Shown here piece after piece: positions 1-64,000 of a stretch of DNA of 64,000 bases. The notes beneath the pieces are model-generated. The model was not told the DNA's origin. It saw only the letters and a list, made by a program, of their open reading frames with translations, and made no database searches. This DNA is from Labyrinthula sp. Ha. Taxonomy: Eukaryota > Sar > Bigyra > Labyrinthulida > Labyrinthulaceae. The position numbers and the translations under genes were made by a program. Position 1 is the first letter of the stretch; every line of letters starts with the position of its first letter. The stretch is from positions 248,001-312,000 of the forward strand of contig JAALGZ010000022.1 in assembly GCA_015227615.1 (NCBI GenBank), read 5' to 3'.

Positions 1-3000
1 TACGTCTCTCTTGAAATATTCAACTATCTTGTCGCTTGGGGCGTATTCTTTTCCTTCGTACCACCATGACTTGCTTATGTGGATTATTTCCACTTTTCCA
101 ATTAGACTCTCCACCTTATAGACGTTGTCTAAAACTGTTTCTGTAATCAGATATGGGCTTTTCTATTTTAACTTAGTCTTCTGTCGCCCTTTCTGGGTCC
201 CTGCTGCGCTAACGAGCACCCATACTCCTGGGTGGAATCGCAGGACCTTTGATTTGTGTCTTATGTTGTATGCTGAATCATTTCTCACCCTTTGACATCA
301 CACATATCGTATACCTCCTGTTGCTTCTCTTTTATGATTTCCCCAACTTCTGGGCTGCTTCCTGGTACTTCTTTTTGTCTCTTACCGGCCTTAGTGTATC
401 ACCTTTTTCCGTACTCACTGTCCTGACTGCTACCTTCTCTATCAGTCTCGACCTGTTCTCCTCCCGCTCCTCCTCGGTCCTTCCGAAGAACAACTCGTTC
501 GGTGATATGCCCTTGCTTCTTTTTCTTTCCATCGTATTCGTCGTGGCCATAATGTACGGCATTATCTTTGGCCACTCATTGCTCTGGAGGTACAGTTTGA
601 TGCATATCATCTGGATTTGTCTTAATATAGCTACGTTCCTCAACTCTATGCCACCGTTGGTCCAGGGGGGCGTAGCTGATGCTGAAGGTGTGGCCAAATC
701 TCAGCCATCTGGATAGTTCATACATTAGCTCGTTGCAGAAGTGACTGCCTCTGTCGATGATGAGTTCGAAGTTATCTATTAATTCCAGCCACGCTTGCCA
801 TTCTCACAAAACTTCTACTACTATTCTCGCGGTGCATTTCTTTGAGCACGTCAACGAGTGGTTCCTGGCTGATTCATCCATCAGGACCAATATGTGGCCA
901 TATTGGTTTGCGTACAAGAAATCTGCTCTCAGAACCTCCCTTCGATTCTCTGCTATTCTCGTGATATGCCTCTCCATTATTTTCAGCATCGGCTTCCGTG
1001 TGCTATGGAGTCATATTCTGTACAGGTTCTCCAGAAGTGATTTCAGGCTTATACTGCTCGGCAACTCCAAACAATATGTCTTCTCTATTTCCTTCATTTC
1101 CCGGGTTATGGGTGGGTGTACTCCCAGGAAGTGATTATGTAATAGAAGCTGGGCTACTTTCTCTGCTGATATCTTTTATCTCCCTTCGTTATCTCGGTGA
1201 CTCGATCCATCAAATTCTTCCCAATGTCTCATCAGCTCCTGTTCTCTTATTCTGCTCCGCTCCCCTTCATAATTCGAGTTCGCCGGAGACAGCCTGTTTT
1301 TCTGTAGTTCTTATAGCAGCTTCCTCAGCGTCTTTCCATTCTCTTCTTCTGATTTTTCCTAGCTCCCTAAAATGTGAACTGCACTGAGGTGTATTCTATA
1401 ATCGTACCTGTCCTCTCCATCGTTCTCAGGGTTTCCCCATCTCCTCACCAGGTCGACCAGAACGTTGTTCTCACCTTCCACGTGATTGAAGATAAGGTCT
1501 GCTTCTTGGAACTTTGTTGTCCATCTTGCAATTCTATTAACATATGTCTTTGGGTCCGACCATTGGGGTCTCATAATGAACGACAAATTTCTATGGTCGG
1601 TGTAAACCAGTACGAATGAGGGGTGCCCAAGAACCATATATCTTATTCTTTCCATCACTTGAAATATCGGGAATAGTTCCTCTCGAGATGCGTGCCATCT
1701 TCTTTGGCATATGATAACCCCCCGGAAAATAGCATCGGTGGGTTGTATTTCTTGTCCATAACTGCCTTGTACGCTTCTCTTTTCGATTTTTACGTCAGAA
1801 ATACTGCCCAGTACTTCATTGATGCATCGGCGAAAATGTTTAGGTTGCACTCGGGGTCGTACAGATTCAAATTTCTATGCATGGCCTTTGTGATCTCATC
1901 CTTGAACTGTTTCCAATAATATTTCAGCTCTCCTGTCTAGGCTATCGGTATTTGCAGTCTCTTCAAACTTCTCGTGTTCATCTCAAGCTTTACCACCTTT
2001 TCGAATTTGTTCCTTATCTCCATGAGCCTAAATATAGTTGGTTCAAGGCAGTTGCAAACATACAGTACCTGGGCTAATTTGTGCTGATATTTTGGTCCGC
2101 TAATTCCTAGTATATTTTCATAATGTTCCTTCTTGAAATGGTACACTCCTGCTTCTAATTTTCTACCGAAAAACTCCACCTGGCTGCTCATGAACGTGAT
2201 CTTCTTTATATTTAGTCTAACCTTCTACTCCATCACTAGGCTCAGTATTCTATCTAGGACCGCCATGTATCCTTCTTTGTCTTGTGCGAATATTAGTATA
2301 TCATCTATCCATTGCAGGCATCCTTTACCCGATGTATTGGGTTACATATCTCCACTTTTCTTCAATATTTCTCTGAAGATGCGATCCTGAAAAAGCATGG
2401 GGGATTTTTTTTCATCCTTGAACGGTTTCTTGAAACTGGTACGCTGCTTCCCAGGGGGTGTCGAAATTAAAATAATCCTTACTACTTTCTTCTATGGGAA
2501 ATAGTCAAAGCCCGATATTACGTCCAGAGACCAGTATACTATGGCTCCTCTGGTTCTTGGGAGTTGCTGCTCCAGGTTTGGTAATGCTAACTGTGTTCTT
2601 ACAGTGTAGTCGTTCAATTTTCACATATCGATTACCAGTCTCCACTGCTTGTCTGGATCTGGAAACTTCATTGGTACAATATGTATCGATGAAACATACT
2701 TCAGATCTGTTGCTCTGCGAAGTATCTTGGCCTCCAGAAGTAAGTTTATTTTTTTTCTTTAACCAGCGTTCTTTCAATTTGCCTATGGGTCTTGGGCTTA
2801 CGTTCAGCGAGGGTGGAGCTTTCGGTGTTAGTGTACACTCTACCGGTTTCAATCCGCTCATCTTCTCTGTAACTTGCGTTAGGCCGAACGCATCCACTTG
2901 TCTTGATAGGATATTCCTCTACTTCATTTTCTGTGAGAAACTTGCAATGATTTATGAGATCGATTTGTTAACAATTTCAAGTATTAATTTCCTCTCCTCT

Positions 3001-4900
3001 TCTACGGCTAGGTTATCTTCAACTCATCCAAAGGCCGAGTCTCTTGGTAGCATCTTCTCTATTTTCTATGCTGGCATATCTTCAGATAACTTTGTAGGAT
3101 TGATGCTGAGGAGTTCCCGTTCTCCTACTGCCTGTTCGAATAATTTTGTTCCTATATCACCAAAACCAAGTTCAGAATAAACGGTTTCTTTATCATATTA
3201 CATGCGTTCATCTTCCTCACAGGTTTTTCTTTCCTCGAAGCTGGGTTCTCATTGTTCATGTTCCTAGTTTCTTTGCCTTCTTCATATTTCACTGCCATGC
3301 TGCTAAACTGGATTGACAGTTGGTCAGTGACCTCTCAGTCTCTGGTATCCTACTTTGTCTTTAATTTATATGGTGCTAAAAGTATACTTTTCACCTTTTT
3401 CATTCTTGGAAAACTTATTCTCCCAGCACCCCAAAACGTAGTAGCACTTCTATGCCTGTAAATAAGGTATAAAATTGCGAATCATCTACCATAAATACTC
3501 TTATCGAGCCTAAATACACTGGCGATTCATTATCCAACTTGTCTCTTGCAGTTATTTCTCCAATAAGCACAACTGGTATCAGGGTCCTATTGCTAATTTG
3601 GGCTTTCAATTGGCCCCTTGAATAGCCTATCACTCCCCACAGATGCTTATGCATCCTCAAGTTCCCAATCATTTTCCCTCCACCTGAGTCTAATACACCT
3701 TTGAAGCTTTCCCACGTATTTACGAATACGGTCTCTATAAATCTTACTGGGTCTATTCTTGGAGATTGTGCAAATATAATCTGTAGCTTCCTCGTTCTCC
3801 TTATTTGATTAGAGTCGACCTTGTTCGCTATATTCCTCTGGTTGCTCATTGGTTTTCCTTCTTTTTTTTGTGTGGTCAATCTGCAACGAAGTGTCCTGCT
3901 TTCCCATAGTGGAAGCATCTGCTGTTCATGTTCCCCAGTTTGGTGTCCATTGCGTTGAGTACTGTTATCATTCTCTCGGCTAAGGCTTCCGCGGCACCAA
4001 CTTGTGTGGCTGAATATGGAACTATGAATACATTACTTGATTATTGGGTTGTGGGCCCCGGTGTTGAGGAGATTATAGTAGCTGAGTTCAACTTAGTTAT
4101 CTTCTTGGTCAGTTTTCTTGCTTTTATTTGTGCGTCTTCGACTTGGGCCGTGACTTCCAACACTTTTCCGAACTCCTCTATGCTTTCACATTTACCTAAA
4201 ATCTTGTGTTAATTCTCCGTTGCTGTTTCAGAATACGGAGGAAGACGTGAAATAAACGTTTTTATGATGCTCTTTACTGCTGCTGATCCAAGCTGGGGGT
4301 TTGGCCCCAATATCTCCATAGCGTTATACATGAAGATTTTTATGGTCTCAGTTCCGCTATCCAAGTCCTTGGAGGATCTTAAGGCCTTGCTTAGTTTATC
4401 CAAGAAATTCTTTGTTCTACTCTCCTGCTGCATCTTTTCAACCTTCTCAAGGTGTGTCAGGACGTGGTGTGTTTCTTCAATTTATACGCCATGACTTTTG
4501 ATGTTATAGGCTACATTTCTACTAAGCCAGTCCTCGAAGTCAATATCGGGGCCTTGTACTCACACATTTGAAGCGCATCATATACTCCAGTAGCTCTTTC
4601 CTTTCCAATGTTTCAAACACCTCTAGTTTCGATGGTTTAATTTTAGGCGATGCCAAAGTATCCACGAGGCGTTTCATCGAGTCAACATTGTCTTCCTCTG
4701 TCACTGGTCTGATGATAACGCTCCTATTCCCCTTCTACTTACCCTATATTGTTTATTGTTGTAGAATTCAAAAAATTGAGTTTTCTTTCTACCTCCATAA
4801 GTTCCTTCATTTCTCAAAGGTGCTATTTCTACTTCGCTTTCTGATGAACTGTCGTCGTCACCAAATAGGGTACGCAAATATAGATTTTAAATAAGATTTG
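1..4900 (-). mobile_element. Decayed Ty3/Gypsy chromovirus-like LTR retrotransposon, cut by the window start
   Basis: On the minus strand, scattered coding pieces appear in Ty3/Gypsy order. A gag-like region lies at about 3.7-4.9 kb, a protease-like region near 3.4-3.7 kb, reverse transcriptase around 1.9-2.9 kb, RNase H at about 1.4-1.85 kb, and integrase at about 0.3-1.0 kb. The integrase pieces retain ADFLYAN and TPPWTNGGIE, which match ADYLYVN and YSPWSNGSVE in the intact element at 33-41 kb. The first 110 bases read as a chromodomain-like segment (SWWYEGKEYAPSDKIVEYF). It is clearly broken, with many breaks (roughly ten or more), so it is old. No LTR is recognised at the upstream end, and the other end is outside the window. 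The 4.9 kb boundary is only where gag-like sequence stops. Family call is firm; limits are approximate. Confidence 0.85.
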
Positions 4901-7307
4901 AAGCTTCAATGATCGGGTTCTCTTTCTCTTATGTTAATATCTCAAGGTGTGTGCAAGTTTGTATTTTAAAACTCGAGACCAGTATTAACCGTTACCAAAA
5001 CATTTTGTATTACAAAGTTACTTAACGGTAGGCTATGATCTATATCAGACTACCATTTGCAAAGACTAAGATGGATTTTTAATCAGATCAAGAATATTTG
5101 GACTAATATTAGAGGTTAATTGGTGGCTCACAGTTTCAAAATTATTCCGCCAAACTTGTTTCTATGATAAGATGATATCTAATTTTTGTCAATATCAAAG
5201 GCAAAAAAGATTTAATTACTATTTCTAAAAACCGAAGTGACATTTTTTAACAATATTCTACCATATTATTTCAAAACCCAAAAATAGATTTTTTTTGCTG
5301 TTTTAAAAGTAAACTTAAAAAATATATATTTTATTACTTAGGTGGCTTTTCTCTTGTAGAGAAATGCAATATAAGCTGATTCTGTGACACTATATCTGCA
5401 TACCGCTACTTAGAGGAAAGCAGTGAAAAACCTCTAAGACGTATCCTATATCTAACTATTGCACATGAATATAAAAAATTAACAATGAATAGTTCCAAAT
5501 TATCCGAACAGAGAAGAATTTAGTTTGAAAATAAATAATAAAATAGAGAATATTGATAATAGTACGTAAGAAAAGCTGATTTAGTAGAATAATGAGCCAT
5601 GTGATAAAATACTTTTTGTAGAACACATAAGCCAAGAATAAACTTAGAGTAATTTGCCCTAAAAAAGAAAAGAATGTTTTCACTTTTGTGAATTCAAATA
5701 TTCAATATTTTGCCTCTTCAAAATTCAAAAATACTTTAGAAAGGAAAAGACTTCTTTGATTTTATTTTCTCTGATAATACTTCTGATTCAGAGTTGCTTT
5801 ATGTGTTTGACCTTACAATATAGATCCAACATAAACAGGCACAGTAAAAATGAACTACCTTATACTAGCTTAGAAAAATTGTTGGTGAATTTAGTTTTAT
5901 GAGTCATGGTACAGAAACACAAAACCATTTTGGTGGTATAAACTTACGTGGCTGGGGGTTTTCTTTCATAGGAAATGTTTACTCTAAGTTGAGCAACAAT
6001 CTCTGTGCAGGGCATGTCAATTCACTAGACTTCATTCCTTGCATTTAATATGATTGTATGAATATTGTAGCTAGCAATCCAACACAAAAATATTTAAACT
6101 TCAAGGAATCCTTGTATTGCCTTCTAGAGAAGACACGTTGAGTTTCTATTCTCCCAGCATAGTCTCTCATTAGGGATAATCACTGTGCGGTAGTTACCAG
6201 TTGAAGGCGTTCATTTTCTAAATCACCTAGACAGATTTTCAATGCATTTGGCATATGTTGAAAACAAAATCCAAAGTCATTTATGTTAGTATCATCTATG
6301 TTCTTGTGGTACCTAGTACACGTAGATCACATACTCAATTCAGCAGTTATAACATTATTAGACTCACAGTAGGATTATTAACTGCAAACTTTGCTTCTGG
6401 GGAATTAATAATTAAGAATAGAAGCATTATCAACCACTTGAAAGTATATGGTTAATAAGTAGTTGATAAAGAGGGTAGAGAACACAAGAGTTAGTGGTTT
6501 AGAATCAACAACACATACAAGAGAATGATATTTATTGGCAAGGAATTCATTTCAGCACTTGTTCCAAAGATAACTCTGTTAGCTAAACTTAAAATTAAGC
6601 CAAAAACATTTTTATCGATTAGGTACATTTTATCTTTAGCAATGCCTTATAACAATAAAAAAGCGATTCAAGTGCCAGGTAGCTCTTTAAAATCTACAAA
6701 AAATGGTTGAAACCCTTATTTTTGCCGTGGTAGGGTTGGTTGTACCTGAAAATAGAAATATCTACATAAATAACTAGTTTCTACGCCCAAAATATAAGTA
6801 TTGAAGCACTTAGACTTCAGTAGCTCTGCGTTAGCTGGGAAGCACTTTACATATGCACAGATATTGCACCCAAGATTAAAGAAAGAACATGTTATATATA
6901 TAGAAGACTAAATTTGCAATAGAAACTTGTGTTGTATCTTACTGCCCTCTACATCATTGTCTTGTTTCAGTAAATGTGCAAATTATTAGATTGCTACGAC
7001 TTCTGTAAAATGAAAACAAAGCTATAAGGGGTGGTCACCAAGCTTTCCTACATTAGTAATAAATTATTTAGAAGACTTTACCTTGACTTAGCAAACCAAT
7101 TCCCAAAGACAACAAACAAACCTATTTTCTTTCCCTTTGCTATGAAAGTTTTTTTTTATTCCTGAAACTAAAAGTCTGTTAAACTAACGGATATTTCACC
7201 CAGTATCGGATAAAACGAAACTTCGCCGAAATAAATTAGGACACAAAGATTGCCACATTCGTACATATAAATTGCCCAAAATTCATTTTCTCCAAATTTC
7301 TAAAAAA
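4901..7307. other. AT-rich intergenic stretch, nothing recognised
   Basis: About 2.4 kb with only short open frames, none protein-like enough to call. It may hold the LTR of the old element to its left, but I could not match it to any other copy in the window. The last 120 bases are the likely promoter and leader of the ubiquitin-like gene. Confidence 0.5.
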
Positions 7308-9059
7308 ATGCAACTCGAAAACGACGATACTTCTCTGCCTCCCTCTTCTACGTATTCAGATTCCTCTGTAAATCAAAACCCACCAAGCTCATCCCTCGAG
7401 GCAATTGCATCCATGAAACTCAAAATTCTTTGTATGGATGGCTCTAGCTTTCACATAGAACCACTCTCTTCAACGAACACAGTGCTGGATCTAAAAGAGA
7501 AGATAGCTCTTTTAAAGCAGATAGACATTGAAGTTCAACGCTTAATTTACAGAGGAAAAGTTCTTAAGAATTTTGATAAACTGGAAAAGTACTCTATCGA
7601 AGATAACTCGTGTTTACATCTCGTCTGCCGAAGAGAATCGCCCTCTCCTGCCTTGCCTCGATCTAACGGCTCGTCACAGAACCTTTCAACGGCTAACCAG
7701 TCAACTGATAGATGGGATGGAGAAAATGCTACCCAAGGTCTACTGGCGTCACCGCCCCAGGTAAATACTGGAGTACAAGCAGGAACAAACACTGGAGGAA
7801 ATAATAGTTTGATGGTAAATACTGGGGCAATTTCTAGGTTGTTGATGCATCAAATACCAAGTACAAATGTTCGAGTTGCTGGGTCCTTATCACGGGCGCG
7901 TCCCCGGGGTCGTCGACCAGGTAGATTGGGTCGGACGTTTGCTGTTGGGGACAATCTCGAACACGTATACCAAGGCTTTGCCACTCTGGACACCATAAAG
8001 TCTGCTGAGGAATACGCGGAGAAGAATAACATTACTTTTTTTAAGAAATCAGAAGAAAGAAAATTATATCGACGGAAATCAGATCCTGATCTATCGAAGT
8101 TTTTATCTGTCGACTATCTTGACGACTCTACAGAGAGGGCTTTTTGTAAAGAAGATATTGAAGAAGCAAAAGAGTGTTATGATGATACTTTTATTCCACG
8201 AGTTTTTACAAAAGGTCAATGGGTTGATTGCCGAGACACAGTAAATCAGTGGTTAGACGCTACTGTAACTGATGTCCTCGAAGGAGGGAGGAAAGTAAAA
8301 GTTCACTATAATGGCTGGGGTCAACGTTGGGATGAAGTCATTGATGCAAATTCACCACGAATTGCTCGATTTAGGACCAAAACAAAAAATTCTTCTAATT
8401 GTCAGAATTTTTCACCTACAATAAAGCACTGGGTTCAAAATACACCAAAATTAAGAGCAGTAAGAAAAAGCAGACATCAACTTTCTGCACTACTGCCAGA
8501 ACTTGAAAACCGAATGAGCTCTTTGATAAATGACATTAGAAAGCTTCGATCTAATGTTGATCAAACTGAATACATGGATAACGTGGCTCGAGTCTTGAGC
8601 TTGTCTTCGAAAATGGACATAATGGGTCGCGCTATGGTTGACACTGGCGCTGCTTTGGCCAACCGACCTCACTTTCGAAGGCGATATGAAGCTCTAAATG
8701 TAGAAGGATCAATAATAAATTTTTTTCATTTTTCAATGCTACCGTTTGGGTTCAACGCTTGCTTTGAAAAAGACAGAGATGTGAATGGAAACTGGAACAG
8801 AAAAGAACGGCAAGAGCTATTAAACAGAGCTAACTTTGAAAAAGATACTTTTGAGATGCTCCCTCTTGCTCATGATGTTTCTCGAGAAAGAAATCAAGGT
8901 TTGGAACTTCATATCCACACTATTATTGCTTCTGAATTAGGACGTCGACCCCCAAGAGAAGAACCTCAACCAGAAGAACAGAGTGAAAACATGGCCTTGA
9001 TTGAAGAGGTGACTGAAGAAATGACAGAACAAATTGTAAATCAAACAGAAGCCGCTTGA
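7308..9059 (+). CDS. Ubiquitin-like domain protein with a Tudor-knot/chromo-barrel domain
   Basis: Single-exon gene of 583 codons ending in TGA. The ATG at 7308 is the first methionine of a frame that is open from 7272. Residues about 36-108 form a ubiquitin-like domain (VLDLKEKIALLKQIDIEVQ, then LIYRGKVL). Residues about 294-355 (WVDCRDTVNQWLDATVTDV, VHYNGWGQRWDEVI) look like a Tudor-knot or chromo-barrel fold, of the kind found in MSL3/MOF-type and Agenet-like proteins. A serine/arginine-rich linker lies between them, and the C-terminus is acidic, rich in Glu. A helical stretch around residues 390-460 resembles the central part of large ubiquitin-like scaffold proteins such as BAG6, but weakly. 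Role inferred: a shuttle or scaffold that couples ubiquitin-type signals to chromatin or RNA. It ends 25 bp from the convergent PDE6D-like gene. Confidence 0.75.
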   Translation: MQLENDDTSLPPSSTYSDSSVNQNPPSSSLEAIASMKLKILCMDGSSFHIEPLSSTNTVLDLKEKIALLKQIDIEVQRLIYRGKVLKNFDKLEKYSIEDNSCLHLVCRRESPSPALPRSNGSSQNLSTANQSTDRWDGENATQGLLASPPQVNTGVQAGTNTGGNNSLMVNTGAISRLLMHQIPSTNVRVAGSLSRARPRGRRPGRLGRTFAVGDNLEHVYQGFATLDTIKSAEEYAEKNNITFFKKSEERKLYRRKSDPDLSKFLSVDYLDDSTERAFCKEDIEEAKECYDDTFIPRVFTKGQWVDCRDTVNQWLDATVTDVLEGGRKVKVHYNGWGQRWDEVIDANSPRIARFRTKTKNSSNCQNFSPTIKHWVQNTPKLRAVRKSRHQLSALLPELENRMSSLINDIRKLRSNVDQTEYMDNVARVLSLSSKMDIMGRAMVDTGAALANRPHFRRRYEALNVEGSIINFFHFSMLPFGFNACFEKDRDVNGNWNRKERQELLNRANFEKDTFEMLPLAHDVSRERNQGLELHIHTIIASELGRRPPREEPQPEEQSENMALIEEVTEEMTEQIVNQTEAA

Positions 9060-9084
9060 GTTATTTTTTAACAACTTGCATACA

Positions 9085-9778
9085 CTACTCTTCATAGTAC
9101 AAGCGAACTCTAGTTTTACAGAACATCCTCAATCCATCAAAGAAGCTTGTTTCTACAGTTACATTACCCGAAAGTATTCTAAAGTCTACTTCAGAAAAAA
9201 ATGTTACTCTGCTGGAAATTCTCTTCTCTTCGATTTAGCTTCAATAATTTGCTCCCAGGAGTTTGTGGAACCAGCAATGACAAAACCAAAACTGTAGGTA
9301 AATCTTTCAATGCATTCTCCAGTGAAGAAAGCTTTTTGTTCAATTCGAAAATCTTTGATTTCTTCGGCACTGTAAAATTTCAGCTTGCGACTAACTACTT
9401 CACAATCTAGAATTAATTCAATGAAATGATTACCCAGGATTTTAGCGGGAATGTAGGCCCGTACCTCAGTTCTTAACATTTGCCTAAATTGCCCTTTTTC
9501 TGCTTTCCAAAGAAGAACCTGTTCATCCAGATCTCTCAAGGTCATTCCTAATATCTGAAATCCCATTGCAATTCTTTCAGCTTCAGGATTCTTTGAAACT
9601 CTAATTTCTCCCTGACTGCGACTTCTCTTGAGCATATTCCATTCTACCTCAGCATCCTCCTCATCTGATGTGTCAATGCTGAGTTTCTTCGTCTCTACAA
9701 AATGAAGGAAACACTACAGTCACCGCTGAATGAATCCAAAATCTTGGCTTCCTCATGTGTGTCCTTTTTAATTCTCAT
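9085..9778 (-). CDS. PDE6D: PDE6-delta-like prenyl-binding protein (3 exons)
   Basis: PDE6-delta extracts prenylated small GTPases and other lipidated proteins from membranes and delivers them to cilia. Exons on the minus strand: 9778-9724, 9694-9208 and 9178-9085, separated by two 29-nt GT..AG introns. Matches to the family run through the protein: MGFQILGMTLRDL, IPAKILGNHFIELILDCEVV, VVSRKLKFYS, DFRIEQKAFFTGECIE, SFGFVIAGSTNSWEQIIEA. The last exon supplies the C-terminal beta strands (ILSGNVTVETSFFD, then TRVRLYYE). Without splicing, the frame would end before these conserved strands. The first short exon gives the N-terminus MRIKKDTHEEAKILDSF; its start is less certain. The gene lies head-to-head with the channel gene, 64 bp apart, and tail-to-tail with the ubiquitin-like gene. 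Confidence 0.85.
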
Positions 9779-9842
9779 TTTATCCTTAAAACTGTTAAAA
9801 CCTCTTTGATTGCTTTAGCCGTTCTTTCTTAAATGCTTTCAA

Positions 9843-11798
9843 ATGGTACGAAAAAGGATTACTCCCTCATTGGGTTCAGACTTAAGCAGGTCAATGAGTT
9901 CTAAGTTTAATCTAGTTGAACAAGAGTACAAGATGAATTTAATTTCTAGACGCCCATGGGGTTTCATTGACCCAAACAGTGTTTTTTTTGTTCTTTGGAA
10001 TGTGTTCTTGGCACTTTTAGTTCTTTACACAACATTCACTCTACCCTTTGTCTTGGCTTTTTACAGTGAAGATGGTGTCAGCTCAGCTTACGAAACATTT
10101 ACATTTGTGGTAGATCTGTTTTTCTTGCTCGATATATTGATTCAATTTAGAACAGGAATTGTCTCACCATTTAATTCTGAGGTGGTTCTCTTTGATCAGA
10201 AACTTATCTTTTGGACTTACATGAAGGGTTTCTTCATTCTTGATCTACTTTCTAGCTTACCTTTTGACTATCTACTTTCAAACCCCGATCTTAGAGCCAC
10301 TCAACTCTTGAAAACTTTGAAGACTGTAAAGATAATTAAAGTTGCGAGAATTTTCAAATTACTTCGGATTGCTAAATTAACTGTTTTTCTCAACAAACTA
10401 GAGGAGTACTTGGACAACATTCTTAAACCAGCAACAATCCGACTTCTCTTTACTGCGCTTTGGCTTTTGATTATTACCCATCTTGGGGCCTGTGTCTGGT
10501 TTGGAGCATCAAGAGTAATTCCATCCGATCTGCAGCCAAACTGGGTGCAGAAAATGTACTCTAATTTTCACAATGGAACCTTTGGTAAATTCTGTAAAAT
10601 AAATTACTTTTTAGATCCGGGAATATCTAAATCGGAGCTTTACTTGAATTCTGTCTATTGGAGTGTCTCTACATTAACCTCAGTCGGGTACGGGGACATT
10701 TCAGCTGTAAATGATTTCGAAAGAGTAGTAGCAGTTCTCATCTGCTGGACAGGTGCAACTGTGTTTGGATTCATTTTGGGTTACCTTTCACAAATTATTG
10801 GGGCAATGAACAGGACCAATTCACAATTTCATGAGAGAATGGACAGAATTCATGCATACCTTCGCTACCGCCAAGTTCCTAGAGTACTTAAGCGGAAAAT
10901 CATTCGCTATTTCCGGTACTACTTTACGAAGATGTCTGTTTTCGATGAAAAGCAAATTCTAAATGATTTGTCCAATTATCTTCGGGTAGAGCTTTCGATG
11001 TTCTTAACAGCTGGAGTGCTTAGCACCGTAACAATCTTCCAAGACATAATAGATCCTAGTTTTTTCTCAATGATAGTAACAATGTTGAGACCTCTAAGTG
11101 TCAGCAAGGATGAATTTGTTTACCAATTTGGTGATGTTTCAACAGAAATTTACATCTTGATTCGGGGAGAAATTGTAATGTACAATAAAAGTGGGATCAT
11201 TCTTTCTACAGTAGGAAGTGGTAGTCACTTTGGTGATAATTTTACAAGAGATTTTGGGCAGAAGCTTAGAAGAGTAAACACAGCAAAAGCTTCACAAGAA
11301 TCAGATTTGTTCTCACTTTCTAAAGAAGACATTAAGAAGGTAATGAATGTTTTTCCAGAAATAAAGAAGAAGATTGAAAAAGATCTACAAGTAAAGAGAA
11401 AAGTTTTGGAAAATCTTCAAACAAAGGCGAAAATGTTGAAGTTAGCTACAGATGCAAACCAACTTCCGGAGCAAGTCAACAAACGCCGTCTAGCGCTTGA
11501 TCTTAATGCAGTTTCAGGAAAGATTACAAGGACAAGCCTTAAGCCGAATCAAATTCGAAGAGTTTCGTTGCAAAAAGTCCTCGAAAAAAAATATCATGAG
11601 CCTTCCTCCAGGCGAAGAAGTTCAAGTCAAAGGAGATCAAGCGCTCTAACAAGTCAAGATCTACAGACCTCATGGAACATCGACGTCCGAGAAAGCGAGC
11701 GTTTTCTCTCTCAAGCACTTGTGCTGAAAGAGGACAGCAAGAATGCAACCTCTAGAGGTTCAGATCTTTTTAAAAAGTTTAAAAAAGTTTGCAAATAG
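9843..11798 (+). CDS. Cyclic-nucleotide-binding-domain voltage-gated K+ channel (HCN/EAG/CNG type)
   Basis: A 651-residue single-exon channel. Six membrane segments can be placed: S1 about 46-72, S2 86-105, S3 128-145, a basic S4 at about 150-185 with repeated Lys/Arg every third residue (LKTLKTVKIIKVARIFKLL), S5 200-222 and S6 295-320. The pore loop carries SVGYGD near residue 281, the K+-selective filter. A C-linker follows, then a cyclic-nucleotide-binding domain at about 385-495 (FGDVSTEIYILIRGEIVMY, GSHFGDNF). The phosphate-binding cassette is poorly conserved, so ligand binding is not assured. The C-terminal tail is basic and serine-rich (RRRSSSQRRSSA), with possible kinase sites. The ATG is preceded by a 64-bp divergent promoter shared with the PDE6D-like gene. 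Confidence 0.92.
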   Translation: MVRKRITPSLGSDLSRSMSSKFNLVEQEYKMNLISRRPWGFIDPNSVFFVLWNVFLALLVLYTTFTLPFVLAFYSEDGVSSAYETFTFVVDLFFLLDILIQFRTGIVSPFNSEVVLFDQKLIFWTYMKGFFILDLLSSLPFDYLLSNPDLRATQLLKTLKTVKIIKVARIFKLLRIAKLTVFLNKLEEYLDNILKPATIRLLFTALWLLIITHLGACVWFGASRVIPSDLQPNWVQKMYSNFHNGTFGKFCKINYFLDPGISKSELYLNSVYWSVSTLTSVGYGDISAVNDFERVVAVLICWTGATVFGFILGYLSQIIGAMNRTNSQFHERMDRIHAYLRYRQVPRVLKRKIIRYFRYYFTKMSVFDEKQILNDLSNYLRVELSMFLTAGVLSTVTIFQDIIDPSFFSMIVTMLRPLSVSKDEFVYQFGDVSTEIYILIRGEIVMYNKSGIILSTVGSGSHFGDNFTRDFGQKLRRVNTAKASQESDLFSLSKEDIKKVMNVFPEIKKKIEKDLQVKRKVLENLQTKAKMLKLATDANQLPEQVNKRRLALDLNAVSGKITRTSLKPNQIRRVSLQKVLEKKYHEPSSRRRSSSQRRSSALTSQDLQTSWNIDVRESERFLSQALVLKEDSKNATSRGSDLFKKFKKVCK

Positions 11799-12117
11799 GA
11801 GCTTGTTTGTTTACTAGAGTTTGTTTGTTTGGTAATTAGATTGATGTTTATTTTTATAACCATCAATTCTATTTCCTGATTGTTTAAGTAGTCTATTCGC
11901 AAATTTTCTCGTACAAATACAGCCCAAAATCCAGCAAAAAAGCAGTTATTACCCAAAAAGTTTTATGGAATTGTAATGTTGTGATAGTTAGGTTGATATT
12001 TGTAACATGGCATAATGTTGATAGACGTGTTTATCGTTTGACTTGTTCCCGTGTCAGAATATCACAATAAGACAAATCCTATCCGTTAAGTTATTTCAAC
12101 AAGAAGAAGAAAGAAAA

Positions 12118-12975
12118 ATGAGTCGGAAAAGGAGAAGTTCTATAACAGTAACTGTTAATGGCAAGGAAATGGGAAAGATATGTTTGAATAGTGTGGAGAG
12201 TAGTTCTTCTGAAGTTACAATAGAATTTCTTGAAGCGGATATCAAGTATGGTGTAACAAAGAAACGAAAGTTTGAACAAAGGGGGGATACATTAAGCAGT
12301 GTGAACTCGCTATGTAGTTTTGAAAAATTTGAGGAGATTGTGGTTGTTACTGTGTTTGATTATGATGATACATTGTTTCCTACAAGATTCATTGACTCAT
12401 TGAAATTTGCTCAGGGCCAATGGGACGTTTCTAGTGTGAACATTACAGAAGAAGAAGATGAGTTTTTCAAGAGGTTAGACAAACTAAATATAAATGTTCT
12501 CGAAAAGTCTATTCTTCTAAGTGATAGGGCTTATATAGTTACAAACGCAAGTTTGTCTTGGGTGAGAAAAACCAGCAAGACATTCTTACCAAGAACATAC
12601 AAGTGTCTTTTCGAGGATAAGGAAATAGAAGTTATTTCAGCTAGAGATCGTTACCTGAAGCTGTTGAATAATAGAATTTCCTGGAAGAAAAGAACTTTCG
12701 AAGATTTGGTTTTAAAGGTTTCTAGAGAATTGGAGTTTGATTTAGAAGAACAGATGTTAAATTTTGTTTCCATAGGTGATGGAAAACCAGAACTAGAAGC
12801 TAGTTTCAAGTTACAGAAAGATGGACCAAATTGTTGTGTTAAAGCTGTCGAGTTAGTTGGTGGATATAGTTGTGAAGAAGTGTACTTTAGATTAGAACAA
12901 GTTTGGGATCGGTTAGATGAATTTGAAGCCCTTGAGGAGTCAAAACATATCAGGGTTAACTGCAATACCAGTTAG
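12118..12975 (+). CDS. HAD-superfamily-like protein
   Basis: 285 codons, single exon. The ATG at 12118 follows a purine-rich leader; the open frame continues upstream to 12043 without another ATG. HAD motif I is present as FDYDDT (D81, D83, T85). Motif II may be the VTNAS at about residue 140. A GD motif (SIGDGKPELEA) near residue 221 fits motif IV. This set is seen in small HAD-like proteins of plants, oomycetes and other protists that are annotated only as hypothetical phosphatases. The N-terminal 75 residues are basic, then serine-rich. Substrate cannot be inferred. The next gene, METTL5, is convergent with a 171-bp gap. Confidence 0.75.
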   Translation: MSRKRRSSITVTVNGKEMGKICLNSVESSSSEVTIEFLEADIKYGVTKKRKFEQRGDTLSSVNSLCSFEKFEEIVVVTVFDYDDTLFPTRFIDSLKFAQGQWDVSSVNITEEEDEFFKRLDKLNINVLEKSILLSDRAYIVTNASLSWVRKTSKTFLPRTYKCLFEDKEIEVISARDRYLKLLNNRISWKKRTFEDLVLKVSRELEFDLEEQMLNFVSIGDGKPELEASFKLQKDGPNCCVKAVELVGGYSCEEVYFRLEQVWDRLDEFEALEESKHIRVNCNTS

Positions 12976-13146
12976 ATCTTATTCTTGCACAATTTGTTTA
13001 TAAGATCTGTTTGCCCATGCATTGATTACTCGATTGAATATATGATGAGTATATTTGAGAATGACTATATGAAAAGAGTTCTTTGTAAGTGCTCATATTT
13101 TGTGGCTACACAGTAAATAAGAACAAAGAGAAGAACGAAATATATA

Positions 13147-13776
13147 TTAACTTGAATTCTTATTCTGGAGTTTGCTAAACCGTAACACATCAACAGCAAT
13201 GTCTTTTGATTGCTTTTTGTGAAATGTGTACATATTCTTGACGTCAAATTTGACTTCAGCAACAACTTGAAAAGAATACCCAAGTTCCTTTGCCTTTTTT
13301 TGGAAGAATTTTCTTGTGGAAGACTTATGCATAGAATAAATAACATCAGCATAACTTAATCCAACCTTAAGAAACTCAAAATCAGCGTTCTTTTGCTTCT
13401 TAGTTCCAAATGGAGGGTTCATGATGACAGTCTCAAAGCGGGACTTCAAATCTAGCCCTTTCAAAATATTTGCTTTTAAATATTCAACATCAGATTCAAC
13501 TTCAATACTGTTTTCTAAGGCTTGATGTAAAGCATCTTCATCCACATCAACTCCCAATACAAAACTGGCTTCAAGCAAAGCAGCGGCTATGGAAAGCATA
13601 CCAGTTCCACATCCTAAATCTAGTACACGCTTCCCATAAATATCACCAAAACTATCTGCAGAAATTAAAGTTCGACTTGCCAAATGAGCTGAAGTCGGGT
13701 ACTGTTCAAGTTCAACTTTAGGGTTCTCAAAAGTCTTAACTTTGGAGAGCTCTATCTCCAATTGTTTAAGTTTCAT
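13147..13776 (-). CDS. METTL5: METTL5-like 18S rRNA N6-adenine methyltransferase
   Basis: 209 codons, single exon, with a clear ATG at 13776. METTL5, with its partner TRMT112, methylates a single adenine of 18S rRNA in other eukaryotes. Visible here: the substrate-side N-terminus with the family motif LEQYPTSAHLASR, an SAM-binding motif VLDLGCGTGMLSIAA (about 51-65), the acidic loop GVDVDEDAL, and catalytic NPPF at residues 120-123 followed by GTKKQKNADFEFL. Length is normal for the family (about 209 in human). Head-to-head with a small acidic gene, 59 bp apart. Confidence 0.95.
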   Translation of the reverse strand: MKLKQLEIELSKVKTFENPKVELEQYPTSAHLASRTLISADSFGDIYGKRVLDLGCGTGMLSIAAALLEASFVLGVDVDEDALHQALENSIEVESDVEYLKANILKGLDLKSRFETVIMNPPFGTKKQKNADFEFLKVGLSYADVIYSMHKSSTRKFFQKKAKELGYSFQVVAEVKFDVKNMYTFHKKQSKDIAVDVLRFSKLQNKNSS

Positions 13777-13835
13777 TTTCTATAATTTCATTGGATAAAT
13801 TATTGTTATACGCAATTTGGTTGGATAGAGTTTAA

Positions 13836-14117
13836 ATGGAGACGAAAGTGTTGTCCAAAGAGACTATTTCTTTGGACAAAGCAAAGGAAAAGCTAGGTTT
13901 ATTTTTAAATAAAAGAGAAAACAAAGGAATAGAGCCTTATCCACACTTACAAAACCTGCTCAATGGTTTGAATAACCAACCCTCTCTAACTCCGTTTACA
14001 CTACAGGACACAAAAGTCAAAGAAGAATCCAACGAAGAAAAGCTGAAATATGAGCAGGATACAGAAGAATCACAACCTGAGGACAATTTTGACTCTACTG
14101 ATTCGGATTCTGATTGA
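13836..14117 (+). CDS. Small acidic protein, function unknown
   Basis: 93 codons from ATG to TGA. The first 35 residues are basic and could form a helix (LDKAKEKLGLFLNKRENKG). The rest is polar and increasingly acidic, ending in EDNFDSTDSDSD. The position argues that it is real: its start is 59 bp from the divergent METTL5 start, and its stop is 5 bp from the convergent YqgF-like gene, leaving no wasted space. Acidic Ser/Asp tails of this kind are common CK2 targets. I do not recognise the family. Sharing a promoter with METTL5 might point to a ribosome-biogenesis role, but that is a guess. Confidence 0.6.
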   Translation: METKVLSKETISLDKAKEKLGLFLNKRENKGIEPYPHLQNLLNGLNNQPSLTPFTLQDTKVKEESNEEKLKYEQDTEESQPEDNFDSTDSDSD

Positions 14118-14122
14118 TTGCT

Positions 14123-14674
14123 TCACCTAAACTCTTTCAAATAGTTTTGCAGTATTACAGAAGCTGCCACGTCATCTATACGGCGGTTTTTCTTTCTAAC
14201 CGTTAACCCTGTCTTTATCCGTTCTCTCGCTTCAACGGTCGAAAGATGCTCACTCCAAAAAGTAACGAGCACATCTTCCCTTTCCTGCTGTGCGAGATAC
14301 TCATTGAAATCTAAAGCAAATTGGTGTACTTTCTTGCATTGAGGTGTAAGTTTTTGGTCTTCAGTTATTGGCCATCCATATACAATAGCAGCTCCGTTAT
14401 GCTTACTAAGAATTGTACCAAGGGTTTCAAAACAACTTTTGCGCTTATTCATGATTTTGCTAACGGCTACTTTGTCAGCCAGGCCGATTAGAGGCGAAAT
14501 TGTTCCGTTGGAAATAGTTTGAAGTGGAAAAGCGAAAGAAAGGGAGGCAGAGGAAATTGCCGCACCAAGTATTTTTTCTCCATGGTCAATTCCTAGGATG
14601 GGTCGTCCGCGGTATCTTTTGTCTGTTGTTAGGAGCTTGTAGCAAACTTCAGGTGCCTTCCAGTTTCTGGGCAT
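14123..14674 (-). CDS. YqgF/RuvX-fold (RNase H-like) putative resolvase
   Basis: 183 codons, single exon, ATG at 14674. The RNase H-like fold of the YqgF family is shown by ILGIDHGEKILGAAIS (Asp30), a YGWP turn at about 99-102, FWSEHLSTVEAR (Glu142) and RRIDDVAASVILQNYL (Asp167/Asp168). These acidic residues fit the two-metal site of bacterial YqgF, which acts in 16S rRNA 5'-end processing and has been proposed as a Holliday-junction resolvase. In a eukaryote such a gene is often of organellar origin. No clear transit peptide is visible, though the N-terminus extends about 25 residues before the first strand and is basic. Divergent from eIF3e with a 148-bp gap. Confidence 0.8.
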   Translation of the reverse strand: MPRNWKAPEVCYKLLTTDKRYRGRPILGIDHGEKILGAAISSASLSFAFPLQTISNGTISPLIGLADKVAVSKIMNKRKSCFETLGTILSKHNGAAIVYGWPITEDQKLTPQCKKVHQFALDFNEYLAQQEREDVLVTFWSEHLSTVEARERIKTGLTVRKKNRRIDDVAASVILQNYLKEFR

Positions 14675-14822
14675 ATTTCAAAGGTCGAGTTAGATCGATA
14701 CGAACTTTTTTATTTCGTCGTTGATTTGTTTCGCATTGGGATCGAGTACAATATATTTTGGGCAAATTACATAAATCTTGTGGATAAAGAGAAAAAAGAT
14801 TAAGTAAAAACAGTAGAAACAA

Positions 14823-16234
14823 ATGAAAGGTTACGAAAATTTAAAACTCATGAGCCCATTTTTGGACTCACATTTCATTTTATCAATTTTGGATTTCTTA
14901 GAAGAATGCGAAGGAATTAGCAAAGATGCAACACTAAAGTGGAGGAAAGCAGTTTTAACAGGAACAAAGTTGTTCGAAGAAAAGAAAAAACACAGCTTAC
15001 TCGATTCATCTGAAAAAAGTATTGAATTTGATTTATTTTAATTTAGATGATACTAAGGCCCTTGAAAATCAACTTCGTGACCGTTCGGGATCTCTTTTGA
15101 AGTTGATCTTGGGTGAAATTGGAAACCTTGAGGAAATTGAGAAGGAACAGTATATTTGTTGGTGTGTTTTATTCTATTAGAAACTTCAATTTTCCACATT
15201 TGAATGAAACCTTTGCTGTTACAGAAAGTAATGTTGAAAGTATGTGTTCACTTGCAAAGATCCTTTACGAGCAAGGTGATTACTCTTTATCATCGAAATT
15301 ATTATCTTACCATCTTAAACTAGAAAAGAACTTGAACTCAAAAATATCTTCTGGATTTGGAAAATTAGCTGCTGGTGGTTTTGTTATTTTGTTTCATTTT
15401 TAGAAATTGCTGTTGCTAAAGATGAAGCAGATGTACTTGCATTTGTAAAAACATTTAAAAATCTTGACTCTATGCTTGATATGAAAGATGATGAAGTGGA
15501 TTCGCTACAACTGCGATCTTGGTAGATTTGTCTGAAATTTTCTTATGTATAGGTTGCTTCATTGGGCTTTATTTGTTTTTTTTCGTGGTGCAAGATTTGA
15601 TAAATCAGGACAAAAAGAAGAAAAATCATTATTAAATATTCTTCTGGCCGATTTTCTTGATGTTTATTGTAATCCAACCAAAACAAATACATTGGAGATG
15701 AACTCACCATGGTTACTTCGTTATTTTTCTGCTGCAGTTATCATATCAAACTCAAATAGAAGAAACCTGAAAGTACTAATTCGTGTCATCCAACAGCAAG
15801 AACACAACTATAAGGATCCAGTCACTGAATTTATTGAATCTCTTTTAATTAATTTCGATTTCGATGGAGCTCAGGAAAAATTAGTTGCCTGCGAAAACTT
15901 AGTTAAGGAAGATTTTTTTCTTGCCCCGTTTCATGCTTTATTCATGAATAATGCCAGACTGCTGATGTTTGAGAATTATTGCAGAATCCATACTATAATA
16001 GATATTAAGTTATTGGTGGAGAAATTAAAGTTGGACATGAACCCAGAAGAAGCGGAAAAGTGGGTGGTTAAGTTGCTAAAGGAGGCAAAATTTGATGCCA
16101 AAGTCGATTCAGAGAAAGGTTTAATTATCATGCGTCAAAGAGGAAGAAGTACATATCAACAGACGATTGACAAGAGCAAGACGTTGGCGTTTAGAACTTA
16201 TCAAATGGTTTCTCAAACCATTAGCTCAAAATAA
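14823..16234 (+). CDS. EIF3E: Translation initiation factor eIF3 subunit e (INT6), 5 exons
   Basis: A PCI-domain scaffold subunit of eIF3, which loads mRNA onto the 40S ribosome. Exons: 14823-15018, 15047-15149, 15181-15374, 15404-15521 and 15553-16234. The four introns are 28, 31, 29 and 31 nt, with GT..AG ends; each keeps the frame and joins conserved sequence. Family landmarks: MSPFLDSHFILSILDFLEE at the N-terminus, ILYEQGDYSLSSKLL, GKLAAEI across intron 3, SWLLHWALFVFF across intron 4, then VIQQQEHNYKDPVTEF, NFDFDGAQEKL, MNPEEAEKWVVKLL and YQQTIDKSKTLAFRT in the PCI region. Length is close to the human protein. Expression of intact eIF3e depends on every tiny intron being removed. Confidence 0.95.
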
Positions 16235-19200
16235 TTATATTCCTAAGCATGGAGATACTTAAACTTCTGGTTATCTTATTGTATCACATTTTTACAAATA
16301 TAACGTTAACAATCTGAATAAATTCAAACTTATTTTTCTTGAAAAAAGAAAAGAGAATGAACCCAAACAGAATTTCCTGGTTTTCTTGGATTGTCAAAAT
16401 TTCCTTTAAAATTAATGGGTGAAGTATATACCAAGTTTAGGGAGGGAAATATTAATGACTAGCATCAAAGCCCAATATAGGAAGTGTAAATCTTAACAAG
16501 GAAAGAACCGACTCATGTTAACTGCTTAGTGATTATACATCGTAAATAGAGGATTTTAATTTAGGAGTACTCTAAATTACACCACTCAAGATGAGGAACC
16601 AGTTGAAGACTAGGAGCCTTTCCAGCTTAATCGCCAAAATAGACCTTCTCGAGCTATAAATGATAGGTAGAAATCTCCATATCCTGAGGAATAATTTTTC
16701 TTAATAACAATTGTTTAGCATACCAAACTCATCCATTTTTCACTTAATCGCATTGATTAAAGTTCATATACAGAGATATGAACATGGCCAGATTTTAGAA
16801 CAAACCTGGTATTTTGGCATTGATTAGATAGGTATGCACATGGAGCTAGAGAAACTATACTCTTAAAATCTACGTTCCGAATCATCAGCGATAATTTACC
16901 TCTCTCAATACCGCGCAAAATTCCATTCATATTTCTTTCATGAATGAGCATACAATCAAGCATAGTGCTCAGATTATGGGGATTCAGAGAAGGTGACTTA
17001 TGAATCTAACATATTTTTTTGAAAATTGGTGTTTAATTTCGTCATATGTATGAAACTCAGGGACTGAACGCCCTGTGAGTTGAGAAATTGTGAGCCGGTT
17101 TAAACTCGGTAGCAAGGGAGAGTTTACATTTTAAAATTTAACAAGAAAAAGCTAGGGTATGGAAGAGTTGATAAGGCATCTGACATGTTCTAATCAGGTA
17201 TATCAGACTATTTAGCCCATTATAAGCTCAGGTTCCATCTAGTAAGATCAGATGACTATTCTTTTTTTAGATGACTGAATTAGTTAGTCTATGGCATAGG
17301 TAGATCATTTGAATAACCATATAACGACACTGTACCTGTGTCAGCAGTACAAGAGTTACTGATAAAATTTACCAGCCATAGTACATAGGTTATGATACAA
17401 GTAAATCTTCCTTACTATATTTTAGAGAGTCACCTGCTTCTATTTGCAGAGCCTTTGCGATTTACTGGACCATGGTATACACTCCTATCAATGCTTGCAG
17501 ATAACTGGTCCATATAAGCCGTTTGCCTAGCTCCCTAGTATTACTGTTAGTTTTCAATGAATCGCGGAGCACTTGACCTTTGTTCAAGCCATATATGTGC
17601 TTATCAAGATAATTTAAGCTAAGGATTTTAGCTAACTGAATATACCCACGCTTTATCTGGTGTGCTGTTCCTACCCTCGTGATAATTGATACTTGATTGG
17701 ATAACTGTTGGATTTCAGACAAATTTTACCCATTTAAAATTAGCACTATGATTTTATCTAAACATTTATTGCTCAATCAATTATTTTCGTCTTCAGTCAA
17801 TTTATATATAACTTGAATAGGTATTATGTCAGCTCATTCGAGTTGTAATTCTTGAACAAATACTATTCTTGTGAGGTGCTCCCTTCCTAATCCTTGGCAG
17901 TTTCATCGCGCAATTACCCTGTGTATTGACGCCTAAGAACATTCCCCGGTCATAATTCTCAGGCAAGTTTTGCAAAATTTTAAGAGCACTTAACCCTGTA
18001 GAAATACAGCCATATTATTATATTTTGAGTACAGGCGAAAGCTATAGTAATATTAAATTTCGTTAACTACCAAATATTAGGAAATATCTTTGCTTAATAA
18101 ATGCGTGCTAAACATTATTATAAATTCTTACTATGATATTGTCTAAAAAAGACATTAACTTATTTTACTAGAAACAAATAAAAACATGCAGAAAAGGGTT
18201 AATAATTTAAAGCTAGTATGTTGCGGAGAAAAAATATTTTGTTCTACTAATTTATCCAGGAATTCTAAGTTTTATGACAATATGTTAGGGAATTGTACGA
18301 GGGGCAGAGCCTGTAGTCCCTGGTTCATCAATGTAATTTGAATTACTTGCCTAGTCCACTTCATCTATTGTAGTACACAAAACCGATAAATTGAAGAAAT
18401 CTTAGGGGAGAACCTACACTGACCAGAATTCAAAAGAAGATATCCGGTTTGTATAAAAAAGCTTTCAATGTGCAAAAAAGTAGTATACGATTATATTCTT
18501 TGAACTCTTGTTAGCTATAATTACTTTTACGATGGTAAATTAATATGATAGTATTTTTTTTTTCTTTTGAAATATAATATAACGCCAATCTTATCCATTC
18601 AGCATCTATTAAGAATCTTGACACCGAATATCTTGTTTGTGTAAATTTTTATTTAATTTGTTATGATATCAGTATAGTGCAGCCTAAATTCACATATTCT
18701 TGAGACATCTTAATACCTAAAGATTATTTGGTTAAAGTGATCCGTAATCTTTACCTCTGTATCATTTATTATCTCTCATAGTTTTTACTTACACCGCCCC
18801 GCCCCTCACACAAACTCACAAGAGAAATGTTAATATTTTCCAGTTTTTCTCCGAAAAGAGTACAAGTTTGTTGAGAAGTAACAAGTTTGCACCATTAGTA
18901 CAATATATTTGGAACTGTTGATTTTAAAGTTAATAGTTCTCACAATAGAAACTTCTTATATTTGATAATAGAAGTTTAAATGGATCACACGAAATTAATA
19001 CCACCACTCATTAAATAAGACGTTCTGAGTAATTGTTGATAAGGAAAAGTACTTTTCTGGGATTCTATATAGAAAATCGCGGTGTTTTTGCTAGTAATAA
19101 CCTGGGCATCAGACCAGGCGATAAGCATTTGAGTATAAAACTTTCTCCTTACCATGTATTCACAGTTTAAATACTAATGTTAGAATAATAAATTCTCTCA

Positions 19201-20888
19201 TACTCGGCGCAACTTTACATAATATTTACTTTAAAATGCACGAGCACCGAGAACAAAAATCGTTGCACTTTGATATGTTAAAAAGTAATATGAGTTAGAA
19301 GACATTACTTATATTGTTTCATAGCTCATGTAGCTCCATAATGTCTAATCAAATATACGTACCCTCATATGGATCGACATTTCATTCAATTGAGATAATC
19401 TCACTCAACGGGGTATATTTAAAATAAAGAAAATACGAAATTACAAGTCTAGCGTTGTAAACAGTATCAAAGCAGCAACGATATACAGAACCAAATAAAA
19501 CTAGCTTGTTCAAGCAGTTATACCGACATTTAAGAAAAGACACGAACCTTGCTTAGGTTTTTAAAAAATGATACTGAGTCTATCTCTTATTTCAGAAATA
19601 GTCCCAGCAAAATACATATGTACGAAAAGCTACAAAAAAAACTTATATCTAACTGAAATATTATAGAACTGCCCATATATTCTTATTCTAATGAGACCCT
19701 TGAGCCCCGCCTATATGTCGTAGCTAGAAGCAAATAAATCAAAGCATTATAAATTAGAAGTGACTCTTACTTTTCACCCTCACTTTATTTTGCTGGTACT
19801 GATGGATTGAACACCGAATAAAGCTTTGCCTTAGACAAATCTTCTTCGGTTTTTCCTTTATAGACCTATTAGAGAGTTGACTAAAAAGGTTAGTGCCTGG
19901 AGAAAACACAGATAAATACCTATATACATATATTGGGAGAGGGGGAGAGAGAGATTTGCATGCTCCAGACCTTGGGTCACAAATATCAAAGCTGGGTGCC
20001 TACTTTTATTCATTTTTTTTTCAAAAGGACTTTCTAAATTTCTTTACTTGAGAATGAGTTCTGTTTGTAATGGCTTATATAAGGAGTCCATGCTCTTGAG
20101 GCCGTGAGTTCTGTGTTGAGCCTAACTTACAGTTCTAGTATCTCAGATAATATTGTCTGTGCCGTTAGTTACCACTCTGTTCCGTTTTTGCTGTGCGTAG
20201 TATTATAAATTACAGAACAAGTCAATTCTCAGTCTACCCTTCCAACAGAACTGCTACATAATCCAGTAACTCTACCTTCTATAGATTAGTTTACCCGTTC
20301 AATTTCAGCAACAATAAATCATTAACTCCTCCAATGATTCTTACGTTTAAGCAGTCAAATCCAGTAAATCTGTAGCAATACATCTTGATTTATTGAAAAT
20401 TGAGTAATAAAGATTTTTTCAGCTTTTTGTTTTCGCTAGAAAACAATTAATAATCACAAAATATTTTTGAATTATTATTGATAATGAGAATAGCATCAGA
20501 AACATTTTATATGAATCAAACTCGCAAAGTTCTTATTGACGATTTCAACAAAAACAGGAATTCTTTTATTATTATTAATAATTTTCACCATTTACGAGTA
20601 GTTATCTGGAAAGTTTTCTTTTAGGTATTGGTTGTTGTATAAAACATGTTAACTTGTGGTATCTAAGGGGATTGGTTATCTGACCAATGGGGTTCTAGAG
20701 CAATCTCTAGGTATTCGCTTTTATATTGTTTGGCGGAATAAAGAATGAAAAGTCCACAAACCAAAAAATAAAAAAATACAATAAAATTATAGATACCTAA
20801 TAAGTCTTTGAATCAACTGAGGAATACAAGCAAAATGAGGTATTATGAAGCTTCGCCGGTAAATGGCTGGTTATATTAGTTCTCGCAG
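16235..20888. other. Gene-poor AT-rich region
   Basis: About 4.6 kb with no confident gene. One protein-like tract lies at 17390-17722 on the minus strand and is listed separately. A GA-rich simple stretch lies near 19935-19955. I see no tRNA or rRNA gene. Confidence 0.5.
17390..17722 (-). pseudogene. Protein-like tract, probably a decayed or intron-containing gene piece
   Basis: Minus-strand frame of 110 codons interrupted by one TAA. Before it the text reads as ordinary protein (IKRGYIQLAKILSLNYLDKH, GKRLIWTSYLQALIGVYTMV), and after it the same frame continues with IAKALQIEAGDSLKYSKEDL. No ATG begins it and I do not recognise the family. Amino-acid use looks coding (few Cys/Trp, amphipathic helices). 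It could be a relic of a host gene, or an exon of a gene whose other exons I cannot see. Confidence 0.3.
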
Positions 20889-21146
20889 CTAGTTAAAGCA
20901 ACTTTGATTTGGTGCAATTAGAGTAACTCGTGGTTTGCCCACTACAATATTTACTCCATTAGTATCACCTTGACTGACGATCTTTGTTGGGTTTATAGCA
21001 GTCAAGAACAACACATCAATTTCGTATGGATAGTATGTAAACTCATTTTTCTGTAAACGCAAACCATACATTCGATAAATTGGCTGTGGCAAAACTAAAT
21101 TACCTATGTTTAGTTCTTGATGACAGAAATATACGATTAGGGGAAG
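20889..21146 (-). CDS. Possible last exon of an unrecognised multi-exon gene
   Basis: An 86-codon minus-strand frame that starts right after a good splice acceptor (ATCTTAG) and ends in a stop. Its sequence is strongly protein-like: LPLIVYFCHQELNIGNLVLP, YRMYGLRLQKNEFTYYPYEI, VSQGDTNGVNIVVGKPRVTL. A 35-nt GT..AG intron at 21147-21181 would join it in frame to an upstream piece ending CSRDRIYSGKL. No start codon or earlier exon could be fixed. Family unknown; mixed beta-strand character suggests a small globular domain. Confidence 0.35.
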   Translation of the reverse strand, partial: LPLIVYFCHQELNIGNLVLPQPIYRMYGLRLQKNEFTYYPYEIDVLFLTAINPTKIVSQGDTNGVNIVVGKPRVTLIAPNQSCFN

Positions 21147-21508
21147 CTAAGATGTATAGAATAGAAAACTGTTATTTATACTAGTTTCCCACTATAAATT
21201 CTATCTCTTGAACACCCAATTAGAATGGATAAGCACTCGCTTCATTGGTATTTAAGGTATTTACTGCCATATTATACTCTAAGAGTTTTGTGTCATGGTT
21301 AGAAAAATCTCATATTATTTCAAAATGTTTTGCCAATGGTAATATTGTTTAATTTCATTAATAATTTAAACAGTGCTCACAAGATTTATATCCCTAAGAC
21401 TTAGGTAAAAGCAAAAAAACATCCTAAGATAGGCTTTATAAATATAAATATTCAATCACAAAATAATTGTCACATAATTTATACAATGAACCATTTGAAT
21501 TGTCTCAA

Positions 21509-23525
21509 CTACATAAAGCAACTCATACATATTTGACGTAATTCTTTTACTGAGCACCCACCTAGGGTGTGCAAAGTAACATGTATTTCTGAATTAACAA
21601 GAGATACCGTGCATTGAGCTTCTAAGGAAAGTACAACTCTGCAGGCAGATTTGGTAATTAAAGGTTCTTCAACACTTCCAAGATCGATAGCCTTTTGAAC
21701 CAGTTTGACAATAAAAAGTGTAAATTTCCAGTGCTTAAAACCTTCTATACGCGTAAGGGAGAAGTGCTTTCCCCATGAGTACATCAAACCTTTTACTTGC
21801 AGGTTAGGCAAGGATTTCGGAGCGAGATTGGGTACTAAGAAATATTTTCCAGCCATAGCGACAGAAGGAAGCTCAATTAGAATCAAATGCTGAAGTGCAA
21901 CCTGAATAAAAAACCTAATTTCATCGTTGCTGTAGCGTTTCAGTACATCAAACAATAAGTTTCTTGAGAGAAATCCTGAAAATATATAATATCTATAATC
22001 AGAAAAACTTTCTTTCGATGTTTTGAAAACAAAGGAATGCAATTCAGGATCATGAAACAAAGTACCGAATGCCGTAGCTAGCCAAGCAGGAGACAACACA
22101 ACTAAGCTTTGAAGTGTAGAGGAATCTTCAAGATTTCCAAAATATACCACCAAGCTTTTAGCAATATACTTTCTCAGCAGTTCCTTTGCTTCAAAAAATA
22201 AAAATCCTTGTGACTTTGCTAATTTTAAATACTCCATGTACTTCATATGCGTATATTCCATCTGTACAAAATCCATGAATATCACTTCCCCAAGTGAGAT
22301 TGCAGTTCTGTTACCCATATTCCTGAATGAAACTGTAGTTTCTATTTTTTCTTGAAGTATTTTAACTTGTTCAGCCTTTCTTGAGTATGAATTTTCCAAT
22401 GGAAAAAAATAATTTTGACTGTAATTTTGAAGAGACAACTTTTTAGAATACTCTTTATGCAAACTTTTCAGCGTCTTATTTACTTGAAAGAAAGCAGGTT
22501 CACTGCCTTTAAACATCTTTGTTGCTTTCAACCAATTTGTTCCCACTAAAAGCACATGAGAACGAGAGGCATTTTGTTGAAGACTGTTTAACCAAAACTT
22601 TAATTGTTCCAAGTATTTTCCATTCAGCTTTGTAGCATTGAAAACGACTAAGTACGTACCAAAACTAGAAATGAAAAGCTTATGAACTGATCTAAAACTT
22701 TCTTGCCCCCCAAAATCATAAAACTGAAGAAAAGTGTGTTGCAATCTCATAAACTGATTCCATGTTGACTTGTTCTTAAAATAACTTGAGTTTGTTGAAA
22801 TTTCTTCTACCAGAGACCTCTCAAACTTGAATTTGAATTTCCTTTTCTTCTTAGAGAAGCAGTTACTTAGTACATTGTAAGATGGTACACAACTTTTTAC
22901 CCTTTGAACATTCATTTCATTACGAGTAAATTTAGTCCACTTTCCAAAGTTCCCAATAAGAGCTATATTCTGTAAATCCAACATTGGCGTAGATCTCTGT
23001 GTACGTGAAAATGGCTTATCCAAGAGTGAACCAAGCACTGAAGTCTTACCTGATCGTGCACTTCCGAGTAACAATACCCTGTTTTCAGCAAATTCCACTT
23101 TCCTTTCATAGTTTTCATGAAGCTTTGCCATCAACATTTCTTTAAATTTTTCTTTAACGGAAGACAAAAATTGTGTCTTATGAACCGTTAAACAAAAGAA
23201 ACTTAACGACATGTGACTTGAAGCTAAAGAACTTAAAATTGCTTCATCAGAAGATAAGATCTGAGAAAAACCAGGTGCAAGTCTATTGTTGAGTAAAAAG
23301 AGGAATAGGTTACTCAAAATGCTTCAGGAAGCAAAGTTTGGTTATGCAGGTTATCAAGAGCTCTTTTGTATCAGGGTCTAGTATTCCAAAATTGTGTTTT
23401 TCCTCAAGGCTATACTTAAAAGAATGTTGGATTTACTAAAACTTGTTGAGAAACTTCAAATTTGGCATGATCCCCAGTATCTTTCTGAAACTAATGGTAT
23501 TGAAACTTGACCCAACAAACCTAAG
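21509..23525 (-). CDS. Roco protein: LRR, Roc GTPase and COR domains (5' exons incomplete)
   Basis: Roco proteins couple a Ras-like Roc GTPase to a COR dimerisation domain. The large exon runs 23282-21509. It carries a P-loop GSARSGKTS, a switch-II-like DFGGQE, and VGTNW where the guanine-specificity motif would be, which is weak for the usual NKxD/THxD. About 300 residues of COR follow (SLGEVIFMDFVQMEYTHM, VVLSPAWLATAFGTLF, SGFLSRNLLFDVLKRYS). Upstream, a 31-nt intron (23283-23313) and a 33-nt intron (23410-23442) join short exons whose text is leucine-rich repeat-like (SFNTISFRKILGIMPNLKFL, CITKLCFLKHFE). Earlier LRR exons probably lie beyond 23525 but cannot be fixed. No kinase domain follows COR, unlike LRRK2. 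Confidence 0.8.
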
Positions 23526-26384
23526 CTAAGAAGAATAGATAAAAAAAACGATAAGAATTGAAGCGATTTTAAGTTCTGAAATGTTGTAGTGAGGAAACGA
23601 ATTGCATTTTCTTTCGGAGCTGTGCACCAACGAAATCTAGAATAAACATATTGTTAAGCAAAGTACATAAGATATTTTATACGATCAATTATATATCCTC
23701 TGGGAATGAAATCTCCATTCATGCTACAAAGTACCACCCTATGAATGAAGGTAAAACTGAAAGTACTCTACTGAGTTCGCAGCATGTTTTTTCTTATTTA
23801 AGACTCTGAGAATTTGAAACACTTGGAACGAAGAAAACTCTCTTAATCTAGAAATAAAAAGAGATTAGAACTTGCTGTAGTTGTCGTTGATACACCCCGC
23901 TTTTCAGGAAACTATCAAGTTCTCTTAGCTCATCGGAAAAAGAGGAAGTAGGGGAATGATTTCTAATGATAAGAATTGAGGAAACATTTACCTCTCAAAG
24001 GATAAACTGTTTGAGTACTCTTCTTCAATATACTGCTGCTTTAGTGACTTCATCACTCCATCTCCAAGGTGAAACATTGTATCTCAAATAAATTTTTGAA
24101 TTGGTTTTTAATACAGCTGTCAAAATGTTTATTTTTATCAGGTGGATATCAAAATAGCTATGTTCTTACTGATGGTTCCCAATATGTAAAAGTCGGTGTA
24201 CTTTTAATATGTGTTTTTGTATCGTTTGAGCAGTGCGATTAAGATACTGAATATAGAGTCGATTCATAAAATATTAAAGTACTATCGAAATACTCTTAAC
24301 GTTATGATAAGCTTAACTTACGACAAAATGTCTTAACGGTAATTCTAATAAATGCACTTATTAGATGGTAATTGCGATAAATAAAATTATTTTTCTTAAC
24401 GGCAAGAATGGAAGTTAAAGACAAGAAAAATAAAAATGAGAAGTTTAATTATCTTCTAGTGTTTTTTTTGGGAGATTTCCCAAAATCGAGAATTTTGAAA
24501 CTAAGTCAAGAAGTTGAGTTAGAACTTTTTAAGCAGCTCATTGCTTTAGGAAGAATGTGGTATGATGCAGAGGATATGTTTCTACAACAAGAAAGCAAAC
24601 ATTGCATGCAGCAAACTGAGGTATTCTGGCAATTGGCAATAGTTGGGTGCATACTCAGATGAGCAGTATTGGCAATATTCTCCTTTTTTAGTAAATGTTA
24701 GTTTCTATGATAACCCAAAGAGAATCAGAATAGTATAATTAGCAGCGTTTGACTCCTTAAGAAAACATCATACTGGGGAAGATTTTGGGAGATGATAAGT
24801 TAGCGTAATTTTAATAACATATAGCAGTAATGTTGAATAATAATCTGCTAGGACATTTTCTAAGGATAAGTTTTTAAGAAAATTTAAATTAAGATTGCGC
24901 AAAACTGAAATTTCAAAAACAAGAAAGATCAAGTTTCGAGTGGAAGCAACGGTTCGTATCCATTTCAAGACAAGTAACAAGGGCTATAGAGCATGGGGCA
25001 TGTCGCTAATGTGCTAATACTATTGTTAATTAACTTAAGACTAACCTGATAGCACAAGCACTGGACCTACCAAGTGACACAGGAATAGTCACAGATCCTC
25101 CATAACTATACGAAAGTAAGTGCATATAATACTCAGATAGGTTGTGCAAGCGAATTCAAGGTTTTCTAAAACGAAATCAATTGATGTAAAGTGTTTGTAA
25201 CTTGGTCTTCCTATTTCGGAAAACACAAATCAATTTTTTCTATTTGTTGGTTTTCATAATTAGACTAAGCTCTTAATTTCGCAAAATACTACCAAGACTT
25301 ATCGATAACCCCCCTAAGGTTTCCCCTGGGAAACTATGAACAAACTAAAATCAACTCATAAATTAATATACTACTCTAGTTAAATATCATAGGTCACAAG
25401 AAATACTCACACATATGTTATATATGGTATTCTTTGGCCTCATTTTGCTATGTACAGTTATGTCCTTGAAGGAATATGACGCAGCTAAATAAATTGAATT
25501 CTCACTCCTTAAATATATAATTTCAGGTGGAGGAAGACTCTATATACTAGGCTATTAGAACCTGACTTGTGCTGCTTCAAAAATACATGAGAAAATCTAC
25601 GACAAATAGAAAAAATTAAAGTAGTTAGTATATTTCCTCAACAAGAACATGACAATAGAAGGATAATTGGTAACTAACATTGGGAGTACATTAGCACTCA
25701 TGACTAGGTTCAATGAAAAAAAATTCCTATAACAATGTAGGGCATATGTTAGGTTGGTTAAACATCTTTCTACCTGTGCTGAATAAAATTTCAATGAAGC
25801 TGTACATAGACAAGAAAATACAATGTTTAATGATACCCGGTAGTTTCAGGTAAAACTCAAAAGGAATTAAGTCAATAAAGTGGAAGTTGTAACTATTACT
25901 AGTGTAATGACGTGAATACCGACCATTTCCCCAACCTTTTCATTGCAGACCCGCTAAACATCTTCAACACCTTCTTTAAAATGAAGTCATATTTAGAATC
26001 TAATGCAATATTCATTGTGCAAGATCAACCGGCAACTAAGGTTTCTAAAAAGGAACCTATTGTAACTTAAAAAAGATACACCGAAATTGAAAAAAAGTCA
26101 ATGATAACGAACCAATCCAAAGCATGAATGAACAACAAATAAGAATAAGATAACCAGCTTCTACTTGTTGAAATATATCAAGAATTTCGACTGATCAAAA
26201 AACTCAATGCAGGCAGTTCAGAAACTACATGTGATATTTCCCAATCCTTTCCAGCGTATAGCCTTTTACTGAATACATATAATAAAAGCTTATTGAGCAA
26301 ATAAACAACATGTGAGTAACTTCATCCCTAGGTAAATTCTCTGTAGGGAGATTTGAGCTTTGCATATACATGGACTTGAAAGCC
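23526..26384. other. Gene-poor region; weak coding signs only
   Basis: Probably begins with unresolved 5' LRR exons of the Roco gene (to about 23650 on the minus strand). A small plus-strand frame at 24408 is listed separately. Otherwise AT-rich with no recognisable gene. Confidence 0.4.
24408..24662 (+). CDS. Possible small gene of unknown function
   Basis: 84 codons from an ATG with a purine-rich context. The middle reads as a helical protein (KLSQEVELELFKQLIALGRM, WYDAEDMFLQQESKHCMQQT). A GT..AG pair inside the 3' part (near 24621-24658) could be an intron that changes the C-terminus. No family recognised and no conserved neighbour to support it. Confidence 0.3.
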   Translation: MEVKDKKNKNEKFNYLLVFFLGDFPKSRILKLSQEVELELFKQLIALGRMWYDAEDMFLQQESKHCMQQTEVFWQLAIVGCILR

Positions 26385-26657
26385 TTAAGTAGAATAGCTA
26401 ACAAAAACTTTCACACTACTACTAAGCAAAATGATAACTAAATCAAAAGGGAAAAGATTGATATAATCTGAAACATTGCCCAAAGTAGCAATAAGATCTG
26501 AATAGCACTCTAAGCAAATGAAATAAAGCCCCAGAAAAGATGATAAATGATACTTACCTTCAAGCCTACCGGGGTGACTTAGAGTCAAAGTGAATGAAAT
26601 CAACCCAGAAACAGGAAAAAATAATACAATATATAAAATCACGGCGATAATATTCAT
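26385..26657 (-). CDS. Possible p24/TMED-like secreted membrane protein, first exons
   Basis: The minus-strand frame opens with a good signal peptide (MNIIAVILYIVLFFPVSGL), then ISFTLTLSHPGRLE. A GTAAGT..TTAG intron of 48 nt (about 26512-26559) would join this to ECYSDLIATLGN. That gives signal peptide, beta strand, then EC-Y-D, as at the start of the GOLD domain in p24 cargo receptors (e.g. ..ECFYEDL..). The intron length is a multiple of three, so the frame stays open either way. Later exons that would make up the rest of the GOLD domain, coiled coil and transmembrane tail are not resolved; a stretch reading FQVHVYAK follows at about 26350-26380. Tentative. Confidence 0.3.
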   Translation of the reverse strand: MNIIAVILYIVLFFPVSGLISFTLTLSHPGRLEGKYHLSSFLGLYFICLECYSDLIATLGNVSDYINLFPFDLVIILLSSSVKVFVSYST

Positions 26658-29600
26658 AGCTCTAAACTGGTGTAAGCTAAGATAGATTACCCAATATAAA
26701 AACTATTACTTGGATGATGAAACAAGAGTAATATTGCTTACCAACCATGTTACAAATCTTCAAGAAGTCACTAGTTTAAGTGGTAACAAAAATTTGATAG
26801 AAATATCATAAAAAGCATGCTTCTTAACTCATTCCGGTTTTGAATGAATTTGAACCAATGACAGAGACAGTAAAAACTTCATTCTAATAAAAATCCTCGG
26901 TATAGTTCCATTTTACACTTTTATAATTCAGAGTTTCCGGAAACCTACTCAAATCGGAAGTAAACGGGTTAATACAGAATTACACCCATGATTACAAAGA
27001 AAGTAGAACTATGTTTTCCACAAACTATTTTTGGTGTCGAATGTACTATTTAAGGCATATAACTATAAATATGTGAAGACAAAGGAGCATGCTAGCAAGA
27101 GCATGGGTGATGTAATAATATATTTATATATATATATATCCGAAATACCATACTTAAAAACAAAAAACAAATAAAAAGTTTTGAAGATATACGTGGAGTT
27201 AATTCGTACGCTTATAATAGGAAGGAAGTAAGCAGATATGACTACTGGATAGATCCAAAGCTCCAGAATACATCAAGTAATAAAAGTCCTAAAATCTCGA
27301 TATCAATCCCAAATAGTGACCAGACAGCGAGAGAAAAAAGCCAAGGCTAACCATAGCTGTGATTCTTAGCATCTACCTAAGTAACATCTATCGAAACTTT
27401 AGAAATAATTCTAAAGTGTTTTTACTGGTTCTTAACTCACACACGGTTAATCTTTCTCTAACTCCAATCTCATAATTCATATCCGATAATTACACGTAAA
27501 ATATCTAGACTCTAACACCTTTACACTTAGATTTAAAGAGCTCCGAAGACCCAGTAAATAGATTAGAGAACCATAGGAACAGCATAAAACATTCTGTATG
27601 ATCATCAGGAACAAACGGTGCTATTCTTTGTCTTTATACCCATACCAACTTCATTGATATTTATTCCTGTTTCCAATAGCTACCAATATATCTTACTCAG
27701 CCTCAAAACATTAACTCTAACCAAGAAGAGTTCCATCAGTTAGCTGCGACTTCATCTTCGACATCACACATTTCTCTACTTAAGAACTCTGACCAAAGCT
27801 CCCTTCAACCCATTCCTTATCTCACAAGGAAGAGAAACATACTTAAGTTGCCCAAGTAAATGAAAAGGTTTTATATTCCAAGAAAAAAACTCACTTGGAA
27901 GTTCTAAGCCTTTTGTCGCGAGTTTCAACTCTAAAATATAATGAAGCTATACTTATTTCGTGCGTAGATCTCTAGCTTGATAAGTATCGTCAATAAGAAA
28001 AAGATTCATTTTTGATTCTGGGTAGCAGGTAGAAATTAAGTGTTTAGATGCGTAGCAGAACCCTAAGTCGCATTATCAAGTGATTATCCGCAAAAACTTA
28101 GGCTCAATGGTCATGAAACAAATCACCCAAAAATGCATATTCAATGCTTTATCTCAATAAAATCTTCATAAAATGATCATATAGCCTGGGCATCATATTG
28201 CAGTAAATATAGCGAAAAACCACGAGATATTCTACCGAGGTTTTCATAAAGTACGGGCATGAAATCGTTTTTTAGTCAAGTGATCGAATGAAATATGGTT
28301 CAATGATGTAACGATATTTGCTGATTTTCAGCAGCAACAAATTTATTTAAGGAAACACCACAATCAATCAAGAGTATGCGCATAATTAAAAAACTACTCG
28401 GTTAATAATGAAGAAATCAAGTCCGACATAAAACGTAAGCTCTATGTACATGAGGTAGATAGAGTCAAATTACAGAGAAAAAGTATAAAATGCGGTTAAG
28501 AGTTATGAAAGATTTATCTCAGGCTTATTTAGAGAGCATAAATGCGGGTTTGTTGTAGTTTCAGATCAGATTAACATTCTATTTCGCAACTTGTAAATTT
28601 TTTCATAATTCTTCTACTCAGGGCTGGTGTCTTATTTCTCATATTTGTACTGGTATTAGAAAATGAAAAACAGTATATTAAGATACTCTAGAGGACTCCC
28701 CAAGAAAATTTGCACTCGAAAGCTTAAGAAGTCATTCTATATGTATGGAACACATGCCAAAAAAAAACAAGCTAGTAATTCAGATTACCAGTTGAATAAT
28801 TAAGAAGGAATCTCTCTTTAGCAAACCCGTGATAAAGCAAATATTCATACTAGCAAGAAAAAGGCACATTTTGCTTTTTATACCTAAAAAAAATTAGATC
28901 TAAACCTTAACGGGAATGTTAGTATGAATAGATCACACTTTAAGGGAACTCCGTGGGAGAGACAATTGAGTCCGAGGAGCTAACCCTGCATGGGCCTGTG
29001 ATCTTACCAATACTCACTACATTAAGACTCTTATCGATATTACATTGACTTCGTTAATAGATGCTTTTAGTCGACAGAGTCTCTCTATTTTCATTTTCAT
29101 CTTGCTTATCCGTCATCGTTGTGCTTGATTTTCCAAGAAATTGTGATTTCCCAACATGCGACCGAAAATAGACCAGGACAACAATTCTGACCAAAAAGGT
29201 TGATTCCAATCCGACCAAGACGATGCAGCTGTTTAGATTTTAATATTAAGTGGTTTCAAGTGTCCATTGGTAAGTTTTTTTGCGGTTTTGAACAGTGTCT
29301 GATCAGGTATTGTGTTTCAAGCAATGTAACAGGTTCCAAGTATATTGTTCTTTTCAGCAAAATTCCAGGAGTACAGTCTCCAGTTATTTGAGATGTTTTT
29401 TTGCATTACATCTTCATCTATACAGCCCTCTCCGCCGAGTTTCTATGTCTTCTTCAGATTTTCTTGTGATCATGAAAGTTCCATAGCTCGAAGATGACGC
29501 GTCTTTTGGTGTATTGGTAATCGGTCTTCTAGCTGTTCTTCATGATGTCTATCACGATGAGGATTAGAAGCTGTTCCATTATCTTTTCTATCGAATCCTG

Positions 29601-32600
29601 AGAATAGCCCATGCTTTCAGCTTGCACATTTCTGTGACGCTTTTTCCTGCAAACTCCAGTATCCACCAGTAACGAATAATGTTTTTTTTGCTCGTTTTTT
29701 CTATGCTGTTTTCTGTAACATCTACAGGGATTGTTAGTGTTCTTGAACTGGGCATACAATTTACGATGCATTAATGTTAATTTGCATTATATTTTGCCGC
29801 TACATCACATGAACTCCACAGCTAGGAAGTTGCCATTTACTCTGTTGAGGCCAGTTACATACTGAAGAAGCTCCTGAAATAAGTAGATCGCTAGGTTAGA
29901 GGACCTGAAGCCGACTTGTGAGACAGGCCATCTTTCTTTTCGTTCGAATTATCATTTTCATTTACTTTTTGACACTTGTCAGCACATTGCTGCTTAACTT
30001 CTTGAAGCAAGATCAGCATGGACGGAAGTCCATGAATAAGTTCTTCATTGTAGAGAGTTAATATTGAGCAACACTACCAATGTTAAATAAGAGTGCATTG
30101 ACACTCGCTCGTTATCTACTGGTGAGACCAGGAAGCATCTCCAGGCACTGAGTTAACGTAGGATCAATCTCAGAAAGAACTTGTCTCATTTCTTCTAAAC
30201 CCAATTTTTTCTTAGTATAAGTATCTTAACTACATGAAGTGTTAAAACCTACCGTTCAACCGGATATAAAACTCTATGACAGAGGGTTATCAGTTAAGAA
30301 TCTTGTCAAACCTCAATCAAAATTATATAACTCAAGAGCGATGTAAGTATAACAAAGTTAAATGCGATCTGAATGATGGTTTCAGACTATAAGTACAATT
30401 TTAAAAATTAGGATCACTCCTGCTCCATATTCCAACCACGCGGAATCGATACTTTTAGGAGTTAGTCGCATCTGGTATTAACTCTTACGTAAGAGCCAGC
30501 ACTCCATAATAGGTCCCAGCTTCTCTGTATTAACAATAATATATTGATACAGAGATATTGAAAAAATGAACCCTTAGAAACTGATTATTAAATATAACTT
30601 GTGCTTAGACACATACCCAGCATCTAGTAGTAGTTTTAAACGGACCATACTAAATACCGATCTTCCAATCTAGATAGTCAAATATTAAAGAACCAGTTTT
30701 TACAGACTGCACTGTTGTGTAAAGGAAAAAGATTAAATTTAAAAGAAGTTGTCTGAAAAAAAATTAAGCTTTAAAAACTATGTTCAAGTTAGGCTTGGTT
30801 ACTATATAAACTAGATATAGTTACATTCAATAGAGCATTACTTTCATAACATAAAAAACATTTTTTATACAGGTTTCTAGACGTGTTTCTTATTTTTCCC
30901 TGGTTATTATTTTTATGCCCCTATCTCACAGTAATAAGACTATGTCTGTCATATCCTATGGACAACAGCTCAAGCCTGTTTCTTTCAATTTTATTCATTA
31001 TTGATGCAAGTGATTATCATAGTTTTTCTTAGAATTCCTGTTTACCTGAGGCTATAATTGTCATAAAAAGCCCGGTTATATTTTCTAATTGACCAGTTAA
31101 AGAGTCTGTTTAAGAACTTTAGAATCTGCAATCTAGAAATAAAATTTATCAATCACAGTTATCGACCGCTCTCATAGTTTAAAAAGTATTCCTAGTAGAA
31201 AAAAAACAAGCCTATGTATTTGAGTCTTGGACAGAGTGCGATGCTATTATAGGAACAATGGCTTACGTAAGAGCATATATAATCAACTAGAAACAAATAA
31301 TATATTATTAGAAAAAAGGATTATCATTTTCTAACTAAGATGTTCTAGGTTTATTATTTTTGAGCTTTAGCCTCTTTAATACTTCATCCAAGACTTCAAT
31401 TCTAATAAATTCTAAGGCTTGTACGTAAGTTTACATTGATTTCAGAAATCCTTATGTTGACCAAGCTAATAAGGAAAATTCATAGTTCAAGTGTGAAACG
31501 AGTACTAAACTCTATCTCTGCAGCTATTATTAATGTATCAAAGGCTAACTTGTTATTTTTGAGCAGTGAGATCTCTTGGTTAAGGCATACATGAGTAATT
31601 GGTTTTGGTCATAGTTTTACAAGCTCTTAATAAGCATGGTTAATGAGTATATCGATCTAATTAAACTGCGGTTAAGTGAATTCAAAATTTGTTTTATAGG
31701 TTCTGGGCAGAAAAACTAGATGAAAGACAGATTGTGCCAAAGTGTAGCATAATCTATCTGATTGCAAATTTTGATTAAACTTAGTTCATATATAAGTCAT
31801 ATACCTGTCTAAGCTACTTCAATCTTCTAATTTTATTACCCATCTGGCTTTTACTCTCAGTTTTTAGCAATGAAGAGTACGTCTCCTGACCCTGCAGAGT
31901 TTTGCCTGGCAAAAATTATTGATATTGTAATTTCGTGTCCGGGGTAAATTGAATTATATTTTGCCGGTACCATTTCTGTTCCTTATTAACTAGAGTTATT
32001 TAAAATTAAGAATGTCTTTGTTATAAAATAAATTATCTGTTTGAAAACAGTTTTAACTCTTATCTTCCGCAAAGATACCTTCAGTTTGATTGAACATTTA
32101 TGATATCAGGATAATAGGGTCTAGAAGAGTCTTTGTATATACGCATTGTGCTTATACGTAGGCTCTTCTACATTTAGGCTTCTTGGTCATGATTTTTTCT
32201 TTAATCTAGAGCCTGGTTGAATTTAATTTCTTATTCAAAGAATCCGACAATACAATTGCCTCTCACAAGAAATAAGAAATATGACTTTATTCTTAGAAAC
32301 ATTGAAAAAAATTCGTACATGAAAAGAAAATAAGACGATTCTAACATTTAGAAGTATTTTTTTACCTATATTCGCCCTAGTCTCTACATTGGTACCTCGT
32401 AATCATACCTTCGTTATAGAAGTTAAATTTCGAAACTGCGGAAGCCAACAAATATGGCAAAGAAGTATGGAAATCTGTACAAATTCAGGTCTCAAGTCTT
32501 AAAATGAAAACGACCATAAACCGAGAATCTTATAGCTTGCTACCAGGAAAGTGTTTGCTAGGAGGGCAAAATTATCTGGTTTAGCTCTTATAAGAATAGT

Positions 32601-33189
32601 ACAAGCAACGCTTCAGTCAAAATAATGAAAATAAGTATCTACCAATATATTTCACCGGAGACATCAAGTTCAATTGATAGCAACTCAATTTTAATATATG
32701 GGTTACTAAAACTATTTCACACAATCAATGATACCCTGAAGTTAAAGGGCAACCCTGTCAGGGAAATGGATATCGGTCATGAACAATACTCCCACCAGAG
32801 AAGGCAAAAAATTGACCTTTTCTCATAAAAAATTCATCTAGATGTATATTGATTGTGAATATATGTTTTTATATTATACGACCAGAGAAGGTGGTGAGAA
32901 AGGACCACTTTGAGTGTTATCTTCCAAAGGTTTTAACTCCATCTACTTATATTGTTTTCTTTTCTTCTGGCATATAAAATTTTGGAGTGACAAACTCGTA
33001 ACATAAATATACAATTGAGTTAAATAAAATATCAGAGTAAAATCTATGGTAAGTTCATAGGTTTAATAAATGTTATGGCTATACGGGAATAACCCCATTA
33101 TCATAGACTTCTAAAACTCCCTTGTATCGTAATAAAACTCAATGCTGTATTACCGTAGCTATCTCGATTTTTTTTTGCAATCTGAATCC
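26658..33189. other. Long gene-poor region
   Basis: About 6.5 kb with no confident gene. A TA-dinucleotide run lies near 27118-27140. Between about 28.9 and 30.2 kb base composition rises toward that of coding DNA and short frames occur on both strands (for example minus 29529-29771, basic, with KKHYSLLVDTG), but none makes a recognisable protein. A 67-codon plus frame at 32625-32828 is likewise unsupported. Confidence 0.45.
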
Positions 33190-33392
33190 TGTCTTTTCTT
33201 GTGCACGTTTTTTCAGATAAAGGTTATTGTGTATTAACAGTTAACTTATGACATATATAGAACTTATGTCAACGGTTTATTTATGACAAGTATACAGCTA
33301 GTTTCTATAGCATGAATATATAGTACAGTTGGTACTCACATGGTACACACATATCGCAATACTTTGCGTGAATAACGTGTCATAACATGACA
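33190..33392 (-). repeat. 3' LTR (left end) of the young Ty3/Gypsy element
   Basis: 203 bp, TGTC...GACA ends, nearly identical to 41106-41308. The inner edge abuts the polypurine tract at 33393-33402 (AAAGGGGGGA on the minus strand). Confidence 0.97.
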
Positions 33393-33402
33393 TCCCCCCT
33401 TT
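33393..33402 (-). other. Polypurine tract of the young Ty3/Gypsy element
   Basis: AAAGGGGGGA read on the minus strand, directly next to the 3' LTR, the standard place for priming plus-strand synthesis in this family. It overlaps the pol stop codon (33401-33403) by two bases. Confidence 0.9.
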
Positions 33403-36400
33403 AGGCTGAACCTGTACGTCTTTGTTGGAGAAAACAAAGTTGAGCAGGCGGGGTTAGATCCAGGCCGCATGTGGTCCAATTCTCTCTGATGTTATTCCAA
33501 CGTCCAAAGAATTCGATTGTTCTTCTAGCTGGAAACATAGTCGTAAGCATCGTATAAAATATTTCTGGTTTTCTTGAAGGTCTCAATGGTTGAGAATAAA
33601 AATATTTATTAAAAGCTTTTATATTATCTTCTTCGAATGTATTTTGATATTGTACTTTTTCGCTTGAACGCATTTCGAATACAAGGCATGTCTGCTGGCT
33701 ATGTTGGAGAAAGTAGCCTAGAGATTTATGTAATTTACCTGATTTATGTCGTTTAATCCAAGTCATTTCGTCTACCAGAAAGAAAGATAAATCCTTTGTC
33801 CATTCTAACACTGTTAAAAAGCTGTGATTTGTAACCCAAATAAAAAGGTAACTCCCATAAGGGAAATGATTGAGAGGTAATTTCATCTTCTTAAAGGTAG
33901 AGTTAGAAATGGTAGGATAAGTAAGTGAGACCCCACGAGTTGGATTGCGAGATCCGACTGTCCAAGGTGGGTCTAGTATAATGAGTGTGTAAATATTCTT
34001 GTTAGCAAAGGGATGATCAAAAACAATATCTAATGCGTTCTCCATGTAAAGTTGAATATTGGGAGGTTCCAAGTAGAAAGTTGAGAGATCATTAAGCAGA
34101 GTAAAAGTATTACCACCCTCATATAAAAAGCGTAGAGGTACTTCTTTGTCTTTGGTAAGGTTTAAGTAGGTTATATCAACAAATTGTTCGCGAATTTGAA
34201 TAGTTAAACTTCTTCCGTCGCGATTAAAGGTTTTTGGCAATAGAGTATCCATATTGTTAGTGTCGCTGGAGGAAGAATTAGTAAGTAGAGAATAGAAATG
34301 TGAAAGAGTTTTCCAAAATTGTTCTTGCGTCAATATAAACTTGTAACAATCTTCGATTAAATGCTCATTTTCTTTTAGCGTGGATATTTTCCTAGTTTCA
34401 TATTCTTCTAATTTCCTTTCTAAATCCTGCAGAGTTTTAAAATTTGTATTACCTAAAAACAGTTTACAAGAATCAGTACCATATTCAGAAATAAGGAGTC
34501 TTAAATGTTCCGGATCATTAAGCCCCCTAAAATAAGGAATGGTTACATCTTGTATTTCTTTTTGTCCTACTGTAACTTCTAAATCGAACTGCCTTATTAT
34601 CTCTTCTCGTTCCTTAATCAGATTTAGCTTACCAGGAATATTCTTATGGAAGCCCTTAATTCCAAAGTTTGTCTCGAGAAATTTTCTAGCTCGTTCCACC
34701 TTGAAATGTTTTCCATGAAAAATGCCGATGGCCTGCAAACCTAATAATTGTTGGATTTGGGAAGACATTTGTTGTTTTGATCGGTTTGGGAGATAAGGAC
34801 TGCTTGAATATGCTTCATATTTGCCGCAGCCAAACTTCAGTATTAGTGGTTTTAAAATATCTTTTTCAATTTCATACCAGCCCATCGTGCGTGTTGAAGA
34901 AGGAGCTGCCGCATACCATATTTTGTAATACGAAGACTTACTTATAGCAGCAATCCTTGTTTCCCCCCTCTTTTTTGAATTTTTCTTTTTCCTGTTCTTT
35001 GTCTTAGATTCGACAACTCTTTTTTCGTCAATAACCTCAAGTTCTTTTAAAATATTGCGTTTCATATAAGTATCTTTGAGTTTCAGTTCAATGAAAGAGC
35101 GAACCAGTGCAGGAAGATCTTCATACAGCTGGAATAGATCTTGCCAAGTATTTCGGGAATCTTCAAAGCCTCTCCATTTAACCAACGCTTCATATCGTGC
35201 ATAGTTTCCATCGGTTAATCGAACTGACTTAATCTGGTCCACTTCCAACTCTTTCATATTATGCATAAATAATGATTTAAGGTTTGGATGAGAGGTAGGA
35301 GGCTTCGTCCCGTAGAACCAGAGACGAGCTCCATGTACCAATTTCGTGTTCCCTAAAATACTTTCTACCTCATATAAACTTTCTGAAACTACATCAATTA
35401 CTTGGTATGGGCCTTGCCAAATAAGTTTTATTTTCGACGAGATTTCTTGAGTGCCATGAGTGGAGACCATAACGTAATCTCCAGGGGCGAATTGTGTAAT
35501 TAGACTTCGTGTTTTGTTCTTTCGCACCAGTTCTGCTTCTCTTTTTAGCAATACTGAATTGTAGACCTTTTCCATTCGAGTTTCCATTATTTTATGAACT
35601 TCTTCCACCCTGCTTATAAGTTCCTCCACATCATCAGGGAGCAATATATCATCAGCCAGTTTGATGGCAAAAAACTTTCTTGACTTTCTTATAAGAGGAA
35701 TCTTGAGCCTAAAATTAAGGAAAATTTCATTTGGTGTAAGGTTTGCCCTGCGAGAAACAGGCCTGTTGTTTATAATATATGCAACGATCGGTAGAAGTGT
35801 TGGCCAGTCGCGTTCATATAATCCATATAGCGACGTCAAAGACCTCATTAACTCCAATATTTGAGAGTTGGCGGTTTCAACACTTCCGTTGGACCAAGGC
35901 GAATATGCTATTGTGAAAGTCTGTTCGAATCCAATAGCTTTAGATAACTTCTGCATCAATACATTAGCGAAGTGGCTTCCATTATCGGTTATAATGCAGA
36001 ATTGCTCAGCCAGTCCTAAATCAGCACGCCACCTAAGAAGTGCATCAACCATCCCCTCGGCAGTTGGAGTCTCAGTGTACTCTAGCATCATCTTTTTTGA
36101 GCAGGAATCTAGGAGTACTAATATGTACCCCGTAGAGTTGACGTATAAATAGTCAGCCCTAATAATTTCCCTAATGCGTTTAGCAACTGGGGTCAACTTA
36201 TAGGGACGTCTAATTAAAGCTGGTTCCCTTTGGCAGTGCAAACATCTTCTTCTAAAGTTTTTATAGAGAGCATTAAAATCATCTTTTGTAATGTCATGAA
36301 AATACATCTTTTTGAGAACCTTGGACTCTGCACTCCTGCTAGGGTGAACCATGTTTGTATGATTCATAACGATGAATCTAGCGATAAGAGTTTTTGGTAT

Positions 36401-39190
36401 TACCAGCTTTTCCTGAAAGTAAAATAAGTTCTCTTTTTCATGGCACTTGTCTAAAAAACTTTTGGGAAGGTTTTTCTGATGTTTCTTTATAACACGATCG
36501 TTGAGATGTTTATGTTGGCCGTAGTAGAAAGGAGATAAGTAGGAGATGTGTTCGGTAAAGAGTTCTTCTATAATAGATTGAAGGTCGCTCCCAACACTTT
36601 CGTCTACTGGTTTTAGCCAATCTCCTTTGCCAACAGGTCCTCGTTTATTAGTATTCGCATCTTCATTCCTAAGAGACATCTGTGAGTTTGTCGATCTTAT
36701 ATTCGCGCAATAAAAATGCTCTACTTCATCCTCAACATAAAATAGTCTAGCCAACTTTGCTTCGTATTCTAGAGCTTCCGAAAAGTCATCAAAGTCCAGA
36801 GAGTCAAAATATAGTGTAGAATCTTCTTGAACTGCCTGTAACTGAGCAATAAGCGGAATGTGTTCTTCCTCTTCTTCTTGATCCAAATCTGCATGCATTA
36901 GTATTTCCCCCTCTAATCCTTCTTTGAACTCGTAACCTAGTTGAAGTGGCTCCTCAAGCCTCGCTAAAAGAGGTTCAGATTTAGTTGCCCAGCGCGTTAA
37001 AAGATCGCTGACGAAATTGTCTCTAGACGGTATATGAAATACCGTCAGGTCTACCGATTGTAACCGGATCGCCCATCTATATAGGCGATCCCAGTAGATT
37101 CGCTTTTCATTTTCTTTCGTTTTAAGTATTGATAATAAAGGTCGATGGTCTGTATAAACAAATAAACCCCCAGGGTGGGTTCTCAAAAGAAATCCCACCC
37201 GCTCAAATGCATAAATGATGGGGTATAACTCCTTGCTGGCAATATGCCAACGAACTTCGCTAGTGGAGAAGGATCCACTTAAAAACATCAGCGGTTTAGG
37301 AGCTAAAGCTCTCACATCGTTACTTATATTTTCATGGTCATCCTGAAATATGGCCATAGACCAAACGTCGTAGGAGGAATCGGTAAATAATAATAGGGGA
37401 GCCGAAGCATCATAGGTTGCTAAAAACCTCTTGCTGGCTTCTACTATCGACTTCTTTAATTTAATAAAATTTTCTTCAAGCTCTGGTGTCCATTCAACTT
37501 CTTCCTTCTTTTTCTCGATGTCGATTAGGCGCTTACCCTCCAGATTGGCATAGTGTGCAAAAGGCTTTCTTAGCTCTGCTAACTTAGGTATGTTAGGGTT
37601 TAGCCAATTTGCTAAATACACTATTTGGGCCATCTGGTGCCGATAAATTGGCCTCTCCATCGTCAAAATCTTTTCGTAAAACCTTGGTGAAAAATTCCAG
37701 TATCCCTCCTTAAGCTGTCTTCCGCACCATATTGTTGTTGTTGGTGAGAAGTCGCATTTTCGGAGGTTGAAGCGAACTTGTTTTTGAGCTGCTCGAATTA
37801 AAAGAAGTTTTAACATCTGAAGTAATTTTTCTTCATCTTCAGCATAGACAAGTAAATCATCAAGCCAACATATAACCCCATTTTTGGGTCGTCCAAATAA
37901 TGTTTCTATGCCGTCAACAACCTCGTTAACGACACGATCACAAAAGAGAGCTGGGGTGTTCATCCACCCCATTGGTGCTCCTCTTAAACGCCAAGCTGAA
38001 CGGCGTGTGACCAACGTAAATATGTCCTTTGAATTATCATCAGTTTCAAGGAAATCGAATCCACTTAAGATATCTAGAGTAGCATATACTCTAGATCCTT
38101 TTACTGACAAAAGTTGCCTTTCTAAATTAGGAAGGTTTAGGCTCGTAGGTACGGTTATTTTATTTAACCGTACCATATTCGAAACCATTCGAAATCTATT
38201 CAAAATATTTTCTCTTTTCCATAGTTCCTTCTCAGAGTTAGTAAGCGAAGTCCAGTTCTGCGGCTTATCCATCTTTTTTGGCACAACGAAAACAGGATGC
38301 CCCCAGATGGGATTTTTAGCGGGTTCTACGATCCCAGCATCCTGAAGAGCTTTGAACTTAAGCTCTAGGAATTTTTCCTGCTCAGGCGCTAGTTGGTATC
38401 CATCTGATCTTAGGACACGCACCCCTGGCTTGAGTGTGACCTCGATGGGCGTCATTAGCGACATCTGCGCGTTAGACTGCTTTAATCCAAGAGAGGAAAG
38501 ATTATTTTGAAGTAGCTTTGAAAGGTTGATTTGAGATTCCTTTGTAAGAGTTGATTCTTCAATTTTGATTTTTATAGTGTTAAAGAGTAAAACTTTCTCA
38601 TCTGTTTTTGAAATATTGCCCTCTCCTATCCCCACTTCATTGAATTCCTCAGGTATATTATCAACCATATTGGAGATGAGGATAGGAGGAACAGGCTTAG
38701 AAGCATTAGACACGTCAATAAAGTGTTCATCTGTAACTTCTTCTAAGGGTATCCCTTTTAATTCATTTACTTGAGCTGCTGGACTGCTAATAATAGGCTG
38801 CGCTGAGCTAAGGACTGATTTAAGGTCTTCTTTTATTAACTTGAAAGTCTTGTCCCCTATTAGATCCTTTACAATTTTAGTAATAGAAATATCATATTCA
38901 GTATTATTTTCTATAACATCTGTATTTTTCTGATAAAAGTATTTGTTCGACTTCATCCTATTGTTGAAGAGTAGGAAAAATCGTCTTCCGTTTTGATGAA
39001 ATAGGTTGCCTTGACTAAGTAGATGTCCATCCCGCTCCCCAACAAATATAATAGAATCTCCTAATCTGAAATCAGCTTCTTTGAATACCTCAAATATAGA
39101 ACACCAAGTCTGTAACTTTGAATAAAGTGCTACAAAAGTAAATTCTGATAATATTTGAATAAAGGTTTGAGATTTAAACTGGGATTCCAA
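33401..39190 (-). CDS. pol: Pol: RT, RNase H, integrase, chromodomain, SANT-like region, MT-A70 methyltransferase
   Basis: One 1,929-codon frame, with no ATG required at its start because it is expected to be read as part of a polyprotein. Approximate residues: RT 260-450 with LDDLL at the active site; RNase H 600-730 (LFTDSSYD, YTDHRPLL); integrase zinc region and DDE core 940-1160 (RADYLYVN, TDNGSHFAN, NGSVETAN); chromodomain 1320-1375 (ALVKWRGFEDSRNTW); Lys/Arg linker about 1390-1405; Myb/SANT-like 1420-1510 (LPNRSKQQMSSQIQQLLG). The MT-A70 domain spans about 1700-1915. It has DPPW at 1740-1743, LPLNHFPYGSYLFIWVTN, SRKPEIFYTML and FGRWNNIRENWTTCGL, the same order as METTL3/METTL4/MTA1-type N6-adenine methyltransferases. 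The frame ends at the polypurine tract, so this domain belongs to the element. Confidence 0.93.
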   Translation of the reverse strand: MESQFKSQTFIQILSEFTFVALYSKLQTWCSIFEVFKEADFRLGDSIIFVGERDGHLLSQGNLFHQNGRRFFLLFNNRMKSNKYFYQKNTDVIENNTEYDISITKIVKDLIGDKTFKLIKEDLKSVLSSAQPIISSPAAQVNELKGIPLEEVTDEHFIDVSNASKPVPPILISNMVDNIPEEFNEVGIGEGNISKTDEKVLLFNTIKIKIEESTLTKESQINLSKLLQNNLSSLGLKQSNAQMSLMTPIEVTLKPGVRVLRSDGYQLAPEQEKFLELKFKALQDAGIVEPAKNPIWGHPVFVVPKKMDKPQNWTSLTNSEKELWKRENILNRFRMVSNMVRLNKITVPTSLNLPNLERQLLSVKGSRVYATLDILSGFDFLETDDNSKDIFTLVTRRSAWRLRGAPMGWMNTPALFCDRVVNEVVDGIETLFGRPKNGVICWLDDLLVYAEDEEKLLQMLKLLLIRAAQKQVRFNLRKCDFSPTTTIWCGRQLKEGYWNFSPRFYEKILTMERPIYRHQMAQIVYLANWLNPNIPKLAELRKPFAHYANLEGKRLIDIEKKKEEVEWTPELEENFIKLKKSIVEASKRFLATYDASAPLLLFTDSSYDVWSMAIFQDDHENISNDVRALAPKPLMFLSGSFSTSEVRWHIASKELYPIIYAFERVGFLLRTHPGGLFVYTDHRPLLSILKTKENEKRIYWDRLYRWAIRLQSVDLTVFHIPSRDNFVSDLLTRWATKSEPLLARLEEPLQLGYEFKEGLEGEILMHADLDQEEEEEHIPLIAQLQAVQEDSTLYFDSLDFDDFSEALEYEAKLARLFYVEDEVEHFYCANIRSTNSQMSLRNEDANTNKRGPVGKGDWLKPVDESVGSDLQSIIEELFTEHISYLSPFYYGQHKHLNDRVIKKHQKNLPKSFLDKCHEKENLFYFQEKLVIPKTLIARFIVMNHTNMVHPSRSAESKVLKKMYFHDITKDDFNALYKNFRRRCLHCQREPALIRRPYKLTPVAKRIREIIRADYLYVNSTGYILVLLDSCSKKMMLEYTETPTAEGMVDALLRWRADLGLAEQFCIITDNGSHFANVLMQKLSKAIGFEQTFTIAYSPWSNGSVETANSQILELMRSLTSLYGLYERDWPTLLPIVAYIINNRPVSRRANLTPNEIFLNFRLKIPLIRKSRKFFAIKLADDILLPDDVEELISRVEEVHKIMETRMEKVYNSVLLKREAELVRKNKTRSLITQFAPGDYVMVSTHGTQEISSKIKLIWQGPYQVIDVVSESLYEVESILGNTKLVHGARLWFYGTKPPTSHPNLKSLFMHNMKELEVDQIKSVRLTDGNYARYEALVKWRGFEDSRNTWQDLFQLYEDLPALVRSFIELKLKDTYMKRNILKELEVIDEKRVVESKTKNRKKKNSKKRGETRIAAISKSSYYKIWYAAAPSSTRTMGWYEIEKDILKPLILKFGCGKYEAYSSSPYLPNRSKQQMSSQIQQLLGLQAIGIFHGKHFKVERARKFLETNFGIKGFHKNIPGKLNLIKEREEIIRQFDLEVTVGQKEIQDVTIPYFRGLNDPEHLRLLISEYGTDSCKLFLGNTNFKTLQDLERKLEEYETRKISTLKENEHLIEDCYKFILTQEQFWKTLSHFYSLLTNSSSSDTNNMDTLLPKTFNRDGRSLTIQIREQFVDITYLNLTKDKEVPLRFLYEGGNTFTLLNDLSTFYLEPPNIQLYMENALDIVFDHPFANKNIYTLIILDPPWTVGSRNPTRGVSLTYPTISNSTFKKMKLPLNHFPYGSYLFIWVTNHSFLTVLEWTKDLSFFLVDEMTWIKRHKSGKLHKSLGYFLQHSQQTCLVFEMRSSEKVQYQNTFEEDNIKAFNKYFYSQPLRPSRKPEIFYTMLTTMFPARRTIEFFGRWNNIRENWTTCGLDLTPPAQLCFLQQRRTGSA

Positions 39191-39395
39191 TTCTTGAAGG
39201 AGAAATAAAACGTGAGTTGTTTCTTCATTTGTTGTCGGGACAGCTTGCGGCTTTTTGATAGTTCGCTGAAGCTACCAGTGCCAGCATCCTATTTCTTTTG
39301 CTCGACCTTTGGCGCATCTTTCAACTTTAACGTGATACCAAAAGCCTCTAAGGTGTGAATACCAATTATGATGTCATTCCAAATTGGTGATTCAA

Positions 39396-39700
39396 CTACA
39401 AAAATAGCACTTCACCCAGGTCCAGGGCTAATGTGTCCTGCACCAGGGTTACTCTTACTTTACACACCTTTGACACTGGCACCATTGTATCGTTGGGGAA
39501 TTTGATGTGTTTAATCTTTCTTGGCGCCTGTGTGCTAAGTATGTAAGGCTCGAGTCTCTTGAAGTTTGCTACATTCAGGTCTGATCCAGTGTCTGTAATG
39601 CCTTTAACGGGCACCAGACATTTTTCAACCGGGTTGTAAAGTTGCAATGAAATGCGAGTAGCTTTATCCCCCAGTCTACTAACCACAGGGATCTTCTTTG
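39396..39700 (-). CDS. Retroviral-type aspartic protease region of the young Ty3/Gypsy element
   Basis: Minus-strand frame with GITDTGSDLN, the retropepsin active-site signature, and a following hydrophobic strand. It lies between gag and pol and is in a frame different from both, as is common in Ty3/Gypsy elements that use frameshifting. Limits approximate. Confidence 0.8.
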
Positions 39701-41122
39701 AGCTAGGCTCCGCATTTGTTTTTGTGGATTTTTTGATTTAGCTGCTTTAGAAGGAGGTTTAGCAGCTTTTATTTCTCTAGTCATATTTTTAGTTTTTGAG
39801 TTCCTCTTTTTCTCCCCCTCTGACAAAGATTTAACCACTTCTTCAGAACGTCTTGGTAAACAATGTCTTCTTGAGAAAATAATTTTCTTTAGCGTTGTCA
39901 AGCTTCTACTTTTTGAGGTTAATAAGAATTCATCTAGAGAATAATTGAGTTCAGCTGGTAACCTTTTAAAAACAATCTTTAATATTCGCTTATTGTGAGC
40001 TTTGATTTCTTTTTCGTTCAAATATTTGAGCTTGTTATAGATTTCGTCAAAAAATAAATAGACCTGGTCATCTGTTGTAAGCTTAGTTGACGGCCATTTC
40101 AATGTTTTTTCCAACTCAACAAGACTAGAATATCTTTTTCTGGCTTCTGTTTTTTCAAGGTGTTGACTTAAATAATCAATAATCTTCTTGCCACTTTCCA
40201 TGTCCACTCCTCTGAGCTTTAACGCATCCGCAGCTTTTTTGATTAAAACGCTTTGAACTGTCAGCGTCGGGACGCATTGAGCAATGGACTTGAAATCGTG
40301 CAAAAAGGTTTCTATAGCAGGTGAAGTTAAATCCTTGAGTTTATCAGGAAGCGGAAATTGAACTAGCGGAAAACCGCCTATGTGTCTTGAAGGTGGTTCA
40401 TAATCATATTTGAAAGGTTCGTGCTTCTTTTTCCAAGCGTCTCTGGTAACATAATCACTTCCTGTTTCAGCCCAACTCTCCACGTTAGTCGTCACTTCAG
40501 GATCCTTGCCCGTCACATCATCTGAGGGCGGTGGCAAGCTGTCTTCTTTTTGGCTGACTTCAGTTAACTCTGTTCTTCTAGATACATGAGTCGTGGCTTT
40601 TGAGTTTGAACTGTGATCAGATTTAGCATCGTCGTTTTCAACGGGAAGTGGTGTTGTATGCTCGGTGTTATCTGTTTCTTGCGGAATAGATTTTTTATCT
40701 GGTTCTGTCTTTACTTCAGGCACAGCATTAGCTTTATCTCCGACTGTAGAAAGGCTCTTTGTTATTTCATTCTGCCTTTCAATAATTGAAGTTTCCATAA
40801 GCTGCATTTCCTTCTTTCTGTTATCCATTTCAAGAAGAAGCTTCTCTATCTTCCTTCTTTCTTTTGATACCAAATTCACACTCTCCAGGACTTCGTTTCC
40901 AAATAGCGACTGCGTAGCCTTGCTTCTAGTTTGGATTGATTCATGTTCTTCGTCCCTGGGCATTTTCTCCGTGATTTCTTCCACGACTGGAGGCACCGAC
41001 TGCTTCGCCACGGGTGAACTTGGGGTTTCAGGAGGAGTAGATTGATCTTCTTGCAAGGTAAAGTTTTTATATCTTGATATCCGAAAACTGACGTTATTCG
41101 AATAATGTCTTCTCTTGTGCAC
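39700..41122 (-). CDS. gag: Gag region of the young Ty3/Gypsy element
   Basis: About 470 codons, beginning at the inner edge of the 5' LTR. The first 150 residues are polar and charged with a coiled-coil-like part (RRKIEKLLLEMDNRKKEMQL). A Ser/Thr/Asp-rich middle follows, then a capsid-like helical region (FPLPDKLKDLTSPAIETFLH, LVELEKTLKWPSTKLTTDDQ). The C-terminus is very basic (KAAKPPSKAAKSKNPQKQ). No CCHC zinc knuckle is evident; nucleic-acid binding may rest on the basic tail. The exact start is unclear. Confidence 0.8.
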
Positions 41123-41308
41123 GTTTTTTCAGATAAAGTTTATTGTGTATTAACAGTTAACTTATGACATATATAGAACTTATGTCAACGGTTTATTTAT
41201 GACAAGTATACAGCTAGTTTCTATAGCATGAATATATAGTACAGTTGGTACTCACATGGTACACACATATCGCAATACTTTGCGTGAATAACGTGTCATA
41301 GCATGACA
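41106..41308 (-). repeat. 5' LTR (right end) of the young Ty3/Gypsy element
   Basis: 203 bp, TGTC...GACA ends, three differences from the left copy. As the 5' LTR it carries the element's promoter, firing leftwards into gag. Its outer edge is 37 bp from the hydrolase start codon at 41346. Confidence 0.97.
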
Positions 41309-41345
41309 ATCCGAATCTGCGACAGAGTAACGAAAGCATAAGAAA

Positions 41346-42752
41346 ATGATCCTCAGATTCGCGAAACTGGTCGCCTTAGCCCTAGATAACTGGACTTACA
41401 TTCTATTTGCATTTCTCCCCGTTTACTTCGCTCTTCCATCCTCTATTCTAACTAATGTATTCTTCTCCTATCTCCTTTTGGAAGCTCTCTTCGTTATTTT
41501 TTCAATTTGGAGAAAAAAATCTTACCAAACAAAAATTTACCCTGACGAAAATCAGAAATTAGATGAACTTTCTCGCCTTAAACTCTTTAATGATTGCTTA
41601 CATTCAGGTTTTTCCTTAGATGATCACGAAGGACGAAGAAAACTTGTGTCGGAATGGTTTAATGGACTTCCTTTGGACCAAATTAAATACGACAACATCG
41701 AAGAATGGCTTTCATGGGCTTTTTATGGAATTGAATTGTCGTCTCTTTCCGAAGAGGAGAAAAAACAAGTAACTTTTTTTTCAAAAAAAGCAATTGAACT
41801 TGGGAAGGCACAAGACATCATTAAGCCTGGATTCAGTAAAGAAGCTTCAGAACAAGCACTGCTATTAAATTGGCTTCCAGTTGATATGGCACTTCGTCCT
41901 TTAATTTACTACTTTGTTGTGCGCTTTTTATTCCAAACAATTTTAACTCCATTGTTTCTGAAGTTAATTGGATTTAAAACGTACAAAGAAGGCAATTTTC
42001 CTTTCCATTACTACAAGCAAGAAAATAATAAAAGTAAGAAAAATCCAGTTATATTTTTCCATGGAATTGGAATTGGTTTACTTCCTTATTTACTTCTAAT
42101 TAAGCAGCTAATCCCAGTTTTGGCCAATAGAGACAGAGATTTAATACTAGTGGAAATTCATTTAGTTTCTCAACATATTTTTCCTTTTATGTTCAAACCC
42201 CAGGAGTTAACCCAAAGTGTAAAGAATATTATCGGTAGATATGGTTATGAAAAAAGCGTTATTGCGGGTCATTCTTTTGGATCTTTTGTTGCTGCTTGGT
42301 TAGTTAAATATTCACCTGAAGTTATTGAACATTTGATATTGATTGATCCAGTTTCACTTTATGTTCATCACCCAAAAGCTTTGAAGAATATGTTTGTTGC
42401 AAAGTATGAAGAAATTCCAAGAGATGACTTGCTAGAAAGGCTTTTTCATGTCATTTTTCGTGGCGATCTTTTTATTCAGCTTTCTCTTAAGAGACAGTTT
42501 TTTTGGTGGAATTATATTTTGTTTCCTGAGAAGATTCTAACCGTTAACAAGGAGATTCAAACAGCTATATTCCTTTCAGGGTTTGATGTGATGGTTCCAA
42601 ATGATTTAATTATAAAACATTTTGATCTGATGAAAGAAGGAAGAAAGAATTTTGTTGTGCATGAGTTTAAGGATTGTGAGCATGGAATGTTTATTGGTAA
42701 GAAGGAGTTGACGCAACAGTTCTTCGACGTAATTGATGGGTTTGTAATTTAG
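41346..42752 (+). CDS. Membrane-anchored alpha/beta hydrolase
   Basis: 468 codons, single exon. Two hydrophobic segments at residues about 10-65 (YILFAFLPVYFALP, VFFSYLLLEALFVIF) anchor the N-terminus. The hydrolase core starts near residue 225. It has an oxyanion-side FHGIGIG, a nucleophile elbow AGHSFGS with Ser309, a likely acid in SGFDVMVPND, and the catalytic His in DCEHGMF near residue 441. Similar N-terminally anchored alpha/beta hydrolases occur in fungi, algae and oomycetes; substrate unknown. The retrotransposon LTR ends 37 bp upstream, so the native promoter is displaced by 8 kb or lost. The gene itself is intact. Convergent with VMA21, 34 bp apart. Confidence 0.85.
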   Translation: MILRFAKLVALALDNWTYILFAFLPVYFALPSSILTNVFFSYLLLEALFVIFSIWRKKSYQTKIYPDENQKLDELSRLKLFNDCLHSGFSLDDHEGRRKLVSEWFNGLPLDQIKYDNIEEWLSWAFYGIELSSLSEEEKKQVTFFSKKAIELGKAQDIIKPGFSKEASEQALLLNWLPVDMALRPLIYYFVVRFLFQTILTPLFLKLIGFKTYKEGNFPFHYYKQENNKSKKNPVIFFHGIGIGLLPYLLLIKQLIPVLANRDRDLILVEIHLVSQHIFPFMFKPQELTQSVKNIIGRYGYEKSVIAGHSFGSFVAAWLVKYSPEVIEHLILIDPVSLYVHHPKALKNMFVAKYEEIPRDDLLERLFHVIFRGDLFIQLSLKRQFFWWNYILFPEKILTVNKEIQTAIFLSGFDVMVPNDLIIKHFDLMKEGRKNFVVHEFKDCEHGMFIGKKELTQQFFDVIDGFVI

Positions 42753-42786
42753 AAATAGAGTCTAACTAAGAGTAATTATCGATAAA

Positions 42787-43086
42787 CTAGAGGTTTTTCT
42801 TCTGTTTTTTAGAATTTTCTATAGGTTCATTAAAAGCCAAATAAATGTATATGAAAATAATAAAGTTTGCTGCTACAATCGCAGCCAGTGCTGAAATCAA
42901 GTCAATCTGTGGTTTCCTGAACTCATAGTTGTTTAATAAAAACATCTTAACATGGAAAAAAGAATAAACTGGTATAACAGCCAGAAGAATCATAAATATA
43001 AGCAACTTTCTAAACACATCCTTATTCTCATCATTGTCTGTAGCGTTTAAAAGGTTTGTTTGAATCTTTTCTCTCTCCTTACTCAT
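42787..43086 (-). CDS. VMA21: VMA21-like V-ATPase assembly protein
   Basis: 99 codons. VMA21 is an ER membrane chaperone needed to assemble the V0 sector of the vacuolar H+-ATPase. Both expected membrane segments are visible: residues about 26-46 (VFRKLLIFMILLAVIPVYSF) and 62-86 (ISALAAIVAANFIIFIYIYL). They are followed by a short polar tail ending in KKQKKNL, which could act as an ER-retrieval type dilysine signal. Length and layout match the family. Divergent from the RING-DnaJ gene with a 165-bp gap. Confidence 0.85.
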   Translation of the reverse strand: MSKEREKIQTNLLNATDNDENKDVFRKLLIFMILLAVIPVYSFFHVKMFLLNNYEFRKPQIDLISALAAIVAANFIIFIYIYLAFNEPIENSKKQKKNL

Positions 43087-43251
43087 CCTAATATTTCGTT
43101 AACTCGATAGCGTATTACCACAGATATAAAATAAAACACAGTAGGACATTACTGGTAATAGAAAATTCTCGAACACTTCGGCCTTCGGAGAAAAACGCGA
43201 AAAGATAAGTTCACCAATATAAGGAAAATATAAAGAAAACAAAAATAAAAA

Positions 43252-45096
43252 ATGGGATTCAAGGGTAAAATCCTTTCAGATCGATCTCATTATGAAGAAT
43301 ATATCTGTTCAATATGTCAATATATGGTAGAACTTGATCAAAACTACATTACATCGTGTTCTCACGTATTCTGCAGTATTTGTCTTGAAAACTGGCTTTC
43401 GCAGAAAAAAAACTGTCCGAACTGCAAAACTGATCTTTCATATATTTCAACTTCCTCTCTCTCAAACCTAAAATCCAGTAACAAATTAGCATGGAGAGTT
43501 CTCAGCAAAGTAAGAGTGTCTTGTCCATTTAGTGCTGAGTGCACATGGAAAGGAGATTACTCTGAGCTTCAAAGTCATTTACTCACTGATGCCAGACATC
43601 AAACTCAGTTCTTAACATCAAAGGACTTAGAAACTCTTCTTGAACAAGCAAGAGATAAATTTTCATCTCAAGATTTGAAATCTTCTCTTCTCTTGCTTTC
43701 AAAAGGGATTGAAATGTTAAAAAATGAGACACAAGAGGAAAAGAAATTCATGCTTTCTGTATTTTTAAGTGATAGATCTGATGTTAATTTAGCGTTGGGA
43801 AACCTGGAGATTGCTCTAAATGATGCTGTTAATGGATTGAGTGCTTTTGATGGAGATTACAAAAGGTGGATTCACTTGGTTAATTTAATTGCAAAGATTG
43901 GAAAACCAAAGCAAGCAAAAGAACAATTCCATAAAGCAAAAACTAAATTTAAGGATGAACATGTTGTAAATGAATTTTTGGCTGGAGAAAAAGAAATTGA
44001 GAGATTTGAAAAGAAATTGCAAACTGTGGTTGAACTCTTGAATTCAAGCGGTTTGACAAAGAGTGAACAAAAAGCTTGCTTACTCTTTGGTCATGAACTT
44101 CTTTCTGTTTCTTCTTCTTCTTTGATGATTAAAGTGGTTGTAAAAGCTGAAATTTTGTATGGATCCTTGACTAAAGCAATTAAATTGTGCACATCTGCTC
44201 TGCGAGAAAAAACCGATTACTCAAGGATAAATCAAATTTTACAATCTCTCGGTTTGGATGTTGATTTTTCTGATCAAAACACTCAACTTGAACTTTTTGT
44301 TCTGCTTTCAGAAGCATATTTATTTTGCAATGATTTGGATTCATCCCTGAAATATGTAAAACAAGCTTTGAAATTAGATCCAGATTTAAGCTCTGGGCAA
44401 AAGATGTTTAAAAGGATTAAACTAGTTCAAAGAAAATTGAAGGATGCGGATAAATTTGCGTCAAGGCTAGATTTTACTTCAGCAGAAGAAGTTTTAAAGG
44501 ATTTAATAGAAAATTTTTCTTCTCAGAGACAGCTGAGGGTAAATTCACCTTTAGGTGCACATATTTTTGCGGAAAGGTCGTTAATTTATTACAAAATGGG
44601 TGAAAAATTTTTTGATCAGGGCTTAAAAGACGCTCAAAAAGCACTTGAGATTCAGTCAGATCAGCGGAGAGCCTGGTTAACTAAAATTTATATTTATCAA
44701 CAAAGAAAACAATTTCAAAAAGCTATTGATGAACTTTCCACTGTTGTAAACTCTGAATCTTGGGGTTCTCACGATGAAGTTTTGAAGAATGCATTGGAGA
44801 AATCAAAATTTCTTTTGAGGAAATCTAAAAGAAAAGACTATTATAAAATTTTGACGCCATCTGATGGGTCTTTAAATCTTAGTAGATTGTCATCGGAAGT
44901 TGAGATTAAAGCAGCGTACAAAAAGAAAGCACTTGAAGTACATCCAGATCGAAAAGATGGAAATGATGAAGAGTTTAAGTTAGTTGGAGAAGCTTTTGAA
45001 GTATTAACAGATCAACGAAAGAGAAAATTGTATGATGAGGGATATGATAAGAAAGGAATAGAAGAAGTAATTCAAAGGGAGAAACAAAGACATTAA
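43252..45096 (+). CDS. RING-finger, TPR and DnaJ-domain protein
   Basis: 614 codons, single exon. An N-terminal RING lies at residues about 19-60 (CSICQYM, CSHVFCSICLENWL, CPNCK), followed by a TRAF-type zinc-finger-like stretch (VSCPFSAECTWKGDYSELQS). A long helical region with TPR-like repeats follows (SLKYVKQALKLDPDL; GLKDAQKALEIQSDQRRAWL). A C-terminal J domain begins at about 529 with DYYKIL and has the essential HPD at 564-566, then FKLVGEAFEVLTDQRKRKLY. The TPR-J half resembles DNAJC7 (a TPR-J co-chaperone of Hsp70/Hsp90). The added RING suggests an E3 ligase coupled to Hsp70, comparable in logic to CHIP but with a different layout. Confidence 0.88.
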   Translation: MGFKGKILSDRSHYEEYICSICQYMVELDQNYITSCSHVFCSICLENWLSQKKNCPNCKTDLSYISTSSLSNLKSSNKLAWRVLSKVRVSCPFSAECTWKGDYSELQSHLLTDARHQTQFLTSKDLETLLEQARDKFSSQDLKSSLLLLSKGIEMLKNETQEEKKFMLSVFLSDRSDVNLALGNLEIALNDAVNGLSAFDGDYKRWIHLVNLIAKIGKPKQAKEQFHKAKTKFKDEHVVNEFLAGEKEIERFEKKLQTVVELLNSSGLTKSEQKACLLFGHELLSVSSSSLMIKVVVKAEILYGSLTKAIKLCTSALREKTDYSRINQILQSLGLDVDFSDQNTQLELFVLLSEAYLFCNDLDSSLKYVKQALKLDPDLSSGQKMFKRIKLVQRKLKDADKFASRLDFTSAEEVLKDLIENFSSQRQLRVNSPLGAHIFAERSLIYYKMGEKFFDQGLKDAQKALEIQSDQRRAWLTKIYIYQQRKQFQKAIDELSTVVNSESWGSHDEVLKNALEKSKFLLRKSKRKDYYKILTPSDGSLNLSRLSSEVEIKAAYKKKALEVHPDRKDGNDEEFKLVGEAFEVLTDQRKRKLYDEGYDKKGIEEVIQREKQRH

Positions 45097-45176
45097 GAAA
45101 GTACAACTTTGGCTTACACCATAAAAGTTCTAAATAGAAACTCAATATTAGTTCAGCTGTCTAGACATTAAATATT

Positions 45177-47150
45177 CTACACCCATGTTTGCTTTTGCGC
45201 TTTTCCATGGCTATGTCCATGATGGTCATGACTATGTCCATTATGGCCATGACTGTGACAACTATGTAACTTTTCTGTCCGTTTATTAAACGAGAAAATT
45301 CGATTGCCTCGGTTAGAGTCCTGTGGAATAAAATCTATTATAGTGTCCACACTAAGCCCAGAAAACTCGAGATTAAGGATATTTTTCACTTTTTCTCTTA
45401 AGTTGAAAGCTTCAAAGTTATTGCTCGATGGAGCAACCTTCAAAGTTAAGACGAATTTCTCTTTTGCATGCAACCAGAGGTGAAAATCTGCTACAAACTG
45501 AATTTCTTCAAGCGTTTCAATCTCATGAACTGCACCATTCAGTCTTTCTAAATGTTGATCTGGAGTTCGAAGTAACAGAGTAGATCCCGTAGATTTAAGC
45601 AAAGGCAGCACACTAACAAAGATTAATCCTGAAATCATCAGAGAGCAGATCGGATCTGAAACATACAAACTGTAATTTTCTATCAAGACAGAGCTAATTA
45701 CAACTCCAACACTTCCTAGCAGATCTGCAAAGATGTGTAAATAAACTCCCTGCATGTTTTCACTGCTTCCATGAGAATGTCCATGACAGCTCTCTTGGGA
45801 ACTATGAGAATGTCCATGTGCGTGTTCATGAAAAAAAATGACTCCTACTAGGTTAACCAAAAGTCCTCCAATTGAAGTCCATAATAATCCACCAGTTTCA
45901 AGTTCTGGAGGTTCAGATATTCTCTCCAATGATTCCGTGACAATGAAGAACGCAACAAATACGAGAAAGATTGCGTTTATGAAACCAGCCAAAACTTCAA
46001 CTCTTTCGTATCCATACGAAAATGATTGATCAGGTTTTCTTTTTGCAATGAATGAGGCAATTAAGGAAATCACAAGCGCAGTGCAATCAAACAACATATG
46101 TCCGGCGTCAGAGATTAGACCTATAGAGTTAGTGAATATCCCAACTAGTACTTCTACTAACATATAGAGAAAATTTATAACAAGGAAAACAAACAGTTTC
46201 TTAGTTTCTTCAGATTTCAAGGCAAACTCAATTAAACTTTTTACCCATTCAATCTCCACAGTTAAGTTCTTTTTGTTTGAAAACAATAATCTATTCGTTA
46301 AGATTGATTTAGCCGCTTGTGAGTCAGTTTTTTTATCCGTTTGGAAAGAATTTTTATTCAATGAAAAAGTCAACAAGAAAAGAGAAATAAGAAGCTGAGG
46401 TGAGTTCATAATGGGTAAAGACTGATAATTTGATGTGAGATAAGTATATATATATGCAAGTACGAAAGTTAGCGGGAGTGAAAAGTTGTATGATTTTGAA
46501 ATGTTTTGAAGTTGCTTCCTTGATAAGATTGCTGATCCAAAAGCAGTGAAACTAAGCAACAAGAAAGAGAAGATAGAATGGAGGGAAATTTTACTAGTCT
46601 CAGACGGAAAAATCATCCACAACGGTGTAAATAGTATTACCGAGAGGAAATAAACTCTTTGCTGCATTTCTATTCCTTGAGAACTCTTAGCTGCGAGACC
46701 ATCCGCAAAATACCTTTGAAGTCTTGCGACATATTTGTTGATAATGAAGCTGAAGATTAATAAGGAATTTCCAAGCGCAACTGAAAGGAAAGATATTTTT
46801 TCATCGGAGTCAAAGCAAAGCAACACAAACGAAATTGAATAAAGTGCCAAGCAGGTTGCATCAAACCTCTGTGCAGAGTAAGACTTTGATGGTAGGACAG
46901 CAAACTTAGTCTGTTTCTTGTTGGGAAATAGCTCAAAATAATAAATGGTGGAAATTAAAATTGTTCTAAGAAGGCCAGAAAGCTCAGCCCCCTTTGCTAG
47001 AGAAAGGATAGCTAGAACTGAAAGAGCTGCTTGTGCAGATACAGACTTAATATCTTCTTTGGAGATTAGAGATAATATTTTTTGTCTAAAGGTTAGAACT
47101 TTACCTCTTGGGATAGCAGAATAGAGAAGGAAGTTGAAGCAAAAGTACAT
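45177..47150 (-). CDS. ZnT5/Msc2-type zinc transporter (cation diffusion facilitator)
   Basis: 657 codons, single exon, ATG at 47150. The protein moves Zn2+ into the secretory pathway in exchange for protons. The N-terminal 320 residues hold many extra membrane segments, as in ZnT5 and yeast Msc2. The cation diffusion core then has six segments with the metal-site motif SDAGHMLFDC in TM2 and HIFADLLGSVG in TM5. A histidine-rich loop follows TM4 (HEHAHGHSHSSQESCHGHSH), and a second His-rich cluster ends the protein (HSCHSHGHNGHSHDHHGHSH). The C-terminal cytosolic domain has ETLEEIQFVADFHLWLH. Convergent with the RING-DnaJ gene, 80 bp apart. Confidence 0.92.
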   Translation of the reverse strand: MYFCFNFLLYSAIPRGKVLTFRQKILSLISKEDIKSVSAQAALSVLAILSLAKGAELSGLLRTILISTIYYFELFPNKKQTKFAVLPSKSYSAQRFDATCLALYSISFVLLCFDSDEKISFLSVALGNSLLIFSFIINKYVARLQRYFADGLAAKSSQGIEMQQRVYFLSVILFTPLWMIFPSETSKISLHSIFSFLLLSFTAFGSAILSRKQLQNISKSYNFSLPLTFVLAYIYTYLTSNYQSLPIMNSPQLLISLFLLTFSLNKNSFQTDKKTDSQAAKSILTNRLLFSNKKNLTVEIEWVKSLIEFALKSEETKKLFVFLVINFLYMLVEVLVGIFTNSIGLISDAGHMLFDCTALVISLIASFIAKRKPDQSFSYGYERVEVLAGFINAIFLVFVAFFIVTESLERISEPPELETGGLLWTSIGGLLVNLVGVIFFHEHAHGHSHSSQESCHGHSHGSSENMQGVYLHIFADLLGSVGVVISSVLIENYSLYVSDPICSLMISGLIFVSVLPLLKSTGSTLLLRTPDQHLERLNGAVHEIETLEEIQFVADFHLWLHAKEKFVLTLKVAPSSNNFEAFNLREKVKNILNLEFSGLSVDTIIDFIPQDSNRGNRIFSFNKRTEKLHSCHSHGHNGHSHDHHGHSHGKAQKQTWV

Positions 47151-47736
47151 CAGGGTGAATGATGTGATAGATGTCCTTTGGAGAACGGAGATGGTAAGAG
47201 CGAAAATGCATAGGTTCAGTAATGGAAAAGCTAAGCACTTGAGATTGTAAGGTAGACTAAAAAATAAAAACTAAGAATATTTTTACTTATCAAACTTGCT
47301 CTTTCTTGTTTCTTCTGGAGATAACATCGTCTTTTTTTGTTCTATTTATGACAATTGTTCTTGATTAAAAAATTAACACAATCCTCAAAATGATTGACAC
47401 CGGAACAATAATCTCACGATACTTACCACCACAATCTAATACTGTTTATCAACTACACGATAGTCTAAATATCCGATTGTATCAAATTTTGGGTATAGTT
47501 GAATGATTAGTTAACTATCGAATTATATATACTTCACCCAGTGTTACATTCACGTAAGATAATTTCACGTACAGCTATTTTTTCAAGGATGATGTACATC
47601 TAATTCAATTCAACTTTGGATATTAAAACAAAATAAATATAAAAACTAGAAGACGACAAAATAAAATATATGACGAAGATAATTTCTTTATGTATGAGAT
47701 TAGAGCTGATTGTTTTACTCTGTAGGAAGAAGACGT

Positions 47737-48343
47737 TTATTTTCTTAGTTGACTCACAAAGACTAAGTTCACATCTAAGAGATTTTTATAATTTGTTCTT
47801 TGTTTTAAGCCATCATGGTGTTTTGTTGCAAAGTGTAACAAACAGAGCTGCAGCCTAAGCGTTGGGCCTGTTACCTGATTTGAATATTTGCCATCTACAG
47901 CGACTTGCACCGTAAATTGTAAAGGAGACTTCATAGTTTGCTCAAGAACCGATACCAAGACACGACAGATACATAATAACAACTATATTTAAGACATATC
48001 CAAAGGAGACAGGTAATAGAAGCAATTAGAATATACTTAATAGTGGAGAAAGATAGTTTATGGTCTAAATGAGTCTGGTGGTAGAAATAATATAAAGATC
48101 AGGACTCTGGTAAGAAATACTTTGTGTTTGCGTATAGTAAACGGCTGTTAGTTTGTCCTCTTCTTTGCCATATTTATGCTCTAGATTAGTCATGGTACAA
48201 TTTAGGTGTATTTTCTGTTTCAGTACGCGAATACCTTCACACACGTTGGCGTTGTTATGGCTGTGTAGCATGTGGTGTAAGGTTGTCAATGGTATAAAGG
48301 TTGTTGTGAATCGGCCAATAGATCGATGAAGGAGTTGAGTCAT
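47737..48343 (-). CDS. Two adjacent protein-like frames, possibly exons of one gene
   Basis: The first frame (48343-48065) starts with ATG and reads MTQLLHRSIGRFTTTFIPLT, later VCEGIRVLKQKIHLNCTMTN. The second (about 47935-47737) reads MKSPLQFTVQVAVDGKYSNQ, then HFATKHHDGLKQRTNYKNLL. A GT..AG pair of 27 nt lies inside the second. Neither is recognised and no splice path joining them could be shown. Low support. Confidence 0.2.
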
Positions 48344-49455
48344 AACTTTAAGAAACAATATTTGTTATTCAGCGTTAGTTTCTTACTTGAGGAACTACAG
48401 TACATAGCACTGTATTGCTGCCAACGTTAGAATTTTCAACATTAAAGGATTTCTTTGAGTAAGTTGCTGTAGTTTTTCCACGTTTTTCTTTTTGGTTTCT
48501 TATGGCTCTTGGTAAGTTAACCATCGATTCCGATTAGTAGTCACTAGTTAAGATTTTCGGCAGAAAAAATCTGAAAACCGAGTTTTGCATTGATTGTTGT
48601 TCAAATTTCAACATCCATTATATCCTTAGTTTTTTCATAAGATGAGGTCGATATGATGAATCTTGTAAAATAAGAAGTCGTGAAGGCTAATCAAGTTAGA
48701 GTGAGAAAACCCGGCTGCACAACTAATAATTGAACTGAAAACTTTAATATGAAGAAGCTTGGAAGCAATTGGAGACTATACACGTTTGGGCAAGAGGAGC
48801 CGCTCTGAGAAACAGTAATATATTATAAGAACAATGTGACGGTTCCTGCAGAGCCAGCAGTTCCTTGTAGTACAGATATGTGGAACATAGCATGAACCTA
48901 GGTACTTCTAGAATTTCTACCAATGATTCTCTTAGTTTTTCCTTGTTTAAACTCTCAAATGAGATTGCTCAATGGTATTAGTATGGAACGACATTATAAT
49001 CTATGCTCAAAATATTTTAACAAACATCTTAATAACATTACAACAGATTCATTTACTATTTGTGTCATTAATTTGTATGAGTATAAATAATCACGGCGCA
49101 ATAAAACCGAGCTTTATCTACTATTTATTTTATAATAATAATGACCCGTTGATCCTTTAAAAATAACTCGCTTTTCGTTCTAAGAAAATATTTGAACCAA
49201 GACTTTGGCCCAAATAATATAAAGCAAGAAAACTTCAATAATTAGTACAAGGGCACCTGATGAAAAATAAAATCAGTTGTCGAAACTATGTATATATCCG
49301 CAACGACAGTTTGTATCTACTTCAGTACAACTAATCTCTCGAAATCATCTGAATTTTTGTGTTAGCATTATCTGTCACTAATCAAGTCTGAATTTCAGCT
49401 CATAAAGTTCACCATGAACGGCTTTCTGATGTAAATAAGCATAAATTCTGCGTGG

Positions 49456-49749
49456 ATGGGTATTTTGATTGAATTTACAAACAAACAACTTCGTTTGGAA
49501 AGTAAAGTTAGTTTCGATAACTTGGGAAGCACACAAAAGAATCAAGGTGTTGTCAATAGATTAATGCTCCAGAGACTTATGGATTTTTCCTTGGATGATA
49601 TCGATTTCTAAAGCTTACTTACAAAATATGACAGCAGTCGCATTTTAAGAAAATATTTTGCATCCAGAGTCCATATGTTACTCTCGCTATTCAAGTCAGC
49701 GCAGGTAACAAGTAGCAGATTAATTAAGAGGCAAACTAAAGAGTCCTAG
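49456..49749 (+). pseudogene. Protein-like tract with one in-frame stop, unrecognised
   Basis: Plus-strand frame from ATG: MGILIEFTNKQLRLESKVSF, later NRLMLQRLMDFSLDDIDF, then TAA. The same frame continues for 45 more protein-like codons (LLTKYDSSRILRKYFASRVH, MLLSLFKSAQ) to TAG. The style of residues suggests a former host protein or an exon pair. No family recognised. Confidence 0.3.
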
Positions 49750-51222
49750 AGTATAACACTATAAATTGCATAGGTTACGTTGATAAAGAAGGATATAGAA
49801 GAGATTTCGGTCAATAAATATGCAAATTTGCTTATTGCATATCTACTATGCAGCTTCAGCCCAATAACTTCCTGTCGTTTTGAGGAATTATTTTAAGAAA
49901 ATCCAAGTTAGAAGAAATCAATTCTTTTTTTATATTTAAGTGAATACAAGAAATACATGGAATGGAAGTTGAACCCAATTTGAGTCAGAGCTTAAGCAAA
50001 ACAGTTTTGTCCCAGCTCTATGGATACCAAATCTTAAGTAGTTGTAGCAACTAAGTTCTCCAGTAAGTAAGCAGGAGGATAAACTTTTGGAAGCTGTGAA
50101 AAATTGTTCTCAAGTGAGTTTTACCATTGTAGGGAATTTGTACCAAGTAAGACCACCAACGTTGAGTGGGAGTACTTGTACATTCACTTTTGCAGGCTCG
50201 TGTAGTCTAGAATCCCCTGGAGGCGCTGAGTTGACGTAAGTTCTGTCTCAGAAACAACTTGTGTCATTTCTTCTTTACCGAAAATTTCCCATGTAGCAGC
50301 ACATAATGGGCAAAAAAGGCACTTTCAGACTCTTAATACCCATGATAATGCAGTAGTGCATATTATGCCCATCAATTAACACATAGATCAAATTGGGAAA
50401 AATATACGAATACAGAGATACGGAAATTTTCGGGAAAGGATACACATTCATCATTATATTCTTATCTATACCAAGAAGATGAATGACTAAAGCAAATATA
50501 ATATAAGCACATTTCGAGAATTCTTGAAAAACAAGATGTATAAAGTTATTGACGACACAAAAGAATAAAAAGATCACCTACCAATTTAAAGAATTTAGTT
50601 AGTGATCAAATATGGCAAGAGAAACTAGAAGTTATAATTAAAAAAAGTAAATTTGTAACAAGAAAAAATTGATGAAGTTCCTGGCGATATATAACTGTGA
50701 CAGCATGCAGGCCAGTGAACGCGCTAGTAGAGGTTCTCCCAGTGGGTCATTGTGTACCTATGTCGGCATCAACCATTGAGAATTTGATAGAAGTTAAACC
50801 AGGTTGCACGATAAATTAAGAAGGTCATAACTAAGTTTCAATCTCTTGTAATGCACGCGTTAGCTCGTTTTCTACAATATTTAAAGACAGAAATTTGGAT
50901 TTCAATATTAGTTGCAGAGCCAGTTTTTTTTTTGGTCGGCATTTCCTAACCTCTCATGACTTAGTTTAGGTTTCAACATCTTGTTATTCAACAACGAGAT
51001 GTTAATAGAGATAAAGATCGCTTTCTGTTAGCATATGTTTTATAATTGCTTTTAACAGAACCAAACTAGAAAATCTTTAGCTCATTTTTTATGGTCTTAT
51101 TATTTATGTTTATTGTCGCCAGAATATTTTATCTAGAAGCAATGGCTATTTTTTAGAAACCAAAATATTTTAACCAGTATTGATTCATGTGATTTTGAAA
51201 GTTTTCCTCATTAAAAGACTCT

Positions 51223-51432
51223 TTAGCAAGTATCTCGAACAAATGTTACCAATTGGAAGTTTTGATGAATTTGGCTTCGGCAAACTACGCTTTCATTTCT
51301 ACGTTTTAGTTTAGTTAGGGTTGATTTGGAGGTATCAATTATCTGCGTGATATTTAGAACAGTAATACTGGCTGCAAGACATTTTTCCCTGCTGTAACCA
51401 ATATTATTTATGATATTGAATCTTTGCTCCAA
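51223..51432 (-). CDS. Possible exon of an unrecognised gene
   Basis: A 69-codon minus-strand frame reading EQRFNIINNIGYSREKCLAA, then TSKSTLTKLKRRNESVVCRS. It has no ATG of its own. Just upstream an ATG opens MDYYQPEPIGAKIQYHK in another frame, so a splice or a frameshift would be needed. Weak support. Confidence 0.2.
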   Translation of the reverse strand: MEQRFNIINNIGYSREKCLAASITVLNITQIIDTSKSTLTKLKRRNESVVCRSQIHQNFQLVTFVRDTC

Positions 51433-52991
51433 TGGGTTCAGGTTGATAGTAGTCCATGCTTAATACTCTGGTTTCTAATCAGTCTTTCTTATTTCAAATA
51501 GTTTGCGCTATATAGGTTTATAATATGCATTGTTTGCCTTTTTCTGGTAGTTAGAAACATAGAACTTGTTTGAACAAACCTCTTTTAATCAATGTCGAGT
51601 TTTTAATCATATTGAGGTTTGTGATTCTAATGGAATCACTCGTGTTATAGAAAGAAAAAGTTTTCTATTTTTACCTATTTATACTATTCTTAGTAAATAT
51701 CTTGTACTTTACTGTATTTAAGAGTATACCGCCTAAGTTGTCTATAGCTAAGACTTTATTTACTAAAAGTTTATGATTTTAACTTTGAAATTAATGGGAG
51801 TTAAATGAATATTTTTTTTATACAATCGGAGGTTTAGAAAGCTTGAAATTTTGAGAAAGGGTAAAGTACACGATTCAACCTGCTGTAGATCCTTATGACT
51901 TTTTCTATACATTAAAAAAACTAGATATAAATATTAGAATTATCTTTCTTATGGATTTATTTAAGGAAAACTCCTTTGTTTCTTCTATAAAAAAATTTGG
52001 ATGATCTTGTTAAGAATAATTTTTTTCAGTTTATGTACAAGGCAAAGCTTGACAATGTAATGAACAGCATGAATATTTTAATAAATGATGTATGTTTAAA
52101 TACTTGAATTAGACTAATATGCGCTGTGCCCGGATATTATGAATATTTTACTTGGTGTTTGAGCTCTAATTCTTACAAGCAGAGATTCCAAGTTAAGATT
52201 CAACATGTTGAAAACTTTGAACTTAGTATTTCGTCAGATAGGACACCATTTTTTTGTGTCAATGTCCAAATTTATCTCCTATATTCTAGTGTATTCGTTT
52301 GATATTTTGGTGCATTCCAACTCTTACTAGTTAAATCTCAATAATCAACATGGATCTACATTTAATAAAATCTCCCCATTACAGTACATCAATGTTGCAT
52401 TATCAAACATAAGTAAGCGGATATAAAAGGGCTTGGTTTTAGTAACTCTGGAGTCATTCACTCGAGTTTTTTCATTGGCTGAATTGGAAATGTCCCAAAA
52501 TCAAAATTCCAAATAAATTTAATCAATCCAACAACAATCAAAAAGTGCCTATAGATTATTGAAGATGGATAATACGCAATAGGCAAAGATTAAGAGACAA
52601 TGAAAACTTTATCAAATTAATGTATCTTCACTGTTCTACCTAATTGAACAAAACTTATATTATTATTTAGCACATTCACAGATTTTGAGGTTGGATGTCT
52701 ATTCCACAAAGTGAAAGAAGAGAATTTATTTCAGCTTAAGAAAAGAATATATAGAGACGGTTAAATAAAGAGGAAAGCGTTTCAAGTGAAGTCATTTGAG
52801 GTGATCAAACAAGTTTCACTAATAAAGGTATATCCATTTCAAAAGGCTTACTCAAATAACCAACGCGATTGAAAATAGATGGGGTTTAGAGTGAGCGCTT
52901 GGAAAAATAATATAAATGAATAAATTTGGCACGAAGAGTTCAAGAATAATGTTCAATGAAAAAGATTACTCACTTATTTCTTATCAGTTGA

Positions 52992-53520
52992 CTATTCTAG
53001 ATTTAGGCGCGATTGATTCTTTTCAACGCTATCCTTAAAGATGCAGTTTCTCTTAGCTGTCGGTTCAATGTTTAATGCGCATTCCATAAATAATTCCTGG
53101 AAATGTTCTGTAAAACATAATTCCACAACAGCCATTGAAATTTTGGCTCTCCCTAATGTATGTAAACATTCTAATTCAGCTTTTGCTTACTTTGTTAAGT
53201 GCTTTTTTTACTTTTGAAAGGTTTTTAAAGTCATTTACAAAGTGCTCTACGTTAATTACATTGTAGATTTAACCTTTATTCTATAAATCAAGCCTAAGAT
53301 TAGCTTCAAAAGTATAATTCTTGTACCACATGAAAATATTTCTACATCTTTGTAACCTAACAGCTCCAATCTCAAATTTTTCATTTGGTTCCGACTTCAT
53401 GAAAATATGCGAGTACTTTTTTATAGTTCTAAATCGTTGACTAACGTAGTTTTGAAGTATTTCAATCATATTACCTGCAGAACTAGAACTCTTTAACAAC
53501 CAACTTTCGTCTAAACTCAT
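52992..53520 (-). CDS. Hypothetical gene or recent pseudogene, unrecognised
   Basis: A clear ATG exon at 53520 reads MSLDESWLLKSSSSAGNMIE, then KFEIGAVRLQRCRNIFMWYK. A second protein-like block follows (VEHFVNDFKNLSK). A third, up to a TAG at 52992, reads ELECLHTLGRAKISMAVVEL, LFMECALNIEPTAKRNCIFK. GT..AG pairs of about 27-33 nt lie between the blocks, but the phases I could test do not join all three into one frame. Either an intron is misplaced by me or the gene has a frameshift. The function is unknown. Confidence 0.4.
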
Positions 53521-54065
53521 TTTTTTGGGTTAGTTGAAGTTTTTTTTTTCATTTTTCTTTCGTAAGGTTTTTCTCCTAGCAATTTATGTAGACTTGTATT
53601 TTTCATTTATCCTTTCGGTTCAAATTTAGAATTTGTGTTTTTTTCTGATTTCTAGGAGAATTTGACTTCCATTCAAAATTTTCACAAAGTATGAAATTTT
53701 ATAATTCTGCTCACTCAAAATTCAGACAAAGTATAAATTTCATATTTATTTAACCAATCAAATTAAACCAAATTAAGAACTGCAAAGTGAAGAAAAAAGA
53801 ATACCAAATAAAATAAAAAATCTGAACGGGGGAGAAAGAAATATCAAGTTGATAACAGTCCTTTAAAGCCATTTGAATTTGTCGATTACTATAGAAGATA
53901 CTAAAATCCAGATTGGCTATATTAATTTTGGATAAAGGAACTAATTAATAGTTCACATTAACAGTTATCAACAGAAAAACAGTCTTCTTTCGCAGTCCAC
54001 TAAATAAGTCAATATTTGTTTCACATTTAACAATATATTCACCTCAATCCAAGTTTATTTTAAAT
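53521..54065. other. AT-rich intergenic stretch
   Basis: About 545 bp between two divergent frames, with T- and A-rich runs. It is the likely promoter region for both. No specific site recognised. Confidence 0.5.
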
Positions 54066-54812
54066 ATGTGGAATATTTTAAAATTTATTTTTAAATCTCC
54101 TGATCCTGTTTCTTCGAGAAATGCAATATTGGATTTTTTTGATGAGTATGTTAAAGAAAATAATCTAACTTACAGAAGAAATGATATAAAAACAATTATT
54201 ATAGGAAAGAATGTTTTTTATAATTATGCTGATGTTTTATATTGGTGTATTTCATTCTGCTGTTGTAGAATGGAAGAAGAATACTGTTCAGAGGATCCTC
54301 GAAAAGTTTTAGTTATTCTTTATAAGTTCTTTCTTTTTTTAACAATTTTATTACTATTTTATGCTTATTTATTTATTCTCCCTTTTTTTGGTTGTTTTTA
54401 TTGTTGGTGTACAATTGTTATTTTAGATGATTGTTGTAATTTTGAAAGTCGAAGAAGGAAATTTTATACCAAAGCAATTATACTACCTGATGCTATATTT
54501 ATTTATAGAGAAGACTTACCAGAAGAAATAACTCCTGATCTCTCTTGTATATGGCGAAAAAATTGTTTTAATTGTATGCCTGGCTTTGATTCTGTGCCTC
54601 TTTCCGTACTAAGAAATGAAAGAGAGTTCGAAATTTACGAACACTTCAAAAAACTTTCACTTGATCCCGAAAAAATGAGGCGCTTCTCAACTGCAGAGAT
54701 CACTTATTTTTTTCTTGATCAGTTTTCTGTTCATTTGTTGTTTACAGAAGAGGAAAAGAATATTTTAGAAGATACATATAAAAAATATATTGATCAGTTG
54801 AACATAGTATAG
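54066..54812 (+). CDS. Cysteine-rich membrane protein of unknown family
   Basis: 248 codons from ATG to TAG. A soluble N-terminal part of about 60 residues (SSRNAILDFFDEYVKENNLT) precedes a CCCR motif, then a long hydrophobic hairpin at residues about 83-125 (LYKFFLFLTILLLFYAYLFI, PFFGCFYCWCTIVIL) that makes two membrane segments. Clusters of cysteine flank it (ISFCCC, DDCCNF, CFNCMPG). The C-terminal 90 residues are acidic and helical (FEIYEHFKKLSLDPEKMRRF). Cys clusters beside membrane segments could be palmitoylated. Not recognised. It is convergent with the pseudokinase gene. Confidence 0.65.
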   Translation: MWNILKFIFKSPDPVSSRNAILDFFDEYVKENNLTYRRNDIKTIIIGKNVFYNYADVLYWCISFCCCRMEEEYCSEDPRKVLVILYKFFLFLTILLLFYAYLFILPFFGCFYCWCTIVILDDCCNFESRRRKFYTKAIILPDAIFIYREDLPEEITPDLSCIWRKNCFNCMPGFDSVPLSVLRNEREFEIYEHFKKLSLDPEKMRRFSTAEITYFFLDQFSVHLLFTEEEKNILEDTYKKYIDQLNIV

Positions 54813-55118
54813 CAAATTAATCTAACTAAACCTGTTTCATTGACTGCGAAGGATGTAACTCGAGAAAAACATCAGAAGTTATATTATGCAGATTTCTCAG
54901 TTTAAAACTTTTTTAGCTAAATAAAAAGCTATTATATTTTTTTTGTGCACCTCTATCTCAACACAATAAAATACATCTAGTTCACCTTTTAAACCATTTG
55001 TTTTCCAAGTGTAACAGCTTATAGCCCTTAAACAAACTATAACCATATTTTTTATACGAAAGCAAGAAAACAGAAATGATAAACTTATCCAGTTAATAAT
55101 TAGTCAGATTTGTTCCAT

Positions 55119-56265
55119 TCAACCCTTTGAAAGTTCTCTGTGGTGAGATTAATAATTTAACTTACTTTTTTTCCTGAAAAATGAGCTGAGCAAATTCCCT
55201 CTCAGTGCATCTAAAAGATAAAAAAGAATGCAGTAGAGCTTGTTCACTTGAACATCTCTTTCTTGGATCCTTTTGTAACATATATTTTAAAAAGTGTTTT
55301 ATCTCATTACTCCATCTCTCCGATTCACTTAATTCGGGAACAGGTTCATCTGATATCTTAACCAAGGCTTGCATAGGGGAAAATGAACAATTTGGTGGTG
55401 ATCCTTCTGAACATTCGATTAATAGAATACCAGAACTCCAAACCTAAGGAAACAAAAAAAAATAGTTTACATCAACTTTTCCAGTATACGGAATTTCGGA
55501 AATCATTTCAGGTGCCTAAATTATCACAGATATATAACTTACCATCCAATATGGAGAACCTATAATTGTTGTACAGCGAGGTTTTTCAATAGTTAATCTC
55601 TCCGCATAATTTAATCCACCGAGTTTAATTTCTCCATTTTTCTTGATAAACAGATTACTGGCTCGAATGTTTCTTTAAAAATATGTTTTAAGAAAAAAAT
55701 ACCTGTGAATAAAACTTTTAAAATGCATAAAAGATATTGCTTGAAATAACTTTGACATAATATAAGAAATGAATTTCTCTTCGAAATAGTATAGTGGTTG
55801 TTCTTGTATAAATTCGCACAGATCTTTCTCAGATACATTTTCACATATGAAATATATGGAATTTTTCCAAAAATACGTTTGAAAAAGAGATAATATATTT
55901 TTATGAGTTTGGACTTGATTTTGAATTAGTATTTCTTTTTTTATGTAATTTAGATCTTCATCCGGATCTTGTAAGGTTTCTATTTTCATAAGAAAACGTT
56001 TTTTAGATTCTTTTTGAAAAACTAATACATTTTCTTTATTACAAAAAGAATTAGAAATAGCTTGATAAACTTGAAAAGGAGAGTTTTCAATAAGTAAATT
56101 GTCAGCAGAATCAAGTTGTTCGTCCCACTCTTGATTTGTTAGAATTTTCTCAACTTGAAACGAATGATGCAAATTGTTTTCTCCTTTTTCTTTATTATAT
56201 TTTTTATAGTTATTTCTTAATCTTGATAGCCTAAATTTTGATATTTGTATCATGATATCATCCAT
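55119..56265 (-). CDS. STE20/PAK-type pseudokinase (5 exons)
   Basis: Exons on the minus strand: 56265-55703, 55672-55543, 55515-55471, 55443-55166 and 55137-55119. The introns are 30, 27, 27 and 28 nt. The fold is that of a STE20-family kinase: FLMKIE holds the VAIK-type lysine, HKNILSLFQTYFW and IYFICENVSEKDL fill the N-lobe and hinge, GSPYWMAPEMI is the activation-loop end, KVDVWSSGILLIE is the F helix, and DPRKRCSSEQALLHSFL is the end of the domain. The catalytic loop reads HRNIRASN instead of HRDLKxxN, and DFG is replaced by GLN, so both catalytic aspartates are missing. The glycine loop is also degenerate. It is probably a scaffold or allosteric partner. Without the last intron the protein would end five residues earlier. 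Confidence 0.82.
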
Positions 56266-56545
56266 ATCTATGCGTTCCAAGATTTCTGCCCGTTTTGTTC
56301 TTTTATGATGTTTCTGACTTTGAAACTGTGGTAATATCCCACTGTGGTTTCAAAGAAAAAAACAACACCTTAAAGGCTTTATTTCTCAGTAGTATAGCTA
56401 CAAAAAGAGAGTCTTCTTCGAATATTTTTATAAAAAGTTTTATCCATTAAATTTAATGTTTTTTTTTAAAGATAGGATAAACTGTTCAAATATTTGCATT
56501 GATAAATAGCATTAGTAGTTCATAATTGTAACTTGCATTCGCAAT

Positions 56546-58627
56546 CTATACAAGGCGACTGAAGTGTTCTAGAGTACTATGATCTTCTATCGTCGCTGGA
56601 AAAACATAATCTTCTCCTTCGCATATTTTTCTAATGGTTGCTCTAAGGATCTTTCCGCTTCTTGTCTTAGGTAAACCTGGAACGACATATACTTCTTTCA
56701 AAGCCGCGATGTTTCCGATCCCTTCCTTTACAGAATCTTTCACTCTATTAATCACATCTTGTTCTACATCATCTCCAGAGAATACCACAAATGCTATTGG
56801 AACTTCTGTTTTAAGCTCATCTTTCAAACCAATAACACAGCATTCAACAACACCAGCTACAGCACTCACTATTTCTTCCATTTGACCACTAGACAACCTA
56901 TGCCCTGCAGTATTGATAACGTCATCAGTCCTCGACATCACACTAATGTAACCATCGTCATCAACTAAACCTGCATCACCGGTGAAATAGAACCCTGGAT
57001 GCTTTGTCAAGTAGCTGTCTACAAACCTTTCAGGAGCTTTGTAAATAGTAGTCAAAGCTCCAGGTGGCATTGGCATCTTAAAGCAAATATCTCCCAGAGA
57101 GGTATCAGTAATCGAATCGTCTTTTGATTCAAGCACATGAACATCAAATCCAGGAGCTGGCAATCCGCAACTTCCAGGTTTCATTCCAATGTCATCGTAT
57201 GTAAATCCAACAGCTGGCGAGCCAGTTTCTGTTTGCCAATAGTTATCTACAACTGGTTTTTGAAGTACTCGAGCAAAGAACTTTACTGTAGTTGGATCCG
57301 CTCTTTCTCCAGCGACAAATAGGGTTCTCAATGATGTAATATCTAAACCTCCTGTTGATAAATCATCCAAGTTTGGATCCACTTTTCTAATCGCTCTAAG
57401 TGCAGTAGGCGCTGTGAAGAGTTGCGAGGCCTTATAACGATCGACCATCCACCAAAATGGAGATTGTGCTTTATCCAGCGACTTACTAGCCTCAGTGTCG
57501 ATTCGAGCCACCTCTTCTGGGAAATTCACTTTTATTGGTTTACCTTCATATAAAATAGTAGTTCGACCAATAGCCAAAGGTCCATAAACTAAGAAAGCAT
57601 GTCCAACTGTCCATCCAATATCAGATGTACACAGGTACACATCTTCGTCTTCGGTAGACTTCATAAAACTTTCCATAGAATATGCCAGAACTGCCAGACT
57701 TCCTCCAGAATCTCTCACAATTCCTTTCGGTTTCCCAGTAGTTCCACTAGTATAAATAGTATACAAAGGATGCATCGAAGGTACATCAACACAAGCAGCT
57801 TCTTGTATTTCCCCAGCCTCAATCTTACTTCTTGTTTCTTCGAGCAGCTTAGTGAAATCGTAACTTTCCAAAGAACCAAAGTTCGGAGTTGATACAGGTT
57901 CTTTAAATATCTTATCTCGATTGAAAGAAACGATCTTTGGGTTTTTTTCAACTTTTTGTGCAGCTGTGTGCACTGCTTCTTTAACAATTGAGGTATAGTC
58001 AATCACTTTCGAGGGCTCAATTCCATGGGAAGCAGTTACAATAAGTTTAGGTTCGATGTCAATTAATCTTGTCGCCAACTCCTTGGGAGAAAATCCACCA
58101 AATACAACTGAATGCGGAGCCCCGATTCTTGCAGCTGCAAGCATGGAAAAAACTGCTTCAGGGATCATAGGCATGTAAATGACAATAAAATCACCCTTCT
58201 TGATACCCAGTTGTTCATACATTGATGCAATTAAGGTAACCTCATTTTGAATTTCTTTGAAGGTGTAAGTCTTCTCAACTCCCGTTGGCTGAGAATAATG
58301 GATCAAAGCAGTTTGATTTATCTTGCTTTCGTCCTCGACATGACGATCTACACAATTGTAGCAAACATTTAACTTGCCATCTTCAAACCATTTAGGAAAA
58401 TGGGGTTGTTCCATGTTCAAAATTTTGTCATCTGTAAAGTTGGCACTCCACGATAGTTTCTCTCGGGCGATATCACCCCAAAAGCGTGCCCGTTCAGTTG
58501 GAGAAATAGACTTTGCATAGAGCTCTTCATATTTATCCCTTGCAGAGATAAAGCTTCTACGTTGAACCAACCCAACCCTATTCAATTGTATCAAAGAAAA
58601 GCAACCATTCTTCATAAACTCTTTCAT
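56546..58627 (-). CDS. ACSS3: ACSS3-type short-chain (propionate/acetate) acyl-CoA synthetase
   Basis: 693 codons, single exon. Ligates a short-chain acid, most likely propionate, to CoA through an acyl-adenylate. Adenylation motifs: YTSGTTGKPKGIVRDSGG at about 290-307, where the IVRDSGG ending is typical of PrpE/ACSS3 enzymes; TSDIGWTVGHAFLVYGPL; DNYWQTETGSP; YFTGDAGLVDDDGYISVMSR; and RTDDVINTAGHR. The adenylation lysine is K659 in PKTRSGKILR, the site often regulated by acetylation. The N-terminus (SLIQLNRVGLVQRRSFISAR) is basic and lacks acidic residues, fitting a mitochondrial targeting peptide. Head-to-head with RCC2. Confidence 0.93.
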   Translation of the reverse strand: MKEFMKNGCFSLIQLNRVGLVQRRSFISARDKYEELYAKSISPTERARFWGDIAREKLSWSANFTDDKILNMEQPHFPKWFEDGKLNVCYNCVDRHVEDESKINQTALIHYSQPTGVEKTYTFKEIQNEVTLIASMYEQLGIKKGDFIVIYMPMIPEAVFSMLAAARIGAPHSVVFGGFSPKELATRLIDIEPKLIVTASHGIEPSKVIDYTSIVKEAVHTAAQKVEKNPKIVSFNRDKIFKEPVSTPNFGSLESYDFTKLLEETRSKIEAGEIQEAACVDVPSMHPLYTIYTSGTTGKPKGIVRDSGGSLAVLAYSMESFMKSTEDEDVYLCTSDIGWTVGHAFLVYGPLAIGRTTILYEGKPIKVNFPEEVARIDTEASKSLDKAQSPFWWMVDRYKASQLFTAPTALRAIRKVDPNLDDLSTGGLDITSLRTLFVAGERADPTTVKFFARVLQKPVVDNYWQTETGSPAVGFTYDDIGMKPGSCGLPAPGFDVHVLESKDDSITDTSLGDICFKMPMPPGALTTIYKAPERFVDSYLTKHPGFYFTGDAGLVDDDGYISVMSRTDDVINTAGHRLSSGQMEEIVSAVAGVVECCVIGLKDELKTEVPIAFVVFSGDDVEQDVINRVKDSVKEGIGNIAALKEVYVVPGLPKTRSGKILRATIRKICEGEDYVFPATIEDHSTLEHFSRLV

Positions 58628-58732
58628 AGCGTTTTAGTTGTCCTTAACGGTCGATTTTTGGATCCGTCTGGCGAAAGATACTGATTAGTGACGTCATTAG
58701 CAGATTATTTTGGGAAAATCTAAGAAATCTAA
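58628..58732. promoter_or_regulatory. Bidirectional promoter between ACSS3 and RCC2, with a CRE palindrome
   Basis: 105 bp separate the two divergent start codons. It contains TGACGTCA at 58689-58696, the full cyclic-AMP response/bZIP palindrome. Use by a bZIP factor is inferred only from the sequence and position. Confidence 0.4.
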
Positions 58733-60313
58733 ATGAGTAGTGATGAAGAAGAACGAGGTGGAGAGTTGTTGTTCTCTGGTAACTCTAACTGGAGTATGAT
58801 AGGTCGTAGCACCATAACATCTAAATTTGATGGTATATCTCTCTCTTTATCCATATTTTGTGAACATCAACTCATCATACGTCTATATCAATGCATAACT
58901 GTTGTTTAGGGATATCCAGCTATCAACTGCCAAATTTTCATAGGTTCAAATCTTTACTAGGTGTTAAGATAATGAGAGTAATCACAGGGTCCACGTCAGC
59001 ACATACACTTACTATCGACTCTAACGGTACATGTTATTCGTGGGGAAGAAACGAGAATGGAGAGCTTGGACAGGGCCACGTGACCAATGTCTACCTCCCG
59101 ACAGAGATACCTGAATTTAACGCAAGAGGAATATCTTTCGCTGGTGGAGCAACAGGAGCCCACCATACCATACTTTTTACAGAAAGTGGAGACTGCTACT
59201 CAGCTGGACAAGGATCTTCGGGGCAACTAGGGTATTTATTGGTTTCAAACTAACTGTAGAATCTCCAAGCTTCCAGAGACTCAAAAAGCGTTGACGCAAT
59301 TAAACTTAAACGGACAAAAGATAGTTAGCGCTGCTTGTGGACGGGAGTTTTCGGTTATAGTGTCAGATCAAGGAAAACTGCTTTCATTTGGGCATCCTAT
59401 ATATGGTCAACTTGGAAATGGGACAGAAGCAAAAAGCTTAGAAAAGGCTGGAAAGTTAACATACAGTTTTGGTAAAGTTCCTGCTGTTGTAGATTTTGCT
59501 GACAATCCTCTAGATCCAAACAACCAGCCATGGATAGTCGATGTTGCATGCGGGGCAAATCATACAGTCGCTAGAGATAAAGATGGCAAAATCTGGACTT
59601 GGGGTTTCGGAGGATATGGAAGACTTGGACATAAGGATAATAAGAACCAATTCCAGCCAAAAGCTTTAATGACGTTTCACGATGAAGAGAAGAAACCTGA
59701 TTTATCCCTACCTACCTTTATGCAGCGAACTGTTCCCGCAACTCGTGCTACAAAAATCGCCTGCGGCGGAAGCTCATCCTTTGCAGTACTTGGAGAACCA
59801 TATTTTAGTCTGTACATGTGGGGAATCACAAAGAAATCTGGGGAGGCTACTATGTATCCAAAGCTTTGTGATGAGGTGAGTGGGTGGAGAGTAAGAAGCA
59901 TCGCCTGTGGAAATACGAGCACAATTGTAGCCTCCCAAAGAACCACGATTACCTGGGGTCCAAGTCCTACCTATGGAGAGCTGGGGTATGGAGTCGATGG
60001 ACCAAAGAGTAGTACCAAAAGTAAGGCTGTGGATGACCTGGACAAGTGTAAGACACTAATGGTTGCGATGGGGTACTCGCATAGTCTGGTGGTTGTTGAT
60101 GTAGGAGAAGGAGAGAACAAAGCGAGGAAGATTATCGAAGATTTGCCGGTTTTTGATCCACAAGAGGTTCCAAAGGAAGGAGTTGAGGATACAGGAAGAA
60201 AGAGAAAGAAGCCTGGAAGTAAGAAAACAGCAAAAAAAGCAAAAGGTGAGATTCTTGAGGAAGTTGATGATGAAGCGAACGGTGAAGAAGCAGTGGCTGT
60301 GGGTGAACAGTAA
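58733..60313 (+). CDS. RCC2: RCC2/TD-60-like RCC1-repeat protein (3 exons)
   Basis: Exons 58733-58832, 58910-59231 and 59260-60313; introns of 77 and 28 nt. RCC2 is a seven-bladed beta-propeller acting in mitosis and small-GTPase control (Rac1/RalA/Arf6 in animals). Matches run from the N-terminus (GGELLFSGNSNWSMIGRS) through repeat cores SWGRNENGELGQGHV, SVIVSDQGKLLSFGHPIYGQ, VACGANHTVARDKDG, TWGFGGYGRLGHKDN, STMYP/GWRVRSIACG, TWGPSPTYGELGYG and MGYSHSLVVVD. The C-terminus is lysine-rich (RKRKKPGSKKTAKKAKG), then acidic, and looks like a nuclear signal. The first intron must be removed to link the N-terminal motif to the propeller. Confidence 0.93.
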
Positions 60314-61054
60314 CTCGGGCGGAGGGTTCATCATCTGTGTGGTTTTCTTTAGAAGCAGGGTTTTAATTATTATTTGAAAATGCTGATTCGCCTCCTTAAT
60401 AAAACCAGAAAAGTCCTTAATAGTGTCACTTTCTGTTTTTTTGCCATTGTTTGATCTTGTTTTATAAAGTCCCTAGATCTTTCAGAAGGGAGTTTTCTAC
60501 TTTTTTTCTTGGTCTTAGAATAGATCCAAGGTAATTTAAAGTGATACTATAATATAAGTTGTTTTCTAGCAAAGGTTTTAGTTTAAAAACATTCGTAAAT
60601 TTTTAACTTTTACACGAAGGTAGCTGTGAAAATATTGTACGCCGTTTCAATCTGGAGCACGATTAAAGAGTTAAAGGTCAGTCTTGTTTGTGTGTGCTGA
60701 GTATCCAAATTAGAGATCAAGATATCCAATGAGATGAATTTTCTTAAAAACTAAGGTTTTTCACTGGCACTACCTTGGAGTTGCCTATTATTTACCAATA
60801 TTAATAAAAAAATAAATGCAAAGAAGTTTACGAAGTTTTATTCATATGAGATTGGTTTATTCAAGAGAAAGTGCGAAATTTGGTACCACAGCTTTCACTT
60901 GTACCATTCGTATGTGTCAAGTAGAAAACCATATAAGCTACATTTATGTAACAAACCATCATAAAACTGATTACAAGAAAGCAGTTAGGGATTCAAACAA
61001 TGTTCAACTAAGTAAAATGGTTACTTCAATAGACTATCTCTAAGAAATATAAGC
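60314..61054. other. Intergenic stretch between convergent genes
   Basis: 741 bp between the ends of RCC2 and the anoctamin gene. A 75-codon plus-strand frame starts at 60816 (MQRSLRSFIHMRLVYSRESA) but has no supporting feature. Likely 3' untranslated regions. Confidence 0.5.
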
Positions 61055-64000
61055 TCATACTGAGATTTCTACTTCTGATACTACGCTGCATTGAGTCTGA
61101 TTAGTCAAGTCCCTAGGGTCTTCTTCAAGCCTGTGGAAAAAGTCCAAGACTTCCTGTCGTTCAACTTTCCCGTCTCTATCGAAATCCAAACTCTGTACAA
61201 CAAAAGCAACCTCTGTCGCACTCATTTCACCACCTAAATATCTTTCTAGGATCTTTCTCATTTCTTTGTTGCTTACTGTATCATCTTCATTTAGATCCAT
61301 TTCCGCAAAGATTTCCTCTGCAGTACTTCCTGCCTGTCTTACTTTGTACTTTAGTTCAACTACTAAACTTTCCAAGTAAGGATCTTGATCAAAGGGTTTA
61401 AACTCATCCTTAACAAATGTTTCTTCTTCCTGCTTCGTTGATCTATGGTTTCTCTGAAACTCTTGATATGCATCTTCCCTATCTTCATCATCATAAAACA
61501 CTTGATGTAAATAATAATTCTGTCTCCTCTTTTGTATTGCTATCCACGAAGGAATTGTTGAAATAGAAAAATCAGTCATCCACTTTAGTGCATAGGTTCC
61601 AATGATTAATAGCAAAAAAGCCCATATTCTACCTTCATAAGTATTTATCGGCAAAAGCTCGTTCGAGGAAAATACTAATATTCCAGAGTTTACCAAGACA
61701 GCTACATAGCTTAAAACGACAAAAACATCTAACCAGCTACCAATGTCATGAGCTCTTTCTACAAGGGGTCTTCTGGATAAAGTACAAATCTTTTTGGCAT
61801 CTACCCAAACTTCAATGAATGTATTTATAAACGCCAAAACTGGTGCTAAGGGAAAAGCTGATACAAACAGTACAACATATCCAAATTGAATAGCTAATTC
61901 AAGATAATCATCAAATGGAGTCATATATGGAGAGAGCAAAAACTGAACTTCTGCTGGTGAAACTAATGTGGAAATTCCATTATTTGTAATATCATTTGAG
62001 GCATCTCTCTTAGCTAATTTATTTGAGATGAAAGGCTTAATAATTTCGAGTGCGTTGTCAAGAATGATCTGTGTGACAAATATTATTACCAATAAATAAC
62101 CAACTGTTCCATAACAAGTATCTATCTTCGAAAGCTCATCTAGCTCAAAGATTGGTTCATCTGCATCAGTTGAATCTATGAGGTCATCTAGTTGTGAAAC
62201 ACAAAATTCTTCCCCGTCTAACAATCTACTACCATTACGAAAAAACGCAAAATATGCAAGAGTTGTGTAGCTGTTGAAAAAACTAAACACAAAAGTTTTG
62301 CCGATCAAGTAATTTTCATGTTCTAGATCAGTCCGATGGTTCTCCCACTCTGTCAAGATTCTAGCCAGGAACTTGAACAAGTATTGTAGGAAATAGATTG
62401 CAACCGCATTTACAAAATATGCTATTCCTTCTGCAAGGTTTGGATGCAAATTGCTGCTAGCTGAGATAAAAATCTCAAAGATATATGTTGCTGCAAATGC
62501 TGCTAAAGTAACTGTGCCTGCTGTGAAGATTAGAGAGCCTGAAGCCGCGATTCTTAGTTTAAAGGTGTTAGCAGAGGTAAAAGGTACCGGAAGGCCAGTA
62601 ACGGCATCAGGTACAGTATATTTACTCTTGAACTCTGGTCTCGTTACTGCTTCCCTAACATACTCACTTGTGCCCCAGTAAAATGCTAAGACTTGTTCTT
62701 TTTGTTTCCAAAATTCGAGGAATAATGCAGCCCAAAAAGAAACTAGGACAGAGTATACAGGGATGATGTAGGGCAATTCAATAGGAACAAGTGTAAATAG
62801 TACAGTGGTATTTTCTGTGTCTAGTGCAAAAGGTGTTCTAATAGTCGTATGTTCTTCTTTAAGTATCAGTTCCTGGATTTCTTCTCTTTCTAAATAGGTC
62901 ACGTTTTCAAGGGAAAGTGAAAAGACTGGAACAGCTTTGGTAACAAAGTTTAAACTTCCACTTTCCACTTGCAGCGCCATCAGTTGTAGTACAGATACTA
63001 AAATTGCCAGTACTGCAACCGGAATTAACCACCATGAATAAGATTCTAAGAATGAGAAGTAAAACCCTATCTTTTCCCCTGTGAAGTTTCGCACATCTTG
63101 AATAGGTTGCTTAAAAGGAGATGGAATTCCAAGACTTGTAAAAGGGATCTTCTTAAAAAACTTCCCATATAACTCGTTAGCGGTTAGATCCTTAGCTTTG
63201 GAGGCCTGACGACTGAATTGAATGGGATAGTGCGCACTAATAATTCCTTCAAACTGCAATTTCATGAGGTCAAGCCCAGCACCTTTAATCCCTTTCACTT
63301 TTCTAGCGGATTGTTCAAGAGCTACTTGGAGCAAATAAATCCGATCAGCAGTCCTTAGAATTGTGCCATCATTGTATTTTTTATACAGCTGAACTCCATG
63401 TTGTTGACAAATCTTAATTTCCCAATCAAAGTCAAACTTAAAGTGTATGTGACTGAAAGGGTTAATTAAGCTCTGCAACAAAAAGGATTTCTTGACTTGC
63501 TCAAGCCCTATACCGTGTTGTTCGTGATTCTCCCCATCATTGTAATTGAAAGAGTTCATAATAAACAAAGGAGGAAACTGATTTCCATGTGGATACTGAA
63601 TTTTATAGTAATCCTCCTCAGTATAATTCTGAAAATCCAGATTAATTTTCTCTACTGGGTTTTCGGGGTAGACTGCGCCGGTTCTTTCTTCCAATGCCTT
63701 AAGTTCAAGCACATGTTTTAGAGCTCCTGGATCTACCTCTAACTTATACTCGAGAAAATCAGCCTGTTTCAATAATCTCAAATCATTGCATCCAATTTTA
63801 CACAGGACATGTTCTTTGTTTGCTGTATAAATAAGCTGGGTTTGGAATCCAGCACTTCTAACTGCTCTCAAGACTTTTACCCTTTCGCTTTCAAGCCAAC
63901 TTTCCGCATCTTCTTTATTCAAATCTTTTCCAGTTTCAAATAATGAGGAAAAAAAACTCTTAACTTCTGCCTTCACTGGGAACACAATACAGTATAAGAA
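61055..64000 (-). CDS. Anoctamin/TMEM16 with C-terminal EF-hands, 5' end cut by the window
   Basis: At least 976 codons; the frame is open to the window edge, so the start is outside or in another exon. Anoctamins are Ca2+-activated chloride channels or lipid scramblases. Membrane segments begin near residue 315 (WWLIPVAVLAILVSVLQLMA). The anoctamin core follows: FWAALFLEFWKQKEQVLAFYWGT, the TM3-4 block, FFSFFNSYTTLAYFAFFR-type text, ELAIQFGYVVLFVSAFPLAP and INTFIEVWVDAKKICTLSRR. The last 90 residues hold two EF-hands: D897-E908 (DLNEDDTVSNKE) and D934-E945 (DFDRDGKVERQE), both with good Ca2+ ligands. The extra EF-hands are not found in animal TMEM16A or yeast Ist2, but EF-hand tails are seen in some protist family members. 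Confidence 0.88.
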   Translation of the reverse strand, partial: FLYCIVFPVKAEVKSFFSSLFETGKDLNKEDAESWLESERVKVLRAVRSAGFQTQLIYTANKEHVLCKIGCNDLRLLKQADFLEYKLEVDPGALKHVLELKALEERTGAVYPENPVEKINLDFQNYTEEDYYKIQYPHGNQFPPLFIMNSFNYNDGENHEQHGIGLEQVKKSFLLQSLINPFSHIHFKFDFDWEIKICQQHGVQLYKKYNDGTILRTADRIYLLQVALEQSARKVKGIKGAGLDLMKLQFEGIISAHYPIQFSRQASKAKDLTANELYGKFFKKIPFTSLGIPSPFKQPIQDVRNFTGEKIGFYFSFLESYSWWLIPVAVLAILVSVLQLMALQVESGSLNFVTKAVPVFSLSLENVTYLEREEIQELILKEEHTTIRTPFALDTENTTVLFTLVPIELPYIIPVYSVLVSFWAALFLEFWKQKEQVLAFYWGTSEYVREAVTRPEFKSKYTVPDAVTGLPVPFTSANTFKLRIAASGSLIFTAGTVTLAAFAATYIFEIFISASSNLHPNLAEGIAYFVNAVAIYFLQYLFKFLARILTEWENHRTDLEHENYLIGKTFVFSFFNSYTTLAYFAFFRNGSRLLDGEEFCVSQLDDLIDSTDADEPIFELDELSKIDTCYGTVGYLLVIIFVTQIILDNALEIIKPFISNKLAKRDASNDITNNGISTLVSPAEVQFLLSPYMTPFDDYLELAIQFGYVVLFVSAFPLAPVLAFINTFIEVWVDAKKICTLSRRPLVERAHDIGSWLDVFVVLSYVAVLVNSGILVFSSNELLPINTYEGRIWAFLLLIIGTYALKWMTDFSISTIPSWIAIQKRRQNYYLHQVFYDDEDREDAYQEFQRNHRSTKQEEETFVKDEFKPFDQDPYLESLVVELKYKVRQAGSTAEEIFAEMDLNEDDTVSNKEMRKILERYLGGEMSATEVAFVVQSLDFDRDGKVERQEVLDFFHRLEEDPRDLTNQTQCSVVSEVEISV

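Follow-up and report, generated by a model that had tools for sequence, protein, structure and literature searches.

The window analysed here is a 64,000-nucleotide stretch of contig JAALGZ010000022.1 of Labyrinthula sp. Ha, and it contains a whole LTR retrotransposon of 8119 nt on the minus strand (positions 33190-41308), as are all parts of the element described below. The element was delimited by its direct repeats, and its LTR ends, target duplication and purine tract were read directly. The 5′ LTR (41106-41308) and the 3′ LTR (33190-33392) are each 203 nt long with TG...CA ends, and they differ from each other at 3 positions. A GGAT target-site duplication is found on each side (41309-41312 on the 5′ side and 33186-33189 on the 3′ side), and these duplications, together with the direct LTRs, identify the element as an LTR retrotransposon. 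The purine tract AGGGGGGA lies immediately ahead of the 3′ LTR (33393-33400), and a 12-nt palindrome (41094-41105, found by sequence reading) abuts the 5′ LTR at the place of the primer-binding site. A frame presumed to be gag by its position alone (39575-41122) has 515 aa from its first GTG, a mechanical start inside the LTR and no Pfam match. A DTGS protease motif (39582-39593, also by sequence reading) lies in a frame that differs from those of gag and pol. Next to the element, a 468-aa intact frame on the plus strand (41346-42752) runs in divergent orientation, with its start codon 38 nt from the element; it has a weak abhydrolase match under the cut-off.

The pol frame (33401-39190, defined by ORF and Pfam) has 1929 aa from a mechanical TTG start. 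It contains, in order, a reverse transcriptase (RT) domain (residues 332-485, 37736-38197; PF00078, RVT_1, and PDB RT matches), an RNase H domain (residues 567-712, 37055-37492; PF17917/PF17919), an integrase core (residues 1008-1098, 35897-36169; PF00665, rve, 32.3 bits, slightly below the cut-off of 32.6), a chromodomain (residues 1316-1367, 35090-35245; PF00385, Chromo, 26.8 bits against a cut-off of 25.1), a p1-like Myb domain (about 34551-34903) and, last, an AMT1-like MT-A70 methyltransferase domain (residues 1734-1910, 33461-33991; PF05063, PDB matches and fold). By Pfam, the order RT, RNase H and integrase is that of Ty3/Gypsy elements. By PDB match score, the RT reaches 68 bits with 8r0s ‘Enzymatic polyprotein’, which we take to be a caulimovirus-type RT, and 64 bits with Ty3. 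We compared this pol with those of 20 further copies picked for long open frames, a set biased to intact copies. RT, RNase H and MT-A70 are present in all 21 pols, rve in 20 and Chromo in 17 (E≤0.001), and among the 14 Pfam families to which these pols have matches there is neither a tyrosine recombinase, the mark of DIRS elements, nor a C5-cytosine methyltransferase. The original prediction called the pol chromoviral. A chromodomain does follow the integrase, as in chromoviruses, and it is the one feature behind that label; chromodomains occur also in Gypsy lineages other than chromoviruses, according to the passages cited from a published account (PMC12477816).

The MT-A70 N6-adenine methyltransferase that had been predicted at the end of this pol, with DPPW at about residue 1740, is indeed there. 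PF05063 matches with 67.5 bits (E value 1.8e-18), above the curated cut-off of 23.9, and DPPW occupies residues 1740-1743 (33962-33973, read directly). The segments SRKPEIFYTML and FGRWNNIRENWTTCGL are also present in the tail as claimed. MT-A70 is the last domain, but the tail is longer than had been described, as the p1-like Myb domain that precedes it was missed. This domain, between the chromodomain and MT-A70, was recognised in three ways, from a profile, from a match to the Tetrahymena p1 query (34694-34885) and from its fold; in the window copy it has no Pfam match on its own. Its best match by sequence and by fold is p1 (AMTP1), which is part of the ciliate DNA 6mA complex MTA1c, and it has the Myb/homeobox-like domain with the p1-specific continuation. 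A generic Myb domain was rejected on the same best matches, and none of the top 20 PF00249 matches overlaps any of the best 150 p1-query matches.

Scores against PDB chains separate the candidate families of the methyltransferase. The MT-A70 part of the window pol scores 106 bits with MTA1, 56 with METTL3, 33 with 7cv6, presumably a METTL4-type chain, and 18 with METTL14. A profile of 17 tails scores 240 bits with MTA1, 160 with METTL3, 84 with the METTL4-type chain and 88 with METTL14, and 79 bits with p1 over 6-249. Because MTA1 scores top and the p1 part is matched by the same tail profile, we conclude from sequence comparison that the tail is a p1::AMT1 fusion, with the AMT1 assignment made by scores against PDB chains. 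The wider list proposed at the outset (METTL3, METTL4 or AMT) is thus narrowed to AMT1 by score, and METTL3- and METTL4-type tails were rejected for their lower scores. In fold comparison, MTA1 and METTL3 are inseparable for the MT-A70 part (Z within 1). Fold matches in BFVD number 15 at E≤0.001; the named ones are mostly phage methylases, and their TM-score by query length is at most 0.28. The p1-like and AMT1-like domains stand in one chain, and their cooperation is predicted.

The catalytic motif varies among the 21 pols: DPPW in 13, DPPY in 3, DPAW in 2, and DPPG, DAPW and DLPF in 1 each. Some families with an altered motif may therefore have lost catalysis or carry it out differently. The MTA9-binding loop of MTA1 is Tyr-Leu-Gln-His, as given in the cited part of PMC9174199. 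The window pol has FLQH at this loop, and xLQH is common to the whole window clade of four (the window pol, L021, L025 and L027); as read by eye, the loop is LRH or VRH in 9 of the 21 pols and unrecognisable in 8. Neither MTA9 nor p2 has a recognised counterpart in pol.

The window copy is one of many, and the number of matches excludes a chance resemblance to MT-A70. In the genome searched (50.84 Mb, 153 contigs), the best 150 of 354 MT-A70 candidates are all above the cut-off and lie on 69 contigs, and 36 of these 150 sit in open frames of at least 1500 aa, with frames up to 2660 aa. The Tetrahymena p1 query gave 318 candidates. Among the best 150 of them, at least 101 are followed on the same strand, within 2.5 kb, by an MT-A70 match; the control counts among the matches listed are 1 with MT-A70 upstream and 0 with it on the other strand. 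The figure of 101 is a lower bound, and 49 matches in each of the two lists are unlinked. The same tail is therefore carried by other copies of the family, with at least 101 linked pairs in this genome and the tail in all 21 pols read. Among the best 150 of 660 PF00078 candidates, 27 matches of 480-515 nt were taken as Ty3-type by length alone; 21 of the 27 have p1 and/or MT-A70 downstream and 6 have neither, among the matches listed. Among the matches listed in this genome, the closest relatives of the window copy are two short fragments, at C110:394227 and C132:1490170, whose identity with the final 108 residues of its tail is 87% and 86%; other listed matches, the window itself aside, reach at most 63%.

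A search for relatives among proteins of other species returned 4, the window's own protein and three EukProt models, and a second search returned five EukProt models. The eight EukProt models have MAKER-style names, and one of them, P0004, ends as copy L021 does; they probably come from the same organism as the element. At the search sensitivity used, the element thus appears to be known from one genome only. No relatives were found in viral contigs with one protein as the query.

Pol identity between the window and the other 20 copies is 25-47%. Trees of pol (RT/RNase H/integrase) and of the tail (p1/MT-A70), built with a quick method on 19 rows, agree on three large groups, namely the window clade with four members, one with six, and one with seven next to which L024 falls. 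The placement of L022 in the pol tree is uncertain, and some inner forks are weak. Such sharing of groups is expected if one old fusion was inherited. Of 18 LTR pairs, 9 show an identity of 99% or more where they align. For L014 against L011-L013, the three most informative pairs, dN/dS is 0.05-0.06 for MT-A70 and 0.11 for p1, next to 0.02-0.04 for RT, 0.05-0.06 for RNase H and 0.03-0.05 for integrase. L011-L013 differ too little among themselves to carry weight (MT-A70 0.27 on 8 changes in two pairs), and dS is mostly saturated in the remaining pairs of the set. Among the 66 pairs of 12 window-related tails, three passed dS < 1.6, with dN/dS of 0.07-0.08 over 490-491 codons and dS of 0.66-0.82. 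Of 21 pairs in the DPAW family, 8 passed the filter, and their MT-A70 dN/dS is 0.09-0.19. Because dN/dS is low on both MT-A70 and p1, the tail is, on this codon evidence, kept by purifying selection, and so has retained a function.

The host has stand-alone frames related to both parts of the tail. L008, a frame of 327 aa, is classed by score as AMT1 (MTA1 250 bits, METTL3 127), and the stand-alone p1-like frames L029 (384 aa) and L030 (227 aa) score 98 and 97 bits. Judged by eye, the long C-terminal extension of L029 may be Tudor-like. In a tree of 39 rows with AMT1-type references only, all 19 retrotransposon rows fall on one side of a branch with support of 92 and the 20 AMT1 rows on the other, and because of this split we judge that the element enzymes are not recent copies of host AMT1. 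The nearest named relatives of host AMT1 among the matches listed are from Mucochytrium and Hondaea, which are thraustochytrids, and the tree groups it with them and three nameless proteins (support 80), in keeping with a labyrinthulomycete host. Among the best 150 of 354 MT-A70 candidates in the genome, none exceeds 132 bits, and the top one is an element copy; since no listed match passes that score, the host appears to lack an obvious single-exon METTL3 among these 150, although an intron-split METTL3 could be missed. By Pfam, the genome has two PF00145 matches and one YTH-domain match.

Between gag and pol, the window copy has stops in all three frames; pieces of gag, protease and pol lie in different frames with stops between them (39180-39820). 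Because of these stops and the out-of-frame protease, the window copy is probably inactive or contains assembly errors. Copies related to the window element have longer open frames. In L021, L022, L025 and L027, gag and pol share a frame with one TAG stop between them, and the next codon is GAT in three and GAA in one; in L009, gag and pol share a frame with a TGA stop followed by GAT. The junction in these five copies looks like programmed stop readthrough, which gammaretroviruses use between gag and pol. A retropepsin-like domain with the motif VLLDSGA is found between the p1 and MT-A70 parts of L009-L015, and at the same place L017 has a PF00077 match above the cut-off. Pfam protease matches are under the cut-off in L009, L010 and L011, and L015 has none between p1 and MT-A70 despite its VLLDSGA. 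The protease seems to have moved into the tail in one branch of the element family.

A palindrome at or near the primer-binding-site place is found in 17 of 18 LTR-bounded elements, and in each of those 17 at most 3 of 400 random places in the same stretch equal it. The exception, L016, has no palindrome near its 5′ LTR, the end of which is uncertain; the sequence read around L017, L019 and L027 revealed no LTR pair. The palindrome suggests self-complementary or dimer-based priming. Fungal GalEa Copia elements are reported, in the part of the source cited, to have a palindrome at the same place (PMC5445492).

With slightly better than even confidence, we propose that the tail methylates adenines of the element's own DNA, mimicking active genes. 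Since the tail belongs to pol, it would be carried into the particle along with RT and integrase. Its p1 part would bind double-stranded cDNA or a newly inserted copy, and its AMT1 domain would methylate that DNA in the particle or shortly after integration. For this, the domain would either use p2 and an AMT7/MTA9-type partner supplied by the host or self-associate. According to the cited part of PMC9174199, MTA1 binds SAM stably in vitro only with p2, and MTA1, MTA9, p1 and p2 are interdependent for activity; the tail would therefore need host p2 and AMT7, or would have evolved around them. Through the mark, the copy would pass for active chromatin, silencing would be countered and new insertions would remain expressible. 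Transcribed genes carry 6mA in AMT1 species, and in several of those species 5mC is confined to transposons, as stated in the cited part of a survey (PMC12695648); an effect against silencing would be expected for this reason. We favour marking of the element's own DNA because the tail has the affinity of AMT1, a DNA enzyme, and has captured p1. Counting against it are, chiefly, the dependence of MTA1 on p2, with neither p2 nor MTA9 recognised in pol, and further the altered DPPW in 8 of 21 pols, the 6 of 27 Ty3-length RT matches with no listed tail, the MTA9-binding loop, which is changed or unrecognisable in 17 of 21, and the flanks read, where insertions are not generally close to start codons.

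Given the altered motifs, the tail may do no more than bind in some families, and a rather unlikely alternative extends this to the tail in general: it would serve mainly to read DNA and to direct integrase to linker DNA that is rich in ApT or 6mA and lies near active promoters, while methylation would be secondary or, in some families, lost. The tail sits C-terminal to integrase and chromodomain, the usual place of targeting domains; the window element lies near the start codon at 41346; and five of the 21 pols (with DPAW, DPPG, DAPW or DLPF) retain the tail, with the low dN/dS of the DPAW family given above. However, DPPW is kept in 13 of 21, and at other flanks frame starts and frame ends are equally near insertions, in a small sample with many short flanks. 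By eye, the 18 LTR-bounded elements show no general preference for start codons. It is improbable, in our judgement, that the tail instead puts m6A on element RNA and thereby aids packaging, translation or evasion of RNA sensing. The MT-A70 family does include METTL3, whose fold similarity ties with that of MTA1, and the genome has the one YTH-domain match, but the bits to MTA1 are about twice those to METTL3, and the fused partner p1 belongs to a DNA complex (PMC9174199, in the part cited).

We give still less weight to protection or defence, in which the mark would shield cDNA from a methylation-sensitive nuclease or the enzyme would act on invading DNA viruses, although a hypothesis of this kind has been published for Dam- and Dcm-bearing retrotransposons, as the cited part of PMC6338049 states. 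That the fusion is a single chimera, a misassembly or contamination has a negligible chance. The frame damage in gag and protease of the window copy would fit it, but the copy number of at least 101 linked p1-MT pairs refutes it, as do the spread of listed MT-A70 matches over 69 contigs, the open frames of up to 2660 aa, the target duplication and the end shared by EukProt model P0004 and copy L021. Returning to methylation of the element's own DNA, we propose more tentatively, at a little below even confidence, that retrotransposons captured a 6mA writer as a ready-made unit, with catalytic and DNA-recognition subunit in one chain, and write an activating mark on their own copies, forging the host's active-gene signature. 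Such elements would license themselves, in a lineage that would be old (about 25% pol identity in one genome) with young insertions.

The nearest known system is the MTA1c/AMT1 complex (MTA1-MTA9-p1-p2) of Tetrahymena, which gives the best sequence match of both tail parts and the best fold match of the p1 part. DPPW is shared, and the MTA9-binding loop is nearly kept in the window clade. In ciliates the complex consists of four separate proteins, whereas the element has p1 and AMT1 in one chain at the end of pol, with an MTA9/p2 part not recognised. Cytosine methylation is a silencing mark in many eukaryotes. KnitGypsy-Dnmt3 and SymbioDIRS/SymbioLINE-Dnmt are likewise retrotransposons with a captured DNA methyltransferase, and purifying selection has been reported for KnitGypsy-Dnmt3, according to the cited part of PMC5890265; their enzymes act on cytosine and are not related in structure to adenine methyltransferases, whereas the element described here has an adenine enzyme with a separate predicted DNA-binding subunit. 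An adenine methylase domain is also found in DIRS elements (PMC5890265, PMC6338049, in the parts cited), but there it is Dam-like and accompanied by a tyrosine recombinase, and here MT-A70 is accompanied by an rve integrase. One sentence of PMC6338049 joins Dam- and Dcm-encoding Ty3/Gypsy and DIRS elements, and MT-A70 does not occur in it. Ty3/Gypsy elements with a C-terminal chromodomain or Tudor domain share a chromatin-related domain past the integrase; the cited part of PMC12477816 names readers only, whereas here a predicted writer follows the chromodomain. The same source describes a Sola1 DNA transposon with a predicted DNA-binding, ParB-like part and an N4-cytosine/N6-adenine methylase in one protein, which has prokaryote-type domains and is encoded by a separate gene, unlike the pol-fused tail.

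Retrotransposons with methylases are therefore already known, and the p1 and AMT1 tail on an LTR pol appears to be a new variant. Among the literature matches listed (open-licence PMC), none describes MT-A70 in an LTR retrotransposon by title or abstract. Iyer, Aravind and colleagues have reportedly carried out comparative work on adenine methylases, which may mention transposon-borne ones. In the cited part of a 2025 survey of 231 eukaryotes (PMC12695648), the MT-A70 families are described as relatively static once they had diverged early on, and endogenous genes are named as the targets of the 6mA-AMT1 pathway; retrotransposons are mentioned there once, in a different context. The presence of at least 101 transposon-type p1-MT pairs in one genome is a clear exception to this picture. 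The captured enzyme belongs to the 6mA pathway of transcribed genes, and its DNA-binding partner was captured too. It becomes testable whether 6mA causes or merely follows open chromatin, and copies with DPPW and with altered motifs in one genome offer a natural comparison. If active, the fused p1-AMT1 chain could also be a compact 6mA-writing tool.

Elsewhere in the window, a host frame at 7272-9059 combines ubiquitin with an MBT-like domain (MBT slightly below the cut-off), and a Roc/COR-like protein is encoded at 21509-23317 (COR below the cut-off). At 43252-45096, one frame of 614 aa contains RING, TPR and DnaJ domains.
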